Source: Blautia coccoides
Lineage (GTDB): Bacteria; Bacillota; Clostridia; Lachnospirales; Lachnospiraceae
Reading direction: 5' to 3'
NCBI RefSeq assembly: GCF_034355335.1
Contig: NZ_CP136422.1
Span: forward strand, 4,436,501 to 4,500,500
DNA: 64,000 bases
The position numbers and the translations under genes are program-made. Under the pieces are notes generated by a model. It saw only the letters and a program-made list of their open reading frames with translations. It made no database searches and had not been told where the DNA came from. Shown one piece after another: positions 1-64,000 of this stretch (position 1 is the stretch's first letter; each line of letters begins with the position of its first letter).

Positions 1-139
1 TCTTCCGCCGCATACTTATCTGGAATAAGTAATGTTCATTATAGGCGATAGGGGGTGTTTATTTTGTCAAAACCGCTTGGACGAATCAAAAATCTTTTCG
101 ACAGTTTCGGTCCTGTTTTTTCTTGTTATGTTATCCTTT

Positions 140-901
140 TTATGTAAAGCTTTCATGAAGAAGACACAGGGTTTTTCGCATCCTCTCAGCCGGGATCTGT
201 CCCGGCGCGGAGGCCTTTATTCCCGCTGCAAATGTGACGGATGAGCCTGACATCTCTCCGCAAAGACGGCTTAAAACTCCTGTTTTTCCCATAGACATGG
301 TAATGACCGGTTTGTCTGATCTGCTCTTCATCATGACGGTTGCTGTCAAAAGTGCCATGAGATCTTCCTCACTTTTTGGCATGACAGCCAGTTTCAGAAT
401 ATCAGCCCCGAAACTGTCCATGGTCTCCAGCCGCTTTACCATCTCTTCTATAGAAGGGGTCCTGTCAAAATGGTGGTTGGAGGCAACCACAAAAGCGCCG
501 CATGCCTTCAGGCTTTCCATAAGGTATTTTGTCCTGTCCGTGTCAAAAAAAGCCTCCACGTCGATCAGGTCTGCAAAGCCGGTTTTGGCGGTATTTTCCA
601 GAAGATTTACATAATCCGCATAGGTGATGGGACAACTGCCCCCTTCTTTGTCGGTTCTGAAGGTAAAAAGAAGGGGAATCTTGTCTAATCTGTCATGAAT
701 TGTTTTCAACATTTCCAAACGCTTTTCGCTGTTTGCTCCCTCTTCATAACAATCTGCGCGCCATTCCACCAAATCCGGTTCCATGTTTTTTACAATTTCT
801 GCTTCTTTTATGATTTCTTCTCTTGTCTTTCCTGTAAGGGGAATGCAGATCTTCGGAATTCCCTCCCCGATTTTTACATCTTTTATCTCTACGGTTTTCA
901 T
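140..901 (-). CDS. aroD: Type I 3-dehydroquinate dehydratase
   Basis: Converts 3-dehydroquinate to 3-dehydroshikimate in the shikimate pathway, in the cytosol, by a Schiff-base mechanism. The 253-residue protein matches the usual class I length. It carries the catalytic His region (SNHHFDRTP) and the Schiff-base Lys in KLAVMP, with a GKTG loop near the C-terminus. A longer frame begins at 922, but an AAGGAG site lies about 8 nt before the ATG at 901, so I chose 901. It is divergent from aroE, the next enzyme of the pathway, with about 245 bp between them. An extended -10 promoter is seen upstream. Function is confident from motifs and context. Confidence 0.93.
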   Translation of the reverse strand: MKTVEIKDVKIGEGIPKICIPLTGKTREEIIKEAEIVKNMEPDLVEWRADCYEEGANSEKRLEMLKTIHDRLDKIPLLFTFRTDKEGGSCPITYADYVNLLENTAKTGFADLIDVEAFFDTDRTKYLMESLKACGAFVVASNHHFDRTPSIEEMVKRLETMDSFGADILKLAVMPKSEEDLMALLTATVMMKSRSDKPVITMSMGKTGVLSRLCGEMSGSSVTFAAGIKASAPGQIPAERMRKTLCLLHESFT

Positions 902-997
902 GATTCTTTCTCCTTCCGGCAATATTACGCTGGTTTACTGTTCACTTTGTGCCAAGCGACACGCTTTGGGATGTACAGATATGCGCATTCTGCCGCT

Positions 998-1006
998 ATT
1001 ATAGCA
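998..1006 (-). promoter_or_regulatory. Extended -10 promoter of aroD
   Basis: Read on the minus strand, TGCTATAAT is a perfect extended -10 (TGn plus TATAAT). The -35 is weak: GTGTCA lies 15 nt upstream. It is about 95 nt from the aroD start. Confidence 0.55.
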
Positions 1007-1037
1007 TACTTTTTTTCTTGACACCATGAAAGTTTCC

Positions 1038-1089
1038 TTTTACACTTTAAATTGAAAGTAAAAGTGTCGTTGTAAAAGATCACACTTTT
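1038..1089. promoter_or_regulatory. Three ACACTTT half-sites upstream of aroE (possible operator)
   Basis: TACACTTT (1040-1047), its reverse form AAAAGTGT (1060-1067) and ACACTTTT (1082-1089) sit about 20 bp apart in alternating orientation between aroD and aroE. A TTGAAA-like -35 lies at 1052-1057. The spacing, close to two helical turns, suits a regulator bound to one DNA face. No regulator is identified. Confidence 0.4.
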
Positions 1090-1146
1090 AAAATACTTGG
1101 AACAGTAATGCAAGGGTTACCGTTCAATACGAAAGGACAAACACTC

Positions 1147-2013
1147 ATGATACCAATCACAGGACATACACAGCTTACCGGTCTTCTGGGAAGCCCGGTG
1201 GCGCACAGCATCTCACCCATGATGCACAATACAGGATTTCAGGCTCTGGAACTGGATTATGCCTATCTCTGTTTTGATGTAAAGGAAAATAAACTGCAGG
1301 ACGCGGTAAAAGGACTGCGTGCCCTCAATGTAAAGGGCTTTAACCTGACTATGCCCAATAAAAATAAAATACTGGAATACCTGGATGACCTTTCTCCTGC
1401 CGCAAGGCTGATCGGCGCAGTCAATACAGTGGAGAACAGAGATGGACGGTTTGTGGGACACAATACAGACGGCATCGGATTCATGCGTTCCGTCAGAGAA
1501 CAGGGTCTCCACGTGAAGGGAAAGACCATCACTCTGATGGGCATCGGCGGTGCTGCCACTGCGATCTGCACCCAGGCAGCCCTTGACGGAGCCGGCAGAA
1601 TAAACGTATTTGCTCGTATGACAAGCCAGTATCTTCCAAGAATGCAAAAGCTGCTGGAACGTTTGGAAAGGGAAACCGCTTGTGAGATCCATCTATGTGA
1701 CAATGAGGATAAAGAGGCGCTGAAAAAAAGCGTAGATATGAGTGCGCTGTTTGTAAATGCTACCTCTGTGGGGATGTCCCCCCACGTGGAGGCGTGCATT
1801 TTGCCGGATGAATCTTTTCTGCATCCGGGACTAACTGTGGGAGATATTATTTACAACCCCTGGGAGACACGGTTATTAGAAATGGCCAAAAAAGCAGGAT
1901 GTAAAGCGTTTAACGGATATTCTATGCTGCTGTACCAGGGAGCTGAAGCTTTCCGGATATGGACAGGGAAAGAAATGCCCGTAGAATTGGTGCGCAGAAC
2001 GCTGGGCAGATAA
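1147..2013 (+). CDS. aroE: Shikimate dehydrogenase (AroE/YdiB family)
   Basis: Reduces 3-dehydroshikimate to shikimate with NAD(P)H. The substrate-binding half shows SPVAHSISPMMHN, the catalytic Lys in NLTMPNK, and GAVNTVENRDG followed by NTDGIGF with the catalytic Asp. The Rossmann half has a GIGGAATA nucleotide loop, and the family's GYSMLLYQGAEAF sits near the C-terminus. An in-frame ATG at 1108 exists, but AAAGGAC about 9 nt before the ATG at 1147 and the family N-terminus favour 1147 (288 aa). Neighbouring aroD supports a shikimate role; quinate use, as in YdiB, cannot be excluded. Confidence 0.93.
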   Translation: MIPITGHTQLTGLLGSPVAHSISPMMHNTGFQALELDYAYLCFDVKENKLQDAVKGLRALNVKGFNLTMPNKNKILEYLDDLSPAARLIGAVNTVENRDGRFVGHNTDGIGFMRSVREQGLHVKGKTITLMGIGGAATAICTQAALDGAGRINVFARMTSQYLPRMQKLLERLERETACEIHLCDNEDKEALKKSVDMSALFVNATSVGMSPHVEACILPDESFLHPGLTVGDIIYNPWETRLLEMAKKAGCKAFNGYSMLLYQGAEAFRIWTGKEMPVELVRRTLGR

Positions 2014-2030
2014 ATACAGGAGCTTTACCC

Positions 2031-2098
2031 AAAAGAGGAATATCCCGTGGAATTGTATGCTTTCCAGCACATGATCCACCAAGGGATATTCCTCTTTT
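2031..2098. terminator. Bidirectional terminator between aroE and the DUF4179 gene
   Basis: A 16-bp arm AAAAGAGGAATATCCC (2031-2046) pairs with 2083-2098, with an additional inner GTGGA/TCCAC stem. A- and T-rich outer ends serve both converging genes. Confidence 0.85.
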
Positions 2099-2155
2099 AC
2101 CAGAGTGTGTTTGAAACCGCAGTCTGGCGGAACAGCGAAAGGCTGAACTGTTACT

Positions 2156-3310
2156 TTAGTTTATATCATAGGTATTATCATTGATGACGATCTGCGCAAT
2201 GTCTTTTGGATCAACGATACGGTTGTAGGTAAGGCGCAGCTCACTGTCAACACCGCACAGATATCCGGTATTGTCCAGCTCATCCTGTTTGCTGATCACA
2301 TAGCTGGAGCCGTCCTTGTATTTCAGTTCTATATATTTGATATAGTAGGGGTCCTGGGCCTGCTCCTGGGGAAGCAGCGCAGCCATATTGATGACCATGG
2401 AAATGGGGGAGTAAGAGCAGATCCATGTGCCGTCTTTTTCCAGTGACTGCATAGGGATGGATTCTATCTCGGGCAGTTCCCAATACTCCTCCTCTGTCTG
2501 AGCGCTCAGTTCCTCCTGTCTATCCGGGTCAGTCTCATAAAGCTCCTGTAATTCTCCCAAAGTGGCAGCGTATTTATAAATATGCAGCCTTGGCTGAATC
2601 TTCTCTGTCCTGTCAGAAGGCCAGATCATATAGTCATACAGATAATATTTCTCATCCGTACTCCTCTCTAAATCTATATACATATAATCCCCTGCAGCAT
2701 CCCCGTCCTGGTTTTCCGCTATAAAGAGAAAGTCCGTATCTTGAGAAAAGGCTGCCCCTTTTGTCTGGTTTGTCCCTTCATCTGCCAAAAGACAGGTGAT
2801 CCCTCCCGGTTTTTCCAGAGTGAAGGACATAAGCATACCGTTTCCGTCACTGACGATACTTTCAATAGTCAGTGTATGGCCGTTGATCTCTTTCGTCAGG
2901 TTCAGATCCGCCACATTGTCTCCTATGAGCGCATCTGCCTTTTCCTCGTCCACAGGAACGTATTCCTTACCCGGCACATCGGCCATCATGCCGTCGTCTT
3001 TATCAGGGTCTGCAGGAACCTGAACCGCTTCCTGGGACGGTTTCGTGGTATTTCCGAACATGCCCTGCAGAAAATCCGTATGCTCTGACAGATAGGCGGC
3101 AGCAGCCGTTCCTCCTGTTACGGTCAGAGCAAGGGCAACTGCAGCGGCTGCCGCAGTGACCTTACGCCAGGACTTCTTTGCGTGAATGGTTTTTGTTTTA
3201 TTTTCCATACGTATCTGACTGTATGTTTCCTGCAGGCGTTCTTCCGCCTGATCAGACAGCTCTAATTTCTGAGACAGAATTTCCTTCATTTCATTTTCTG
3301 TGTATTTCAT
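2156..3310 (-). CDS. DUF4179 membrane protein, probable anti-sigma factor
   Basis: A 384-residue protein with a basic cytosolic N-terminus of about 48 residues, one Ala/Val-rich membrane segment (about 49-70) followed by AAAAYLSEHTDFLQGMFGN typical of DUF4179 proteins, and a large extracytoplasmic region with a DUF5643-like C-terminal part. It starts 13 nt after the ECF sigma gene stops, so the two are probably translationally coupled. Proteins of this architecture beside ECF sigma factors are usually taken as their membrane anti-sigma or sensor partners; direct inhibition is inferred from the pairing. The ligand or stress is unknown. Confidence 0.75.
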   Translation of the reverse strand: MKYTENEMKEILSQKLELSDQAEERLQETYSQIRMENKTKTIHAKKSWRKVTAAAAAVALALTVTGGTAAAAYLSEHTDFLQGMFGNTTKPSQEAVQVPADPDKDDGMMADVPGKEYVPVDEEKADALIGDNVADLNLTKEINGHTLTIESIVSDGNGMLMSFTLEKPGGITCLLADEGTNQTKGAAFSQDTDFLFIAENQDGDAAGDYMYIDLERSTDEKYYLYDYMIWPSDRTEKIQPRLHIYKYAATLGELQELYETDPDRQEELSAQTEEEYWELPEIESIPMQSLEKDGTWICSYSPISMVINMAALLPQEQAQDPYYIKYIELKYKDGSSYVISKQDELDNTGYLCGVDSELRLTYNRIVDPKDIAQIVINDNTYDIN

Positions 3311-3323
3311 ATAGGTGCCTCCT

Positions 3324-3818
3324 TTACTGCTGCTGCAATACTTCGCCTAGTTTCATTCTTCCTCTTCTCAGACGGCTTTTCACCGTATTTTCACTGATAT
3401 CCAGCAGTTCTGCTATTTCCCTGGTACAGAATCCTTCTCCATAGTACAGAACAAATATCATTCTGAAATCTTTTGGCAGTTCCTGGACTAAATCTGTAAA
3501 ATTCTGATCAGCTCCCATTTCTTCCACCGTCCCTTTTTCCGGTATCTGCTCCACAACCGTACATCTTCCCTGGTGCCTCAGGATATCGTTACAGCAGTTT
3601 ATAAGGATCCTGATGAGCCAGGTTTTAAAATAAGATGCGGAGCGAAGCTCTCCCAAATGTTCATATGCTGACAGTACGGCTTCAGACATGGCATCCGCAA
3701 TATCATCTTCGCAGCTCAGATAACTCCGGGCCACCTTATACATTGCCTGTTTATTCTGCTCTATCAGCTCTACAAAAGCATCTGCATCCCCTCTCTGGGC
3801 CTTTTTCACAAGCCACAT
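3324..3818 (-). CDS. ECF-type RNA polymerase sigma factor
   Basis: A 164-residue sigma-70 family protein of ECF size. Region 2 includes AFVELIEQNKQAMYKVARSY and a DDIADAMSEAVLSAYE segment; region 4 is a helix-turn-helix with EGFCTREIAELLDISENTVK followed by SRLRRGRMKL. The frame extends to 3938, but a GAGGAG site 9 nt before the ATG at 3818 and the absence of family homology upstream favour 3818. A possible self-recognised promoter (CGTCTAA with TGCACC 17 nt upstream) lies at 3948-3977, suggesting autoregulation. An ISL3 element is inserted 23 bp farther upstream, leaving this promoter whole. Confidence 0.88.
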   Translation of the reverse strand: MWLVKKAQRGDADAFVELIEQNKQAMYKVARSYLSCEDDIADAMSEAVLSAYEHLGELRSASYFKTWLIRILINCCNDILRHQGRCTVVEQIPEKGTVEEMGADQNFTDLVQELPKDFRMIFVLYYGEGFCTREIAELLDISENTVKSRLRRGRMKLGEVLQQQ

Positions 3819-3947
3819 GCTTTTTCTCCTCTCTGTCAGCGCCCTGCCCTCAGGAATATTCCCCCTGCCCTGGTATGCATATGTCAGGGAAACTGGAACA
3901 CTGGCTTTGTATTTCATATTGAACCGGTTCTTTATCATTTACATACA

Positions 3948-3977
3948 TTAGACGAATTCCAAAGGCGTTTGGGTGCA
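3948..3977 (-). promoter_or_regulatory. Candidate ECF-type promoter of the sigma operon
   Basis: On the minus strand TGCACC (3972-3977), a 17-nt spacer, then CGTCTAA (3948-3954). CGTC -10 elements are characteristic of several ECF groups. The 5' untranslated leader would be about 120 nt. Confidence 0.5.
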
Positions 3978-3999
3978 CATATCTCAAAAAATACACAAT

Positions 4000-4007
4000 A
4001 AAAAAAC
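4000..4007. repeat. 8-bp target duplication of the ISL3 element (left copy)
   Basis: AAAAAAAC, identical to 5445-5452. The right copy is the U-tract side of the moaC-mog terminator. Confidence 0.9.
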
Positions 4008-5444
4008 GGTTCTATAATGAATGTTGGGGTATGTGAATAACGTATTTTCAACATTCATTTTTTGTTATAAAATAAAAGAAGCCTCCCCAAAATGCCGGTC
4101 ATCCAAAACTAACATTTTAAAGGAGGTTTCAAAAATGCACTCTAATTGTACCAAAAATCTCTTAGATTTAGAAGGGGTTATAATAAAAAAAGTTGTGCAT
4201 GCGGATCATTATGTAAAGATTTTTATTCAAACAGATCCTTCCTTACAGACTTGTCCTGAGTGCGGCAACCAAACCAAACGCATTCATGATTATCGGTATC
4301 AAAAGATTAAGGATCTACCGTTCCAAATGAAACATACATATTTAATACTTAAGAAAAGGCGATATGTCTGTAAATGCGGTAAACGATTTATGGAGAAATA
4401 TCATTTTCTACCTTCCTATCAACGGCAGACTTTACGTTTATCCTACAAGATAATTGACCTACTTAGAAATCTTGTGAGTATAAAGTCCGTTGCAGATACA
4501 ACAAATGTTTCAGTTAACACCGTTACCCGACTTTTGGACACCATTAATTATTCTACACCCTCTCTTCCAGAGTGTATATCAATTGATGAATTTAAGGGTA
4601 ATACAGACGCCGGAAAGTACCAATGTATTCTTTTAGATGCCAAGAAACACCGTATTCTTGATATCCTACCGGACAGAACGCAGAGCCATTTGATTTCCTA
4701 TTTCAGAGAAACAAACCGAGCTGAGCGCCACCGTGTGAAGTTCTTTGTCTGTGATATGTGGCAGCCCTACGTAGACTTAGCAAGAGCTTACTTCCCTAAT
4801 GCCACAATCATTATAGACAAATATCATTTCATCCGGTATGTAACTTGGGCAATTGAAAATGTGAGGAAAAGGCTCCAGAAAACAATGCCTGTAAACCTCA
4901 GAAGATACTATAAACGCAGCCGAAAGTTAATTCTTACTCGATATGCTAAGCTTAAGGATGAAAACAAGAAAGCGTGCGATCTTATGCTACTTTATAACGA
5001 TGACTTGAGATTGGCTCATACTCTTAAGGAATGGTTTTATGAGATATGCCAGAGCGAGAAGTACTCCTATCAGCGAACAGCTTTCTGGGAGTGGGTTAAG
5101 TCTGCAGAGAAATCAGGAATACCCGAGTTTGAGAACTGTGCAAAAACTTATAGAAACTGGTCAGAAGGTATTTTAAATGCTTTTAAATACAAATATACAA
5201 ATGGTCCTACTGAAGGTTACAATAATAAAATCAAGGTGCTAAAAAGACTATCTTTCGGAATACGTAACTTTAATAGATTCCGTACAAGAATTATACACTG
5301 CTCTATCTAAAAAACGGACGACTGGCAAGAGGCTTATTTGGCATGCCCAAAAACATGAATTATAGACCCAAACATTAAAATGGCCCTAAATGTAGTAAAG
5401 GAGCGGGATTCAAAGAATCCCACCCCAACTATTGACATAGAGCC
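4008..5444 (+). mobile_element. ISL3-family insertion sequence, complete
   Basis: A 1,437-bp element. The left end GGTTCTAT...GTTGGGGT (4008-4030) and right end (5422-5444, reverse complement GGCTCTAT...GTTGGGGT) form imperfect inverted repeats, 15 of 23 positions identical. Both flanks carry the same 8 bp, AAAAAAAC (4000-4007 and 5445-5452), the duplication size expected for ISL3. A GGGATTC/GAATCCC subterminal hairpin lies at 5405-5421. The transposase frame is intact, so the copy may be active. Confidence 0.95.
4135..5310 (+). CDS. ISL3-family transposase
   Basis: A 391-residue transposase. An N-terminal zinc-finger-like region has CPECGNQTKRIHDY and later CKCGKRF; this is followed by an HTH segment (IKSVADTTNVSVNTVTRLL) and the DDE catalytic domain starting at SIDEFKG, with FVCDMWQPY and IIDKYHFIR, ending at NGPTEGYNNKIKVLKRLSFG and NRFRTRI. 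The frame opens at 4021, but AAAGGAGG seven nt before the ATG at 4135 marks the start. The whole gene is inside the inverted repeats and appears functional. Confidence 0.93.
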   Translation: MHSNCTKNLLDLEGVIIKKVVHADHYVKIFIQTDPSLQTCPECGNQTKRIHDYRYQKIKDLPFQMKHTYLILKKRRYVCKCGKRFMEKYHFLPSYQRQTLRLSYKIIDLLRNLVSIKSVADTTNVSVNTVTRLLDTINYSTPSLPECISIDEFKGNTDAGKYQCILLDAKKHRILDILPDRTQSHLISYFRETNRAERHRVKFFVCDMWQPYVDLARAYFPNATIIIDKYHFIRYVTWAIENVRKRLQKTMPVNLRRYYKRSRKLILTRYAKLKDENKKACDLMLLYNDDLRLAHTLKEWFYEICQSEKYSYQRTAFWEWVKSAEKSGIPEFENCAKTYRNWSEGILNAFKYKYTNGPTEGYNNKIKVLKRLSFGIRNFNRFRTRIIHCSI

Positions 5445-5453
5445 AAAAAAACA

Positions 5454-5492
5454 GGGATGTGCTGCGGACGATCAAACTCCGCAGCACATCCC
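5454..5492 (-). terminator. Terminator of the moaC-mog operon
   Basis: A perfect 15-bp stem GGGATGTGCTGCGGA with a 9-nt loop; on the minus strand it is followed by TGTTTTTTT. The ISL3 element begins at the end of this T-run, so the duplicated AAAAAAAC is part of the terminator tract. Confidence 0.9.
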
Positions 5493-5519
5493 ATTATCAG
5501 CTCTTTCTATTTCCGTTCA

Positions 5520-6011
5520 TCAGGTTCTGGCGCAGTTATGAGCAGTCCCCTGCAGGATATCCAGTCCGTGTCCCAGCTCAGGCAGGATATATTCCAGACA
5601 TTCTCTCACTGCTTTGGGACTTCCCGGAAGATTGATGATCAGTGCTTTCTTTCTGATCCCTGCTGCCTGACGGCTCAGCATGGCACGTTTTGTGATCTGC
5701 ATACTGTACGCCCGCATAGCCTCAGGAATACCGGGAACCTGCCTCTCACAGATATCCATGGTAGCCTCCGGCATACAGTCTCTCGGCGAAAAGCCTGTCC
5801 CTCCGGTGGTCAGGATCAGATCTGCTGTGTCTTCATCTGCCAGCCTGGCCATCTCACGGCTCAGCATGCCTCTCTCATCGGGAAGCAGGATCTTATATGT
5901 GATCTGATAACCTGCCTTCTCCAGAATCTCACAGATAACAGGTGCGCTCATATCCTCTCTCTCACCTGCATACCCACTGTCACTTGATGTTATCACTGCT
6001 GCTCTTCTCAT
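5520..6011 (-). CDS. mog: MogA/MoaB-family molybdopterin adenylyltransferase
   Basis: A 163-residue protein of the MoCF-biosynthesis fold that activates molybdopterin by adenylylation before metal insertion. It shows AAVITSSDSGYAGEREDMS at the N-terminus, the LTTGGTGFSPRDCMPEAT binding loop and LPGSPKAVRECLEYI near the C-terminus. The open frame runs up to 6158, overlapping moaC, but the family N-terminus begins at the ATG at 6011, 22 nt after the moaC stop. MogA and MoaB cannot be told apart by motif alone. Only moaC and this gene of the molybdenum cofactor pathway are in the window. Confidence 0.88.
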   Translation of the reverse strand: MRRAAVITSSDSGYAGEREDMSAPVICEILEKAGYQITYKILLPDERGMLSREMARLADEDTADLILTTGGTGFSPRDCMPEATMDICERQVPGIPEAMRAYSMQITKRAMLSRQAAGIRKKALIINLPGSPKAVRECLEYILPELGHGLDILQGTAHNCART

Positions 6012-6033
6012 AAAAATACCCCCAGTCCTTTTC

Positions 6034-6543
6034 TTATAAGTTTTTTTCACGGATACGGTCATCCGTAAAGTAAAAATCCCCGCTTTTGCCGCCTTTTTTC
6101 TCCACCAGATGGATGTCGGAAAGAACCATTCCCTTGTCAATAGCTTTGCACATATCATAAACCGTCAGAAGCGCCACACTGGCTCCTGTGAGAGCCTCCA
6201 TCTCCACTCCTGTCTTTCCCTCCACTTTCACGGTACAGAATGCCGTGATGGTAAGATTCTCCCGGTCCGTCTCAAAATCCACACTGCATTTGCTGATCAG
6301 CAGCGTGTGGCACATGGGTATCAGAGAGGATGTCTGTTTGACTGCCATGATGCCGGCCACACGGGCCACGCCCAGCACATCACCTTTTTTAGCGGTGTGG
6401 TTTACCACCGCATCCATAACCGCCCTGTTTACCTGAATGCTTCCTTTTGCTGTGGCTGTCCGGCTGGTCACATCTTTGCCGGACACATCCACCATAACCG
6501 CATTGCCCTCCCCGTCAAAATGGGTCAGTCCCTTGTTGTCCAT
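6034..6543 (-). CDS. moaC: Cyclic pyranopterin monophosphate synthase
   Basis: Acts with MoaA to turn GTP into cyclic pyranopterin monophosphate. The 169-residue protein starts [10 protein letters not shown] and keeps [28 protein letters not shown] and [21 protein letters not shown], with K residues in [20 protein letters not shown]. The usual CHP is CHT here. GAGGAG about 8 nt before 6543 sets the start over the upstream in-frame ATG at 6579. It is followed by mog in a two-gene operon. moaA, moeA and a molybdate transporter are not visible. Confidence 0.92.
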
Positions 6544-6602
6544 AGCTGTTCTCCTCTTCTGTATCCGCCTGATATCCATTGATACAGCTCTTTTGATACA
6601 CG

Positions 6603-6638
6603 AAAGGCAGTCCGCAACGATTCCCGGACTGCCCCTTT
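6603..6638 (-). terminator. Probable terminator after ftsZ
   Basis: GGCAGTCCG and CGGACTGCC form a 9-bp stem, extended by AAAGG/CCTTT pairing on either side. On the minus strand only a short T-run follows, so efficiency is uncertain. Confidence 0.6.
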
Positions 6639-6656
6639 ATCCTGTGTGATTTAGAT

Positions 6657-7856
6657 TTATCTTCTGTTCTTCAGGAAATCCGGAATCTGGATGTCCTTTT
6701 TCGGTACATTACTTGTGAATGTACCCTGCTGTGTACCTCCGAAGCCCTGCTGCGGCTGGAAGGACGGCATCTTAAATGCCGGCTGCTGCTGAGGCTGTCC
6801 GTATGACGGCGCCTGCTGCTGCGGCTGTACCGGTGTCTGCTGCTGTACCGGCTCTTCCTGTCTCGCTGCTTTCTTGTCTCTGCTCACGCTTGGTTTCCTT
6901 GCTGTCTCATCATCCAGTCCGGTAGCGATCACAGTGATCCTTACAAAATCAGCTTCTTTATCATCATACAGGGCACCAAAGATAATATTGGTATCTTCTC
7001 CGGTAAGATCCTGTACATAGCTGGCTGCATCGTTGGCATCCATAAGAGAGATATCTCCGGATACGTTGATGATAACATGGGAAGCACCCTCGATGGTTGT
7101 CTCGAGAAGCGGACTGGATACGGCCTGCTGTACAGCTTCCATAGCCTTGTCGTCGCCCTTGCCCTCACCGATACCGATATGAGCAATACCCTTGTCGATC
7201 ATGACAGTCTGAACATCCGCAAAGTCGAGGTTGATCAGTGCAGGCAGATTAATCAGGTCTGTAATGCCCTGTACAGCCTGCTGCAGAACCTCATCTGCTT
7301 TTCTGAGAGCTTCCGGCATGGTAGTCCGACGGTCTACGATCTCAAGCAGACGGTCATTTGGGATGACGATCAGTGTGTCTACATTCTCTTTTAATTTTTC
7401 AATACCTGTCAGCGCGTTTGTCATACGGGTCTTAGCTTCAAAACGGAAAGGTTTTGTGACAACGCCTACGGTCAGGATACCCATCTCTTTTGCCATGCCT
7501 GCCACGATCGGTGCGGCACCTGTTCCGGTTCCGCCGCCCATACCACAGGTGACAAATACCATATCTGCACCCTGCAGTACCTGCTTGATCTCCTCGATGC
7601 TCTCCTCAGCCGCTTTTTCACCGATCTCCGGCTTAGCGCCTGCACCAAGGCCTTTTGTCAGCTTCTCACCGATCTGTACTACAGTCGGTGCCTTGCACAA
7701 GGTCAGGGCCTGTTTATCTGTATTGACTCCGACGAATTCCACTCCGCCGATAGCTTCTTCCACCATTCTGTTGACTGCGTTATTACCAGCTCCACCTACA
7801 CCAATCACTATAATTTTTGCAGATGATTCAGCTTCGTTTGTCATTATCTCTAACAA
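6657..7856 (-). CDS. ftsZ: Cell division GTPase FtsZ
   Basis: A tubulin-like GTPase of 399 residues that forms the division ring. The N-terminal nucleotide site shows [13 protein letters not shown], the tubulin signature is [12 protein letters not shown], and the T7 loop is [12 protein letters not shown] Gln/Pro-rich linker (about 320-380) leads to the conserved C-terminal peptide [11 protein letters not shown] that binds membrane tethers. The start is TTG: AAAGGAGG lies 7 nt before TTG at 7856, while the first ATG is 12 nt farther, too distant. It is the last gene of the dcw cluster but is cut off from divIB by an IS1634-type element. No ftsA is adjacent. Confidence 0.97.
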
Positions 7857-8093
7857 AGTACTTCCTCCTTTAGCTTCCCTCGTATGTTGTAAAGCGGGTT
7901 ATGATATCCACTTCGCTGCTTCTTCATGAACACAGATATCTGCATCTTATCCGTATTCGGCTACACTGACGTGTATGATTTCAGTAATCAGGTTTATCTG
8001 TCTATGTTTCTCTTCATGTTCTCAAAAGGCATTTATTAATAATCTTCTGAAAACCCAGGTACGGTAATTCTAAGTACCCTCATGATGCATATA

Positions 8094-8237
8094 GATATAT
8101 AATATAGTCTTTTGGAAAATTAATCAACTGGTAAATTTATTTTTTCACAAAAATTTTAAAAAAAACATCAAAATTTCCCGATTTGTGTCCCATAAAAAAC
8201 AAAATTCCTCTGTTATTCCGCCCCGGAACCATCATCT
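8094..8237. repeat. 144-bp direct repeat (left copy), target duplication of the IS1634-type element
   Basis: Identical base for base to 10237-10380. It contains a remnant of the last 25 nt of divIB (8213-8237) and a promoter facing ftsZ. IS1634-family elements are known for unusually long, variable duplications, so this is best read as the target-site duplication. Confidence 0.93.
8099..8127 (-). promoter_or_regulatory. Probable ftsZ promoter
   Basis: On the minus strand TTGATT (8122-8127), a 17-nt spacer and TATTAT (8099-8104). The transcript would begin near 8092 and have a leader of about 235 nt before the TTG start of ftsZ. It lies wholly inside the duplicated 144 bp, so a second copy is at 10242-10270. 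The rest of 7857-8093 shows no gene. Confidence 0.65.
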
Positions 8238-8273
8238 CGGAAGTTTGACAGCTGAACAAAAGAAAAACACCTG

Positions 8274-8300
8274 CAGGCCGCATAAAGCCTGTATTTTTTT
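8274..8300 (+). terminator. Inward terminator at the left end of the IS
   Basis: CAGGC (8274-8278), an 8-nt loop and GCCTG (8287-8291), followed by TATTTTTTTT. It would stop plus-strand transcription entering the element. Confidence 0.6.
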
Positions 8301-8373
8301 TGTCAAATTTTATCCATTTAGTTGTAGCTATTTATGGCTATATATGATATAATAAGGGCAGGAGGTGAGCAAC

Positions 8374-10149
8374 ATGAAACTTACAGTCAGCAAATCGAAA
8401 AATTCTGCATCCTTTTATGTCCAAAAAACGATTCGGAAACCCAACGGCAGCGTGACTACGATAACCGTGGAAAAACTCGGAAACCTAACAGAAGTTACCG
8501 CTAAGGCTGGCGGAAAAGATCCCTACGTGTGGGCACAGGAGTACGTCAACGAATTGAACCGCAGGGAGTATGATGAAAACAAAGAGATCATTGTCAGCTA
8601 TTCCCCTTCCAGGCTTCTCAAAAAGGGGGAGCAAAAACTTTTCAACTGCGGCTACCTCTTTCTACAGAGCATTTACTATAGTCTGGGACTGGATAAGATC
8701 TGCAGGGATATCTCATCCCGTCATTCTTTTGAATATGACCTGAATGATGTCCTCTCAAAACTTATTTATACCAGAATACTTTTCCCCTCTTCAAAGCTCT
8801 CTTCCAATAAACAGGCTGCCAAATTCGTAGAACAGCCAACCTTTGAACTTCATGATATCTACCGCGCGCTTTCTGTCCTTTCAGAAGAGAACGATTTTAT
8901 ACAGGCACAGCTTTACAAAAACAGCCAAAAAGCCATAGAACGCAGAAAGGATATCCTTTACTATGACTGCACGAATTACTTCTTTGAACTGGAAGAGGCC
9001 GATGACCTACGCCGGTACGGAAAAAGTAAACAACACCAGCCTCTTCCTATCGTGGGCATGGGGTTATTTATGGATTATGACGGGATTCCACTGGCCTTCG
9101 ATATTTATCCCGGAAACCAGAATGAGCAGCCCACCCTGAAGCCCTTGGAGAAGAAGGTGCTCCAGGATTATGGCCTTGGACAGGTTGTTGTCTGCACGGA
9201 TGCCGGGCTTTCTTCAAAAACAAACAGGAAGTTCAATGACAGGACACTTGGCGGGGTACAGATCCGCAGCTTTATTACCACACAGTCCGTCAAACAGCTT
9301 CCCGGATACCTCAAAGATTTCGCACTTGATCCGGCCGGATGGCATCTTGCAGGTTCTGACAAGTCTTTCAGTCTTGATGAGATTGATGAAACCAGAGATT
9401 ACAATAAGATTTTTTACAAAGACCGCTGGATCAAAGAAGACCTTTCCCAAAGGAAAATCAAAAGCGGTACAAAACCTTTAGAACAGCACCTGATCATTTC
9501 ATTTTCATTGAAATATAAAAACTACCAGAGGAAAATCAGGAACGGGCAGGTGGAACGGGCCCTGCAGCTTATTGACAGCGGGAACTACAAGCAACGGCCC
9601 AAAAACCAGAATGATCCCCACCGGTTTATATCCAGAGATAAAGCAACGAAAGACGGGGAAATCTGCTCCGAAGAGAGGGTTTACCTGAATACAGATGCCA
9701 TTCAGGAAGAGGAACGCTATGATGGTTTCTATGCCGTATGTACGAACCTTAACGACATGGGAGTAGATGAGATTGTAAGAATCAATAAGAAACGCTGGGA
9801 GATTGAGGAATGTTTCCGGATTATGAAGACCGGCTTCAGGGCCCGTCCTGTATATCTTCAGACAGAAGACCACATCCGTGCCCATTTCATCACATGCTTT
9901 ATCGCCCTTGTAGTATACCGGACACTTGAAAAGAAGCTGGATGAAAAATATACCTGCGAGGAAATCCTGAGCACACTGAAAAGTATGGTTATGGCCCGTC
10001 CCGGCGAAAAGATGGGTTACACTCCTGTATATACAAGAACAGATCTCACGGATGCCCTGCATGAATCAGCAGGTTTCCGTACGGATTATCAGATCATAAC
10101 CGATGTAAATATGCGTAAAGTAATACGTACATCCAAGAAGAAAAAGTAA
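8374..10149 (+). CDS. IS1634-family (IS4-like DDE) transposase
   Basis: A 591-residue transposase. The catalytic core shows the first Asp in LYYDCTNYFFE, the second in VVCTDAGLSSKTN, and the Glu region in KKRWEIEECFRIMKTGF, in IS4-group order. A long N-terminal region (about 1-190) precedes the core. The frame can begin at a GTG at 8365, but AGGAGG lies 7-8 nt before the ATG at 8374. A TATAAT -10 is at 8348-8353. The gene is uninterrupted, so the element could still move. Confidence 0.92.
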   Translation: MKLTVSKSKNSASFYVQKTIRKPNGSVTTITVEKLGNLTEVTAKAGGKDPYVWAQEYVNELNRREYDENKEIIVSYSPSRLLKKGEQKLFNCGYLFLQSIYYSLGLDKICRDISSRHSFEYDLNDVLSKLIYTRILFPSSKLSSNKQAAKFVEQPTFELHDIYRALSVLSEENDFIQAQLYKNSQKAIERRKDILYYDCTNYFFELEEADDLRRYGKSKQHQPLPIVGMGLFMDYDGIPLAFDIYPGNQNEQPTLKPLEKKVLQDYGLGQVVVCTDAGLSSKTNRKFNDRTLGGVQIRSFITTQSVKQLPGYLKDFALDPAGWHLAGSDKSFSLDEIDETRDYNKIFYKDRWIKEDLSQRKIKSGTKPLEQHLIISFSLKYKNYQRKIRNGQVERALQLIDSGNYKQRPKNQNDPHRFISRDKATKDGEICSEERVYLNTDAIQEEERYDGFYAVCTNLNDMGVDEIVRINKKRWEIEECFRIMKTGFRARPVYLQTEDHIRAHFITCFIALVVYRTLEKKLDEKYTCEEILSTLKSMVMARPGEKMGYTPVYTRTDLTDALHESAGFRTDYQIITDVNMRKVIRTSKKKK

Positions 10150-10176
10150 TAATATATAGCTACATTTTTAACTACT

Positions 10177-10220
10177 AAAAAATCCGTAGGAAGCCTTGTT
10201 TAAGGCATTCTACGGATTTT
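10177..10220. terminator. Bidirectional terminator after the IS1634-type transposase
   Basis: AATCCGTAG and CTACGGATT with an inner GCCTT/AAGGC stem form a long hairpin with A-run and T-run on opposite sides. On the minus strand it should stop dcw transcription leaving divIB before ftsZ. Confidence 0.8.
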
Positions 10221-10236
10221 AGCTGTCAAAGATGGG

Positions 10237-10380
10237 GATATATAATATAGTCTTTTGGAAAATTAATCAACTGGTAAATTTATTTTTTCACAAAAATTTT
10301 AAAAAAAACATCAAAATTTCCCGATTTGTGTCCCATAAAAAACAAAATTCCTCTGTTATTCCGCCCCGGAACCATCATCT
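10237..10380. repeat. 144-bp direct repeat (right copy)
   Basis: Identical to 8094-8237. This copy holds the true 3' end of divIB (10356-10380) and an orphan copy of the ftsZ promoter (-35 at 10265-10270, -10 at 10242-10247) that now points into the IS, antisense to the transposase. Confidence 0.93.
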
Positions 10381-11360
10381 GAGCCGTCATAGGAACCATC
10401 GCTTTCATATCCGGAACCATCCTCATCACCGGAGCCGTCTTCATATTCAGAAGTCTCATCGTATCCACTGCCCTCTTCGTAGCCGGTCTCCTCTTCGCTG
10501 TAATCTGCTCCCTCGTCTCCGGAGTCATCGTAGCCGGAACTGTCGTCATTTGCGGAGCCGTCACCATCCTCATCCTCATCAGACGAATCCTGGTCATCCG
10601 TGCCGCCGTTTTTATTCTTCTTCAGCGCTTCCTGCTCTGCCTCACTCAGCACCTTGTCAAAAACTACATTTTTTGAAGTCTCATCCACATTTTCCAGATG
10701 AAGGACACCTTCCATGCCGCCAAGCTGGGGAATAATGCCTAAAAGCCTGCTCATCTTCTCATCCATATTCTTGTCAGAGCCCATGCGCGCTTCCACTTTT
10801 CCGTAATAGAGCACAAGCTGCCCCTTCTCATCCAGCACCAGCCTGTCCGGTTTCTCATCGCCTTTTTCCAACATCTTGGTAACGCTTAAGATGAGGCTCA
10901 GACTGCTCTTATCAAGTCCGGGGATCTTCTCTCCCACCCCCACCTTATCAAGCTTCAGCCCCTCCACATTGGGTATATTCTCCAACTCTTCTGTGGTGCT
11001 CACCTGCACAATACCATTTCTGTCAAAGTATAAGTTGCCGTCCAAAAATTTTACATAGCCTATCAGCTCTTTCTCCCTGACATGGATCACCAGGCTGTGA
11101 CGGCTTGTCCTCTCCAGCCAGACTTTATTGATAAATTCCGCATCTTTTGTTCTTTTATCAGGATCGAGAAACCTCACCAGCACTGAATTGCCCGAAAGAG
11201 GGCCTGACAGCACCATTTTTTTGATTTCATCTTCCGTATAGTTCTTATTTCCTTCTACTTTAACACTGGTAATCTGAAAGCAGGCAAAGAATACCGCAAT
11301 GGCTGTTAATATGGCCGCTGCCAGGCAGCCCCAGAATATCCTGTGTTTTTTCCTGTCCAT
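10356..11360 (-). CDS. divIB: Cell division protein DivIB/FtsQ with long acidic tail
   Basis: A bitopic division protein of 334 residues. It has a short cytosolic start, one membrane helix (about 9-28), a POTRA domain beginning ITSVKVEGNKNYTEDEIKKMV, and an FtsQ/DivIB beta domain to about residue 245. The last 84 or so residues are only acidic, Ser, Gly, Tyr and a few others, with no Lys or Arg, so an extracytoplasmic polyanionic tail is expected. FtsL, DivIB and the septal PBP form the known division subcomplex; all three are encoded here. The IS inserted with its duplication spanning the stop codon, so the coding end is kept intact. Confidence 0.88.
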   Translation of the reverse strand: MDRKKHRIFWGCLAAAILTAIAVFFACFQITSVKVEGNKNYTEDEIKKMVLSGPLSGNSVLVRFLDPDKRTKDAEFINKVWLERTSRHSLVIHVREKELIGYVKFLDGNLYFDRNGIVQVSTTEELENIPNVEGLKLDKVGVGEKIPGLDKSSLSLILSVTKMLEKGDEKPDRLVLDEKGQLVLYYGKVEARMGSDKNMDEKMSRLLGIIPQLGGMEGVLHLENVDETSKNVVFDKVLSEAEQEALKKNKNGGTDDQDSSDEDEDGDGSANDDSSGYDDSGDEGADYSEEETGYEEGSGYDETSEYEDGSGDEDGSGYESDGSYDGSDDGSGAE

Positions 11361-11372
11361 ACATGTTCCCCT

Positions 11373-12620
11373 TTAATCTCTCTCAATCACGGCGCCAAGC
11401 TGTGACAGATCACGGCAGATATCCTCATATCCCCGCTCAATATACTGCCTGTTCCTCACAAGGGTCTCCCCCTGCGCCGCCAGCCCTGCTATGACAAGGG
11501 CTGCTCCGCCTCTCAGTTCCTGTGCCTCCACAGCCGCACCATGTAACGTCCCGCCTCGGATAACAGCTTTCCTGCCGTCCACCCGGACCTCTGCTCCCAT
11601 GTGCCGAAGCTGTGATGCTGTCTTAAATCTGTCCTCAAAAATTGTCTCCACCAGGCAGCTCTCTCCCGGTATGGTACACAGTACCGCCATAAGGGGTGAC
11701 TGTAAATCCGTGGGAAATCCCGGATAAACCTCTGTACACTGTCTCTTCAACGGAACCTGCACCCACCTGCTGCACAAAGACAGTTTACCACCGATTACTT
11801 CATATTGTCCACCCATTTTCTCATACACCCTCATGAGGGCTTCCATTTCCTCCACAGGTGCGCCGTCCAGGACCATCTCTCCTCTGGTAGCCGCGCAGGC
11901 ACACACATAGGTTCCTGCAACGATCCGGTCTGCGGGTACGGTAAACTCGGTACCATGCAGCTCCTCTACACCTGTGATCGTAAGGGAATCACTTCCCGTT
12001 CCCTCAATTTTTGCGCCGCAGGCGTTTAAAAAGCGGCACAGCCAAACCACTTCCGGCTCTCTGGCACATCCCTCCAGATGTGTGATCCCTTTTGCAAGCA
12101 CAGAGGCCAGCACCGCGTTCTGAGTAGCTCCCACGCTCACTTTAGGAAAATGTATGGTGTTCCCAACAAGCCCATCTGTCCCGGCCACAAGAACCCCCTC
12201 TTTCTCCTCAAATACTGCGCCCAGCCGTTCCAGAGCGTACAGATGCAGGTCAATGGGACGCTCCCCAATGACGCAGCCGCCCGGATGGGGCACAGACGCA
12301 CTGTGGTATCTTCCCAGAAGACTTCCCAGTAAAATCACTGAAGAGCGCATTTTCTGGCCTTCACAGCAGTCTATCTCTGTCCTCTCCACATGGGCAGGGT
12401 CCAGAGTCAGAGTATCTCCCTCGTGATGGATCTGCATGCCAAGCTCCCGCAGGATTTCCTCCATAACAAAGACATCCGCAATCTTTGGACAATGGTGCAG
12501 TACACTTTTCCCTTTATGCAAAAGAGCGGCCGCCATCATTGGCAACGCCGCATTTTTAGAACCTTGTATCCTTACTTCGCCTGTGAGCGGATTTCCGCCT
12601 TCTATCCTAATTTCATTCAA
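11373..12620 (-). CDS. murA: UDP-N-acetylglucosamine 1-carboxyvinyltransferase
   Basis: Transfers enolpyruvate from PEP to UDP-GlcNAc, the first committed step of peptidoglycan synthesis. The 415-residue protein has the KNAALP motif near the N-terminus (catalytic Lys/Asn pair) and the active-site Cys in GGCVIGERPIDLH, the residue modified by fosfomycin; the C-terminal repeat includes RGGAALVIAGLAA. The start is TTG at 12620, preceded by an AAAGG-containing purine tract; no in-frame ATG fits. It lies between ftsW and divIB, a place often held by murG or murB in Firmicutes. Clostridia often have two MurA paralogues; whether another exists cannot be seen here. Confidence 0.92.
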   Translation of the reverse strand: MNEIRIEGGNPLTGEVRIQGSKNAALPMMAAALLHKGKSVLHHCPKIADVFVMEEILRELGMQIHHEGDTLTLDPAHVERTEIDCCEGQKMRSSVILLGSLLGRYHSASVPHPGGCVIGERPIDLHLYALERLGAVFEEKEGVLVAGTDGLVGNTIHFPKVSVGATQNAVLASVLAKGITHLEGCAREPEVVWLCRFLNACGAKIEGTGSDSLTITGVEELHGTEFTVPADRIVAGTYVCACAATRGEMVLDGAPVEEMEALMRVYEKMGGQYEVIGGKLSLCSRWVQVPLKRQCTEVYPGFPTDLQSPLMAVLCTIPGESCLVETIFEDRFKTASQLRHMGAEVRVDGRKAVIRGGTLHGAAVEAQELRGGAALVIAGLAAQGETLVRNRQYIERGYEDICRDLSQLGAVIERD

Positions 12621-12715
12621 GTCTTACCTTTCCTCCCGCCTCCTGGCTATACACTATTGTATGCAGAGAGGGGAAAAAGGTTACGGTTCGCTCTGCGGGC
12701 AGCGCCTGGAACGCT

Positions 12716-13891
12716 TTAGGGGGAGCGCGTTCTGCTCACAGACAGTGCCAGACCCATCTCTCCCATCAGAAATAAAACCGATGTTCCGCCGTAACTGACA
12801 AAGGGAAGGGTGATCCCTGTATTTGGTATGGTGTTGGTGACTACCGCAATATTCAGGATCACCTGGATAGCCATATGTCCCATGATCCCCGCCGCGATCA
12901 GGGCACCGCACAGGTCCCTGGCATGGGTGGCTATCACCATGAGCCTCCAGATCAACAGTGCGAAGATCAGGATCAGCAGACAGGCACCAATGAGACCTGT
13001 CTCCTCGCAGATAATGGAAAATATCATATCATTCTGCGCTTCAGGCACAAATCCCAGCTTCTGCAGGCTGCTCCCCAGACCCTTGCCGAAAATACCGCCG
13101 CTGCCGATGGCATACAGACCTTGGATGGTCTGAAACCCTTTCTCATACTTCTCGGGATTTCTCCAGATAGCGATACGCTCCAGACGGTAACTGGCCATAC
13201 TCAAAAAGATTCCGATAAAGAGCACTCCCACACCTCCGATTCCCACAAAGGGCAGGTATTTGGGATTGGAGACAAAGATCAGGATAACTCCAATGCCCAG
13301 AATAATAATGGCTGTGCTCAGATTGTTGGTACCTACAAGGCCTACAATGGGAAGGAGCAGAGCCATAGTTCCCGCCATGTGCAGAAGACTGTCCTGCCGT
13401 TTCCGGGAATTTGTTATCACATAGGTGAGCAGCAGGATAACCGCCACCTTGGCAAACTCGGAGGGCTGAAAGGACAGAGGCCCAATGGACAGCCAGCGCT
13501 TGGAACCGTTATATTCGTCTCCGAACAGAAGTACCGCCAGGGACAGACCCATGGACACCACATACAAAAAGGGAGCCATCTTTGTGAGGACATGGTAGTC
13601 CATGCAGGACACCAGATACATCCCCATCATACCCAAAGAGGTGGCAAAAAGCTGCTTTTTAAAATAATAGGCAGGGTCATGAAACTTCACCCTGCCATTA
13701 TATGCACTCGTGCTATATAAAAAGATCAGACCACAGACAACCAGCAGCAGTACGAGAATTAAAAGCGTTCCATCCATGCGTCTTTTCTGCTGCTCATTTA
13801 CCTTTTGATCCGCAGCAGCTGCCGCACCTGACAGCGAATGCCTTTTGAGGTATCTCTTCTCCACACGCATTTCCCTTTCATTTTTGCTCAT
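12716..13891 (-). CDS. ftsW: SEDS peptidoglycan polymerase FtsW/SpoVE
   Basis: A 391-residue polytopic SEDS-family glycosyltransferase that polymerises lipid II at the septum with a class B PBP. After a basic, Ala-rich cytosolic start come about ten membrane helices. Family motifs include GSKRWLSIGPLSFQPSEFAK, GQ-like loops and the C-terminal PFVSYGGTSVLFLMGEMG. It follows murD with a 44-bp gap. Whether it serves vegetative division (FtsW) or the spore septum (SpoVE) cannot be told; the cluster contains both an FtsI-like and a SpoVD-like PBP. Confidence 0.92.
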   Translation of the reverse strand: MSKNEREMRVEKRYLKRHSLSGAAAAADQKVNEQQKRRMDGTLLILVLLLVVCGLIFLYSTSAYNGRVKFHDPAYYFKKQLFATSLGMMGMYLVSCMDYHVLTKMAPFLYVVSMGLSLAVLLFGDEYNGSKRWLSIGPLSFQPSEFAKVAVILLLTYVITNSRKRQDSLLHMAGTMALLLPIVGLVGTNNLSTAIIILGIGVILIFVSNPKYLPFVGIGGVGVLFIGIFLSMASYRLERIAIWRNPEKYEKGFQTIQGLYAIGSGGIFGKGLGSSLQKLGFVPEAQNDMIFSIICEETGLIGACLLILIFALLIWRLMVIATHARDLCGALIAAGIMGHMAIQVILNIAVVTNTIPNTGITLPFVSYGGTSVLFLMGEMGLALSVSRTRSP

Positions 13892-13935
13892 ACTGCATTA
13901 TATTGCCTGCCGCACCGGATTATTCCTTATGATTT

Positions 13936-15321
13936 TCAGGTACTCTGCTGGGCCGCTTCCAGACTTTTTACATAGTCTTTGAATTTGTCTCCCCTCTGCT
14001 CATAGTTGTCAAACTGTCCCCAGCTTGCACAGGCAGGCGACAGAAGGACAGCGTCTCCGGGATTTGCCTTCTCCGCACAGATCTTAACAGCCTCTTCCAG
14101 GTCTTCCGCCAGGATCGTACTCATGAACCCGCAACTGTGGGCAGCTTTCTCAATCTTCTCTTTTGTCTGCCCGATAAGGACCAGATATCTCACCCTGCCC
14201 TCAAATGCACGGATCCACTCTTCATAGGAAGACTCCTTATCGTATCCGCCGCCGATCAGAAGGGTGGGCCTGTTCATGGCCTGTATCCCTTTGATGGCCG
14301 CGTCAGGGTTGGTTCCCTTGGAATCATTATAATATGCCACACCGTCAATCTCAGCCACAAACTCGATCCTGTGGGGCACTGCGGTAAAGTTTCGGATCAC
14401 CTGCCGAATGGTATCCATGGGAACTCCTGCACAATAGGCCATAGCTACCGCCGCCATGACATTTTCATGATTATGGCGTCCCAACAGCTTCAACTCCTTC
14501 GTCTCTGCCACTAAAATCTCCTCTGACCCGGTGCGCATGACAATCTGCCCTCCGTCCAGGAAAATTCCTTTTTCCAGTTTATGTAAGCTTGAAAAGAAGA
14601 CCACTTCTGCCGGACATACCTGGGCAAACCGCCGAAGCTCCTCATCCTCATGATTGAGAACACAGAAATCCTCTTTTGTCTGGTTCCCCGCGATCATCTC
14701 CTTCACCCGGATGTACTCCTCCATGGTGTGATGGCGGTTCAGATGGTCCTCCGTAATGTTCAGGACAGCGGATACCTTAGGATGAAATTCCATGGTTGTC
14801 TCAAGCTGGAAGCTGCTGATCTCCGCCACCGTATAACTCTCTTCCGTCATGGAAAGGGCAGCGCCTGTGTAGGCGTTTCCGATGTTACCCACCACAAAGA
14901 CAGACTTGGCATACGCCTTCATGATCTCACCCAGGAGAGCTGTGGTGGTAGTCTTTCCGTTGGTTCCTGTTATGGCAAGCACCGTGCCCGCGCCCATGCG
15001 GTAAGCCAGCTCCACTTCACCCCACACCGGGATCCCCTCACGCCTTATAGCCTCCACCGGGGCAATATCCAGAGGGACTCCAGGGCTCATTACCACCAGG
15101 TCAAGGGATGCCAGCAGCTCTTTCGGCAGTTCTCCAAGGACAATTTCACAGGCAGCATTCTTGGGAAGGCGCCCTCTTATCTCCTCTTTGTCCAGCGCTT
15201 TATTCCCATCATATAATATCACGTCAGCCTGTACCGCTTCCAGCAGACGCACTGCGCCGATGCCGCTGATTCCTGAGCCAAATACAAGTACACGTTTTCC
15301 TTTTAAATTTGTTCTGTCCAT
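13936..15321 (-). CDS. murD: UDP-N-acetylmuramoyl-L-alanine--D-glutamate ligase
   Basis: Adds D-Glu to UDP-MurNAc-L-Ala in the cytosol. The 461-residue Mur ligase has an N-terminal Rossmann segment (VLVFGSGISGIGAVRLL), the ATP loop GTNGKTTTTALLG, central NITEDHLNRH and the C-terminal YYNDSKGTNPDA and LLSPACASWGQFDNYEQRG typical of MurD. It begins 16 nt after the mraY stop, consistent with one transcript from the mraY promoter through divIB. Confidence 0.96.
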   Translation of the reverse strand: MDRTNLKGKRVLVFGSGISGIGAVRLLEAVQADVILYDGNKALDKEEIRGRLPKNAACEIVLGELPKELLASLDLVVMSPGVPLDIAPVEAIRREGIPVWGEVELAYRMGAGTVLAITGTNGKTTTTALLGEIMKAYAKSVFVVGNIGNAYTGAALSMTEESYTVAEISSFQLETTMEFHPKVSAVLNITEDHLNRHHTMEEYIRVKEMIAGNQTKEDFCVLNHEDEELRRFAQVCPAEVVFFSSLHKLEKGIFLDGGQIVMRTGSEEILVAETKELKLLGRHNHENVMAAVAMAYCAGVPMDTIRQVIRNFTAVPHRIEFVAEIDGVAYYNDSKGTNPDAAIKGIQAMNRPTLLIGGGYDKESSYEEWIRAFEGRVRYLVLIGQTKEKIEKAAHSCGFMSTILAEDLEEAVKICAEKANPGDAVLLSPACASWGQFDNYEQRGDKFKDYVKSLEAAQQST

Positions 15322-15337
15322 TTCACTTTTTCCTTTC

Positions 15338-16297
15338 TTATAATGCCAGCAGTGCGATCAGACACAGAATGGCTGTAATAATAGAGAATACGGCTACCAC
15401 CCTTGTCTCAGACCAGCCGCACAATTCAAAATGATGGTGGATAGGTGCCATCTTAAAAATTCTTTTGCCGTGGGATACCTTAAAATAAGTCACCTGGATC
15501 ATGACAGAGAGCACTTCCACCACGTAGATCAATCCCACGATCAGCAGGAACAAAGGCATCTGCAGCATATACGCTGTGCCTGCCACAAAGCCGCCCAGTG
15601 CCAGGGAACCTGTATCCCCCATAAAGATCTTGGCGGGATAGACATTAAACAGTAAAAATCCCATCAGCGCTCCCACTACCGCACAGGTGATAGGCTCAAT
15701 GCCGCTCTTTGTCCCAATGGCAACCACAGAAAAGAAGGTGGCCACCATGATCGTGACAGAGGAGGCCAGTCCATCCAGACCATCTGTAAAGTTCACGCCG
15801 TTCACAGTGCCGATGACCACAAAAAACAAAAGCGGTACCGTAAGAAATCCTGGATTTATCTCATAGCCTGCTGCAAAAGGCACTTTTATGGTCATGGATA
15901 CATCTGTGAATCTCATCAGATAAAAAGCGAAGATCCCTGTCACCACAAGCTGACACAGCATCTTCTGCCAGGCCAGAAGCCCGTCCGACCGCCGCAGGAC
16001 CACCTTTAGGTAGTCATCCCAGAAGCCGATCAGCCCGAATCCCAGTGTCAGAAACAATACAGGGATGATCTTCGGATAATCCTTCACATAAAACAGGGAG
16101 GTGACCACTGTGGAGAGCAGAAATATTATTCCGCCCATGGTTGGCGTCCCCGCCTTTTTCAAATGGGACTGTACGCCGTCTACCCGCTCAGTCTGCCCCA
16201 TTTTCAACTTTCGTAAATAGGGGATAATGATAGGCCCCAGAATCACACTGACTATAAATGCTGTCAGCACAGGCAGTACCATCTTATACTCTGTCAT
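15338..16297 (-). CDS. mraY: Phospho-N-acetylmuramoyl-pentapeptide transferase
   Basis: Integral membrane enzyme making lipid I from UDP-MurNAc-pentapeptide and undecaprenyl phosphate. At 319 residues with about ten helices it has the expected form. Motifs: KKAGTPTMGG, the Asp cluster FWDDYLK, NFTDGLDGLA and the HHHFE loop (MAPIHHHFELCGW). A start four codons upstream (16309) is possible, but GAGGTG six nt before the ATG at 16297 is better placed. A good promoter upstream (16402-16430) suggests it leads a sub-operon of the dcw cluster. Confidence 0.96.
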   Translation of the reverse strand: MTEYKMVLPVLTAFIVSVILGPIIIPYLRKLKMGQTERVDGVQSHLKKAGTPTMGGIIFLLSTVVTSLFYVKDYPKIIPVLFLTLGFGLIGFWDDYLKVVLRRSDGLLAWQKMLCQLVVTGIFAFYLMRFTDVSMTIKVPFAAGYEINPGFLTVPLLFFVVIGTVNGVNFTDGLDGLASSVTIMVATFFSVVAIGTKSGIEPITCAVVGALMGFLLFNVYPAKIFMGDTGSLALGGFVAGTAYMLQMPLFLLIVGLIYVVEVLSVMIQVTYFKVSHGKRIFKMAPIHHHFELCGWSETRVVAVFSIITAILCLIALLAL

Positions 16298-16401
16298 AAC
16301 ACACCTCATTTTTATGTATTTTTTAGCTGCTGTTCACAGGCCATTGTCCCGGGAGCGCAAAAAAGGCTGCCGCCATACTCCCTTTTGACAACACTGGTTA
16401 T

Positions 16402-16430
16402 AGTATAAAGCTTTTGTCCTCATTTATCAA
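16402..16430 (-). promoter_or_regulatory. Promoter of mraY
   Basis: On the minus strand TTGATA (16425-16430), a 17-nt spacer and TATACT (16402-16407), each one or two bases from consensus. It is about 100 nt upstream of mraY and would drive mraY-murD-ftsW-murA-divIB. Confidence 0.65.
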
Positions 16431-16508
16431 CCGTAACTATTCAGCTGCCCGGTTTCACGGCGGCAGGGGCTCTTCCGGGCACAGAGAAGACCATAACCCA
16501 GGGACATG

Positions 16509-16534
16509 CGCCAGACTGCAAAAAAGCAGTCTGG
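16509..16534. terminator. Hairpin after the spoVD-like gene
   Basis: GCCAGACTGC, an A6 loop, then GCAGTCTGGC: a perfect 10-bp stem 14 nt after the stop codon. No T-run follows on the minus strand, so it may stabilise the 3' end or terminate weakly. Confidence 0.45.
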
Positions 16535-16547
16535 CAAAAGTCAGGTA

Positions 16548-18272
16548 TCAGCCTTCTATCCCCATGTATGGAAGAATATTCTCATAGATATCCCGGATGA
16601 CCGGAGCCGCTATGGTACCGCCGTAGTAGACGCCCTGAGGGTCATGGATCAGGCAGATTCCAAGTATCTGAGGCGTCTCAGCCGGTGTAAATCCCAGGAA
16701 GGAGGAAATATACCGGTTGGCACTTCTGGGCAGCGTCTGGGATGTAGCTGTCTTGCCCCCGATGGTCCGGCCTTCAATGGCCGCATTCTTTCCGGAGCCT
16801 TCAGAGACTACTTTTTCCAAAATATAGCGCACCTCCTCAGATACCTCCTCTGTCACCACCCCTTTCTCCTCCGGATACTCCAGGGTTTCCACCAGATTTC
16901 CATCCTCATCTGTCACCTTGACCCCAAAGTGGGGTGTGATCCTTCTGCCCCCGTTGATGATGGAGCTGACGGTTGTGGCCAATTGGATCGGCGTGATCTG
17001 GAAAGACTGGCCAAAAGAAATAGTTGCAAGTTCCACCTGTCCGATGTTTGACTTTTTATGCATAATGGTAGCTGCCTCCCCGGGAAGGTCGATCCCCGTT
17101 TTCTTCAGCAGCCCGAACTGTTTGAAATACTTATAGTAATTGTCCACCCCCAGTCTCAGACCAACCTCGATAAATACCGGATTACAGGAGTTCATGGCAC
17201 CCTGTACAAAGTTTTCCGCGCCATGTCCTGTCCTTTTATGGCAATGGATCCTCCTGTCCTCCACAATTTTAAATCCGGGGCAGGAAAAGGTGTCATTCAT
17301 GCTGACTACCCCCTCAGACAGCCCGGCTGCCATAGTGATGATCTTAAATGTGGACCCCGGCTCATAGGTATCGTTGATGGTCAGATTTCTCCACATCTGA
17401 TTACAGGCATCCTGCTTCTCCTTATCGGTCATGCCGGAGGTATCCGCGTCTGTATTCAGGGTAAAGGGTTCATTGAGATCAAACTCCGGAACATTTACAT
17501 CCGCGTAAATTTCCCCGTTCTGTGGGTTTATGAACAGGATGGAGACGGCGTCTGCCTGCTTTTCTTCCATGACCTTCTCCGCTGCCTGCTGGGCGTACAT
17601 CTGAATATTTTTATCCAGGCTGATGTGCAGGTCATATCCCGCCACCGGTTCCACACGGCTTTCCCCCAGTTCGTCAATCTCCACGCCTCTGGCGTCTGTG
17701 GTGGTAAGGATCTTGCCGTCTATGCCTTTCAGAATGTCATCGTACCACACTTCCAGCCCAATGATCCCCTGATTGTCTCCTCCCGTAAATCCAAGTACCT
17801 TTGAGGCCAATTCATTGCAGGGGTAGTAGCGTTTAAAATCCTCATCCACCTTGACGCCTGCAAGACCGTATTCCCGGATTCTGTCCCCCACCTCCTTCTC
17901 CACATTTGTCTTTACTTTCTCAATAGAAGAAACCTTCTCTACCCTTTTCCTGGCTGTCTCCTCAGAAAGTCCCAGCTCCTTCTGGAGCATGGCAATGATC
18001 TTATCCGGTTCCTTTACCTGGCTGTGTATAACAGATATGGTACAAACAGCCTTGTTATCTGCCAGGATCTCCCCCTTTGCATCAATGATCCTGCCCCTGG
18101 CGGCTTTGATGTCACGCTCTCTCTCGTGGAGCTGTTCCGCCTTCTTTGCATAGTAATCAGACTTTATCACCATGAGATAGACCATACGGCCCATAAGCCC
18201 TGCAAGCATCAGCACACAGGCGGCAAACACGATCACTGTCTTCTTCTTGTGGTACGTCCTGTTTTTTTTCAT
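16548..18272 (-). CDS. SpoVD-like class B penicillin-binding protein with KTA in place of KTG
   Basis: A 574-residue transpeptidase: basic start, one membrane anchor (about 12-32), the dimerisation domain with RGRIIDAKGEILA, then the transpeptidase domain. The SxxK motif is in EPGSTFKI and the second motif is NSCN; the third motif reads GGKTATSQT, so the near-invariant KTG is KTA. No PASTA domain is present. Its place between an FtsI-like PBP and mraY matches spoVD in the Bacillus dcw order, and a terminator separates it from the upstream FtsI-like gene. A sporulation-specific role is inferred from synteny; reduced or altered transpeptidase activity is possible. Confidence 0.82.
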   Translation of the reverse strand: MKKNRTYHKKKTVIVFAACVLMLAGLMGRMVYLMVIKSDYYAKKAEQLHERERDIKAARGRIIDAKGEILADNKAVCTISVIHSQVKEPDKIIAMLQKELGLSEETARKRVEKVSSIEKVKTNVEKEVGDRIREYGLAGVKVDEDFKRYYPCNELASKVLGFTGGDNQGIIGLEVWYDDILKGIDGKILTTTDARGVEIDELGESRVEPVAGYDLHISLDKNIQMYAQQAAEKVMEEKQADAVSILFINPQNGEIYADVNVPEFDLNEPFTLNTDADTSGMTDKEKQDACNQMWRNLTINDTYEPGSTFKIITMAAGLSEGVVSMNDTFSCPGFKIVEDRRIHCHKRTGHGAENFVQGAMNSCNPVFIEVGLRLGVDNYYKYFKQFGLLKKTGIDLPGEAATIMHKKSNIGQVELATISFGQSFQITPIQLATTVSSIINGGRRITPHFGVKVTDEDGNLVETLEYPEEKGVVTEEVSEEVRYILEKVVSEGSGKNAAIEGRTIGGKTATSQTLPRSANRYISSFLGFTPAETPQILGICLIHDPQGVYYGGTIAAPVIRDIYENILPYMGIEG

Positions 18273-18331
18273 TCCCGGTTCCCCTGCAGCTTATCCTTAT
18301 AAATATATGCACAGCCCCGCGAAAAAAAGAA

Positions 18332-18370
18332 GGGAATGCTGCACAGATTTATCATCTGTACTGCATTCCC
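18332..18370 (-). terminator. Terminator between pbpB and the spoVD-like gene
   Basis: GGGAATGC/GCATTCCC with an inner ACAGAT/ATCTGT stem; on the minus strand it is followed by TTCTTTTTTT. It divides the dcw cluster into separate transcripts. Confidence 0.85.
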
Positions 18371-18425
18371 TCCCACTGCCATGAATCCTGTCTGCGGTTT
18401 TCACAGCGGATATGCTTAGTTTCTC

Positions 18426-20549
18426 TCACTCCTGCTCATCATAATCCTCGTCGTCGAATCCCGCATCCTCGTTTGTAATTCCGTCACTCTCCGCGTCATT
18501 ATGATCGATCTCTTCTTCAGAATCATCCTGGGGCGGTTCCGGCATATCCGGGTTCTCCGTACCGTCAATGACCACACCTGAAGGGCCATTGCCGTCCTCC
18601 CCGTTGACGCTTTCATCCATCCTTTTGGTTCCCGTAAATTCATCCCACAACTGAAGTTTTTGGTCTGTCTGCTGATCCGGATAAATGTTCAGATACGGAA
18701 AGATCTCTGAGAGGATGGCCTGGGCGATATACTGGGCATATGTACTGCTTGCCTGCTCCTCCACATTCGGCTCATCCACTACCACATAGATCACCACTTC
18801 CGGATCATCCAAAGGCGCAAATCCCACAAAGGATACCAAATATTTATGGTTTCCCCTGGGAACCTTCTCAGCAGTACCGGTCTTGCCTCCCATGGAATAA
18901 CCGGGAATCTTGGCGGTCTGGCTGGTGCCGTGCTCCACACTCATACCCATATATTTTCTGATATCTGCGGAAACCTCCTGGGAGATCACCTCTTTTAAGA
19001 CATTTCCGCTGATACTCTTTATGGTATTGTTATCCTGGTCCCTGATCTCTTTCACCAAATGCGGCTGATAGTAAGTGCCTCCGTTAATGCATGCACTGAT
19101 CGCCGCGATCTCCTGGATCATGGTGCAGGTAAAGCCCTGACCAAAGGTGGTCGTCGCAAGCTCTGTGTCGAACATGTTGTCCAGACTGAACAGGATCCCT
19201 GTTCCCTCTCCCGGAAGGTCAATTCCCGTCCTTGTTCCGAAATTAAATTTGTCCTGATAGGAAAGCAGTGTCTCCTTCCCCATTTTCCGCCCAATTGCCA
19301 TCAGGGCATCATTGCAGGAATTCTGGATTGCTTCCCCCACAGTTTCTGTCCCGTGAGAGTCCGGATAAACCGCACAGTTGATATACCGGTCAGCCACCTG
19401 CTCTCCGCCGTCGCACACAAAGGTATCCTCCTCTGTAATGCTTCCGGATTCCAAAGCAGATGCAACAGTAATGGGCTTCACCACAGAGCCGGGTTCATAG
19501 GCATCCGTTATGCAGTAATTCCTCCACATCTTGTAAAGGGCTTCTTTTGTCTGGTCATCATTCATGGCCTTGATCTCACTGTCAGAATACTGGGCTGTCA
19601 AATCCCTCGGGTTATTCAGATCATAAGGATCATTACTGCCCATAGCCAAAATTTCCCCGTTCTTGGGATTTGCCACGATTACGCCTATGTTCCTGGCTCC
19701 CCGGTAATCTGTATTGGGTCCGTCCTTCAGATTCTCCATAAAGGCCTCAATATATTTGTCCACTACGCTCTGGATATTTACATCCAGAGTGGTTACCAGA
19801 CTATTTCCATTGACAGGGTCAATTATATTCTGATCCAGGGAAGCATCATCGTTGAAATAACCGATCTTTCTGCCGTCTGTACCGTTCAGAGTGCTGTTGT
19901 AGTATCCCTCCAGCCCCCAGTCCGCCGTATTCCCGGAATAGGTAAAGCCGACCACATCACAGGCCAGTTCATTGAGAGGATACGTTCTCTCATAATCCTC
20001 CTCAAACCACACGCCCTGTGTGTTATTCCTGCGCACTGTCTCTTCCTCGGAGAGTGCCTTTGCCTCCTCTTTATCCGCCGGGATCTCTGTCATCTTTTCA
20101 AAGTTCTTTTTTTCATCCATGGAGATCTGCTTCTTTAAGATCTGGTAAGGACTGTCTTTTGTCTCTTCACTGGTAAGCAGTTCTTCCACGGTGTCCTCAT
20201 CGATCCCCAGATATTCGGACAGCGCCTGTTTTGTAGGCTCCTTGAAACTTTCCCTGGAATTCACCACCTGGCAGTCCAGAATGACATTATAAACCTTTAT
20301 GCTGGTGGCCAGGATATTGCCGCTTCTGTCCAGAATATCACCACGTTTGTAAGGGATCGTGGTGCTGTCGTACTGCTGCTGGGACTGTGCAAGCACCTGT
20401 TTGGTGTATTTGTCCCCGCTCTTGGCATTGATAATAGTAATGCCGATGATCAGAAACACGAAAGCCAGCAGAATCAACACAAACAATCCCGCCAGCTTTT
20501 TTTTCATGGTACCTGTCATTTTTCTTTTCTTTGATTCCTGTTTATTCAA
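18426..20549 (-). CDS. pbpB: Septal class B penicillin-binding protein (FtsI/PbpB type)
   Basis: A 707-residue transpeptidase expected to crosslink septal peptidoglycan. It has a Lys-rich start, one membrane anchor (about 21-43), the N-terminal module with YKRGDILDRSGNILA, and the transpeptidase domain with EPGSVVKPI (SxxK), NSCNDAL and the intact GGKTGTAEK. After about residue 645 comes an acidic Pro/Glu/Asp-rich tail of some 60 residues with no recognisable fold; PASTA domains are absent. It lies 28 nt after ftsL, as usual, and ends before a strong terminator. Confidence 0.92.
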   Translation of the reverse strand: MNKQESKKRKMTGTMKKKLAGLFVLILLAFVFLIIGITIINAKSGDKYTKQVLAQSQQQYDSTTIPYKRGDILDRSGNILATSIKVYNVILDCQVVNSRESFKEPTKQALSEYLGIDEDTVEELLTSEETKDSPYQILKKQISMDEKKNFEKMTEIPADKEEAKALSEEETVRRNNTQGVWFEEDYERTYPLNELACDVVGFTYSGNTADWGLEGYYNSTLNGTDGRKIGYFNDDASLDQNIIDPVNGNSLVTTLDVNIQSVVDKYIEAFMENLKDGPNTDYRGARNIGVIVANPKNGEILAMGSNDPYDLNNPRDLTAQYSDSEIKAMNDDQTKEALYKMWRNYCITDAYEPGSVVKPITVASALESGSITEEDTFVCDGGEQVADRYINCAVYPDSHGTETVGEAIQNSCNDALMAIGRKMGKETLLSYQDKFNFGTRTGIDLPGEGTGILFSLDNMFDTELATTTFGQGFTCTMIQEIAAISACINGGTYYQPHLVKEIRDQDNNTIKSISGNVLKEVISQEVSADIRKYMGMSVEHGTSQTAKIPGYSMGGKTGTAEKVPRGNHKYLVSFVGFAPLDDPEVVIYVVVDEPNVEEQASSTYAQYIAQAILSEIFPYLNIYPDQQTDQKLQLWDEFTGTKRMDESVNGEDGNGPSGVVIDGTENPDMPEPPQDDSEEEIDHNDAESDGITNEDAGFDDEDYDEQE

Positions 20550-20577
20550 TCTATCACCTGCTTTGTCCTATGTACCG

Positions 20578-21060
20578 TCACTTATGCGGCACATCCTGAT
20601 ACTGTCTCACATAACTGCTGCCGCCCGGTGTATAATACTTGATCTGATCCTCTGTGGGAAATTTCATCCCCAGCTCCTCAATGGCTTTTTTTCTGATGGC
20701 ATCCAGATCCACACTGGAGATCGTCTCGCTGTAATAGGCATCATTCTCAGCCTTCAACTGGCTGTACTTGAGTTCCTCTGAGGTAAGCTGGCTCTTTTGC
20801 TCTGTCAGTTCGGATTTCAGTTTCAGAAAATACACACATGCAAACAAGACAGCCACACACATCACTGCTAAAAACATAACATACCCTTTGCTCATCTGCA
20901 TGTTTCTGGCTCTGTTCTTCTGTGCGGCTGTACTTACCTGCTTTTTTTTACGCTGGGGTACTTCCTCTACACGGCGGACCGTGTTCCCATCCACATAATA
21001 CCCGGTGCCTCTATTTACTTTTCTGCTGTCATATCCCTCACTTCCGGATACCTTTTTCAT
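20578..21060 (-). CDS. ftsL: FtsL-like division protein
   Basis: A 160-residue bitopic protein: a basic cytosolic region of about 60 residues, one membrane helix (roughly 58-80), then a coiled-coil stretch (SELTEQKSQLTSEELKYSQL) of leucine-zipper type. Sequence alone is weak, as is usual for FtsL, but size, topology and position between rsmH and the FtsI-like PBP are diagnostic. FtsL pairs with DivIC and DivIB to regulate septal synthesis; the cytosolic tail is longer than in B. subtilis. Confidence 0.8.
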   Translation of the reverse strand: MKKVSGSEGYDSRKVNRGTGYYVDGNTVRRVEEVPQRKKKQVSTAAQKNRARNMQMSKGYVMFLAVMCVAVLFACVYFLKLKSELTEQKSQLTSEELKYSQLKAENDAYYSETISSVDLDAIRKKAIEELGMKFPTEDQIKYYTPGGSSYVRQYQDVPHK

Positions 21061-21089
21061 GAAATCAACCCCGATTCAGATTTCTCCGC

Positions 21090-22034
21090 CTATTCATTTC
21101 TAATCCGTTCAAAGACGCGCAGCTTTGCACTCTTGGAACGCTTATTCTCAGCAATCTCCTCCTCATTGGGAAGTATTGGTTTCCTGGTTATGACCTTCCC
21201 CATCGACATCTTTCCACACACACAGACCGGAAAATCCGGCGGACATGTGCATGGGTTCTCATTCCTCTTAAAAATAGTCTTCACAATGCGGTCTTCTAAA
21301 GAATGGAACGTGATAATGCAGATACGTCCGCCGTCATTTAACAGTTCGATCATATCATCCAGGGAATTTCTCAAGACTTCCAGCTCCTGATTCAGCTCGA
21401 TACGAATTGCCTGAAATGTTTTTTTCGCAGGATGTCCACCCACTGCTCTCATCTTCATGGGAATGGACTGTTTTATAAGTTCAATCAGTTCTCCGGTGGT
21501 CTCTATAGGCTTGTCCGTTCTCGCCGTACAGATATTTCTGGCGATCTTCTTAGCGAATTTTTCTTCCCCATAGTCCCGGAGTACACGATACAGTTCGTTT
21601 TCAGTATAAGTATTTACAATATCTCTTGCGGTACGGCTGCCTCTTTGGTCCATACGCATATCTAAGGGCACGTCCTCCCTGTAGGTGAACCCACGCTCGG
21701 CATTGTCGAGCTGAAAGGACGAAACACCCAGATCCAGTGTGATCCCGTCCACAGACGTGATCCCTATTTTCTGCAGTTCTTTTTTCATGTTGCAATAGTT
21801 GCTGCGGATGATCGTAACTCTGTCTCCAAATTCCTGTAACCGCTCACCCGCAGCTTCGATTGCAGCTTCGTCTTGATCTATACCTATCAAGCTCCCCTTG
21901 GCAGATAATTGCCGGCACACCTCATAGGCGTGGCCGCCGCCTCCTAACGTTCCGTCAACATAAATCCCATCCGGTTTTACCTTCAGATTCCGGATTGTCT
22001 CTTCTAACAATACGGATTTGTGTTTAAATTCCAT
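21090..22034 (-). CDS. rsmH: 16S rRNA (cytosine-1402-N4)-methyltransferase
   Basis: Methylates C1402 of 16S rRNA in the decoding centre using SAM. The 314-residue protein begins with [10 protein letters not shown], has the SAM loop [44 protein letters not shown] and the C-terminal [12 protein letters not shown] followed by [11 protein letters not shown]. It lies 22 nt after mraZ, the standard dcw arrangement. Confidence 0.97.
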
Positions 22035-22056
22035 AGTTTCCTCGACCTTCCTGCAA

Positions 22057-22488
22057 TTATATTAAGATACCCATGGACTGCATCCCTTCTGCAATGGCAT
22101 CCATATCTTCACAATTGCTGTTCTCCATCCATTTTTCCTTGCTCCAGATTTCAATCCTGGTGAGGTTTCCTGTGAGCACCACATCCTTCGACAGACCAGC
22201 AAACTCCCGCAGCGTAACCGGTACGAGAATTCTCCCCTGCTTGTCCAGTTCACATTGTGTTGCACTGGAAACAAAAAAACGTACGAAGGCCCTTGCATTT
22301 TTATCATTAAGCGGTAAAGCTTTCAGCTTTTCCTCGAAATCCTTCCATTCATTGTTCGGGTAGATAGACAGACAACCGTCCAGACCTTTGGTCAGCACAA
22401 AATCCTCGCCTAACTCATCGCGGAATTTAGCCGGAATGATCAGTCTTCCTTTTGCGTCGATTGTATGACTATACTCTCCCATGAACAT
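22057..22488 (-). CDS. mraZ: Transcriptional regulator MraZ
   Basis: A 143-residue AbrB-fold DNA-binding protein with two MraZ repeats: the first begins [20 protein letters not shown], the second has [20 protein letters not shown]. MraZ represses its own dcw operon by binding tandem boxes near the promoter. The frame extends to 22548, but AAGGTG 8 nt before the ATG at 22488 and the family N-terminus favour 22488. A tandem array of five 10-bp units resembling MraZ boxes lies directly upstream. Confidence 0.95.
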
Positions 22489-22557
22489 ATGAATGTCACC
22501 TTCTTTCGTGAAGATGCGAGTCTCCCCTTCGCACCCTCCATGGGACAACAGGCGCTT

Positions 22558-22607
22558 CTGCCACTAGCTCCCCATTTGCCACCACTTTTCACCACTTTCT
22601 ACCACTT
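22558..22607 (-). promoter_or_regulatory. Tandem MraZ-box array
   Basis: Read on the minus strand, five consecutive 10-bp units: AAGTGGTAGA, AAGTGGTGAA, AAGTGGTGGC, AAATGGGGAG and CTAGTGGCAG. The AAAGTGG-type core with 10-bp period matches MraZ boxes described in Gram-positive and mollicute bacteria. The array starts at the predicted transcription start, a repressor position. Confidence 0.8.
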
Positions 22608-22615
22608 ACATGCCC

Positions 22616-22644
22616 ATTCTATAACACAACCGGGAAAAAAGCAA
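22616..22644 (-). promoter_or_regulatory. mraZ (dcw) promoter
   Basis: On the minus strand TTGCTT (22639-22644), a 17-nt spacer and TAGAAT (22616-22621). The predicted start near 22609 abuts the MraZ boxes. Confidence 0.65.
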
Positions 22645-22673
22645 GGGGAACATACATTCTTTAGAAATATTAA

Positions 22674-22727
22674 AAGAATCGAAAAATAGCGTAAAATCAA
22701 TGATTTTACGCTATTTTGCCGATTCTT
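22674..22727. terminator. Strong terminator upstream of the dcw cluster
   Basis: AAGAATCG...CGATTCTT enclose a perfect inverted repeat AATAGCGTAAAATCA/TGATTTTACGCTATT. It closes the lgt transcript; it lies 30 nt before the mraZ -35. Nothing else is recognised between 22728 and 22799. Confidence 0.85.
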
Positions 22728-22799
22728 TTTAAGAGTTTCCAATATATGGCAGCGGTGGTGGGGCCGCCCACGTTACAATTCTGCTTATCTGAACGTTTA

Positions 22800-22970
22800 C
22801 TACCCCACAAGCTCTGCGTTGTTCTGGTTGATACAAATATGTTCTTCAATCAAACGGTCTAAGATCTGGCTGAGTGCCATAATGGTCTGCATGCCTCGTT
22901 TTTCAGTGATTGCCCTGTCCAGTCTCTGCCGTGCGTCTTCTATTCGTATTTCTAACTCTTTATCTCTCAT
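22800..22970 (-). CDS. Small Spo0E-like protein (possible phospho-Spo0A phosphatase)
   Basis: A 56-residue protein starting MRDKELEIRIEDARQRL. Its C-terminal half has MALSQILDRLIEEH, close to the SQxLDxLI signature of the Spo0E aspartyl-phosphatase family, which dephosphorylates Spo0A~P and delays sporulation. The size fits these short two-helix proteins. AAGGAG about 8 nt before the ATG decides the start, and it begins 2 nt after the lgt stop, so the two are coupled. A different small helical role cannot be excluded. Confidence 0.7.
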   Translation of the reverse strand: MRDKELEIRIEDARQRLDRAITEKRGMQTIMALSQILDRLIEEHICINQNNAELVG

Positions 22971-22972
22971 CG

Positions 22973-23839
22973 CTACACTCCTTGTTCTTTCAGCCTCTTC
23001 CTTCTGTTGTGTACGATAAGCATAAGGGAACATACCACGAGAACGGCGGATAACACCTGTGACACCGGAATTCCTATACCCGGGATCAAAAGCTGATCCG
23101 TACGAAGTCCTTCTATCCAAAGCCTGCCGGCTCCGTAACCTGCCAGGTAACATAAAAACAACTCTCCCTGGAATTTTTTCTTTTTTCGGAACCACAACAG
23201 GAACAGCAGGACTCCCAGGTTCCACAATCCTTCATAGAAGAATGTGGGATGAACCTGGATGTATTCCACACCGCCTATCGTTACCAGATGGTCCCACATA
23301 GCAGATGTGATCTCATTTTTCCTGACTGCTGAGACAGGGAGCTGCATGGCGAAAAGCCCGTCTGTATAACCGCCGAAGGCCTCCCGGTTGAAAAAATTGC
23401 CCCACCGTCCAATGATCTGGCCGGCAACAAGTCCCATGCATACTGTGTCCGCTGTCCGCGGAAAATTCATCTTTTTCACTCTGCCGAAAATGTAAACCGT
23501 GACGGCACCGACAATGATCCCCCCATAGATCGCCAGGCCGCCGTTTCTGGTATTGAATATCTGTATCAGGTCGTCTTTATAGTCTTCCCATGAAAAGATA
23601 ACATAAAAGGCTCTCGCCCCGATTACAGAAGTTACCATGGTAATCATTAGCATGTCCAGGTAAGTGTCCGGATTCTGCTCCGTGCGCTTTGCCTCTTTCA
23701 TGGCAATGGAGATTCCCACAATCATGGCCAGAGCGATGATGATCCCGTAATAAGCGATATCAAAGCCAAAAATTGTGATTGTTTTTCCCACATGGGGCAG
23801 TGAAATCCCCAGATGCGGAAAGCGAATGGACATATCCAT
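22973..23839 (-). CDS. lgt: Prolipoprotein diacylglyceryl transferase
   Basis: Membrane enzyme that adds diacylglycerol to the lipobox Cys of prelipoproteins. The 288-residue protein has seven or so helices and the Lgt signature GRWGNFFNREAFGG with its essential Arg and Asn, plus NGGLAIYGGIIVG and HPTFFYEGLWN. AAAGGAGG stands 9 nt before the start. It lies 15 nt after ychF on the same strand, followed directly by the Spo0E-like gene. Confidence 0.95.
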   Translation of the reverse strand: MDMSIRFPHLGISLPHVGKTITIFGFDIAYYGIIIALAMIVGISIAMKEAKRTEQNPDTYLDMLMITMVTSVIGARAFYVIFSWEDYKDDLIQIFNTRNGGLAIYGGIIVGAVTVYIFGRVKKMNFPRTADTVCMGLVAGQIIGRWGNFFNREAFGGYTDGLFAMQLPVSAVRKNEITSAMWDHLVTIGGVEYIQVHPTFFYEGLWNLGVLLFLLWFRKKKKFQGELFLCYLAGYGAGRLWIEGLRTDQLLIPGIGIPVSQVLSAVLVVCSLMLIVHNRRKRLKEQGV

Positions 23840-23854
23840 ATAAGTAAGCCTCCT

Positions 23855-24952
23855 TTAAACGTTAAAGCGGAATAAAATCACATCGCCGTCCTGCACAACG
23901 TAGTCTTTTCCTTCCATGCGGACCAGGCCTTTTTCCCTGGCGCCTGCATAGGAACCGCAGTCGAGTAAATCCCTGTAGTTCACTACCTCGGCTTTAATAA
24001 AGCCGCGCTCGAAATCCGTGTGTATTTTTCCTGCCGCCTGCGGCGCTTTGGTACCTACCTTTATGGTCCATGCCCTGGTCTCATCTTCACCGGATGTGAG
24101 GAAGCTTAAAAGTCCAAGCAGCCTGTAGCTGGCTACTATAAGTTTCTCCAGCCCTGACTTCTCTATTCCCAGATCCTCCAGGAATTCTTTCTTCTCATCA
24201 TCATCCAGCTCCGCGATCTCCTGCTCTATCTGAGCACACAGTGCGAACACTTCGCTTCCTGTCTCTTCTGCATATTCCCTTACCTTTTGTACGTGAGGAT
24301 TGGAGACTGCATCATCTGCAAGGTCATCCTCGGATACATTAGCCGCGTAGATGACCGGTTTTCCGGTGAGGAGGTTGTAATCTTTCATAAAGCCTTCCTC
24401 ATCCTCGTTATCAGGTTCAAATGTGGAGGCAGGTTTTCCATCCTCCAGATGAGCCTTCAGCTTCTTTAAAAGCTCCAGCTCTTTTGCTGCCTCTTTGTCC
24501 ATACGGGCAGATTTTGTTGTTTTGGCAATCCTTCTCTCCAATATCTCCAAATCTGAGAATATCAGCTCCAGATTTATCGTTTCAATGTCGCGCAGCGGGT
24601 CAATATTTCCGTCAACATGTACTACGTTTTCATCCTCAAAGCATCTCACAACATGAACAATGGCATCCACCTCCCGGATATTGGCAAGGAACTGATTTCC
24701 AAGGCCTTCTCCTTTGGATGCCCCTTTCACAAGCCCTGCAATATCCACAAATTCAATTACCGCCGGCGTCACTTTTTTGGAATGATAAAAATCCCCTAAG
24801 AGTTTCAGTCGCTCATCCGGCACAGCCACAATGCCCACATTGGGATCTATCGTACAGAACGGATAGTTTGCTGACTCCGCTCCAGCTTTTGTCAGAGAGT
24901 TAAAAAGGGTACTCTTCCCTACATTCGGTAAACCGACAATTCCTAACTTCAT
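23855..24952 (-). CDS. ychF: Ribosome-associated ATPase YchF/OLA1
   Basis: A 365-residue Obg-family protein. It has GLPNVGKSTLFNSL (P-loop), DIAGLVKGASKGEGLGNQFL (switch II), a coiled-coil insertion around 130-200, NVSE in place of the GTP-specific NKxD (the family binds ATP), and a C-terminal TGS domain (FLTSGEDETRAWTI, ending DGDVILFRFNV). It is thought to act in translation or stress control. It begins its own unit after the terminator that follows thiN. Confidence 0.95.
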   Translation of the reverse strand: MKLGIVGLPNVGKSTLFNSLTKAGAESANYPFCTIDPNVGIVAVPDERLKLLGDFYHSKKVTPAVIEFVDIAGLVKGASKGEGLGNQFLANIREVDAIVHVVRCFEDENVVHVDGNIDPLRDIETINLELIFSDLEILERRIAKTTKSARMDKEAAKELELLKKLKAHLEDGKPASTFEPDNEDEEGFMKDYNLLTGKPVIYAANVSEDDLADDAVSNPHVQKVREYAEETGSEVFALCAQIEQEIAELDDDEKKEFLEDLGIEKSGLEKLIVASYRLLGLLSFLTSGEDETRAWTIKVGTKAPQAAGKIHTDFERGFIKAEVVNYRDLLDCGSYAGAREKGLVRMEGKDYVVQDGDVILFRFNV

Positions 24953-25007
24953 TTTATATGTCCTCTTTTCTTCTGTATTCCTTCACATGGAATTATTCTA
25001 ACACACC

Positions 25008-25039
25008 TAAAAAGGCGAATCAAGCCTTTGACCCGCCTT
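25008..25039 (-). terminator. Terminator after thiN
   Basis: On the minus strand AAGGCG, an inner TCAA/TTGA stem and CGCCTTTTT. It separates the priA-to-thiN run from ychF. Confidence 0.65.
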
Positions 25040-25084
25040 GTTATTCGACAACCGTTAAAAAATTATCGACTTTTTTCGTTCTTT

Positions 25085-25735
25085 TTATCTGTCTTTTGAC
25101 ATGACCATCAGCAGATATCCCTGTCGAAATTCCACTAATGCTGTATCTTCGGCCAGCTCATTGCTGACACCGATCCCATCAAAATTTGTCATATTATAAT
25201 CTTTCAGAGGGTATTTGAACCCGGAAAGTGTGATTCCCCGCACCTCATCGCCCATAGAAAAAAAAGAGATATATTTGCCGAAAGCACACCTTTTTTTGAT
25301 CGTCCGGCTGTCCCAGAGAACAGTGACGGCATTTTGTTCATCCAGGATCCAGGCCTCTTTATGACACTTGGCAGGAACGATCAGGGACTGCAGATTTCCC
25401 ATATAGTGGTCAAGACGGCCGCCCGTTGCCCCCAGCAGGAAGATCCGGTCGCTGCCCAGCTCCATAGCCAGTTCCAGACCCATGCGGGTATCTGTGGCAT
25501 CCTTCTCCGGCTTGTATTCCCGGATGGGTATTTCCTCTTGGCTTCTGTACCACCGGATCACCTCGGGATCGATGCTGTCAAAATCGCCCAGGATATACTG
25601 GGGAACGATCTTGTTCCTGTAGCAGAATTCCAGCCCTCTGTCAACGCCAATGATGCAGTCCGGGCTTATTTTCTTTATACAGCCAAGCACAAACGCGTCT
25701 TCCATATGGCCGCCGCACAAAAGTATTGTGTCCAT
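25085..25735 (-). CDS. thiN: Thiamine pyrophosphokinase
   Basis: Makes thiamine diphosphate from thiamine and ATP. The 216-residue protein has CGGHMEDAF at the N-terminus, the metal-binding YILGDFDS, PEKDATDTRMGLELA and LLGATGGRLDHYMGNLQ, then a smaller C-terminal beta domain. It is the last gene of the long priA-rsgA-rpe run, where thiN is usual in clostridia. No TPP riboswitch is seen nearby. Confidence 0.93.
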   Translation of the reverse strand: MDTILLCGGHMEDAFVLGCIKKISPDCIIGVDRGLEFCYRNKIVPQYILGDFDSIDPEVIRWYRSQEEIPIREYKPEKDATDTRMGLELAMELGSDRIFLLGATGGRLDHYMGNLQSLIVPAKCHKEAWILDEQNAVTVLWDSRTIKKRCAFGKYISFFSMGDEVRGITLSGFKYPLKDYNMTNFDGIGVSNELAEDTALVEFRQGYLLMVMSKDR

Positions 25736-25763
25736 ATTCTATGTTCCTCTCTTCGCACAACTG

Positions 25764-26435
25764 TCACTGCCTGTTCCGGAATTCCTCTATTTTTTCCGTC
25801 AACGCCTTGGTGTTCGCCAAAATATCCCCGCCAAAGACAGCCGAACCGGCCACCAGAATATTAGCGCCTGCCTCCAGGACCTGGTCAATGGTCTTTGCGG
25901 AAATGCCTCCATCCACCTGGATATCAGCTGTAAGACCTCTGTCATTCAGCATTTTCCTCAGTCTTTGGATCTTATCCGCTGAATAGGGGATGTATTTCTG
26001 ACCGCCGAATCCGGGATTTACTGTCATAAGAAGGACCATATCCACCAATTCCAGCACTTGTTCCACTGCCACAAGAGGAGTCGCCGGGTTCAGGGCAACG
26101 CCGACTTTCATACCGGCCTCACGGATACAGTTCAGTGTCCTGTCCAGATGCGGGCATGCCTCAGCATGTACGGTAAGCATATCAGCACCAGCTTTTTTGA
26201 ACTCTTCAATATAACGCTCCGGATCCTGTACCATCAGATGCACATCAAAGAACAGACTGCTTTTTTTTCTGATAGATGCGATGACCGGCATCCCAAGGGA
26301 AATACTGGGTACAAAATTCCCGTCCATAACGTCAATATGAAGCCAGTTTACCCCGGCCTTTTCCACCTGGCTTATCTGTTCCCCCAGACACGCAAAATCT
26401 GCTGCCAGAATGGAGGGCGATAGTTCGTATCTCAT
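25764..26435 (-). CDS. rpe: Ribulose-phosphate 3-epimerase
   Basis: Interconverts ribulose-5-phosphate and xylulose-5-phosphate in the pentose phosphate pathway. The 223-residue TIM barrel begins ELSPSILAADFACLG and has WLHIDVMDGNFVPSIS, FDVHLMV, MTVNPGFGGQKYIP and IQVDGGIS with catalytic Asp/His residues. The AGGAGG lies within the end of rsgA, 8 nt before the ATG at 26435; a TTG at 26441 overlapping the rsgA stop is less well spaced. Confidence 0.95.
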   Translation of the reverse strand: MRYELSPSILAADFACLGEQISQVEKAGVNWLHIDVMDGNFVPSISLGMPVIASIRKKSSLFFDVHLMVQDPERYIEEFKKAGADMLTVHAEACPHLDRTLNCIREAGMKVGVALNPATPLVAVEQVLELVDMVLLMTVNPGFGGQKYIPYSADKIQRLRKMLNDRGLTADIQVDGGISAKTIDQVLEAGANILVAGSAVFGGDILANTKALTEKIEEFRNRQ

Positions 26436-26437
26436 CC

Positions 26438-27316
26438 TCAATACCTCCTCTTGTCTGCAAGCTCCCGGTAAAGCTCCAGATAGCTTTCATATCGTTCTTT
26501 TGGGATTTCTCCCGCCTCAAGCGCTGCTTTTACACTGCATCCAGGTTCATGGGTGTGGGTACAGCCCTGGAAACGGCAGGTTCCCTCATATTTAACAAAC
26601 TCCCTGAAATAGTGGCGCAGCTCTTCTTTATCCATATCCTCCACATAAAAAGAAGTAAATCCCGGTGTATCCAGAAGATACGTATCAGGCTCTACCTCAA
26701 TGATCTGGGAATGTCTTGTGGTATGGCGTCCTCTGCCCAGCTTTTTGCTGATTTCTCCGGTTTCCATCACCACTCCCTGCTGCAGGAGATTTGTGAGGGA
26801 AGATTTTCCCACACCGGAGGGGCCTGCCACGGTTGTGGTCCTGCCACGCAGAATTTCCTTCAGCTCATCCAGTCCCTCTTTCCGGGCAGCGCTGGTCATC
26901 AATACCCGGTAGCCGCAGGAGGTGTAAATTTCCAGCATTCTGTCTGCCTCCCCGGAATCAGCCAGGTCCTGCTTGTTAAAACAGATGACCACGGGAATTT
27001 CCTGGCGCTCCATGATAACCAAAAAGCGGTCCAGCAAAGAGAAGTTTGGTTTCGGCTCCCTGGCAGCAAATATGACCAGTGCCTGATCCACATTGGCCAC
27101 CGCCGGACGGATCAACTCATTCTTTCTAGGAAGGATATCCACTACATTTCCCAGCTTTTCCTCTTCACTCAGGACCTCAATCTCTACATTGTCCCCCACA
27201 AGGGGTTTGATCTTCTCCTTGCGGAATATTCCTTTTGCCTTACATTCATAAATTCCGGATCCTACTGCTTTTACGTAGTAGAATCCGGCAATTCCTTTGA
27301 TAATCTTTCCCTGCAT
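26438..27316 (-). CDS. rsgA: Ribosome small subunit-dependent GTPase RsgA
   Basis: A circularly permuted GTPase that helps 30S maturation. In its 292 residues: an N-terminal OB fold, the G4 motif CFNKQDLAD ahead of the P-loop GPSGVGKSSLTN, switch region GRGRHTTRHSQ, G3 DTPGFTSF, and a C-terminal zinc site with CRFQGCTHTHEPGC. It overlaps prkC by one base (TAATG). Linkage with the PASTA kinase and PP2C genes is common in Firmicutes, where RsgA can be a kinase substrate. Confidence 0.95.
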   Translation of the reverse strand: MQGKIIKGIAGFYYVKAVGSGIYECKAKGIFRKEKIKPLVGDNVEIEVLSEEEKLGNVVDILPRKNELIRPAVANVDQALVIFAAREPKPNFSLLDRFLVIMERQEIPVVICFNKQDLADSGEADRMLEIYTSCGYRVLMTSAARKEGLDELKEILRGRTTTVAGPSGVGKSSLTNLLQQGVVMETGEISKKLGRGRHTTRHSQIIEVEPDTYLLDTPGFTSFYVEDMDKEELRHYFREFVKYEGTCRFQGCTHTHEPGCSVKAALEAGEIPKERYESYLELYRELADKRRY

Positions 27317-29433
27317 TAATCTACCTTCTGGAATGTTACATCATACTGGTCAATGATCTGATAGCTGTCGCCAATCCATTCATAGAGACCTACTGTACCG
27401 GTAGTGATTCCCGGGTGTCCCGTAAGATCGCTGATAGACAGCGGAAACTCTGGATTTTCCACTTCCATGGACTGATCAGAATAGGTGTTACCCTGGTCAT
27501 CTGTCTGAACCAGCTCTATCTTGACTTTGCCGCCCTGATAGCTTGCAGGCTGTCCCAGTGCCTGGCCTTCAGCTTTCCAGGTTCCTCCTTCACCCGTAGG
27601 TGTTTCACCGGAGGCATCCTCACTTCTCACATATATGGTCACTGTAGTACCTGCATCCACTCTCGTTCCCGCAGCTACACTCTGGTCATACACTTCACCT
27701 ACGTCCACAGTCTGGTCAGAACCAGTCTGTACCACCGGCACAAGACCGGCATCAGAAAGAGCTGTCTTGGCATCTGCTTCGGCCCATCCGCGCACATCCG
27801 GGACTCTTGCTGCCGTATCGCCTTCACCGATACTGATGGTCAGCGTCACTGTGGTGCCTGACTTCACGGAGGTTCCTGCCGCCGGGTCTGTGGAAATAAC
27901 ATTTCCGATGCTCACAGAACTGCTGTTTGCCTTATTGATCTGTGTCTGCAATCCCAGCTCTTTTAAAGTTGCCTCTGCTGATGTTTGGGTTTCGTTCTCC
28001 AGGTCTGGAATCTCCACTTCCTGGGTTCCTGTACTGATATAACATACGATTTCCGTATGGGGGTCTACTTTTGTTCCCGCCTCTGTTTCCTGACGGACGA
28101 TCTTTCCGGCCTCCACTGTGTCGGAGGGTTCCTCTCCGCCTTTTTTGTAGCCCAGCTTCAGGTTGTTAAGGGCGGTACGTGCTTCATCCGGTGTACTGTT
28201 TGTCAGATCCGGAACTTCAACTTTTTCGCTGTTTTCTTTATCGGAGTTATCCGTATTTTCAACCTTTTTATCATTGTCTTTATCCTTGCCGCCAAATTTC
28301 AAACCGCCGGATGCAAACACAATAAAATATACCAGGATACAGATGATGATCGCTCCCACGATCAGTCCGCCGATGGTCATGGCCTTTTCAAGCTTTGTGC
28401 TGATCCCTTTGCCGTTGTCATCGTCATCCTCGTCATCATCCTCATCGTCGTCATAGCCGTAATCGTCGTCATCCTCATCCTCGTCATCATCGCTGTAACG
28501 GCCGGAGCCGGACGGAGTATAGGCCGCATTCTTGATCTCCTTCATCTCATCCGGTGAGATGACTACAGTCTGTGCATGATTGCTCAGAGGAGCCAGATTG
28601 ACAAAGCTTCCGTTTGGATCTATCAGGGAATGCTTCAGGTCATTGATCAGCTCAGCCAGCGTGCTGTAACGTCTGTCCGGGCTTTTCTGTGTACATTTTA
28701 AAATGATCTCCTCCAGGCTGTGGGGAAGCTCAGGCACAAATTCGGAAGGGGGGATCATTTCATCCTGCAGATGCTTGATGGCGATCGCCACAGTGGTATC
28801 CCCGTCAAAGGGAACTTTGCCTGTGACCATTTCATACATGGTGATACCCAGGGAATAAATGTCACTCTTATAATCACTGTAACCGCCGCGCACCTGCTCC
28901 GGTGAACTGTAGTGTACAGAACCCATAGCGTTGGTGCTGATGGTGTTGGAGGATGCGGCTCTGGCAATACCAAAGTCCGTCACCTTCACTTTGCCGTCTG
29001 TAGAAATAATAATATTCTGGGGCTTAATATCCCTGTGCACAATATTTCTGTTGTGAGCAGCTTCCAGTCCCATTGCCACCTGGATCGCAATACTGGTTGC
29101 CTCTTTTACGGTCAGTTTGCCTTTTTTGGAGATGTATTCTTTTAAAGTAATACCTTCCACCAGTTCCATAACAATATAATTGATCCCCTGGTCCTCTCCA
29201 ACGTCAAATACATTTACAATATTGGGATGGGCAAGTCCGGCTGCTGCCTGGGCTTCCCTCTGAAACTTTTTAATGAAGTTCGTGTCAGCGCTGAATTCCG
29301 GCTTCAGAACTTTCATGGCTACAAAACGGTTTAATTTATGATCCTTTGCCTTATAGACATCGGCCATACCGCCGGAGCCTACCCTGCCGGCAATCTCGTA
29401 CCGCTCTCCTACGATAACTCCCACATTTAACAT
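27316..29433 (-). CDS. prkC: PASTA-domain Ser/Thr protein kinase (PrkC/PknB type)
   Basis: Transmembrane kinase of 705 residues. The kinase domain (about 12-275) has GSGGMADVYKAKD, the catalytic HRDIKPQN and DFGIAR. An unstructured linker holds an Asp-rich run (about 315-340). One membrane helix (about 350-372) leads to three PASTA repeats (starting VPDLTNSTPDEA, IPDLENETQTSA and VPDVRGWAEADA) and a C-terminal domain of about 100 residues I do not recognise. PASTA repeats bind muropeptide or lipid II, so the kinase likely senses cell-wall state. It overlaps prpC by 7 nt, its expected opposing phosphatase. Confidence 0.95.
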   Translation of the reverse strand: MLNVGVIVGERYEIAGRVGSGGMADVYKAKDHKLNRFVAMKVLKPEFSADTNFIKKFQREAQAAAGLAHPNIVNVFDVGEDQGINYIVMELVEGITLKEYISKKGKLTVKEATSIAIQVAMGLEAAHNRNIVHRDIKPQNIIISTDGKVKVTDFGIARAASSNTISTNAMGSVHYSSPEQVRGGYSDYKSDIYSLGITMYEMVTGKVPFDGDTTVAIAIKHLQDEMIPPSEFVPELPHSLEEIILKCTQKSPDRRYSTLAELINDLKHSLIDPNGSFVNLAPLSNHAQTVVISPDEMKEIKNAAYTPSGSGRYSDDDEDEDDDDYGYDDDEDDDEDDDDNGKGISTKLEKAMTIGGLIVGAIIICILVYFIVFASGGLKFGGKDKDNDKKVENTDNSDKENSEKVEVPDLTNSTPDEARTALNNLKLGYKKGGEEPSDTVEAGKIVRQETEAGTKVDPHTEIVCYISTGTQEVEIPDLENETQTSAEATLKELGLQTQINKANSSSVSIGNVISTDPAAGTSVKSGTTVTLTISIGEGDTAARVPDVRGWAEADAKTALSDAGLVPVVQTGSDQTVDVGEVYDQSVAAGTRVDAGTTVTIYVRSEDASGETPTGEGGTWKAEGQALGQPASYQGGKVKIELVQTDDQGNTYSDQSMEVENPEFPLSISDLTGHPGITTGTVGLYEWIGDSYQIIDQYDVTFQKVD

Positions 29434-30173
29434 ACTTCCACCTCTTTTGTCTCTGGTTCTACCAGAACTACTGCTATATTATCTCTGCCTCCGTTGTCGT
29501 TTGCCATGGAAACAAGCCTGCGGCCCGCCTCCTCCAGCGTTTCGCTGGTCAGTATCACCTGCCTGATATCCTCATCCGGCACCATATTGGAAAGACCGTC
29601 TGAGCAAAGCAGCAAAATGTCACCCGGAGTCAGGCGAACGTCAAAGAAATCCACATCCACATCTCTTCCTGCTCCAAGTGCTCTGGTAATAATATTTTTA
29701 TCCGGGTGATTCCTTGCATCATCCCTGGATATCTCTCCCATGCGGACCATCTCCTCCACAAGAGAATGGTCTTTGGTGATCTGCGATATCTTATTTTCAT
29801 CAATCAGATACAGCCTGCTGTCTCCCACGTTGGCCACATATGCATAATGCCCTACAATGGTCACCAGCACCATAGTGGTGCCCATGCCGCTCATCGCCTC
29901 ATTGTCCGATGCTTCTCTCAGCAGCTGGGTGTTGGCAGTCTCGATCGCAGCCCGGATGATTTTCACCGGATTGCTGTTTTCATCTTCCCTGATAGTAGAG
30001 AGCAGAACCTCTACCGCATAACTGGAAGCGAAATCTCCTGCCTTGTGTCCGCCCATGCCGTCAGCAACTACAAAGAGGTTTGGCAGATTGCCCACAGGGG
30101 TCTCAGACGTGAATACAAAATCCTGATTCACTGTCCGCTTCTGTCCCACATCCGTGATAGAATATGACTTCAT
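29427..30173 (-). CDS. prpC: PP2C-family protein Ser/Thr phosphatase
   Basis: A 248-residue PPM-type phosphatase that removes phosphate from PrkC targets. Metal-binding motifs: VNQDFVF, FVVADGMGGHKAGD, GDSRLYLID, LLLCSDGLSNMV and DNIAVVLV, in the canonical order. It sits between rlmN (1-nt gap) and prkC (7-nt overlap), suggesting coupled translation of phosphatase and kinase. Confidence 0.96.
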   Translation of the reverse strand: MKSYSITDVGQKRTVNQDFVFTSETPVGNLPNLFVVADGMGGHKAGDFASSYAVEVLLSTIREDENSNPVKIIRAAIETANTQLLREASDNEAMSGMGTTMVLVTIVGHYAYVANVGDSRLYLIDENKISQITKDHSLVEEMVRMGEISRDDARNHPDKNIITRALGAGRDVDVDFFDVRLTPGDILLLCSDGLSNMVPDEDIRQVILTSETLEEAGRRLVSMANDNGGRDNIAVVLVEPETKEVEVC

Positions 30174-30174
30174 C

Positions 30175-31221
30175 CTACGAATCCTCTTTCTTATCGATAT
30201 AACTTTTTCTTAATTGCCCACAGGCCCCATCGATATCCCGGCCCATTTCTCTTCTAATAGTAACATTAATTTGGTATTTTTCAAGTTTATTTTGAAAATT
30301 CCCGATAACTTTTTTATCAGAACGCACGTAACTGCGCTCTTTTATGGGGTTTACAGGTATGAGATTCACATGACAGTTCAGGCCCTTTATAAGCTCAGCC
30401 AGACGCTTTGCATCCTCCTGGGAATCGTTCTCTCCCCCTACCAGAGCATACTCAAATGTAATGCGTCTGCCCGTCTTTTCATAGTAATTTCTGCAGGCCT
30501 CCAGAACCTGGGAAATGGTATATTTTTTAGCGATGGGCATAAGCGCTTCCCGCTTCTCCTGACTGGATGCATGGAGGGATAAAGCCAGTGTGATCTGCAG
30601 CTTTTCCTCAGCCAAGGCCTCCATCTTTGGAACGATCCCACAGGTGGAAACCGTAATATTTCTCTGGCTGATATGAAGCCCGTTATCATCGCTTATCATA
30701 TGTATGAAGCGAAGCAGAGTATCATAATTGTCCAGGGGTTCACCGGTTCCCATGACGACCACATTAGACACCCTTTCACCGCTGTTTTTCTGGATCCTGT
30801 ATATCTGTTCCAGCATCTCTGCCGGAGTCAGGTTTCTGGTCCATCCGCCTATGGTGGAGGCACAGAATCTGCACCCCATTTTACACCCTACTTGGGAGGA
30901 AATACAGACACTGTTTCCGTGCTTATACCGCATGAGCACACTCTCCACCACATTCCCGTCGTGGAGGGCAAATAGGTATTTCTGTGTGCCGTCGATCCGG
31001 GAAGTCTGTACATCCAGGGCCGTGAGCGTGGTGAGGACGCAGGACTCCTTTAATTTCTCACGGAAGGTCCTGGAAAGGTTTGTCATATCATCATAACTTT
31101 CCGCCAGCTTCACATGCATCCACTCATAGAGCTGCTTCGCCCGAAAGGGCTTTTCTCCCAGGGCTTCCACTGTCTCCTTCAGCTCTTCCAGAGACTGGGA
31201 TTTTATATCTGTTGGTTCCAT
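30175..31221 (-). CDS. rlmN: Dual-specificity RNA methyltransferase RlmN
   Basis: Radical SAM enzyme that methylates C2 of A2503 in 23S rRNA and A37 of some tRNAs. The 348-residue protein has the cluster motif CKMGCRFCAS, MGTGEPLDN, ISTCGIVP-like TVSTCGIVPKM and LALSLHA, and a C-terminal Cys in DIDGACGQL used in the ping-pong mechanism. It follows rsmB with a 1-nt gap. Confidence 0.95.
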   Translation of the reverse strand: MEPTDIKSQSLEELKETVEALGEKPFRAKQLYEWMHVKLAESYDDMTNLSRTFREKLKESCVLTTLTALDVQTSRIDGTQKYLFALHDGNVVESVLMRYKHGNSVCISSQVGCKMGCRFCASTIGGWTRNLTPAEMLEQIYRIQKNSGERVSNVVVMGTGEPLDNYDTLLRFIHMISDDNGLHISQRNITVSTCGIVPKMEALAEEKLQITLALSLHASSQEKREALMPIAKKYTISQVLEACRNYYEKTGRRITFEYALVGGENDSQEDAKRLAELIKGLNCHVNLIPVNPIKERSYVRSDKKVIGNFQNKLEKYQINVTIRREMGRDIDGACGQLRKSYIDKKEDS

Positions 31222-31222
31222 T

Positions 31223-32575
31223 TTACTCTATCCTTCTAAGCCTTGCCAGAAAGAATCCATCGCACTTATGGACCCCGGGCAGAAGCTGTAAATATCCTTG
31301 TTTTGTAGTTTCACTTCTCAGCTCTTCACAGAGAAAATCATCTATGCTCTCCAGCTTATATGGATATTCCCTGGTAAACCAGAGTACATTTTCCAGGTTC
31401 TCCTCTCTGCACACCGTGCATGTGCTGTACAGAAGTACACCGCCGGGTTTCACATAGCAGGCTGCCTGCTCCAGGATCTTTCGCTGAAGCTCCACCAGTT
31501 CCTCCTGTTTTCCCGGTGTGATCTTATACTTGATATCCGTCTTTTTCCCCATGGCGCCAAGTCCGGAACAGGGCACATCCGCCAAGACAAGGTCTGCTTT
31601 TTCCACAGACTCATGGTCAAATACTGTGGCGTCATGAACCGATACACTGATGTTTGCCATACCCATACGTTCCACATTTTCACGGATGAGATCCGCTTTC
31701 TTCTCGCTTACATCTCTGGAATCCACCAGTCCTGTTCCCTGCATTTTGTCCGCCACACAGATGGTTTTTCCTCCCGGGGCCGCGCACAGATCAATGACAT
31801 AGCTGCCCTTTTGAGGACTGGCTGCCTCCCCTGCAAGCATGGAACTCACATCCTGCACCTGTATATTTCCCATGCGAAATGCTGTGAGTGCGGGGAGATA
31901 ATCATAACCGCTCAGATAATAGGCATTTTCCACATAGGGGGCTTTCTCCACTTTTACGCCCTCCATTTTCAGGCTCTGTATCACCTGCTCCCTGTCCGTG
32001 AGATATTCTTTTATACGAACCGTCACAGGCCGCTGTTCCATGGAAGCCTGCAGCATTTTCTCTGTATTTTCAAACCCAAACTGGTCTATAAACTGTACCA
32101 CCAGCCACACAGGCATGGAGTATGTGACGGAGAGGTACTCCACTTTATGCTCTTTGGCGGGGAAAGGTATTTTTTTATAATCTCTTGCGATTCCCCTCAG
32201 AACACCGTTTACAAAACCTGTCAGATTGTAAAATCCTTTTTTTCTGGCCAGTTTGACTGCCTCGTTGCAGACCGCACTGTCAGGAACGTTGTCCATATAG
32301 AGCAACTGGTAGACACTGCTTCTTAAAAGCTCCCGGATCAGGGGCTTCATCTTCTCCACCTTCACCTTAGAGAAGTAATTGATGATATAATCGATTCGTA
32401 TCTGGTTCTCCTGAGTTCCTTCACACACTCTTGTGATAAATGCCCGCTCTGTTTTCTCCAGATACTGATATTTTTCCAATGTACTGCGGATGGCAATGTG
32501 ACTGTACTGCCCCTCTTTATTTATCTCCAATAGTATTCCTAATATTAACTCCCTTATATTCACTCTGCCTGTCAT
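31223..32575 (-). CDS. rsmB: 16S rRNA (cytosine-967-C5)-methyltransferase
   Basis: A 450-residue RsmB with an N-terminal NusB-like RNA-binding domain (about 1-145) and a C-terminal SAM methyltransferase. Motifs: DLCAAPGGKTICVADKM, VLADVPCSGLGAMGKK (acceptor Cys) and LLYSTCTVCREENLENV (nucleophile Cys). It lies 12 nt after fmt in the usual clostridial order def-fmt-rsmB-rlmN. Confidence 0.94.
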   Translation of the reverse strand: MTGRVNIRELILGILLEINKEGQYSHIAIRSTLEKYQYLEKTERAFITRVCEGTQENQIRIDYIINYFSKVKVEKMKPLIRELLRSSVYQLLYMDNVPDSAVCNEAVKLARKKGFYNLTGFVNGVLRGIARDYKKIPFPAKEHKVEYLSVTYSMPVWLVVQFIDQFGFENTEKMLQASMEQRPVTVRIKEYLTDREQVIQSLKMEGVKVEKAPYVENAYYLSGYDYLPALTAFRMGNIQVQDVSSMLAGEAASPQKGSYVIDLCAAPGGKTICVADKMQGTGLVDSRDVSEKKADLIRENVERMGMANISVSVHDATVFDHESVEKADLVLADVPCSGLGAMGKKTDIKYKITPGKQEELVELQRKILEQAACYVKPGGVLLYSTCTVCREENLENVLWFTREYPYKLESIDDFLCEELRSETTKQGYLQLLPGVHKCDGFFLARLRRIE

Positions 32576-32587
32576 TTGTTTTCCTCT

Positions 32588-33523
32588 TTACTCCCCGAGT
32601 ATCCATCCTTTATCTACTGTATATCCCCGCAGAAAAGCCGCGGTGTCCATTCTTTTCTTTCCTTCTAGCTGCAGCTCCCGGATCAGCAGAAGGCCTTCAC
32701 CTGTCTTAACCAGGATCCCTTCTTTTCTGATTTCCACAATTTCTCCCGGAACCGCCTCTCTCTCTTCATAAACCACAGAAGCTGTCCACAGCTTCAGGCT
32801 TTTGCCCTTCATGAAAGTGTACGCGCTGGGCCATGGGTTCAAGCCGCGGATGAGCTGTTCAATCTCTTTTGCCGGGCGCTCCCAGTTGATCTTCCCCATC
32901 TTCTTATCGATCATGGCTGCATAATCCGTAGTGCTCAGTTCCGGCTGCTTTTCAAACACAGCAGTGCCGTTTTCCAGTTTTTCCAGTACCTCTGCGCAGA
33001 GCTTTGCCCCTGCTGCGCTCAGCTTGTCAAACAGGCTGCCTCCCGTCTCATTTTCATCCAGGGGAACCACCACTTTATCGATCATATCACCGGTGTCCAG
33101 CCCCTCATTCATACGCATGATAGTGACACCTGACTCTTTATCCCCGTTGATGACAGCCCACTGGATCGGCGCCGCTCCCCGGTAAGCCGGAAGAAGAGAT
33201 GCGTGCACATTGATGCATCCATATCTGGGCATTTCCAGAATTTCCTTTGAGATGATCTGGCCAAAAGCAGCCACCACGATCACATCAGGTCCTATCTTCC
33301 GCAGTGTCTCCACAAATTCCGGCTCCCGCACTTTTTTCGGCTGCAGCACCGGGATCATGCGGGCAAGGGCTGCCTCCTTTACCGGAGTGGGCATCAGAGT
33401 CTTTCCTCTGCCCTTTGGCTTATCAGGCTGGGTCACCACAGCTACCACCTCATGACCGGCTTCCAGCAGGGCCTCCAGCGTACCCACGGCAAAATCCGGG
33501 GTTCCCATAAAGACTACTCTCAT
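32588..33523 (-). CDS. fmt: Methionyl-tRNA formyltransferase
   Basis: Formylates initiator Met-tRNA. The 311-residue protein begins VVFMGTPDFAVGTLEALL and has KPKGRGKTLMPTPVKE, INVHASLLPAYRGAAPIQWA with the catalytic Asn/His, and TGDMIDK; the C-terminal OB-like domain follows. Its ATG overlaps the def stop by 4 nt, pairing formylation and deformylation. Confidence 0.96.
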   Translation of the reverse strand: MRVVFMGTPDFAVGTLEALLEAGHEVVAVVTQPDKPKGRGKTLMPTPVKEAALARMIPVLQPKKVREPEFVETLRKIGPDVIVVAAFGQIISKEILEMPRYGCINVHASLLPAYRGAAPIQWAVINGDKESGVTIMRMNEGLDTGDMIDKVVVPLDENETGGSLFDKLSAAGAKLCAEVLEKLENGTAVFEKQPELSTTDYAAMIDKKMGKINWERPAKEIEQLIRGLNPWPSAYTFMKGKSLKLWTASVVYEEREAVPGEIVEIRKEGILVKTGEGLLLIRELQLEGKKRMDTAAFLRGYTVDKGWILGE

Positions 33524-33999
33524 TCTTCGTCCTCCTCATAGCTGTTCCTGCGAAGCTCGCCTTCCACCAGTTCCGTATACATTTTGCCCTGAAGGTGGTC
33601 TGTCTCATGACAGATAGCTCTTGCCAGCAGTTCGGTCCCCTCCAGTTCGTATTCTTCCATATTTTCATTAAAGGCTCTTACCTTCACATAATTAGGGCGC
33701 GTCACAGTTCCTGACATCCCCGGAATGCTCAGACAGCCCTCGTCTCCTGTCTGGGAGCCGGAGGTCTCAACAATCTCAGGGTTGATCAGCACGTGAGGGT
33801 CCTCCCCTGTGGTATCGATCACCACGATCTGCTTCAGCACGCCGACCTGAGGCGCTGCCAGTCCCACTCCATAGGCATCATACATAGTGTCAAACATATC
33901 CTCTATCAGTTCCTTCAGCTTCGGCGTCACAGCCTCCACTTTTCTGCATTTCTTTGTCAGTATACTGTCTCCCTGTGTTCTGATGTTTCTCAATGCCAT
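33520..33999 (-). CDS. def: Peptide deformylase
   Basis: Metalloenzyme removing the N-formyl group from new proteins. All three motifs are present in 159 residues: GVGLAAPQVG, EGCLSIPG (metal-binding Cys) and ICHETDHLQGKMY. The last is HETDH where HEXDH is the family pattern. It is transcribed from priA and coupled to fmt. Confidence 0.96.
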   Translation of the reverse strand: MALRNIRTQGDSILTKKCRKVEAVTPKLKELIEDMFDTMYDAYGVGLAAPQVGVLKQIVVIDTTGEDPHVLINPEIVETSGSQTGDEGCLSIPGMSGTVTRPNYVKVRAFNENMEEYELEGTELLARAICHETDHLQGKMYTELVEGELRRNSYEEDEE

Positions 34000-34030
34000 A
34001 TCTCTTTTTTCTCCTTTTCATTTTTACTGA

Positions 34031-36256
34031 TCATATATTAAAATCAAACTGGATAAACATTTTATCAAATCCTTTGTTTACCGCAATGTACCGATCCAGA
34101 CAATCCTTGATCTGAACCAGTATCCTGCGGTCCCGGTGTCTCATATAGATCACCATTTTATACATATCCTGGACTTTTGACACACTCTCAGGCGCCGGTC
34201 CTATGAGGATCAGATCCTCTCCGGGATATATCTTTTCTATATATTTTTTACAATAAGAAAGCCCCTGATACAGAAGATTTTCATCTGCACAGGCTCCCCG
34301 TACAGCGGCCATTGCCCTGGCCGGAGGATAGCCCATGAGCATCCGGTAGGCAATCTCCTCCTTATAAAACCCAGGGTAATCCTGCCCGGCAGACGCCTGA
34401 ATGCTGTAGTGCTCCGGCTGATACGTCTGAATGACCGCCTCCCCCGGTTTTTCTCCCCTTCCCGCACGGCCTACAGCCTGGGTCAGGATCTGAAAGGTTC
34501 TCTCTCCTGCACGGAAATCCTCCCCGTTTAAGGAAAGATCAGCAGCAAGAACCCCCACCAGCGTTACATTGGGAAAATCGTGGCCTTTTATGATCATCTG
34601 CGTACCCACCAGTACATCTGCCTCATTTCTCGCAAAAGAGGCCAGGATCTTCTCATGGTCATCCTTCTTTCGCGTGGTATCCGCATCCATCCTGAGGACC
34701 TTTGCCTGCGGAAACAGGCGATGCACCATCTCCTCGATCTGCTGTGTCCCCGCTTTGAATCCTCCGATGAACGGAGAACCGCAGGAAGGACACTTCTGCA
34801 CATCAGGGATAGTATATCCGCAGTAATGGCAGATCAATTTTCCGTTTCTATGGGAGGTCAGTGAGACATCGCAGTGAGGACATTTCATCACATGCCCACA
34901 GGAACGGCAGCTCACAAAACCCGTATATCCCCTGCGGTTCAGAAACAGAATGATCTGTTCTTTTTTCTCCAGCCTGTCTTTGATCTTTTCCTGGAGAAGC
35001 CCGCTGAAAATGGAACGGTTGCCCGCTTTCAGCTCCTCCTTCAGATCCACAGTATAGACTTTTGGAAGTGCCCTGTTCTCATATCTGCGGTCCAGGGCCA
35101 GAAGCTGATAGGAACCGCTCACTCCTTTTTCATAGCTCTCCAGGGAAGGGGTAGCTGAACCCATGACGATCCTTGCGTTTTCCACTTGTCCTCTTCTGAC
35201 TGCCACCTCCCTGGCATGATAACAGGGAGTCTTCTCACTTTTATATGAGGCCTCATGCTCCTCATCAATGACGATAAGCCCCAGGTTTGGAAAGGGGGTA
35301 AACAGAGCGGAACGGGGGCCTACGACAATAGAGATGTCTCCCTTTCGGGCCAGCTCAAACTGGTCAAAACGCTCTCCTGCTGAAAGCCGGGAATGCATAA
35401 AAGAGACACCCGAACCGAACCTCCGGCTAAAACGCTCCACGGTCTGATAGGTAAGGGCAATCTCCGGAATGAGGACAATGACCTGCTGTCCTTTTGAAAG
35501 AACTGCCTCGATCAGCTCCATGTACACCTCTGTCTTACCGCTGCCTGTGACACCGTAGATAAGTGTGGGACGGGGTGTCTCCTGCTGCCATTCCTCCAGT
35601 ATCCTCCCCACAGCCTCTCTCTGGCAGGCATTCAGCTCTTTTTTAATGATCTCCTGCTGTCCCGTGTGCACAGGACTTCTCCACACCCGCTCACTCTCCA
35701 CCAGGAGCATTCCTTTTTCTTCCAGTCCGCGGATCACCGCAGGAGCTGCCTTCCATACTCCTGCAGCCTGCTCATAAGGCATAGGCGACTGTGCAAGAAG
35801 GCCTGCCATGAGACGCGCTTTTGCTTTAAAATGCTTTTTCTCACACTCTTCCAGGAACTGCTGCGCCTCCTCCCTGGAAGCCTTTAAAACTAGGAATTTT
35901 CTCTCCTGTTTTTTCTTCTTTTCTTTTACCGGCAGAACTGTTTTCAGGGCCTGGTTCATGGTGGAACCATAGTTCTTGGCGATCCATGCAGCCAGGGAGA
36001 TCAACCGGGATTCAATGGGGATCCCCTGACTCTCAGGACCCAAGATCTGTTTCATTCTGGATGCCTCTACCTTTGGCTGTCCGGTAATATCTATGACATA
36101 GCCTGTGATCTCCCTGCCGCCGTTTCCAAAGGGAACTCTTACTTTTGTTCCTATCTGAATGTATTCCTGCAGATGCTCTGGAATCTCATACTGAAAGGTC
36201 CGGTCCAGCTTCTCCTGGGAGATATCCACTATTATATCTGCATATAGTCTGTTCAT
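34031..36256 (-). CDS. priA: Primosomal protein N' (replication restart helicase PriA)
   Basis: A 741-residue superfamily 2 DNA helicase. An N-terminal DNA-binding domain (about 1-110) is followed by Walker A in YGVTGSGKTEVYM, DEEH box (LIVIDEEHEASYKS), the zinc-binding stretch CRSCGHVMKCPHC...CHYCGY...CPSCGS inserted in the helicase, and motif VI in TQAVGRAGRG. It restarts stalled replication forks. It lies 29 nt after murE and heads the translation-maturation genes. Confidence 0.95.
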   Translation of the reverse strand: MNRLYADIIVDISQEKLDRTFQYEIPEHLQEYIQIGTKVRVPFGNGGREITGYVIDITGQPKVEASRMKQILGPESQGIPIESRLISLAAWIAKNYGSTMNQALKTVLPVKEKKKKQERKFLVLKASREEAQQFLEECEKKHFKAKARLMAGLLAQSPMPYEQAAGVWKAAPAVIRGLEEKGMLLVESERVWRSPVHTGQQEIIKKELNACQREAVGRILEEWQQETPRPTLIYGVTGSGKTEVYMELIEAVLSKGQQVIVLIPEIALTYQTVERFSRRFGSGVSFMHSRLSAGERFDQFELARKGDISIVVGPRSALFTPFPNLGLIVIDEEHEASYKSEKTPCYHAREVAVRRGQVENARIVMGSATPSLESYEKGVSGSYQLLALDRRYENRALPKVYTVDLKEELKAGNRSIFSGLLQEKIKDRLEKKEQIILFLNRRGYTGFVSCRSCGHVMKCPHCDVSLTSHRNGKLICHYCGYTIPDVQKCPSCGSPFIGGFKAGTQQIEEMVHRLFPQAKVLRMDADTTRKKDDHEKILASFARNEADVLVGTQMIIKGHDFPNVTLVGVLAADLSLNGEDFRAGERTFQILTQAVGRAGRGEKPGEAVIQTYQPEHYSIQASAGQDYPGFYKEEIAYRMLMGYPPARAMAAVRGACADENLLYQGLSYCKKYIEKIYPGEDLILIGPAPESVSKVQDMYKMVIYMRHRDRRILVQIKDCLDRYIAVNKGFDKMFIQFDFNI

Positions 36257-36285
36257 ATATCCACTCCGTATTCCGGCCGGCCCTC

Positions 36286-37746
36286 TTACATCCGCTCAGC
36301 CAAAATATCCCGGATCAAATCTCTCTCATCCATGGGATACTTCTTTCCTTTGATCTCCTGGTAATCCTCATGCCCTTTGCCGGCAAGAACTACAATGTCC
36401 CCGGGCCTGCCATGGTGGATAGCGTAGGCAATCGCCTCTTTTCTGTCCGGAATCTCCACATATTTGCCGGAGGTTTTGCTGATTCCAATCTTAATGTCAT
36501 CAATAATGGCCTGCGGCTCTTCATCTCTGGGATTATCTGAGGTTATAATAGTCAGATCCGCAAGACGCCCCGACACCTCCCCCATTTCATAACGGCGGAG
36601 CTTCGAGCGGTTTCCGCCGCATCCAAACAGACACACAAGACGCGTGGGTTCATACTCCCGCAGAGTGGTCAGCAGGCTCTCTAAACTCATGGCATTGTGG
36701 GCATAATCTATCATAAGCGTGAACGAATCAGAGACTTTTACCATCTCGATCCTTCCCTTTACTTTTGCAGCTTTGAGAGCCTTCTGGATATTTTCCACAC
36801 TGACTCCGAAATGACGGCAGATGGCAATGGCAGTCAGAGAATTGTAGACACTGAATTTGCCGGGAAGATCGATCTCCACCGGAAAATTCATAAGTCCTTC
36901 CGCCTGATAGGCAATTCCCAGCGTGCCTTTTCCTGTGACGAGATGCAGATCTCTTGCACGAAGATCAGCCTTCTCACTGAAACCGAAGGTTTCCAGCCTG
37001 CAGGTATGGCCCTCCAGCACTTTTTCCAGATGTTCATCGTCAGCATTCACGATCCCCACTCTGCACTGTTTGAACAGCATACCCTTGCAGCGGATATAGT
37101 CCTCAAAATCTTTGTGTTCATTAGGACCGATATGATCCGGTTCAATATTGGTAAAAATGCCCAGATCAAAAATAAAACCCGCTGTCCGGTGGAGCATCAG
37201 CCCCTGTGATGAGACCTCCATGACCACACTGTCGCAACCTGCCTCTGCCATCTCTGCAAAATACTGTTGTACCACATAGGACTCCGGAGTAGTATTGGCA
37301 GCAGGTATAACTTTATCGCCGATAATAGCCTCTATGGTTCCGATCAGGCCTACTTTATGCCCTGCGTTTTCCAGAATGGATTTTACAAGGTAAGTGGTGG
37401 TAGTCTTGCCTTTTGTTCCTGTGATCCCGATTACCTTCAGTTTCCTGGCAGGATGGCCGAACCACGCAGCGGAGATACAGGCCATAGCATACCGGCTGTC
37501 CGGCACTTTGATCACCGTCACCTGTTCCGGAACCGTCACATCATCCTGCACGATCAGAACAGAAGCTCCTTTTACCGCAACGTCCCCGGCGTATCTGTGG
37601 CCGTCCGATACAGCGCCTTTGATACAAATAAAAAGAGAGTCCTCATCCGCTTTTCGGGAATCAAAGACTACACTCCTCACTTCTCTGTCCAGGCTGCCCT
37701 GTACGCATATATATTCAAGGTTTTTTAAAAGTTCAGTCAGTCTCAT
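36286..37746 (-). CDS. murE: UDP-MurNAc-tripeptide synthetase MurE, DAP type
   Basis: Adds the third stem-peptide residue to UDP-MurNAc-L-Ala-D-Glu. The 486-residue ligase has VFDSRK near the start, the ATP loop GITGTKGKTTTTYL, NIEPDHIGPNEHKDFEDY and TSDNPRDEEP; the DNPR form marks meso-diaminopimelate specificity. The frame runs up to 37872 through low-complexity sequence that is not MurE-like, so I chose the ATG at 37746 with AAAGGGG about 11 nt upstream. It is outside the dcw cluster and likely co-transcribed with priA. Confidence 0.93.
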   Translation of the reverse strand: MRLTELLKNLEYICVQGSLDREVRSVVFDSRKADEDSLFICIKGAVSDGHRYAGDVAVKGASVLIVQDDVTVPEQVTVIKVPDSRYAMACISAAWFGHPARKLKVIGITGTKGKTTTTYLVKSILENAGHKVGLIGTIEAIIGDKVIPAANTTPESYVVQQYFAEMAEAGCDSVVMEVSSQGLMLHRTAGFIFDLGIFTNIEPDHIGPNEHKDFEDYIRCKGMLFKQCRVGIVNADDEHLEKVLEGHTCRLETFGFSEKADLRARDLHLVTGKGTLGIAYQAEGLMNFPVEIDLPGKFSVYNSLTAIAICRHFGVSVENIQKALKAAKVKGRIEMVKVSDSFTLMIDYAHNAMSLESLLTTLREYEPTRLVCLFGCGGNRSKLRRYEMGEVSGRLADLTIITSDNPRDEEPQAIIDDIKIGISKTSGKYVEIPDRKEAIAYAIHHGRPGDIVVLAGKGHEDYQEIKGKKYPMDERDLIRDILAERM

Positions 37747-37934
37747 TCTCAATCTGTCCCCTTTCATGGAATCCGGAAGCAGGTATCTGCTGCCGGGACT
37801 GGTCGGGCGGTCCCGGAATGCCGGGAGTGCCCTTTGAAGTATAGAATAACATAGGGTTTGTTGTGGAGGCAAGGGTTTTGTGGGAAAATGGATGGAAGGA
37901 ATGGATGGAAGGAATGGGGTGTGGCTGGTGGGAC

Positions 37935-38126
37935 GGGATGAGGGGAGGGATGGGCGTGTAGGTCTGTGGCCGCTCGACGTTCCAGAACCTGTGAGCTAAC
38001 CGCCAACTGCGACTAAGACGCTCGCCAATGGGCTCTCGCCTAAGTCTCCGTAGACGGTGGATCTCACAGAACCTTCCACTTAACCTCGCTGCCACAGACC
38101 TACACGCCCATCCCTCTCCTCATCCC
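37935..38126. repeat. MITE-like or structured element with 36-bp terminal inverted repeats
   Basis: The arms 37935-37970 and 38091-38126 are inverted repeats matching at 35 of 36 positions. The 120-bp core has further pairing (GTGAG with CTCAC; CCGCC with GGTGG) and repeated GGCGAG-type words. No target duplication is seen at the edges and no ORF fits. It could be a miniature mobile element or a structured RNA; the two cannot be separated from one copy. Confidence 0.6.
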
Positions 38127-38177
38127 TGATTTTCTCGGGCGGAACAAACACGCATTTCTTCACAGCGGTGGAAAAAG

Positions 38178-38255
38178 AAAGAACTAAAGCCGGAAGTTCT
38201 GAACTGCAACCCAAAATGGGAAGGCGGCGGTTCAGGGATTGGGCTTTAGTTCTTT
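38178..38255. terminator. Hairpin terminator downstream of arcC
   Basis: AAAGAACTAAAGCC (38178-38191) pairs perfectly with 38242-38255, with an inner CTGAAC/GTTCAG stem. It lies about 63 bp past the arcC stop; on the minus strand TTTCTTTTTCC follows the stem. Confidence 0.7.
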
Positions 38256-38318
38256 TGTATTATTGTATGCGTTTGATGGTGAATCGGTCATGGCTTGGAG
38301 TGCTGGATCTTTACTGGT

Positions 38319-39248
38319 TTATTCTATGATGGTGCCTGTTTTTCCAAGATAAGCGGATTTGGCTTTGTCTATGGAGGTGATGACTGCACGGCGGCCTTTT
38401 TTCTTTTCCACAAAGTTTACGGATGCCTCTATTTTAGGGAGCATGGTGGATGGCTCGAACTGGTCCTCTGACATGTATTGTCTGGCCTGGGCTGTGGTGA
38501 TGTGGTCCAGGTACTGCTCTGTGTCTGATTTGTAGTTTATGGACACTTTTTCTACACTTGTGAGGATGAGAAGCTCATCTGCGTCCAGCATCTCTGCCAG
38601 TTTTCCGCTTATCAGGTCTTTTTCAATCACCGCGCTGGCTCCGTGAAGCTCTTCTCCCTGCTCCAGGACGGGAATTCCGCCGCCGCCGCAGGCAATGACG
38701 ATCTGGCCCGCGTCTGCCAGGACACGGATAGCATCAATCTCCACAATGTCCTGTGGTTTTGGTGCCGCTACGATCCTGCGGTAGCCGCTGCTGGTCTTGG
38801 TCACGTAGTTTCCCTTTTTCTCCTCAGCTTCTGCTTCTTCTTCTGTGAGGGTCCTTCCGATCACCTTGACCGGCTCATGGAACGCATCATCATATGGATC
38901 TACTGTAACCTGGGTGAGGACTGTACTCACCGGTTTGTAGATGCCGCGTCTTAAAAGCTCTGCACGGATGGCATTCTGCACATCATAACCGATGTAGCCC
39001 TGGCTCATTGCCGCACATACGGACATGGGCACTGCCGTATAGTCAGGATGTACCTTTCCAAATTCGTTCATTGCTGTATGGATCATTCCCACCTGGGGAG
39101 CATTGCTGTGAGTGATAATAACCTCTGCCCCTGCTTCCACCAGATCGGCGATTATTTTTGCTGTCCTTTTTGTTGCATTTTTCTGTTCAGGCAATGTGGT
39201 ACCCAATGCTCTGTGTCCCAATGCCACTACTACTCTCTTTTTTGTCAT
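38319..39248 (-). CDS. arcC: Carbamate kinase-like amino acid kinase
   Basis: A 309-residue amino-acid-kinase fold protein like carbamate kinase, which makes ATP from carbamoyl phosphate and ADP. It has THSNAPQVGMI, VIACGGGGIPV, VIEKDLISGKLAEML and a PKIEASVNFVE C-terminal segment. The usual N-terminal GGNAL phosphate loop is GHRALG here, a variant I recall in other clostridial homologues. No arginine deiminase or ornithine carbamoyltransferase is adjacent, so the carbamoyl phosphate source (arginine, purines or ureides) is unknown; a PucR-type regulator lies two genes away. Confidence 0.85.
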   Translation of the reverse strand: MTKKRVVVALGHRALGTTLPEQKNATKRTAKIIADLVEAGAEVIITHSNAPQVGMIHTAMNEFGKVHPDYTAVPMSVCAAMSQGYIGYDVQNAIRAELLRRGIYKPVSTVLTQVTVDPYDDAFHEPVKVIGRTLTEEEAEAEEKKGNYVTKTSSGYRRIVAAPKPQDIVEIDAIRVLADAGQIVIACGGGGIPVLEQGEELHGASAVIEKDLISGKLAEMLDADELLILTSVEKVSINYKSDTEQYLDHITTAQARQYMSEDQFEPSTMLPKIEASVNFVEKKKGRRAVITSIDKAKSAYLGKTGTIIE

Positions 39249-39424
39249 ATAAAGTACCCCTTTTCAAACTGTATAATGATCAGCAGCTATTCAGCAGGTC
39301 TGCGCTTTTGCTGCGCTGACCGTACGAAAACGTTCAGCAGTCAGGCAAAATCCCATGGCCAAAGGCGGTTCTGCATGGACTTTTGCTTGTAACTGTGAGG
39401 ATACTGAACAGTTACGATTATTAT
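39249..39424 (-). promoter_or_regulatory. Long 5' leader of arcC
   Basis: About 170 nt between the predicted start site and arcC, with several short complementary words (GTCAGCGCAGC and GCTGCGCTGAC-like pairs around 39300-39350). No known riboswitch class is recognised. Confidence 0.35.
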
Positions 39425-39452
39425 ATTATAACAGGGCGGTGGAAAAAAGCAA
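39425..39452 (-). promoter_or_regulatory. Promoter of arcC
   Basis: On the minus strand TTGCTT (39447-39452), a 16-nt spacer ending TGT, and TATAAT (39425-39430), i.e. an extended -10. Confidence 0.65.
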
Positions 39453-39465
39453 CTGTAGAAAAGAA

Positions 39466-39492
39466 AAAACCCGATACTCGCGTACCGGGCCT
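39466..39492 (-). terminator. Terminator of the thrE-like operon
   Basis: On the minus strand GCCCGGTAC, a short loop, GTATCGGG and TTTTTTCTTTTC. The stretch 39493-39632 before the gene end shows nothing else. Confidence 0.85.
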
Positions 39493-39632
39493 TTTCAACT
39501 TGAGGGGGGAGATAGTGAGTGGTTTATCAACTATCCAAGTCCTATTATAGGGAGAAAATGTGATGAAACTATGACGATTTTCTAAAATAAAACGAAAAAC
39601 TCTAAAGAAATTTTAAATGAAAACAGAAATAA

Positions 39633-40100
39633 TCAGTTTTTTTCCTGTTTTTTCTTTCTGAAAATCCGGTTGATCGTCTTCTGCGGTATCTCAAATACGG
39701 ATACGATCCCCAGCACCATAGCCAGGGCAATACCGACGGTCTGCCTTCCGTAGTACAGACTCTGTGCGCTCTCCTTCATCAGGGTATAGTAAATCGTCCT
39801 GTAGATACCGATTCCGGGCACAAGAGGGAAAATACCGGCGATCAGAAACAATGTGACCGGACACTTTCTCACTGTACTTCCAATACGGGAGGCTGTCACG
39901 ATAAATACTGTGGCGATAAAGCTCCCTGTAACCGCGCTCATATGGAAAGGATTCGTACAGATCCAGCAGATCAGCCATCCGATCCCCCCTATAGTTCCGC
40001 AAAGGGGATAGTGTTCCCTGGGCACAGAAAACAACACGGAAAAAGCCACCGTCCCCAAAAACGCAGCAGCAAACTGCGCCGCTCCCTGTATCACCATCAT
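39633..40100 (-). CDS. ThrE-like threonine/serine exporter, small subunit (YjjB type)
   Basis: A 155-residue membrane protein with about five helices, the ThrE_2 (DUF3815) half of the threonine/serine exporter family. It shows GTIGGIGWLICW, a TASRI(G) loop and FPLVPGIGIYRTIYY, the conserved 'PLVPG' turn. It overlaps the upstream partner gene by 4 nt. The two proteins together equal a full-length ThrE; in E. coli the same split pair (YjjP/YjjB) is linked to succinate export, so the substrate is open. Confidence 0.85.
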   Translation of the reverse strand: MMVIQGAAQFAAAFLGTVAFSVLFSVPREHYPLCGTIGGIGWLICWICTNPFHMSAVTGSFIATVFIVTASRIGSTVRKCPVTLFLIAGIFPLVPGIGIYRTIYYTLMKESAQSLYYGRQTVGIALAMVLGIVSVFEIPQKTINRIFRKKKQEKN

Positions 40101-40882
40101 AAGAGAAAACCTCCTGTCACTTTATAATAAAGCATGTACATAAGTCCCACACCAAGGGCAATACCCAGAGCCACAAGCAGCGTATCCAGCATTCTGACGC
40201 CGCCTCCAATGTAGTCTCCGTCTGCAAAATCCCGTATAGAATTCACAAACGAAACACCGGGCACCAGGGGCATGATGGAGCCAACAAGAATACTTCCATA
40301 ATTATCTCCCACCCCCATCCGGTAGAATACCACAGCCAGAAACGATGCCCAGAATCCCCCAAGTAAGTTCAACACGATCTTTGATGTCTTTTTTTCCCTT
40401 TTCTCCAGCACTACCAGCAGGACATACAATAGAAATCCCGCTAAAAAAGCTGCCGCCGCGTCCCGGATACCGCCCCCCAATACGTAACAGAAGCTGGCGG
40501 AGCCTACACCGGATGCCAGGATTCTGGTAAAATCCTTTTTTCCGGGCATATTTTTAATGGCCTCCAGCCTCTCCCATGCCTCCTCCACCGTGTACCTTCC
40601 CTCCACGATTTCTCTGGAAAGCTGGTTGACGGCTGCCACTGTATTAAGTCTGGCCGAATTGATGGGAATATGTCTGACCTGAGCGTAAATCTCCTGCCCT
40701 TTATTCTCCGCAGTCAGGAAAATCCCGGTACTCATCACAAACGCATTACTTTTTTCTATTCCATAGGCTTTGACGATCCTCTGTATGGTCTCCTCCGCGC
40801 GGAAGATTTCCGCCCCTGCATCCAGCAGAGTTTTTCCCGCCTCCATGGCCAAATCCAATATCTGTTTATCTCGGCTCTCCAT
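40097..40882 (-). CDS. ThrE-like threonine/serine exporter, large subunit (YjjP type)
   Basis: A 261-residue ThrE_1 (DUF1212) protein. The soluble N-terminal half has LLDAGAEIFRAEETIQRI and VRHIPINSARLNTVAAVNQLSRE; the C-terminal half has about five helices with IMPLVPGVSFVNSIRDF. It is followed by the small subunit with a 4-nt overlap, so both are likely made in equal amounts. It lies 28 nt after the PucR-type regulator, which may control it. Confidence 0.87.
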   Translation of the reverse strand: MESRDKQILDLAMEAGKTLLDAGAEIFRAEETIQRIVKAYGIEKSNAFVMSTGIFLTAENKGQEIYAQVRHIPINSARLNTVAAVNQLSREIVEGRYTVEEAWERLEAIKNMPGKKDFTRILASGVGSASFCYVLGGGIRDAAAAFLAGFLLYVLLVVLEKREKKTSKIVLNLLGGFWASFLAVVFYRMGVGDNYGSILVGSIMPLVPGVSFVNSIRDFADGDYIGGGVRMLDTLLVALGIALGVGLMYMLYYKVTGGFLL

Positions 40883-40910
40883 AAATGCACTCCATATCTT
40901 TTCATTAATT

Positions 40911-42452
40911 TCATTTTTCCCCGCTCTTGGAACTGTATTCCTCCATGATCCGAAATGAGAGAAGCAGATACAGCCTCTCCTCCGGGTCCTCCAAATCCAG
41001 GTGGATCAGTTCCCGGATCCGCTCCATTCTGTTGATAAAAGAGCTGCGGTGTATGTACAGCGCCTTGGCGGACGCCACTGCATTATACTGCAGGCGCGCA
41101 TAAGTTAAAAGTGTTTTATAATAGGAAGTCTCATTTTCTCTGTCATATCGGTACAGGGCAAGCAGTTCTCTGCTGCAGACCTGTTCCGGCAGAAAATTTC
41201 CCACACCGTATTTTACCAGGAAATCCAGCCCATAATCATCAAATTTATGATAACAATATGTAAAATTTTTTCTCAGCCCCATCTCCATGGCAAACTCCGC
41301 CTGCCGGTAAGCGCTGCGTATACAGGAGATATCCGTAAATTCCCGGCTGCACCCGGCTGCCAGCACACTCTCCCGCAGAAAATATACCATTTCCTTGTGG
41401 AATTCCAGATTTGTAGATTTGGAAAACATCTTCTGGTTAAACAGCATGGCAATGTCACCGTTATGTGTCACACAATATGTTCCCGGCCACATCCGCTCCA
41501 TCTGTGAACAGAGATACCTCATATTATATGCCTTTCCTCTCTGGAGAATATTCTCACGGATGGTCAGCATATAGTAAACATCCCCGGGCAGATTTTTATT
41601 TGACCACAAAAGCCGCAGAAGCTCTCCCTCGTCCGCCCCGTCTGTCTCCAGACATTTTTTCAGCATGTGATGCAGATCTGCCAGCCGCGGAGGCCCCAGT
41701 TCAAACCCTCCGCACTGGTCATAAAGCCGCTCCACATATCCTGCAAGATGATCAAAAACGGATTTCTCATATTCCGTCTTTGACTCCTCCTGACCCTCCT
41801 CGATCAAGAGAGACAGACGTCCCACATAACCATTCTCATGGTATATGTTTTTATAGATCACCACTTCACCTGCTGTATACACAAAAGCCTCTCTTCGCTG
41901 TTCCAGTTCCTTAAATCCGGGCATGCTGGTCAGATCATTTACATCCTCCAGCGGAAGCTGGTTCATATCATCCACAAAATTCCGGTACATCCTCTCATCA
42001 TTTGAATATGCAATATATTTAAAATCTCCGTCCATAAGTGCTGCCGGTTCCGGGAGCATCATCCGGCAGCTGTCCAGAATTTCCTGATATCCCACATTGC
42101 CGTTGACTATCCTGTTAAGTTCCTCATCCCAACTGTCAAAAATATCGAAAATCTCTGTCAGCACATTAAACAGTGTCTTCTCTGATATCCCTTCTTCCAG
42201 AAAGACTATGTCGTTATTTCCCCGGTCACAGGCCGCCCCCGCAGAACCGATGATCAGGAGAACGCAGCCTGTAAGTCTATTGACACAGTGTAGAGCATCC
42301 TTTGCGTCCACAATGACGGCTCTCCCCTCTGTATAGACAGATGGCTCATAAAATACAGGGCGCCCCACCGGATATCGTTGTGAATATTGTGCATGATTTA
42401 TTTTAAATCGTTTGGACAACTGGTAATATATCATAATACTGTTCAGTCTCAT
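40911..42452 (-). CDS. PucR-family transcriptional regulator
   Basis: A 513-residue regulator whose C-terminus carries the PucR helix-turn-helix: LLTYARLQYNAVASAKALYIHRSSFINRM is the region (positions 450-490) with the typical N-A-ALH(V/I)HRNT-like word. The middle resembles the family's GGDEF-like regulatory domain; the N-terminal 150 residues are unassigned. AAGGAG 9 nt before the ATG at 42452 decides the start over an in-frame ATG at 42497. PucR proteins control purine or amino-acid use; here it may govern the ThrE-like pair downstream and the divergent flavoprotein gene. Confidence 0.82.
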   Translation of the reverse strand: MRLNSIMIYYQLSKRFKINHAQYSQRYPVGRPVFYEPSVYTEGRAVIVDAKDALHCVNRLTGCVLLIIGSAGAACDRGNNDIVFLEEGISEKTLFNVLTEIFDIFDSWDEELNRIVNGNVGYQEILDSCRMMLPEPAALMDGDFKYIAYSNDERMYRNFVDDMNQLPLEDVNDLTSMPGFKELEQRREAFVYTAGEVVIYKNIYHENGYVGRLSLLIEEGQEESKTEYEKSVFDHLAGYVERLYDQCGGFELGPPRLADLHHMLKKCLETDGADEGELLRLLWSNKNLPGDVYYMLTIRENILQRGKAYNMRYLCSQMERMWPGTYCVTHNGDIAMLFNQKMFSKSTNLEFHKEMVYFLRESVLAAGCSREFTDISCIRSAYRQAEFAMEMGLRKNFTYCYHKFDDYGLDFLVKYGVGNFLPEQVCSRELLALYRYDRENETSYYKTLLTYARLQYNAVASAKALYIHRSSFINRMERIRELIHLDLEDPEERLYLLLSFRIMEEYSSKSGEK

Positions 42453-42526
42453 ATATACTTCTCCTTTTTTCAACCCATCATACACATTGTACACCATACA
42501 GCAAAAAAAGCAATCAGATTCATGGA

Positions 42527-42555
42527 TTTACACTTTGCAGGATCCGGGATACTAT
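42527..42555 (+). promoter_or_regulatory. Promoter of the flavoprotein gene
   Basis: TTTACA (42527-42532), a 17-nt spacer and TACTAT (42550-42555). Confidence 0.55.
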
Positions 42556-42577
42556 AAAGACAGAGCATCCTAACTCT

Positions 42578-42613
42578 CTCCCGCCAGCCTCCCAGGCTTC
42601 GTGCTGGCGGGAG
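42578..42613 (+). promoter_or_regulatory. Leader hairpin before the flavoprotein gene
   Basis: CTCCCGCCAGC (42578-42588) pairs perfectly with GCTGGCGGGAG (42603-42613), an 11-bp GC-rich stem ending 7 nt before the AAAGGAG ribosome site. No T-run follows, so mRNA protection or translational control is likelier than termination. Confidence 0.5.
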
Positions 42614-42637
42614 CCATGTGAAAGGAGTCAGTCCTTT

Positions 42638-44617
42638 ATAAAAATATCAGATTTTAAATACCCTCATCTGTTTGCCCCCATTCAGCTAGGCAATGTACTT
42701 TTCCGTAACCGAATCTTCGCCTCCCCGACCGGTTACCAGAATCTGAATGGCGACGGCTACCTAAACGACGGCGCTGCGGCCTACTATGGCAGAAAAGCCA
42801 TGGGAGGCGCTGCCAGCGTTGCCACCTTCGAGGGAATTGTAGACGGGGAGCTGGGAAGAGGCGGGGCAACACATATTGCACTCGACACTCCCAATATAGA
42901 CCGGGGCATATCAAGGATCGCCTACGGCATCAGCCAATACGGAGCCGTAGCCACTTTAGAGCTGCAGCACACCGGTATGTTCGCCAACCGTGACCTTTCC
43001 TTTTTTGGCGCGGAGGCCAAAGGCATCGCCTATGGTCCGGTGGAATGCCAATGCGCGGGCAGAAGGATCCGCCCTATGACAGAAGAGATCATTGAACGTA
43101 CCATCCAAAAATACATAGATGCTGCCCTTCTTGCGAAGAAATGCGGCTTCGGCATGGTCCTGGTACATGCCGGACACGGATGGATGCTGCACCAGTTCCT
43201 GTCCCCCATCACCAATACCAGAAATGACAAATGGGGCGGACCGGACATTGAAAACAGAAGCAGACTTCTGCTCTCCATCGTTGACGGCATTCACAAAGCC
43301 TGCGGGGCAGGTTTCCCCGTGGAAGTCCGCATCAGCGGCTCCGAATGCTACGACGGAGGCTATGACATAGAAAATGGTATTGCCATTGCCAAACAGCTTG
43401 ACGGACACGCGGATCTGATCCATGTCTCCGCAGGTAATCATGAGGTGGAGGAAGTATTTGCCGTCACCCATCCAAGTATGTTTCTGGATGACGGATGCAA
43501 TGTGCATCTGGCAGCAGAGATCAAGAAACACGTAAACACTCCGGTTGCCACTATCGGCGCGCTCTCAGACCCCGGGCTTATGGAAGAAATCCTGGCTTCG
43601 GGAAAAGCTGATGTTGTGGAACTGGGCAGAGAATTACTGGCAGATCCTGATTTTCCAAACAAGATCCGTACAGGACACGAGGACAAAGCGAGAAAATGTA
43701 TGCGCTGCCTCTCCTGTTTTTCCAGTGAGCTGACAAACGGGGAACCTTACTGTGCCATCAACCCGGAAACCGGCCGTGAACTGGAGCTTAGGTATGCTCC
43801 CACCTGTGCGCAGGTAAAGAAAAAAGTTCTGGTAGTCGGCGGAGGCGTAGGCGGTATGCAGGCGGCTCTTACCTGTTCCCAAATGGGACATAGCGTAATT
43901 CTCTGTGAAAAAAATGAGCGGCTGGGCGGTGTACTTCGCTGTGAAGAGGACGTCGCCTTTAAGAAAAACCTGGATTACTATTTAAACCAGCAGGCGAAAT
44001 GTGTTGAGGAAGATAAAAATATAGAAATTCGCCTGCAGACGAAAGTGACGCCAGAATATGCGGAGGACTTAAACGTAGACGTCATCATCGCAGCCCTGGG
44101 TGCAAAAGCAGCCCGGCCGCAGGTACCAGGTATAGACAACAATCATGTTTTGTCTGCTCAGGAGGCTTATCCCTTGGCAGAAAAGCTGGGTCCCGGAGTT
44201 ATCATTCTGGGAGCCGGCCTGGTAGGAATTGAACTCGGACTGCATCTCATACGCTATGGAAAACAGGTTACCATCCTGGAGATGACAGACCATATGAGCG
44301 ACGGAGGTAATTTCCTCCACATGCTCGGTCTTCATGCGGAGATCAAAAAACGCGGTCTTAAAATCATGTTTAATACCCAGGCTGTTCAGATCACAGACAA
44401 AGGGGTTTCCTGCCGAACACCGGGGGGTGACAGATTTTATGAGGCAGACCAGGTAGTCTATGCAGCCGGCCAGAAGCCGCTGAGGGAAGAGACCACAGCT
44501 CTTGCTTGCTGCGCACCTGAATTTTACATGCTGGGGGACTGTGTGACCCCGCAGAATATCACGGCAGCTACATCCACTGCCTATATGACAGCCAGAAATA
44601 TAGGCAGGGATTACTGA
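42638..44617 (+). CDS. Old-yellow-enzyme/2,4-dienoyl-CoA reductase-type flavoprotein with ATA at the expected start
   Basis: A 659-residue NADH:flavin oxidoreductase if read from 42638. An FMN TIM barrel begins PHLFAPIQLGNVLFRNRIF and has HAGHGWMLHQFLSP; Cys residues in CMRCLSCF and PYCAINP suggest a 4Fe-4S cluster; FAD/NAD domains follow (VVGGGVGGMQAAL, VIILGAGLVGIELG). The family N-terminus lies upstream of the first in-frame ATG (42800), yet the codon after AAAGGAG (42621-42627, 10-nt spacing) is ATA, not ATG. So the start may be a rare AUA, a mutation, or a sequencing error; ATG 42800 would lose 54 conserved residues. The substrate is unknown (enoate, dienoyl-CoA or steroid-like). Confidence 0.8.
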   Translation: MKISDFKYPHLFAPIQLGNVLFRNRIFASPTGYQNLNGDGYLNDGAAAYYGRKAMGGAASVATFEGIVDGELGRGGATHIALDTPNIDRGISRIAYGISQYGAVATLELQHTGMFANRDLSFFGAEAKGIAYGPVECQCAGRRIRPMTEEIIERTIQKYIDAALLAKKCGFGMVLVHAGHGWMLHQFLSPITNTRNDKWGGPDIENRSRLLLSIVDGIHKACGAGFPVEVRISGSECYDGGYDIENGIAIAKQLDGHADLIHVSAGNHEVEEVFAVTHPSMFLDDGCNVHLAAEIKKHVNTPVATIGALSDPGLMEEILASGKADVVELGRELLADPDFPNKIRTGHEDKARKCMRCLSCFSSELTNGEPYCAINPETGRELELRYAPTCAQVKKKVLVVGGGVGGMQAALTCSQMGHSVILCEKNERLGGVLRCEEDVAFKKNLDYYLNQQAKCVEEDKNIEIRLQTKVTPEYAEDLNVDVIIAALGAKAARPQVPGIDNNHVLSAQEAYPLAEKLGPGVIILGAGLVGIELGLHLIRYGKQVTILEMTDHMSDGGNFLHMLGLHAEIKKRGLKIMFNTQAVQITDKGVSCRTPGGDRFYEADQVVYAAGQKPLREETTALACCAPEFYMLGDCVTPQNITAATSTAYMTARNIGRDY

Positions 44618-44641
44618 CATATTGTTTCCCATTTCTCTAAT

Positions 44642-44674
44642 GTCTGTAAAATAGCTTACCCCTATTTTACAGAC
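44642..44674 (+). terminator. Hairpin after the flavoprotein gene
   Basis: GTCTGTAAAATAG and CTATTTTACAGAC form a 12-13-bp stem with a short loop, 25 nt past the stop codon. Confidence 0.65.
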
Positions 44675-44710
44675 GACAAAAGGGCATTGCAGCTGCAATG
44701 CCCTTTTGTC
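44675..44710. terminator. Palindromic bidirectional terminator
   Basis: A perfect 36-bp palindrome with arms GACAAAAGGGCATTGCAG and its complement, between convergent genes (flavoprotein and uppP). Confidence 0.75.
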
Positions 44711-44802
44711 ATATCTCTGTATTACTGTCCGCCCCATACCCGGCAGCACCCATTGCGAGGCACAGACCTGCTGAATGGCTGCATATCTTTCTGTGCTATT
44801 GA

Positions 44803-45675
44803 TTAACCGGCAATGGTAAAATAGAGGAGCACGATAACCCCCAGCACGATCCTGTACCAGCCGAACACTTTGAAATCATGCTTCTTAATATATCCCATAA
44901 GAAATTTGATCGCCAGAATGGAAACTCCAAAGGAAACTGCCATTCCCACGATCAGTATCATCAGCTCTGCCCCTGTAAAATGCAGACCGAATTTGACCAG
45001 CTTCAGCAGACTGGCGCCAAACATGGTTGGAATTGCCAGAAAAAACGTATATTCCGCTGCAACGGTTCTGGAAGCTCCCAGAAGGATTCCGCCGATAATG
45101 GTGGCTCCCGAGCGGGAAGTTCCCGGAATCACGGCCAAAAGCTGGAATACACCGATGAGAAGTGCCATCTTCCAGGAAATCTCAGCGATAGAATTTACCG
45201 CCGGTTCCCTTTTCTTATTATAATCCTCAATAAGGATAAACAGCACGCCGTACACGATCAGCATAACAGCTACCACAAAATAATTATTAAACTTTTCTTC
45301 AATAAAATCATTGAAAGGCAGCGCCACAATGATCGCAGGCAGACAGGACACAACGATCTTAAACCACATGACCATTTTGTCTATCTGCACAAAACGACAG
45401 ATAAACCCGGCCGTTTTCTCAATCTTTGTCACATTATGATGCTTTGGCTTCCTGTTGTGAAATGGCCACAGGTCCTTAAAATACAGCACCACAACTGCCA
45501 TGATAGCTCCGAGCTGGATCACCACCATAAACATTTCCCAGAATTGTTTACTCACATCCAGCTTTACAAATTCCTCCACCAGGATCAGATGGCCCGTGCT
45601 GCTGATGGGGAGCCATTCTGTAATGCCCTCCACAATTCCAAGAAAAATAACCTTCAGTAATTCAATAAAATCCAT
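44803..45675 (-). CDS. uppP: Undecaprenyl-diphosphatase UppP/BacA
   Basis: Polytopic membrane phosphatase of 290 residues that recycles undecaprenyl pyrophosphate to the carrier phosphate used by MraY and surface-polymer pathways. Motifs: [20 protein letters not shown] and the [10 protein letters not shown] loop, with about seven or eight helices. GGGAGGGTG is close before the ATG. It also gives bacitracin tolerance in other bacteria. It lies alone between terminators. Confidence 0.96.
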
Positions 45676-45696
45676 TACACCCTCCCTTATGTAAGA

Positions 45697-45725
45697 AACC
45701 GCCGCAAAAAAATCATACGGCGGTT
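45697..45725 (-). terminator. Terminator of the carAB operon
   Basis: AACCGCCG/CGGCGGTT stem with an A/T-rich loop, about 18 nt past the carB stop; on the minus strand TTTCTT follows. Confidence 0.75.
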
Positions 45726-45742
45726 GTCTTTATGTCACATTA

Positions 45743-48700
45743 TTATATAGTCGCAATATCGATCAGTTCCAGTTTCTGGATATCTGTGTTCTCCAGACTG
45801 GTCACAAGTGCCTCTGCCGTATCCAGGGCAGTCAGCACATTGACGCCTGTCTCAATGGCATTCCGGCGGATGATAAATCCATCTTTTGCTTTTTCCACAC
45901 CCTGGGACGGAGTATCGATGACCAGATCGATCTTATGTCCAAGGATAAGATCCATCAGGTTTGGAGACGCCTGCTCAATCTTATTTGTGCGGACAGCCTT
46001 CACACCGTTCTCATTCAGAACCTTAGCGGTACTTCTGGTGGCATAGATACGGTATCCCAAAGCCTCAAAACGCCGGGCGATCGGTACGATATCCTGCTTA
46101 TCCTCATCCCTTACTGTGATGATCATGTTCTTATGCTTCGGCAGATTAATTCCTGCTCCTAAAAACGCCTTGTAGAGTGCTTCATTAAAGGACTCTGCAA
46201 TGCCCAGACACTCACCCGTAGACTTCATCTCCGGTCCAAGGCTGATGTCAGCCCCCCGGATTTTTTCAAAGGAGAATACCGGCATCTTGATGGCAATGTG
46301 CTTTGCCTCCGGCTGCAGACCGGATTTATATCCCAGTTCTTTTAATTTATATCCCAGAATCATTTTTGTGGCCAGCGGTACAATAGGAATCCCTGTCACC
46401 TTGCTGATATACGGCACGGTCCGGCTGGAACGAGGATTTACTTCGATAACATACACATCCTCACCGCACACGATAAACTGTATGTTGATCATACCGATAA
46501 CATGCAGGGATTTTGCCAGTCTCCTGGTGTACTCCTCGATGGTTTTCTTTGCCGTATCGGTGATGGTCCGGGCCGGATATACGGAAATACTGTCGCCGGA
46601 ATGGATACCCGCACGCTCAATATGCTCCATGATACCCGGGATCAGGATATCCTCTCCATCACATATGGCATCTACCTCGATCTCTTTGCCTTGCAGGTAC
46701 TTATCTACCAGAATGGGATGTTCCTGTGCGATCCTGTTGATAATGCCGATATACTGGTCCACATCCTCGTCATTGATGGCGATCTGCATACCCTGTCCGC
46801 CCAGCACGTAGGAAGGCCGGACCAGTACGGGATAGCCCAGTGTGTTTGCCACACGGATGGCCTCGTCTGCCGTATATACTGTATGCCCCTGAGGTCTCGG
46901 AATATGACATTCCTCCAGGATCTTATCGAAAAGCTCTCTGTCCTCCGCAGCATCCACATCCTCGGCGGATGTTCCCAGTATTTTTACACCCATCTTCATC
47001 AGAGCTTCTGTCAGCTTAATAGCTGTCTGACCGCCAAACTGCACCACAGCGCCGTCGGGCTTTTCTATATTTACCACATTCTCCACATCCTCCGGAGTCA
47101 GCGGTTCAAAATACAGTTTATCTGCAATGTCAAAGTCTGTACTTACCGTCTCAGGATTGTTGTTGATGATGATCGTCTCATAACCCTCTTTTTTGAAAGC
47201 CCAGGTACAGTGCACAGAACAGAAGTCAAACTCAATTCCCTGGCCGATACGGATAGGACCGGAACCGAGAACCAGAACTTTTTTCTTCTCCGACTTCCCT
47301 TCCGCCTCATTTTCTCCGCCGTAGACAGAGTAATAATACGGTGTGGCAGCCGCAAATTCAGCCGCGCAGGTATCTACCATCTTATACGCTGCCGTGATTC
47401 CCCACTCATGGCGCAGTTCCTTGATCTCTTCCTCTTTTTTGCCGGTGAGACGCGCAATGACATTATCCGGAAATTCAATTCTCTTTGCCTCACGGAGCAG
47501 GTCCTCTGTAAGCTCCTGTGAGATAAGCGCCTGCTCCATCTCCACAAGGACAGCGATCTTATCAATAAACCACAGATCGATCTTGGTGACAGCATGGATC
47601 TCTTCATAGGAAATGCCCCTGCGCACAGCTTCGGCAATCCTCCAGATCCTCATATCGTCCACGATCTTCAGTTCCTCTGTCAGTTCCTCCTCTGACAGTT
47701 TTTTGAAGTCATAGGACATAAGGCTGTCCACATGCTGCTCCAGTGAACGGATGGCTTTCATAAGGGCACCCTCGAAGTTATTGCAGATACTCATAACCTC
47801 TCCGGTAGCCTTCATCTGTGTGGTAAGTGTCCTCTTTGCGCTGATAAATTTATCAAAAGGCAGACGAGGGATCTTCACAACGCAGTAATCCAGCATAGGC
47901 TCGAAACTGGCATAAGTTTTGCCCGTAATGGCATTGGGGATCTCATCCAGGGTATAGCCCAGAGCAATCTTGGCTGCCACCTTGGCGATTGGATATCCGG
48001 TTGCCTTGGAGGCCAGCGCAGAGGAACGTGACACACGGGGATTTACCTCAATGACACAGTATTCAAAGCTGTCGGGATTCAGAGCATACTGTACATTACA
48101 GCCGCCGGTGATCCCCAGCTCTGTAATAATATTTAAGGCCGAGGTACGCAGCATCTGATATTCCTTGTCACCCAGTGTCTGGGACGGCGCCACAACGATA
48201 CTGTCACCTGTATGCACGCCCACAGGGTCTATATTTTCCATATTACATACGGTGATGCAGTTGCCCGCACCGTCGCGCATAACCTCATACTCAATCTCTT
48301 TCCATCCGGCAATACAGCGCTCAACCAGTACCTCACCCACACGTGAGAGGCGAAGGCCGTTTTCCAGGATTTCCACAAGCTGCGCCTCATCATAGGCAAT
48401 GCCGCCGCCGCTTCCGCCCAAGGTATAGGCAGGACGGAGAACCACAGGATATCCGATCGTCTTTGTAAACGCAATACCATCTTCCACGGTCTTCACCACC
48501 AAAGACGCAGCGACCGGCTCACCGATCTTTTCCATGGTATCTTTAAATTCCTGACGGTCCTCAGCCTTCTTGATGGTCTCAGAAGTGGTGCCGATCAAGC
48601 GCACATTCTGCTCCTTTAAAAAGCCTCTCTCCTCCAGCTCCATAGCCAGATTCAGTCCGGCCTGACCACCCAAAGTGGGCAGTACGCTGTCGGGCTTTTC

Positions 48701-48940
48701 TTTTATGATAAGCTGCTCCACCACTTCCACAGTCAGAGGTTCAATATAAACCTTATCCGCAATATCCTTATCTGTCATAATGGTGGCTGGATTGGAGTTC
48801 AGAAGTACAACCTCGATTCCTTCTTCCTTTAAAGAGCGGCACGCCTGTGTTCCCGCATAGTCAAACTCTGCTGCCTGTCCGATGATGATCGGACCGGAGC
48901 CGATCACAAGCACTTTTTTAATATCCTGAATCTTCGGCAT
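45743..48940 (-). CDS. carB: Carbamoyl-phosphate synthase, large subunit
   Basis: Makes carbamoyl phosphate from bicarbonate, ammonia and two ATP, for pyrimidines and arginine. The 1,065-residue protein has the two homologous ATP-grasp halves (first beginning KKVLVIGSGPIIIGQAAEFD, second KVLVLGSGPIRIGQGIEFD), each with GGQ..N/K motifs and VIEVNPR, and a C-terminal MGS-like allosteric domain (about 935-1065). Its ATG overlaps the carA stop by one base. Confidence 0.97.
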   Translation of the reverse strand: MPKIQDIKKVLVIGSGPIIIGQAAEFDYAGTQACRSLKEEGIEVVLLNSNPATIMTDKDIADKVYIEPLTVEVVEQLIIKEKPDSVLPTLGGQAGLNLAMELEERGFLKEQNVRLIGTTSETIKKAEDRQEFKDTMEKIGEPVAASLVVKTVEDGIAFTKTIGYPVVLRPAYTLGGSGGGIAYDEAQLVEILENGLRLSRVGEVLVERCIAGWKEIEYEVMRDGAGNCITVCNMENIDPVGVHTGDSIVVAPSQTLGDKEYQMLRTSALNIITELGITGGCNVQYALNPDSFEYCVIEVNPRVSRSSALASKATGYPIAKVAAKIALGYTLDEIPNAITGKTYASFEPMLDYCVVKIPRLPFDKFISAKRTLTTQMKATGEVMSICNNFEGALMKAIRSLEQHVDSLMSYDFKKLSEEELTEELKIVDDMRIWRIAEAVRRGISYEEIHAVTKIDLWFIDKIAVLVEMEQALISQELTEDLLREAKRIEFPDNVIARLTGKKEEEIKELRHEWGITAAYKMVDTCAAEFAAATPYYYSVYGGENEAEGKSEKKKVLVLGSGPIRIGQGIEFDFCSVHCTWAFKKEGYETIIINNNPETVSTDFDIADKLYFEPLTPEDVENVVNIEKPDGAVVQFGGQTAIKLTEALMKMGVKILGTSAEDVDAAEDRELFDKILEECHIPRPQGHTVYTADEAIRVANTLGYPVLVRPSYVLGGQGMQIAINDEDVDQYIGIINRIAQEHPILVDKYLQGKEIEVDAICDGEDILIPGIMEHIERAGIHSGDSISVYPARTITDTAKKTIEEYTRRLAKSLHVIGMINIQFIVCGEDVYVIEVNPRSSRTVPYISKVTGIPIVPLATKMILGYKLKELGYKSGLQPEAKHIAIKMPVFSFEKIRGADISLGPEMKSTGECLGIAESFNEALYKAFLGAGINLPKHKNMIITVRDEDKQDIVPIARRFEALGYRIYATRSTAKVLNENGVKAVRTNKIEQASPNLMDLILGHKIDLVIDTPSQGVEKAKDGFIIRRNAIETGVNVLTALDTAEALVTSLENTDIQKLELIDIATI

Positions 48941-50013
48941 TATTCGCTCACCTCCATCATTTTCATAAACCTGTCAAACAGATATCCGGAATCCTGGGGT
49001 CCAGGACATGCCTCCGGATGGAACTGTACGGTAAATATATTCTTACCTGTATATTTCAATCCCTCGTTCGTCTTATCATTGACATTCTCAAATGCCGGCA
49101 CTGCCACCTGAGGGTTCAAGGTGTCCGTATCTACCATATATCCATGGTTCTGTGATGAAATATATACCCTGCCTGTCTCCAGGTCCTTTACGGGGTGATT
49201 TCCGCCTCTGTGGCCGTATTTCATCTTTCTGGTATCCGCGCCTGTTGCCAATGCCATAAGCTGATGACCAAGACAGATGGCAAATATGGGAACCTGTGAA
49301 TCATAAAGCTTTTTGATTTCTTCTATAATAGAAGTACACTCTTTCGGATCCCCGGGTCCGTTGGACAGCATAATGCCGTCAGGATCATCTCTGAGGATCT
49401 CCTCCGCTTTGGTAAATGCCGGATATACGGTAACCTGACATCCGCGCTCATTCAGAGAACGGGCAATATTGTCTTTTGCGCCGAAGTCCATAAGCGCCAC
49501 TTTAGGACCGCTGCCTTTCAGCACCTTTTTCTCCTCACATGTCACGCGCTCCACTACTCTGCCGGTGGTATATGCCTTTAATTTCGGAAGAACCTCTTCC
49601 AGTTTATAATCCGCATTGGTGGTGATCATGCCGTTCATGGTACCTTTTTCCCTCAAAATCTTAGTAAGGGCTCTGGTATCAATCCCTGCGATCCCAGGAA
49701 TGTCATATCTCTTCAAAAAATTCTGTATGGTATCTTCACATCGGAAGTTGCTTGGGATACGGGATAATTCCCTGACAATGTAGCCATCCGGCCACGGTCT
49801 TAAGGATTCCTGGTCTTCATGGCAAATGCCATAATTACCAATCAAAGGATATGTCATGCAGACTGCCTGTCCGGCGTAAGAAGGATCTGTAAGAACTTCA
49901 AGATAACCTGTCATCGAGGTATTAAAGACGATTTCGCTGATAATTTCTTTCTTCGACCCTATGCTGGTCCCGGTAAAGACGGTGCCGTCTTCCAGTATTA
50001 AAAATGCTTTCAT
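48940..50013 (-). CDS. carA: Carbamoyl-phosphate synthase, small (glutaminase) subunit
   Basis: A 357-residue glutamine amidotransferase subunit delivering ammonia to CarB. The N-terminal domain begins KAFLILEDGTVFTG and includes NTSMTGYLEVLTDPSYAGQ; the class I amidotransferase domain has the nucleophile Cys in AICLGHQLMALA and the His/Glu in TVQFHPEACPGP. It leads the operon. I see no PyrR-type attenuator in the short leader, so control may be at the promoter or elsewhere. Confidence 0.97.
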   Translation of the reverse strand: MKAFLILEDGTVFTGTSIGSKKEIISEIVFNTSMTGYLEVLTDPSYAGQAVCMTYPLIGNYGICHEDQESLRPWPDGYIVRELSRIPSNFRCEDTIQNFLKRYDIPGIAGIDTRALTKILREKGTMNGMITTNADYKLEEVLPKLKAYTTGRVVERVTCEEKKVLKGSGPKVALMDFGAKDNIARSLNERGCQVTVYPAFTKAEEILRDDPDGIMLSNGPGDPKECTSIIEEIKKLYDSQVPIFAICLGHQLMALATGADTRKMKYGHRGGNHPVKDLETGRVYISSQNHGYMVDTDTLNPQVAVPAFENVNDKTNEGLKYTGKNIFTVQFHPEACPGPQDSGYLFDRFMKMMEVSE

Positions 50014-50081
50014 GCTTTCACCTGTCTTCCTTTCTATAGCGTACTGTTAATGGTTCCCCAAATTTTCCCCAAATTGTAAAA

Positions 50082-50110
50082 AGTGTATCACAACATTTAT
50101 TGTTTTTCAA
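50082..50110 (-). promoter_or_regulatory. Promoter of carAB
   Basis: On the minus strand TTGAAA (50105-50110), a 17-nt spacer and TACACT (50082-50087), with about 65 nt of leader. From 50111 to 50344 I see no gene. Confidence 0.6.
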
Positions 50111-50344
50111 CCTTTTTTTCTTGTTTTTTCGCGGTTTTTTCACAGTGCTGGTGATCCCCGATCTGAAATGCTGTTTATGTATTAGTCATTTCCTTATTGT
50201 GATAGGAATATTTACTGTTTTTATTCCGGAGGAGATTTTGTCCTTTTCCGGACACACAGAAAAGCCGTAAGGAATGGATCAATAGTAATAATATGTCGAA
50301 AAAATAAATTGCGTTAATTTTTTTAAAAACTTTGAAAATTACTG

Positions 50345-50373
50345 TTGACATTTCCTGTAAAATCATGTAATAT
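50345..50373 (+). promoter_or_regulatory. Promoter of the first tRNA-Leu
   Basis: TTGACA (50345-50350), a 17-nt spacer and TAATAT (50368-50373). A strong consensus-type promoter. Confidence 0.8.
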
Positions 50374-50380
50374 ATGTCTT

Positions 50381-50396
50381 GTGCTTGAGAGAGCAC
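50381..50396 (+). promoter_or_regulatory. GNRA-capped leader hairpin of the first tRNA-Leu
   Basis: GTGCTT-GAGA-GAGCAC at the predicted 5' end of the precursor; the GAGA loop is a GNRA tetraloop. A covarying copy precedes the second tRNA gene. Confidence 0.6.
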
Positions 50397-50412
50397 AAAC
50401 TTAATAGAAGAT

Positions 50413-50496
50413 GCAGGAGTGGCGGAATTGGCAGACGCGCAGGCTTCAGGTGCCTGTGGTAGCAATATCGTGTGGGTTCAAGTCCCATCTCCTGCA
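50413..50496 (+). tRNA. tRNA-Leu (anticodon CAG)
   Basis: An 84-nt class II tRNA. The acceptor stem is GCAGGAG/CTCCTGC with discriminator A; the anticodon arm is CAGGC-TTCAGGT-GCCTG with CAG at 34-36; the variable arm is long, and the T arm has GGTTCAAGTCC. The 3' CCA is not encoded. A T7 run follows directly. Confidence 0.97.
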
Positions 50497-50641
50497 TCCT
50501 TTTTTTGTCTTTTTACAGTGTTTTCTGCCGGGTAAATCCGGTAACCGTTGAATTGCGTTTTATACGGATGGTCAGAAATTACCGGAAATTTAGACAGATT
50601 CTATATGGATGATAAATTTCTTGGTTTTTCTAAAAAAAGTA

Positions 50642-50670
50642 TTGACTTTCTTCTCTAAATCGTGTAATAT
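50642..50670 (+). promoter_or_regulatory. Promoter of the second tRNA-Leu
   Basis: TTGACT (50642-50647), a 17-nt spacer and TAATAT (50665-50670), exactly 297 bp after the first promoter. Confidence 0.8.
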
Positions 50671-50677
50671 ATCACTT

Positions 50678-50693
50678 GTGTTCGAGAGAACAT
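50678..50693 (+). promoter_or_regulatory. GNRA-capped leader hairpin of the second tRNA-Leu
   Basis: GTGTTC-GAGA-GAACAT. Compared with the first copy, the fourth pair changes C-G to T-A and the sixth T-G to C-G, so pairing is kept while sequence changes. Confidence 0.6.
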
Positions 50694-50709
50694 CAACTTA
50701 ATAGTAGAT

Positions 50710-50793
50710 GCAGGAGTGGCGGAATTGGCAGACGCGCAGGCTTCAGGTGCCTGTGGTAGCAATATCGTGTGGGTTCAAGTCCCATCTCCTGCA
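50710..50793 (+). tRNA. tRNA-Leu (anticodon CAG), second copy
   Basis: Identical over all 84 nt to the copy at 50413. The two form a 297-bp tandem duplication whose spacer has diverged while promoter, leader hairpin and tRNA are kept. Confidence 0.97.
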
Positions 50794-50810
50794 TCCTTTT
50801 TTTGTAATTT

Positions 50811-50852
50811 AATCTCTTTATCGGAACGAATCTCCGTTAAAGAGATTTTTTT
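50811..50852 (+). terminator. Terminator after the tRNA-Leu pair
   Basis: AATCTCTTTA/TAAAGAGATT with an inner CGGA/TCCG stem, then TTTTTTT. Confidence 0.85.
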
Positions 50853-50889
50853 ATATGCATGAAATTTCCAGTCAAATCAGAGGAATACC

Positions 50890-50918
50890 TTGACTTAAAC
50901 TTTAAAATTATATACTAT
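50890..50918 (+). promoter_or_regulatory. Promoter of the frameshifted membrane-protein gene
   Basis: TTGACT (50890-50895) and, 17 nt on, TACTAT; an overlapping TATACT gives a closer -10 with 15-nt spacing. Confidence 0.5.
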
Positions 50919-50965
50919 TAAAGAACTAGATAAGCTGTCCCCAAATAAATTTTCAGGAGGCATTT

Positions 50966-52794
50966 ATGAACTACATTAAGACCTTATTTCTAATTCTTTT
51001 TTTTACTCTGGCTATATATTTTTTAGGGATTTTGGGAAGAAAAAAAAGTGAAGTTTTTTCTTTAGCAGAGATTCTTTTAAACGGGCTGCTAAGATTATTT
51101 GCAAGTTTTGAAGTAATTGTCCTTCCGTTTATTTTTTTACGAATCAAATTTTCATACTTCTTTTATTTTTATTGTGCCTTACTGACTGTTGTTATTATTT
51201 TTTCCATAATAAGATATGCCAGATACAGTTATAAATTTATTGGAAAGGAAGTACGCAAATTTATTTCCATATTGGACCTTCCATTAATTGCTGCAATAAT
51301 TATGATTATATTTCAGATGTCTATGCTCGCATTTTATATGCATCTTGATGCAGATGATGCCATGTACGTTGCAACCGCTGCTACAACTTTAAAAACCGAT
51401 ACCATGTATCAATATGCTGCAGATACCGGTATCCCGTTAACCACCATGCCATCACGATATATATTATCCCCCTTTCCTATTTTTACAGCCTTTTTGGGTA
51501 AACTGTTTTTTATCCATCCCACAATAATAGCACATACCATTCTAGCGCCGCTTATGACGGGTTTTGCATATTTAGTCTATTATTTAATGGGATCTCTTAT
51601 TTTCAAGAAAAAAAAGGGCACGATCGGCATCTTTTTATTAATATTGAGTGTATTTCAAATATTTGGATATTTTACAGTTTACTCTTCTTCCACTTTTATT
51701 TTGATCCGCTCATGGCAGGGAAAAGCCGTACTTGCAGGCGTTCTCATACCTGCAGCATTATATTTTTTAATGAAAGAATGTCAAACAAAAGCACCCTATA
51801 AATGGCCGTTAAGCCCTTCATTATTTTTAGTATTAGCAGCAAGCCTTGTCTCCTCAATGGGTATAATGCTGATTCCTACCCTTCTGGGTTTATCTGCTAT
51901 TTTATATTGTATCTATAATAAATCTTTAGAACCATTGATCAAATGTATTATCAGCTGTTTACCAGGGATTTGCTTAATGATAATATATTTGTTAATGAAA
52001 TACGGGAGATTTTGTCCATGAATGAGATTATGGAAATAACACAAAAAATGCTCTGGCTCTATACCGGTGATTGTTGGTATTTTCTTATTTTTTTAGTATG
52101 CGCAGGCTATTTATTTTCCAAAAATAAAGCCCACTCTGAGATAATGTTTGTAAACCATTATATGATCGGATTCAGTATTATTTATATATGCCCTGTTACA
52201 GCTAAAATCATTATGGATTATTGTATAGGAAAATCCGTATACTGGAGAATGTTCTGGCTTTTACCTATGGCAATGATCGTGGCTCTTGCAGTTACATTTA
52301 TTGCTACTGAAATAAACAGCAGAGTGTATAAAAGTTTATTTATTTTTGCAATCCTTCTGTTGCTGATTTTCAGCGGTAATTTTATGTACCGCAAGGATGT
52401 ATTTACCAAAAGTGTAAACTCCTATAAACTGCCTGAAGATATTTTCACAATATGTGATATGTTAGAAGAGCATGCGGAAAATGATAAGGTAACGGCTGTT
52501 TTTCCCACCGAATTTTTGCCATATGTCAGGCAATATGATGCTAATATTTATCTTCCCTATGGCAGAAGAGTCGAAACAGAAACCAAGCCGTCTAGTGATG
52601 CCAGAAAATTATTTGATGTAATGAATCAGCCAGATAAATCAGCGGAAGAATTGACACAGCTATCAAAGAAAAACGGATGCCAATATATTGTGGTCAGCAA
52701 AGATGACGCAGTCAATAATACTCTCTCTGATGGTGACTTTAAAGCAATCGCTGATTCCGGCAACTATATTATCTACTTCGATACCGCCGATTAA
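50966..52794 (+). pseudogene. Polytopic membrane protein (DUF6077-like), single frameshift
   Basis: Two overlapping frames make one protein. The first (50966-52021) has about ten helices and the loop HLDADDAMYVATAATTLKTD; it ends ...LMKYGRFCP. The second continues MNEIMEITQKMLWLYTGD, has several more helices and a soluble C-terminal domain of about 130 residues. Adding one T to the T4 run at 52010-52013 restores a 609-residue frame reading KYGRFLSMNEIMEI. AGGAGG lies 6 nt before the ATG. The fold resembles DUF6077/GT-C-like membrane proteins, perhaps acting on lipid-linked sugars; this is tentative. It may be a recent loss, slippage or a read error. Confidence 0.75.
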
Positions 52795-52836
52795 TATGTA
52801 CAGCCACAGGGCTTTTCCTATCATAATGTATAACAC

Positions 52837-52876
52837 TAAAGGGGCTGCCGGTCAAAACCGGATTTCAGCCCCTTTA
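52837..52876. terminator. Bidirectional terminator
   Basis: TAAAGGGGCTG/CAGCCCCTTTA with an inner CCGG/CCGG stem, between the convergent frameshifted gene and the LTA-synthase-like gene. Confidence 0.85.
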
Positions 52877-52889
52877 ATATCTCAAATTA

Positions 52890-54788
52890 CTATCTTGTTA
52901 TTTCACCTGTTGATTCTGCAAATAAATGTGGCTCCCCTTCCATATCTAACGTATAGATATGGATATTATATTCTGATACTTTGTAACCGAAATCTGCTGC
53001 CCAGACCTTAGTAACATAAGAGCCGTCTGTCTGTAATTCTGCTTCATACCACTTCAGATCACTCTGATCTTCCTCCGCCCATACGGCACAGCGCAGAGCC
53101 TGAACATTTGTATCTGTTGGCAGATTTCTTACGATAACCTCATATTTTCCGGTCCTGAAATCGTATGGGGTCACTTCAATTTCCGTCGGTATCACTTCCG
53201 GAACTTCAGCTATTTCTTCTTCTGCATCAGCTTCAGCTATTATCTTCTCTTCCGGTACTATGATATCTTCCGTAAGCTTTTCCATTAATTTTGACTTTTT
53301 ATCCAGTTCAATATCTATGGTGTCTTTATCATATTTTTCTAGTAAGGTCGCTTCTGAAGAGAATAAATTTGTTCCAAGACCCAGCCGGTTACCTTCAATG
53401 ACTGCGCCCAGACTTGCCAGTGTGGTTGGAAAATTATCAAAGGTAGAGTATTGCCTATAAGTATCTCCCTTGGCCTCAACCGCTGAGTTTATGTATGTGG
53501 TGAATACTTTTCTAATGTAGTTCTCATCCACATCCTCACAAAAATCACTATCCATAGTAGGATGATCTCCGGATATCACAATAGTTGTATTTTCGTAAAA
53601 ATCCTGTTCTTGTACCCACTTCACAAATTCGCTTACCTGTTTACTTGAGCAAGCCATAACATTAGCATATTGGTCGCTCCCATAGGTATCCTGACAATCC
53701 TCGCATAGATACCCATCTTCAAAATGAGTATCAACTGTTAAAATTGTCATATTAAAGGGCTCTTCTAAAGAACTGATTTCCAGCAAGTGCTCTTTCGCAA
53801 ATTCAAAAAGTTTCTTATCCTCATACCCCCAAAATACATGGTAATCCTCAGGTATTTGCCCATTATCTTTACTATAATAATAGTCATAAATATTGTAATT
53901 CCCATGCTGGGTATAAAATGATTTCCTACCGCCAAAATTCGCATCAGAACCCAGAAGCAGATTTTGAGAATATCCATTTTCCTGAAGAATATCACCTATA
54001 GCAGTCAAACCCGGCATAAAATTTTCCTGCTTGTTCATTGAATTGCCTTCTATTGGAATCATTAATGGTAAACCGGTACTCTGTGCAAACATGGCCGCGA
54101 CAGTCCATCCAGTACCGTTTAATGATATCCCCCCATTTAATATCTTTTGACCGCCGGAGAAATTTTCATTGGCAATTGACAATTCCGTGAGTTCTGGTAT
54201 GACGTTTTTCATAAAAGCTCCGCCTTGCTTTTCATCAGCATAAGTATTTTCCATGGACTCCAGATAAATATAAATCAGATTTCTCTTTTGCTCCGGAAAT
54301 TTAATATCAACAGATTTAGGATCTATATAATTATCATCGATAAACGTGGAATACGTGCTTCTGTTACTTGCATAGGCTTTAATATCAAGCCTGCTCCACA
54401 TATAGTTTATAGAAGTACCTGCCACGACCACAGATATGACCGCAGAGAATAATAGTATAAGTCCCCTTTTCTTTTTAACAATTTTATAGACAATTCCCAC
54501 CAACAGAATTATCCCTATGGATACAAGAACACAGGATAATATATAGCTGATAATTATCCCACTATCTGTGCCCTGCAGAGGCGATTGAATGTGGAACATT
54601 AATTCATTCATAGTGAGTCCTGTCCAGGTTCTAAACATCCAGGAAATACTGGTGGCTATCAATAAAGAAAGAAAAGCAATCAGATATCCTATGATAATCC
54701 CTGCAAATTTTATGACTTTCTTGTGTACTGTAAACTTTGCATTTCCATTTTTAGATGGGTCTTGTTTTATCTCTTCTTTTGTATCCAT
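52890..54788 (-). CDS. LTA synthase-like sulfatase-fold membrane protein with GBS Bsp-like domain
   Basis: A 632-residue protein with three or four membrane helices in the first 150 residues, then an extracytoplasmic alkaline-phosphatase/sulfatase domain (about 165-460) with NLIYIYLESMENTY, NGTGWTVAAMFAQSTG containing the likely nucleophile Thr, and VISGDHPTMD. The C-terminal 95 residues resemble a GBS_Bsp-like repeat. LtaS-type enzymes transfer phosphoglycerol from phosphatidylglycerol onto surface polymers. GGAG 7 nt before the ATG at 54788 sets the start; a TTG at 54800 overlaps that site. It neighbours the CDP-glycerol-type polymer genes. Confidence 0.88.
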   Translation of the reverse strand: MDTKEEIKQDPSKNGNAKFTVHKKVIKFAGIIIGYLIAFLSLLIATSISWMFRTWTGLTMNELMFHIQSPLQGTDSGIIISYILSCVLVSIGIILLVGIVYKIVKKKRGLILLFSAVISVVVAGTSINYMWSRLDIKAYASNRSTYSTFIDDNYIDPKSVDIKFPEQKRNLIYIYLESMENTYADEKQGGAFMKNVIPELTELSIANENFSGGQKILNGGISLNGTGWTVAAMFAQSTGLPLMIPIEGNSMNKQENFMPGLTAIGDILQENGYSQNLLLGSDANFGGRKSFYTQHGNYNIYDYYYSKDNGQIPEDYHVFWGYEDKKLFEFAKEHLLEISSLEEPFNMTILTVDTHFEDGYLCEDCQDTYGSDQYANVMACSSKQVSEFVKWVQEQDFYENTTIVISGDHPTMDSDFCEDVDENYIRKVFTTYINSAVEAKGDTYRQYSTFDNFPTTLASLGAVIEGNRLGLGTNLFSSEATLLEKYDKDTIDIELDKKSKLMEKLTEDIIVPEEKIIAEADAEEEIAEVPEVIPTEIEVTPYDFRTGKYEVIVRNLPTDTNVQALRCAVWAEEDQSDLKWYEAELQTDGSYVTKVWAADFGYKVSEYNIHIYTLDMEGEPHLFAESTGEITR

Positions 54789-54943
54789 ACTACGCTCCAA
54801 AATATTTGCATATATTTTTTTACTGTTTTTAATATAAATCCTTCCTTATACAAGATAACATAATTCGACAAGTGATTGCAATATAATTATTAAGGAATCT
54901 TTAGATAATTGTTATGTCTGTATTTCACAAAATATAACAAAAA

Positions 54944-54979
54944 CAATCAGGCTGCAGAATTTTATCTGCGGCCTGATTG
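54944..54979 (-). terminator. Terminator after the acyltransferase gene
   Basis: CAATCAGGC/GCCTGATTG with an inner GCAG/CTGC stem; on the minus strand TTTTTG follows. Apart from this, 54789-55157 shows no gene and only ambiguous promoter hexamers. Confidence 0.75.
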
Positions 54980-55157
54980 TATCGTCCGATTGATTAGTCT
55001 TTCTTTTACATTATTGCTTTGAATCTGTACTCTCCTTTATTCTTCTTTTACTTCTTCTATAAGCAATTCTGTATATTTGTTTAGCATAAATGGACGCTCA
55101 CAAGCATAAACAATTAATGCTATGCAAAAACACATTTTAGTTGATCCGTATAATTTT

Positions 55158-56228
55158 TCAAATATGAAAACCTTTCACTACTCTCCTAATAATACTTTGT
55201 ACTTTTACAAAAATATAAGTCACCATACAACTAATGATAATAATTATAAAATAGTTTAACAATCCATATTTATTTAACCGTATTCCATTAATATTATAAT
55301 CAAAACCACATTTTCTAAAAAATGTCCTAATCCAAATATGGACAATATATAATTCTAAAGAATATTTTCCAGCTATTTGTAAAATATTAGAACTGCCAGA
55401 GCGATGCTGTTTCTGATTTTTTTCTATGTATTCAAAAAAGAATATACATATAAAACATAACACCAAAGTCAATGCACAATACCAATATCTGACTGTCATA
55501 CCGCCAATATGATACTCATATGTAAACATTCTATAACTATATCCTAAAAAAAGCGCTGCTATTTCACCATAAGTAACTTTTTTATTGAATTTAGCAAAAT
55601 ATCCACATAAAACGCCTATAATAAATATAGGTATCCTTGTTAACGCTATTTCTACTTTACTATAATAATCCGGAAAGATAAGTTTAATGCTTATATTAAA
55701 TATAACAACTAATCCTATAGTTATCCAAGCTCTTCTTATTTCTGAATTTACTTGTCTGCTATTACCAAAAATCCACTTATATATGAACGGAAATACTAAG
55801 TATAGAGGTATAAGGAGTCCAAAGTACCAAAGTCTCGTATACCCCTCAACCCAGAAAGAAATTAATGTTATATTTTTAACAAATGCTGAAAAGCTTCTAT
55901 AGATAAGCAAATCTTGTCCAATCCAAAAAGGAAGTGAAATTAGAAGATATGGAAAAATGACTCTAACAATTCTTCTTCTATAAAATCTTTTCATGTCAGG
56001 ATTCTTACTATACGAATAATAAAGCCCTAAACCTGAAAGAAAAAGGAATATTTCTACGCCTCCTCTTCCTTTCTCCAAAACAAAGTTAATAATTTCTAAT
56101 GGCTCTGGTAATATCATTCCAATTTCATTTCCATGATACAGCATGATCCAAATAATAGCAATCCCCATCAGCTTAGTTCTGTATTTACTTAGAAGTCCCC
56201 AATGAAATTCCTCAATACACTTTTTCAT
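55158..56228 (-). CDS. Acyltransferase family 3 membrane protein
   Basis: A 356-residue integral membrane protein with about ten helices and the acyltransferase-3 pattern: KLMGIAIIWIMLYHGNEIG near the N-terminus (family Arg/His region, here with H in YHG), a GRGGVEIFLFLSGLGLYYS loop and FYRRRIVRVIFPYL. These enzymes usually O-acetylate surface sugars or lipids. It ends the surface-polymer operon, 21 nt after the SDR gene, and probably modifies the same polymer. Confidence 0.87.
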   Translation of the reverse strand: MKKCIEEFHWGLLSKYRTKLMGIAIIWIMLYHGNEIGMILPEPLEIINFVLEKGRGGVEIFLFLSGLGLYYSYSKNPDMKRFYRRRIVRVIFPYLLISLPFWIGQDLLIYRSFSAFVKNITLISFWVEGYTRLWYFGLLIPLYLVFPFIYKWIFGNSRQVNSEIRRAWITIGLVVIFNISIKLIFPDYYSKVEIALTRIPIFIIGVLCGYFAKFNKKVTYGEIAALFLGYSYRMFTYEYHIGGMTVRYWYCALTLVLCFICIFFFEYIEKNQKQHRSGSSNILQIAGKYSLELYIVHIWIRTFFRKCGFDYNINGIRLNKYGLLNYFIIIIISCMVTYIFVKVQSIIRRVVKGFHI

Positions 56229-56249
56229 TTGCTTTTACCATATACACAC

Positions 56250-57317
56250 TTATTTTTTATCAAATTCCATACTCTTTATTAGTCTGACATACATCTCCTC
56301 TAAATCCGTTGTAGGTGACCAGCCTAACGATTTTAGTTTTGTATTATCCAAACGTATTATCATTTCTGGATTATATCCCAACTCAGCAACATCTTCTGGT
56401 ATATCGTATACCACCTTTACTGCATGGTCCGATGAAAGTCGGGATACTAACTCAGCCATTTCTTTTATAGAAATAGCTGTATTCATGTTTGTAATATTAT
56501 AAGCTTCCCCAGCTTTACCCCTGGTCAGCAAACATACTATAGCTGTTATAGCATCCTTTGTATAACAATAGCTTCTGACCGTTCTCCCTGCTGTATGTAA
56601 TACTATATTACGCTTCTCTATAACACACCTTGCAAATTCTGCAAAGACTCTACTGTCTTCATAAGAAACAGCAGCTCCAAAAGTTTGTGATAATCTTGCA
56701 ACCAAAACCGGTACTTTATATTCTTTCGCATATGATGCACATAGACATTCAGCCATTCTTTTTCCTTCTGAGTAACTGCTGCGTACCTGCATTGGATCTA
56801 GATATCCATAATCCTTTTCTGTAATATAATCCATTTTTTCATCAGGTGTACCATACACTTCTAGTGAAGATAAATACACCATCTTTTTTATATTTTTTTC
56901 TTTTGCTATTTCTAAGATATTCTTTGTCCCGTGCAATGCTGTAAGAATTGTTTCCACTGGATTGGAAACAAAATATCTCGAACTCGTAGCACTGGCACCG
57001 TGAATAATATAATCAATCTGATTAGAAATTTCAATTTTTTCATTTATATCACAGATATAGACATCTACTTTTCCTTCATCAACAAGTCCCTTAAACAAAT
57101 CATCTGCCTTCTTTTTATTTCTTGCTAATGCAATAATTTTTATATTTTTATTACAGATATTATTATGAAATACTATAGACTGGATAATCTGATAACCTAT
57201 CATACCTGTTGCACCAGTGACAAGAATTGTACTTCCATCATCTATTTCTTTTAAAAAAACACTATTGGCAACATCGCATAAATCTTTATATAATATTGGA
57301 TTCTTTATATTTTCCAT
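56250..57317 (-). CDS. NAD-dependent epimerase/dehydratase (extended SDR)
   Basis: A 355-residue extended short-chain dehydrogenase. Rossmann loop VTGATGMIGYQIIQ, the catalytic segment YLSSLEVYG and YSEGKRMAE (YxxxK) are present; the C-terminal part binds substrate, probably a nucleotide sugar. AGAGGT 7 nt before the ATG at 57317 is better than the ATG at 57344. It starts 10 nt after the IspD/TarI-like gene, implying they act on the same CDP- or other nucleotide-linked precursor. Which sugar or polyol is made is unknown. Confidence 0.88.
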   Translation of the reverse strand: MENIKNPILYKDLCDVANSVFLKEIDDGSTILVTGATGMIGYQIIQSIVFHNNICNKNIKIIALARNKKKADDLFKGLVDEGKVDVYICDINEKIEISNQIDYIIHGASATSSRYFVSNPVETILTALHGTKNILEIAKEKNIKKMVYLSSLEVYGTPDEKMDYITEKDYGYLDPMQVRSSYSEGKRMAECLCASYAKEYKVPVLVARLSQTFGAAVSYEDSRVFAEFARCVIEKRNIVLHTAGRTVRSYCYTKDAITAIVCLLTRGKAGEAYNITNMNTAISIKEMAELVSRLSSDHAVKVVYDIPEDVAELGYNPEMIIRLDNTKLKSLGWSPTTDLEEMYVRLIKSMEFDKK

Positions 57318-57327
57318 AAATATACCT

Positions 57328-58107
57328 CTAATCTTCTCCCTCATGCACCATATTTTTCATACGTGCATCAATATAATCTGTCAATCCCAAACCAAAAGCC
57401 TGTTCATTTTCTTTATATTGAAGCAACGCACGAAACATATATACATCCTCTGGAGTTGTCACTTTAATATTCCCCCTATTTCCCATTACCATGTGCGCAT
57501 CCATATTCTGGCTTTTTATAATCGTACAAGCATCTACCATATTCTCATACCCATTTGATGAATTTCTTATTATTTCATGGGCATTTAAGATATCCTTAAG
57601 ATAAAAACTCTGAGGTGCCTGCGCAGCATAAGTCTCCTTTCTATAAGGAACTTTATCTACATTTTCTCCATTTTTACTTAATAAAATAGTCTCATAACAA
57701 GGTGTACATGTAATAGCATTTCCATGCTCTTTAACGCTTTTAATATTCTTTGAAATAACATCATAAGCTACAAAAGGACGTACACCATCATGTAAGAGTA
57801 CAATTGAATCCTCTGGATTTTCTTGCCCAGCTTTTTTTAACGCAATATATATAGAATCCTGGGCTGTTTCTCCCCCATGCATTATCCCTGCTACTTTAGT
57901 TAATTGATACTCCTTTACCAATCCATCCATATAAGGAATGTACTCTTCCAAAACAGATATGTAGATTTTATCTATTTTTTTGTGATATTGAAAAAGCTGC
58001 AGTGTATGAATAATAATCGGTTTTCCATTTACCTCTAAAAACTGTTTTGGTATACCAGCTCCCATTCTTACACCACTTCCACCAGCAAAAATAATTGCTA
58101 TATTCAT
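57328..58107 (-). CDS. IspD/TarI-like cytidylyltransferase
   Basis: A 259-residue nucleotidyltransferase of the IspD/TarI superfamily that forms a CDP-linked product from CTP and a phosphorylated polyol. It has IIFAGGSGVRMGAGIPKQFL (with the R and K of the signature) and LLHDGVRPFV, AQAPQSF and KVTTPEDVYM. IspD itself serves isoprenoid synthesis, but the setting with CDP-glycerol-type polymerases, LicD and TagGH points to a TarI-like role, perhaps CDP-ribitol. About 20 extra residues follow the usual C-terminus. Confidence 0.85.
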   Translation of the reverse strand: MNIAIIFAGGSGVRMGAGIPKQFLEVNGKPIIIHTLQLFQYHKKIDKIYISVLEEYIPYMDGLVKEYQLTKVAGIMHGGETAQDSIYIALKKAGQENPEDSIVLLHDGVRPFVAYDVISKNIKSVKEHGNAITCTPCYETILLSKNGENVDKVPYRKETYAAQAPQSFYLKDILNAHEIIRNSSNGYENMVDACTIIKSQNMDAHMVMGNRGNIKVTTPEDVYMFRALLQYKENEQAFGLGLTDYIDARMKNMVHEGED

Positions 58108-58124
58108 ATCTTAATTTTCCTTTC

Positions 58125-59876
58125 CTACAATTGATTTTCCAACAAAGGCTGGGAAAAATCCAGTTCATTCATTCTAATAATTCGCTGTTGCACTGCACAA
58201 ATCTCTTGTTTTATCTCCTCCGGGATTTTGTCCAGAACAATCCAATCGATCACTCTATCTGATGCATGACTGTCAATAAAATCAAAATGCTCTGATACAT
58301 ATTTCTCTACTTTTTCATATTCAAAACTTTTTTTACTGAACGCTTCCATCAACTCTAAAAAACTATAACATACCTTTCCCGGAGCAGACTCTTCGTATGG
58401 TCGATGAAATCCCCTTGAAAAGGAATACTGAATCTTGTCATACGCAAAAAACAACATTGGCTTTTTCATTAACGAATATTCAAATATATTAGATGAATAA
58501 TCTGTTATCAATAAATCTGTAATATAAAACAAGTCATTTATATTGGGGTATAAATTAACATCTATAAATTTATCTCTAAATCCTTCCTGTATGGGTACAG
58601 GCTCACTAACCCATGGATGCATTTTAAATAAAACTACATACTCTGTGCCACATAACTCATAAAACTTTTCAAAATCTATTAATTCATATGGATAATATGC
58701 CTCTTTTTTATTTTTTCCTCTATATGTTGGTGCAAACAAAACCACTTTTTTCCCAGTACATATCGGATATCTCTTGTACAAATCTTCCGTTATCTTTTTG
58801 CGGTAATTCTCATCCAGATATTCGTCCATTCTAGGCATTCCTGTGGGAAGAACGCATTCATCATTAATTCCCCAAACTTCAGAAAAAAATGGAGCGATAC
58901 TTTTTGATCCGGCAATGCCATAAGTATATTGTCTGTGACAACTCTGTGGGCTTGGACAGCCTTTATGTCCCCATCTGCTATATCCAGAGGATTTAAACCC
59001 AGCACCCGCATGCCATAATTGAATCACTTTTACATTATCGTCTAATTTCAACCAATCTAAGACCGGAGCATGATCATCTAAAAAAACCATTCCGCTTTTT
59101 GACAATTTATATATCAAATTTATCCAACTTCTATATGTCTGTGGTTCTGCAGCTGCAGCTCTAGCTGAAAACAATATACAATACTCTTTATCCATTCCAC
59201 GTTGCCGCATTTTTTCTGCTACTGCTTTCAAATTTGACTTAATAGACTCGCTTTGTTCCGTCATAAATAATATTGTATTTTTTCTTTTTCCTCTATTAAC
59301 CAAAGAAAAAAGTTTATACAAGTTTCGCAAAAAAACTCTGCTGCTTCCTAAATATCTTTTCAAACATTTGTATGGGCTACAATATATATAGTAGTCCTTA
59401 TTTGAAGGAAATTCCTCTCTGCTTTCTGTCGCCTGAAGGATATGCATTCTAAAAGGCAAACTATTTTCATCGTCCTCAATATAAAATTTAATCGTATAAA
59501 CTTTATGACCATTTGCATATTCAAAATTTCTTGATTTTTCTTGCATATTGATCGGATATTTGAAATCTGCTGCGCATTCTGCTAAAACTTCCTCCCCTTT
59601 GCAGGCTAATAGCCTATAAGTTCCTATAGGTAAGCAGCGTCTTTCACCATTATTGGTAATATTCAGACATAACTGGTAACGACTTTCTTTTATATGACAA
59701 ATTTTCAGCCTTGCTTTAGCCATTCCTATTCCATTTACTGCGTAAAATTCTAATTGCCTCCAATCAATTAAGTCATCTTTAAATTTAATTTCTATATCAA
59801 AATGAACGAAAATCCTTTCCCATTGAATATCAATCAGTTTAACGGCCAATAACTTTTCATCTATTCTGTATAACAT
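58125..59876 (-). CDS. CDP-glycerol glycerophosphotransferase-family polymerase (TagB/TagF-like), long form
   Basis: A 583-residue protein. The first 190 or so residues look like a beta-rich accessory domain; the rest matches the TagF family: QLWHAGAGFKSSGYSRWG, LFAPTYRGKNKKEAY, VLFKMHPWVSEPV and LLITDYSSNIFEYSLMKKP. Members transfer polyol phosphate from a CDP donor onto a growing wall teichoic-acid-like chain on the cytosolic membrane face. The donor may be the product of the neighbouring IspD-like gene rather than CDP-glycerol. It lies 17 nt before that gene and 25 nt after tagH. Confidence 0.87.
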   Translation of the reverse strand: MLYRIDEKLLAVKLIDIQWERIFVHFDIEIKFKDDLIDWRQLEFYAVNGIGMAKARLKICHIKESRYQLCLNITNNGERRCLPIGTYRLLACKGEEVLAECAADFKYPINMQEKSRNFEYANGHKVYTIKFYIEDDENSLPFRMHILQATESREEFPSNKDYYIYCSPYKCLKRYLGSSRVFLRNLYKLFSLVNRGKRKNTILFMTEQSESIKSNLKAVAEKMRQRGMDKEYCILFSARAAAAEPQTYRSWINLIYKLSKSGMVFLDDHAPVLDWLKLDDNVKVIQLWHAGAGFKSSGYSRWGHKGCPSPQSCHRQYTYGIAGSKSIAPFFSEVWGINDECVLPTGMPRMDEYLDENYRKKITEDLYKRYPICTGKKVVLFAPTYRGKNKKEAYYPYELIDFEKFYELCGTEYVVLFKMHPWVSEPVPIQEGFRDKFIDVNLYPNINDLFYITDLLITDYSSNIFEYSLMKKPMLFFAYDKIQYSFSRGFHRPYEESAPGKVCYSFLELMEAFSKKSFEYEKVEKYVSEHFDFIDSHASDRVIDWIVLDKIPEEIKQEICAVQQRIIRMNELDFSQPLLENQL

Positions 59877-59901
59877 TATTTTATTCCTTCGTTATCTTTT
59901 T

Positions 59902-60642
59902 CTATTTATCTATCATGTCCTGATATTGCTGTGAAATCTCCTCAATATCTCCCATAGCAACAAGATGACCCTGCTCTAAGATCATTGCCTTATTGCAGAT
60001 CCTTTTGACCTGATCTAAAGAGTGGGATACGAATAAAACCGCTGTTTCACCATCCATCATACTCATTAATTTTCCTTCACTTTTTTTTCTAAATTTTGCA
60101 TCCCCTACAGAAAGTACTTCATCCAAAATCAAAATATCGGGATCCATAATAGTAGCAATGGAAAAACCAAGTTTACTCTTCATACCAGATGAATAATTTT
60201 TTAAAGGTACATCAATAAATTTTTGAAGTCCGGAAAACTCCACAATCTCTTCATATTTCTGATCTATGAATTTTTTGCTATATCCTAAAACAGCGCCATA
60301 TAAATATATATTTTCCCTACCAGTATATTGAGGCTCAAATCCTGCACCTAATTCTAATAATGGTACAATCTTACCTTTAACTTTTACTGTGCCTTCTGTA
60401 GCTTTAAAAACACCTGCTATTATTTTAAGTAAAGTACTTTTCCCTGCCCCATTAAGCCCTAATATACCAATACGATCCCCTTTTGACACACTAAAGCTGA
60501 CATTTTGCAGCGCCCAAAAACTATCCTTCCTCAACTGGCCTTTTAGCATCTTTATAAAATATTCTTTTAAATGATCCACCTTTTCTTTACTTAAATTAAA
60601 CTGCATACTAACATTATCTACAACCAATATCTCTTTTTTCAT
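59902..60642 (-). CDS. tagH: Polysaccharide/teichoic acid ABC exporter, ATP-binding subunit
   Basis: A 246-residue ATPase of the TagH/Wzt class. Walker A GLNGAGKSTLLK, ABC signature YSSGMKSKLGFS, Walker B ILILDEVLSVGD and the switch His in LFVSHSLDQ are all present. It lacks the long C-terminal extension of B. subtilis TagH. With the permease encoded upstream it should export lipid-linked surface polymer across the membrane. Confidence 0.92.
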   Translation of the reverse strand: MKKEILVVDNVSMQFNLSKEKVDHLKEYFIKMLKGQLRKDSFWALQNVSFSVSKGDRIGILGLNGAGKSTLLKIIAGVFKATEGTVKVKGKIVPLLELGAGFEPQYTGRENIYLYGAVLGYSKKFIDQKYEEIVEFSGLQKFIDVPLKNYSSGMKSKLGFSIATIMDPDILILDEVLSVGDAKFRKKSEGKLMSMMDGETAVLFVSHSLDQVKRICNKAMILEQGHLVAMGDIEEISQQYQDMIDK

Positions 60643-60650
60643 TTTCTCAC

Positions 60651-61427
60651 CTACACGTGTAATATAAATTGATCCTGTTTCTTATAAAAAGCTATATTTC
60701 CTATAATTAATGCAATCACGCTTACAATAGCAGCATAAACTAGCAGCTTTGTATTCATTGGCTGACCTAAAATGGCATCTCGAAAATTTTGAATAATGCA
60801 ATATAGTGGATTTAACTTCAGTATCCATGAAAAACCACTATTCATTATTTTTTCAGGATAATAAAAAATAGCACATGTATACATTATTAACATTAAAATC
60901 ACTTCCCATAAATATTCCATATCTCTAAAAAATACAGTTACTGTTGCTAATATCATGCCTACACCATACGTTAGTATTGGAAGCAATATTAATGGGAAAA
61001 TAATTTGTAATACATGCCAGGTCGGTTTCACCCCACAGTAAATTCCTAAAACAATAAGTACTAATAAGGATATCAAAAAAATAATATAATTAAATAAAAT
61101 ACAGGAAAGAGGATACAAATACTTTGGTACATATACCTTACAAATCATTTTAGAATTCGCACGTATTGATCTGGCAGCAGTCTTTGTAGCCTGTGAAAAA
61201 AATGTATATAATAACCTTCCACATAATATATACATTGGAAAATCTCTGCTATTGTTTCCGAATAATGTACCAAATACTATAGTAAGAACACAAGTTGTCA
61301 ACAAAGGCTCCAGTAATGACCAGCAGACACCTAAATAAGATCTCCTATATTTTAATTTCACGCCTTTCTTTACTAATTCCGATAATAAAAATCTACGATT
61401 CCAAAATGTTTTTAGATATTTCTTCAT
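60651..61427 (-). CDS. tagG: Polysaccharide/teichoic acid ABC exporter, permease subunit
   Basis: A 258-residue ABC-2-type permease with six helices; KLKYRRSYLGVCWSLLEPLL is the amphipathic N-terminal motif of the TagG/Wzm family. The ATG at 61436 has a ribosome site only 1 nt away, so the ATG at 61427 with GAGG about 10 nt upstream is preferred. It overlaps the end of the preceding polymerase gene by 35 nt, indicating coupling. Confidence 0.9.
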   Translation of the reverse strand: MKKYLKTFWNRRFLLSELVKKGVKLKYRRSYLGVCWSLLEPLLTTCVLTIVFGTLFGNNSRDFPMYILCGRLLYTFFSQATKTAARSIRANSKMICKVYVPKYLYPLSCILFNYIIFLISLLVLIVLGIYCGVKPTWHVLQIIFPLILLPILTYGVGMILATVTVFFRDMEYLWEVILMLIMYTCAIFYYPEKIMNSGFSWILKLNPLYCIIQNFRDAILGQPMNTKLLVYAAIVSVIALIIGNIAFYKKQDQFILHV

Positions 61428-62682
61428 TTTTTTCATTCCTCACTAATCGTTTTATTAACCCCTCTAGTCTTTCTGCAGCATGTCCATCTTCTACAGACCC
61501 CTTATCATTAAGAAATTGCTTAACTCTTTTTTCATATACCTTTTCATCGAAACGATCTATATTTTCACAAAGCTGCTTATTATTTTCTGCAACCATAAAA
61601 GGGGTTTCCTTTAATGGATAATACAGACCTCTTATTTCATTATACATATCACTATCTGTTGTATATATAAACCCAGGCCTGCCTGTTAATAGAAAATCAA
61701 ATATACAGCTAGAGTAATCTGTGATCACCGTATCCGCCGCTGCAAGAAGTTCCTGTATATCAGGATAATTTGTTGCATTAATACCAATCTTCATTTGATT
61801 TTCCCGAAATTCAGCTTTTGGATGGTATCTGACAACAAATTCCCAATTATCCCCAAAACGTTCTTCTAATTTTCCCACTACCATTTCCGAATCTAAATAT
61901 TCTCCCTCATATTGGCCATTATCACGAAATGTAGGAACATATAAAACCATTTTACTTTCAAAAGAAATACCCAATTCTTTTTTGACTTTTTTTATAATAC
62001 TATCATATTTCGTAAAAAATATATCATTTCTGGGATGTCCATATTCCTTTATATTTTTTACATTCCAAAATGCCCGTTTATAAATCCTTGTCTCAAAATC
62101 ACTATTTGAAATCCAAAAATCAGTCAAATCTGCATTTTTTTTTGCAAGATATTCCCAGTTTCTATCTATTACCAGATTCCGACAGTCACCTTCAATTTTT
62201 TTAATACCAAAAGAACCATGCCACAGTTGAATATAAATCTGACCCTCTTTCTTTTGAAGCCCTTTATTCAGATATGCGACCAAATGATAATTACAAATCC
62301 AGATACCCGCAGTTGCATACTCCATAAATGCTTCTTCTGACATATATTCAACCAGTCTAATATTAGGGGGAAAATAGTTTGTATTACTGGCAACATCCTT
62401 TACAACCCAAACTAATTCATATTTATTGGGGTTTTTTAATAACTGCTCTACAACATACTTACAATTACATCCATATCCCATTCCCATATAATTATCAAAA
62501 ATAATTTTATTTTTTTGTATTGGGATATCTCCCCATTTCCTCTGATATCTTTTTTGTAAAGAAAATCTAATATTAATTTTTGTATTTTTTATTCGATAAA
62601 TCTTATAATCATTCTCGATAGTATACTGAACGAATATTTTAATTATTTTCTTTATTACTATTAGTAATCTTTTCTTATTCAT
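61393..62682 (-). CDS. CDP-glycerol glycerophosphotransferase-family protein, second copy
   Basis: A 429-residue TagB/TagF-family enzyme without the long N-terminal domain of its neighbour at 58125. Motifs: QLWHGSFGIKKIEGD, VLYVPTFRDNGQ, FVVRYHPKAEF and TVITDYSSCIFDFLLTGRPG. Having two members suggests a primase/polymerase division of labour, as for TagB and TagF, or two different polyol phosphates. AT-rich codon use resembles the rest of the surface cluster, unlike the dcw genes. Confidence 0.87.
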   Translation of the reverse strand: MNKKRLLIVIKKIIKIFVQYTIENDYKIYRIKNTKINIRFSLQKRYQRKWGDIPIQKNKIIFDNYMGMGYGCNCKYVVEQLLKNPNKYELVWVVKDVASNTNYFPPNIRLVEYMSEEAFMEYATAGIWICNYHLVAYLNKGLQKKEGQIYIQLWHGSFGIKKIEGDCRNLVIDRNWEYLAKKNADLTDFWISNSDFETRIYKRAFWNVKNIKEYGHPRNDIFFTKYDSIIKKVKKELGISFESKMVLYVPTFRDNGQYEGEYLDSEMVVGKLEERFGDNWEFVVRYHPKAEFRENQMKIGINATNYPDIQELLAAADTVITDYSSCIFDFLLTGRPGFIYTTDSDMYNEIRGLYYPLKETPFMVAENNKQLCENIDRFDEKVYEKRVKQFLNDKGSVEDGHAAERLEGLIKRLVRNEKNEEISKNILES

Positions 62683-62716
62683 CTATTATACTCCAGCATA
62701 ATTTTATACACACATT

Positions 62717-63502
62717 TTAAAGTTTACAATATAGATAAGAATCATGCTGTGGCTTTCTATATTGATTATCCGGTAATTTTTTCCAATCACCATACAACTG
62801 TGTCAAATATTCGTCCTGCATAGAAGGTGCCCAAAATTCCGAGATCCCGAACTTTACTTTTTGCAATGGTATCAGCCAATCTTTTGGCATAATCTCTCTT
62901 GAATAACCAGCTACCCCAAATAAACTACAAACATTATTACTTTTTTCAGTATTCCATTTGGTAATATAATTTTTACAAAACCTTATTATAATCTTCCACA
63001 TTTTTTCAGGAATAATTTTCAGCAAGATTTTTGAACTATCGCGTGCAAACTTTCCTTTATTTTTTACAGGCAGATGATAAATACCCAGATAATAAATAAG
63101 TGACAGATATTTTTGTAGCATACGCTGAATTTTACTATACGGTACTCCGTCTATAGGATGTATATCGATTTTTGGCGCATGAATACGCAACTCTGTAATC
63201 TTGAAATCGTAGAGATGTCCAATTGGCGCTTCCGGTAATATTTTCTTTTCTACCGGCGAGTAATCCATATCTTTTAATTTATTATTATTTGATTCCATGA
63301 ATGCTTCCATTTTTTCAAAGTCGTCACGAAACATAGCCACGTCAATGTCATCATCCCATGGAATAAATCCATGATGGCGGAAAGCGCCTAAAGCACTTCC
63401 TCCTACAAGAAAAAATTTAATATTATGTTCTTCACAAAATCTCTGAAATTCTATCAGCATTTCCAAAAGATGTTCCTGATATTTCTTTAAACTATTATCC
63501 AT
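62717..63502 (-). CDS. LicD-family phosphotransferase
   Basis: A 261-residue LicD protein with the nucleotidyltransferase-fold motif FFLVGGSALGAFRHHG followed by FIPWDDDIDVAMFRDDF. LicD proteins add phosphocholine or similar groups to surface sugars in pneumococcus and Haemophilus. licA, licB and licC are not in the window, so the donor could be another CDP-linked group. It overlaps the upstream glycosyltransferase gene by 8 nt. Confidence 0.88.
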   Translation of the reverse strand: MDNSLKKYQEHLLEMLIEFQRFCEEHNIKFFLVGGSALGAFRHHGFIPWDDDIDVAMFRDDFEKMEAFMESNNNKLKDMDYSPVEKKILPEAPIGHLYDFKITELRIHAPKIDIHPIDGVPYSKIQRMLQKYLSLIYYLGIYHLPVKNKGKFARDSSKILLKIIPEKMWKIIIRFCKNYITKWNTEKSNNVCSLFGVAGYSREIMPKDWLIPLQKVKFGISEFWAPSMQDEYLTQLYGDWKKLPDNQYRKPQHDSYLYCKL

Positions 63503-64000
63503 TTCTTTTTCTCAACATTTTTATATAAACTAACTTACGAATTGTATTTGGCACTAAGGTTATCAAAATTGTAATACCACATGCCTTTATATATTCCCAT
63601 GGTTTTAACAGTCCTATCTTTCTCTGTATTTGTCTCAAAATCAAATATCTCTGACAATACGCAATGCCCCCACGTCTGTTATACAAGTCATCGGATACAC
63701 GGGCTTTAACTAATACCTTCTGTATGTTATAAAATTTATATCCTTTTACAAGCATTCTGGACCATAAATTGTAATCCTCTAAATATGGAAAATTTCTGTA
63801 ATTTCCTGCATTCAATACATCTGCTTTTCTGAACATAGCAGTCATATGATTTATTGGATTTCTATATTTAGCATACTTCCAAATTTCCTTTTGCGTCTCC
63901 GGCATATTTTTTACTTGTGAAATAATTCCCCTATCATTAAACTCCCGCATCAGTCCACCACAAACCGATATCTGCGGATTATTCTCCATAAAATCCATCT
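63495..64000 (-). CDS. Family 2 glycosyltransferase, C-terminal part (cut by window end)
   Basis: Only the last 167 or so residues lie in the window; the gene continues beyond 64000. PYLEDYNLWSRMLVKGYKF carries the ED acid/base motif of GT2 enzymes, and a hydrophobic stretch near the end may attach it to the membrane. It is the first visible gene of the surface-polymer operon, likely adding a sugar to the repeat unit. Confidence 0.8.
   Translation of the reverse strand, partial: MDFMENNPQISVCGGLMREFNDRGIISQVKNMPETQKEIWKYAKYRNPINHMTAMFRKADVLNAGNYRNFPYLEDYNLWSRMLVKGYKFYNIQKVLVKARVSDDLYNRRGGIAYCQRYLILRQIQRKIGLLKPWEYIKACGITILITLVPNTIRKLVYIKMLRKRNG

Follow-up and report, generated by a model that had tools for sequence, protein, structure and literature searches.

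Promoter-proximal insertions of an IS1634-family clade: evidence for landing on sigma-A-type promoters and for sparing of the downstream gene by a long target duplication

In the genome of Blautia coccoides, an insertion sequence (IS) lies between divIB and ftsZ, and the same 144 bp stand on either side of it. How could an element enter this interval without breaking divIB or parting ftsZ from its predicted promoter, and where does so long a repeat come from? Here, we analyse the locus within a 64,000-nt stretch of contig NZ_CP136422.1 (hereafter the window) and compare it with insertions of related elements gathered from the same genus, family and class and from named genomes, plasmids and phages. 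A first-pass annotation of the window had recognized the element and its promoter-bearing repeat; it had missed that the ftsZ insertion, on the sequence comparisons reported here, appears to be no lucky accident and to reflect a tendency of a whole clade.

The assignment to the IS1634 family made in that annotation is borne out by the transposase, which scores 343 bits on the NCBIfam model NF033559 (cut-off 100). Its residues D201, D279 and E481, candidates for the DDE catalytic residues, are invariant in 16 aligned sequences. The length of 1,999 bp and the ends CGGAAGTT and CCCATCTT agree with the size (1500–2000 bp) and the terminal motif C-----YT given for the family in PMC2266710. The ends form imperfect 16-bp inverted repeats (CGGAAGTTTGACAGCT and CCCATCTTTGACAGCT). 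Most members of the family have target repeats of 5–6 bp, and those of the B. coccoides element measure 144 and 65–66 bp. With two lengths in one genome, a single-copy empty site and a range of 30–354 bp over 81 insertions, it conforms to the long-repeat type of IS1634 (from Mycoplasma mycoides) and IS1549 (from Mycobacterium smegmatis), for which variable direct repeats of 8–514 bp were already known (PMC2266710), as the annotation had stated for IS1634. About 3 kb away is an unrelated second IS, represented by an ISL3-family transposase gene (window positions 4021–5310) with DDE, zinc-ribbon and HTH domains.

The 144-bp duplication is perfect, as annotated, and each copy carries the hexamer pair TTGATT-17-TATTAT in the orientation of ftsZ, a promoter by consensus match. 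The copy to the left is still joined to ftsZ, which retains a predicted promoter; the divIB frame is whole because the repeat includes its last codons and stop. The name divIB is that of the first-pass annotation, and no family model scored above its cut-off on this gene. The C-terminal end of its product (window positions 10383–10600) is a low-complexity Asp/Glu/Ser/Gly tract with direct repeats, varying in length and sequence among congeners.

Table. Features in and around the insertion between the divIB-like gene and ftsZ (positions in the 64,000-nt window)
Feature	Position	Strand	Basis
IS1634-family insertion sequence, 1,999 bp	8238..10236	+	
Left copy of the 144-bp target duplication; carries the promoter still joined to ftsZ	8094..8237	.	
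Right copy of the 144-bp target duplication; carries the divIB end and a promoter copy that faces the IS	10237..10380	.	
Left terminal inverted repeat, CGGAAGTTTGACAGCT	8238..8253	+	
Right terminal inverted repeat; in relatives, the right end is the end that lands on -10 boxes	10221..10236	-	
Transposase ORF, 594 aa from GTG; alternative start ATG at 8374	8365..10149	+	
Predicted promoter TTGATT-17-TATTAT towards ftsZ, left copy; identical in two congeners	8099..8127	-	consensus match
Predicted promoter TTGATT-17-TATTAT, right copy, towards the IS right end; 5 bp from the IS	10242..10270	-	consensus match
Terminator-like hairpin inside the right end, inward-facing, with a T run after it; its inverted repeat faces the transposase side as well	10181..10218	-	
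Terminator-like hairpin inside the left end, inward-facing, followed by eight T	8272..8293	+	
ftsZ, downstream of the left promoter copy	6657..7856	-	
divIB-like gene; last codons inside the right repeat copy	10356..11360	-	

That the repeat is duplicated target DNA follows from two comparisons which the first-pass annotation had named as checks. Two congeners carry a single, uninterrupted copy of the window target site (loci L039 and L040 in genomes G005 and G009). The only other near-identical copy of the IS in the 6.1-Mb B. coccoides genome (L004) lies between copies of another perfect repeat, 65–66 bp long, so the repeat is target DNA and no part of the IS. No third match to the 144-bp repeat was found in this genome (E ≤ 0.001), and no long repeat was found around a third element (L037), 49 per cent identical to the IS. 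That a 144-bp repeat existed beforehand or arose by recombination, the IS being incidental, is hardly credible: nothing was found in its favour, and it is contradicted by the single copy in both congeners, by the different repeat of the second IS copy and by repeat edges that match the IS ends exactly. A clean empty-site comparison is confined to the window site, the relative tried for L004 being too diverged and repetitive. Across all three species the block around TTGATT-17-TATTAT is identical and its surroundings differ, the pattern that would be expected of a working ftsZ promoter.

The first collection comprised 165 transposase matches, which fell to 145 once repeated instances of one target had been taken out; a long repeat was present in 61 of the 145, and 7 of the 61, with unclear ends or N runs, were dropped, leaving a first set of 54 distinct insertions with repeats of 36–354 bp, the two of the window genome included. 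A later collection supplied 61 rows with a repeat, from which a second set of 27 was tested, including one insertion from a Carnobacterium plasmid and one from a Streptococcus phage; the 34 skipped rows were 27 from other clades or below 45 per cent identity and 7 whose longest repeat did not start at a right end. Of the skipped rows, the distant L257 had a repeat of 27 bp, and among the 7, a second match within L262 showed one of 18 bp. Twelve of the 43 plasmid and phage matches listed were examined, and 6 of the 12 had a repeat of at least 24 bp; L211 had one of 14 bp. The landing register was set from the first set once its rows had been seen, and the rules for including and skipping rows were written after the second-set rows had been seen, so the second set serves as an additional sample rather than as a blind test.

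In the 54 insertions, the target, taken outwards from where the IS ends on the right, tends to begin with ATTATA, the reverse of the -10 consensus TATAAT. Its first six bases match a -10 box at five or more positions in 31 of the 54 (background 1.35 per cent) and at four or more in 43; the most constant are junction positions 1 and 5, presumably the T at -7 and the A at -11 in promoter numbering. A TG precedes the -10 box in 18 of the 54 (3.4 expected), and 27 have a -35 match of at least 4/6 at a spacing of 16–18, where -10-matched positions of their flanks would give 7.9. The second set behaves likewise, with a -10 match of at least 5/6 in 22 of 27 (background 1.6 per cent), a -35 match in 19 (4.0 expected) and a preceding TG in 7 (2.5 expected). 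The L004 insertion abuts a perfect reversed TATAAT with TG before it and a -35 match of only 3/6.

The sets were pooled into 73 insertions (54 less the 8 of one group, q27, plus 27). The best -10 match adjoins the right end in 47 of these 73. Where the -10 match is at least 4/6, -35 matches of at least 4/6 peak at a spacer of exactly 17 bp (47 per cent), with 9 per cent at 16, 11 per cent at 18 and 0–11 per cent over the rest of the range 10–26. Among the 53 junctions with a -10 match of at least 5/6, 34 have a -35 box, compared with 16.9 per cent of 1,693 -10-like hexamers in intergenic parts of these flanks (Fisher test, 8e-14, our p-values treating positions as independent). These controls of register and spacing disfavour a chance preference for AT-rich DNA. 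The remaining 20 of the 73 sites match the -10 box at 4/6 or fewer, and 12 of the 53 good junctions fall inside a predicted ORF. At 40 other right ends around which no long repeat was detected, the -10 match is at least 5/6 in 26 and at most 4/6 in 14; inspection by eye revealed no short repeats at these ends, and deletion, recombination, decay or assembly breaks might each account for the missing repeat.

All 81 repeats of the two sets are at least 30 bp long. Since a -35 box, a 17-bp spacer and a -10 box together span 29 bp, every duplication is long enough for a whole promoter; repeats of 18–29 bp, which the method could detect, did not occur among the 81, and the lengths showed no helical periodicity at periods of 10–11. 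At the left end, the last repeat base is C in 37 of 54 first-set and 18 of 27 second-set insertions. Within 400 nt of the junction, an ORF with a ribosome site starts on the promoter side in 46 of 50 first-set and 17 of 27 second-set insertions, and on the opposite side in 14 of 50 and 6 of 27. First-set junctions fall within an open frame of at least 120 codons in 14 of 54 cases, compared with 82 per cent of random positions. The downstream genes include ftsZ in the window, rplS, encoding ribosomal protein L19 (L064), and rsmH (L083), and the hexamer at the junction matches the -10 box at 4/6 in all three. As a separate observation, two Lachnoanaerobaculum genomes (L162 and L176) have the same promoter-like target duplicated by two IS1634-family types; the targets are 92.5 per cent identical over 427 bp, the duplications measure 283 and 180 bp, and the target looks, by eye, like the 5' region of another mobile element.

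The window insertion itself fits the promoter rule loosely: its right end lies 5 bp past the best -10 box, and the hexamer that it abuts, TATATC, matches at 4/6 and has no -35 box. The rule also has limits. Among groups named by their best-matching query protein, a -10 match of at least 5/6 occurs in 29 of 44 insertions of q1, 16 of 17 of q50 and 8 of 12 of q40, and in a quick FastTree tree a branch with a support of 100 sets these groups apart, together with one 39 per cent-identical row. In the q27 group, none of 8 insertions reaches 4/6 in the fixed register; with offsets of -1 to +1, 3 of 8 reach 5/6, and a -35 box is present in 2 of 8. Eleven distant rows of less than 40 per cent identity give 5 matches of at least 5/6 with three offsets and one -35 box. 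Among 12 insertions of the mycoplasma-type group, 3 reach 5/6 when three offsets are allowed and 1 has a -35 box, and -10 targeting was seen in none of 6 Rhodococcus elements. Targeting throughout the family is unsupported in these last two groups, whose repeats span 24–582 bp; long repeats are accordingly more widespread than promoter targeting. The Rhodococcus elements, carried on plasmids (L213, L214, L219 and L224–L226), have repeats of 24–225 bp and no -10 box at the junction. A distant IS1634-family copy (L308 in genome G684) has a repeat of 582 bp, longer than the range quoted in PMC2266710 for IS1634 and IS1549.

From the register of the junctions, the spacing of 17 bp, the direction of the genes, the variable length of the duplication and one empty site in two species, we consider it likely that a clade of the IS1634 family inserts into sigma-A-type promoters and that the duplication leaves the gene a full promoter copy. 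The right end would be attached directly downstream of the -10 box, with the promoter facing into that end, and the left end some 30–350 bp upstream, often beside a C; the two ends may attack separately. Repair of the long stagger would then copy the whole stretch, -10 and -35 boxes included, leaving a complete promoter, which we expect to work, on the gene past the left copy and an intact 3' end on the upstream neighbour. We give about even chances to a narrower form of this proposal, in which the target is a promoter opened by RNA polymerase, the right end being joined near -7 in DNA melted by sigma and the polymerase and the left end at a variable distance past the -35 box, and in which each insertion rebuilds a full promoter, making promoters of essential genes open to colonization.

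A serious rival is that the transposase itself reads promoter-like DNA (TATAAT and upstream bases) with no role for RNA polymerase, the promoter being regenerated all the same. The sharp base-level register is typical of sequence-reading transposases, and some sites combine a good -10 box with no -35 match. Against these points, the -35 peak at exactly 17 bp and the TG before the -10 box would require a small enzyme to mimic the whole specificity of sigma-A; we hold direct reading to be a real possibility, if somewhat short of probable. Far less persuasive is the proposal that these are ordinary long-repeat insertions with an AT-rich preference, from which selection has purged gene-breaking events and left survivors between genes near promoters. 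The Rhodococcus and mycoplasma-type elements, with long repeats and no clear targeting, would suit it, as would the position of most good junctions outside predicted ORFs; selection alone, however, gives no base-exact register, nor the excess of -35 boxes at junctions over intergenic -10-like hexamers. It is already disfavoured, and we regard it as improbable.

The first-pass annotation had proposed that the second promoter copy drives antisense RNA into the transposase; a further alternative is that this RNA is functional and regulates the transposase. In its favour, the right copy is indeed oriented towards the interior of the IS, as is general in the clade. Facing inward, 18–56 nt inside that end, is a hairpin with a 17-nt stem, two mismatches and a following T run (minus-strand segment, z = -7.3; left-end hairpin, z = -2.25), and a transcript from the right promoter copy should presumably end there, short of the transposase. 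Of the 78 of 81 elements scanned (those of 1,900–2,120 bp), 44 have an inward terminator-like hairpin at the right end (18 per cent in shuffles) and 59 have one at the left end (15 per cent in shuffles); the 34 elements in which the scan found no right-end hairpin leave some room for antisense transcription. In the window, the right copy probably gives a short RNA and not one antisense across the transposase, and a regulatory antisense role is unlikely. Under the promoter-insertion mechanism, such hairpins might protect the transposase from the promoter that now faces it; the right-end hairpin of the window element also makes plausible the further suggestion of the annotation that an IS terminator would block read-through.

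That such elements belong to the IS1634 family and make long repeats was known before. Searches of open-access listings and abstract openings turned up no report that IS1634-family members target promoters and renew them in doing so; priority is uncertain. A fixed promoter-side landing of one end would turn unexplained long duplications into a testable two-step reaction. If true, the proposal describes bacterial integration guided by transcription initiation, with a duplication that spares the host gene. The right ends would then flag the sites of sigma-A promoters in gut and oral bacteria that have received little study, and the elements might be of use as tools for promoter mapping.

Among known systems, the yeast element Ty3 inserts at RNA polymerase III start sites. 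The likeness lies in integration tied to the place of transcription start, with genes spared; however, Ty3 is a retroelement that depends on eukaryotic factors and makes a short duplication, whereas the present elements are bacterial, of the DDE type, and duplicate a promoter's length. Neisserial CREE elements also have -10-like sequence at their flanks, where repeats of 2–5 bp resemble part of the hexamer, but these are discussed as helping to form fusion promoters and not as copying whole ones (PMC9330008, in the passages on these repeats). Within the IS1634 family, ISPfe2 and ISGka5 resemble the window element in transposase family and in the size range and end motif given for that family, and differ in repeats reported as 6 bp (PMC3281130, PMC8024623), compared with 30–354 bp in the insertions analysed here. 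IS1634 and IS1549 have the transposase family in common with the window element, as well as long repeats of variable length, for which a mechanistic model was then lacking; promoter targeting, absent from the account of them in the relevant section of PMC2266710, is seen in the clade of the window element.
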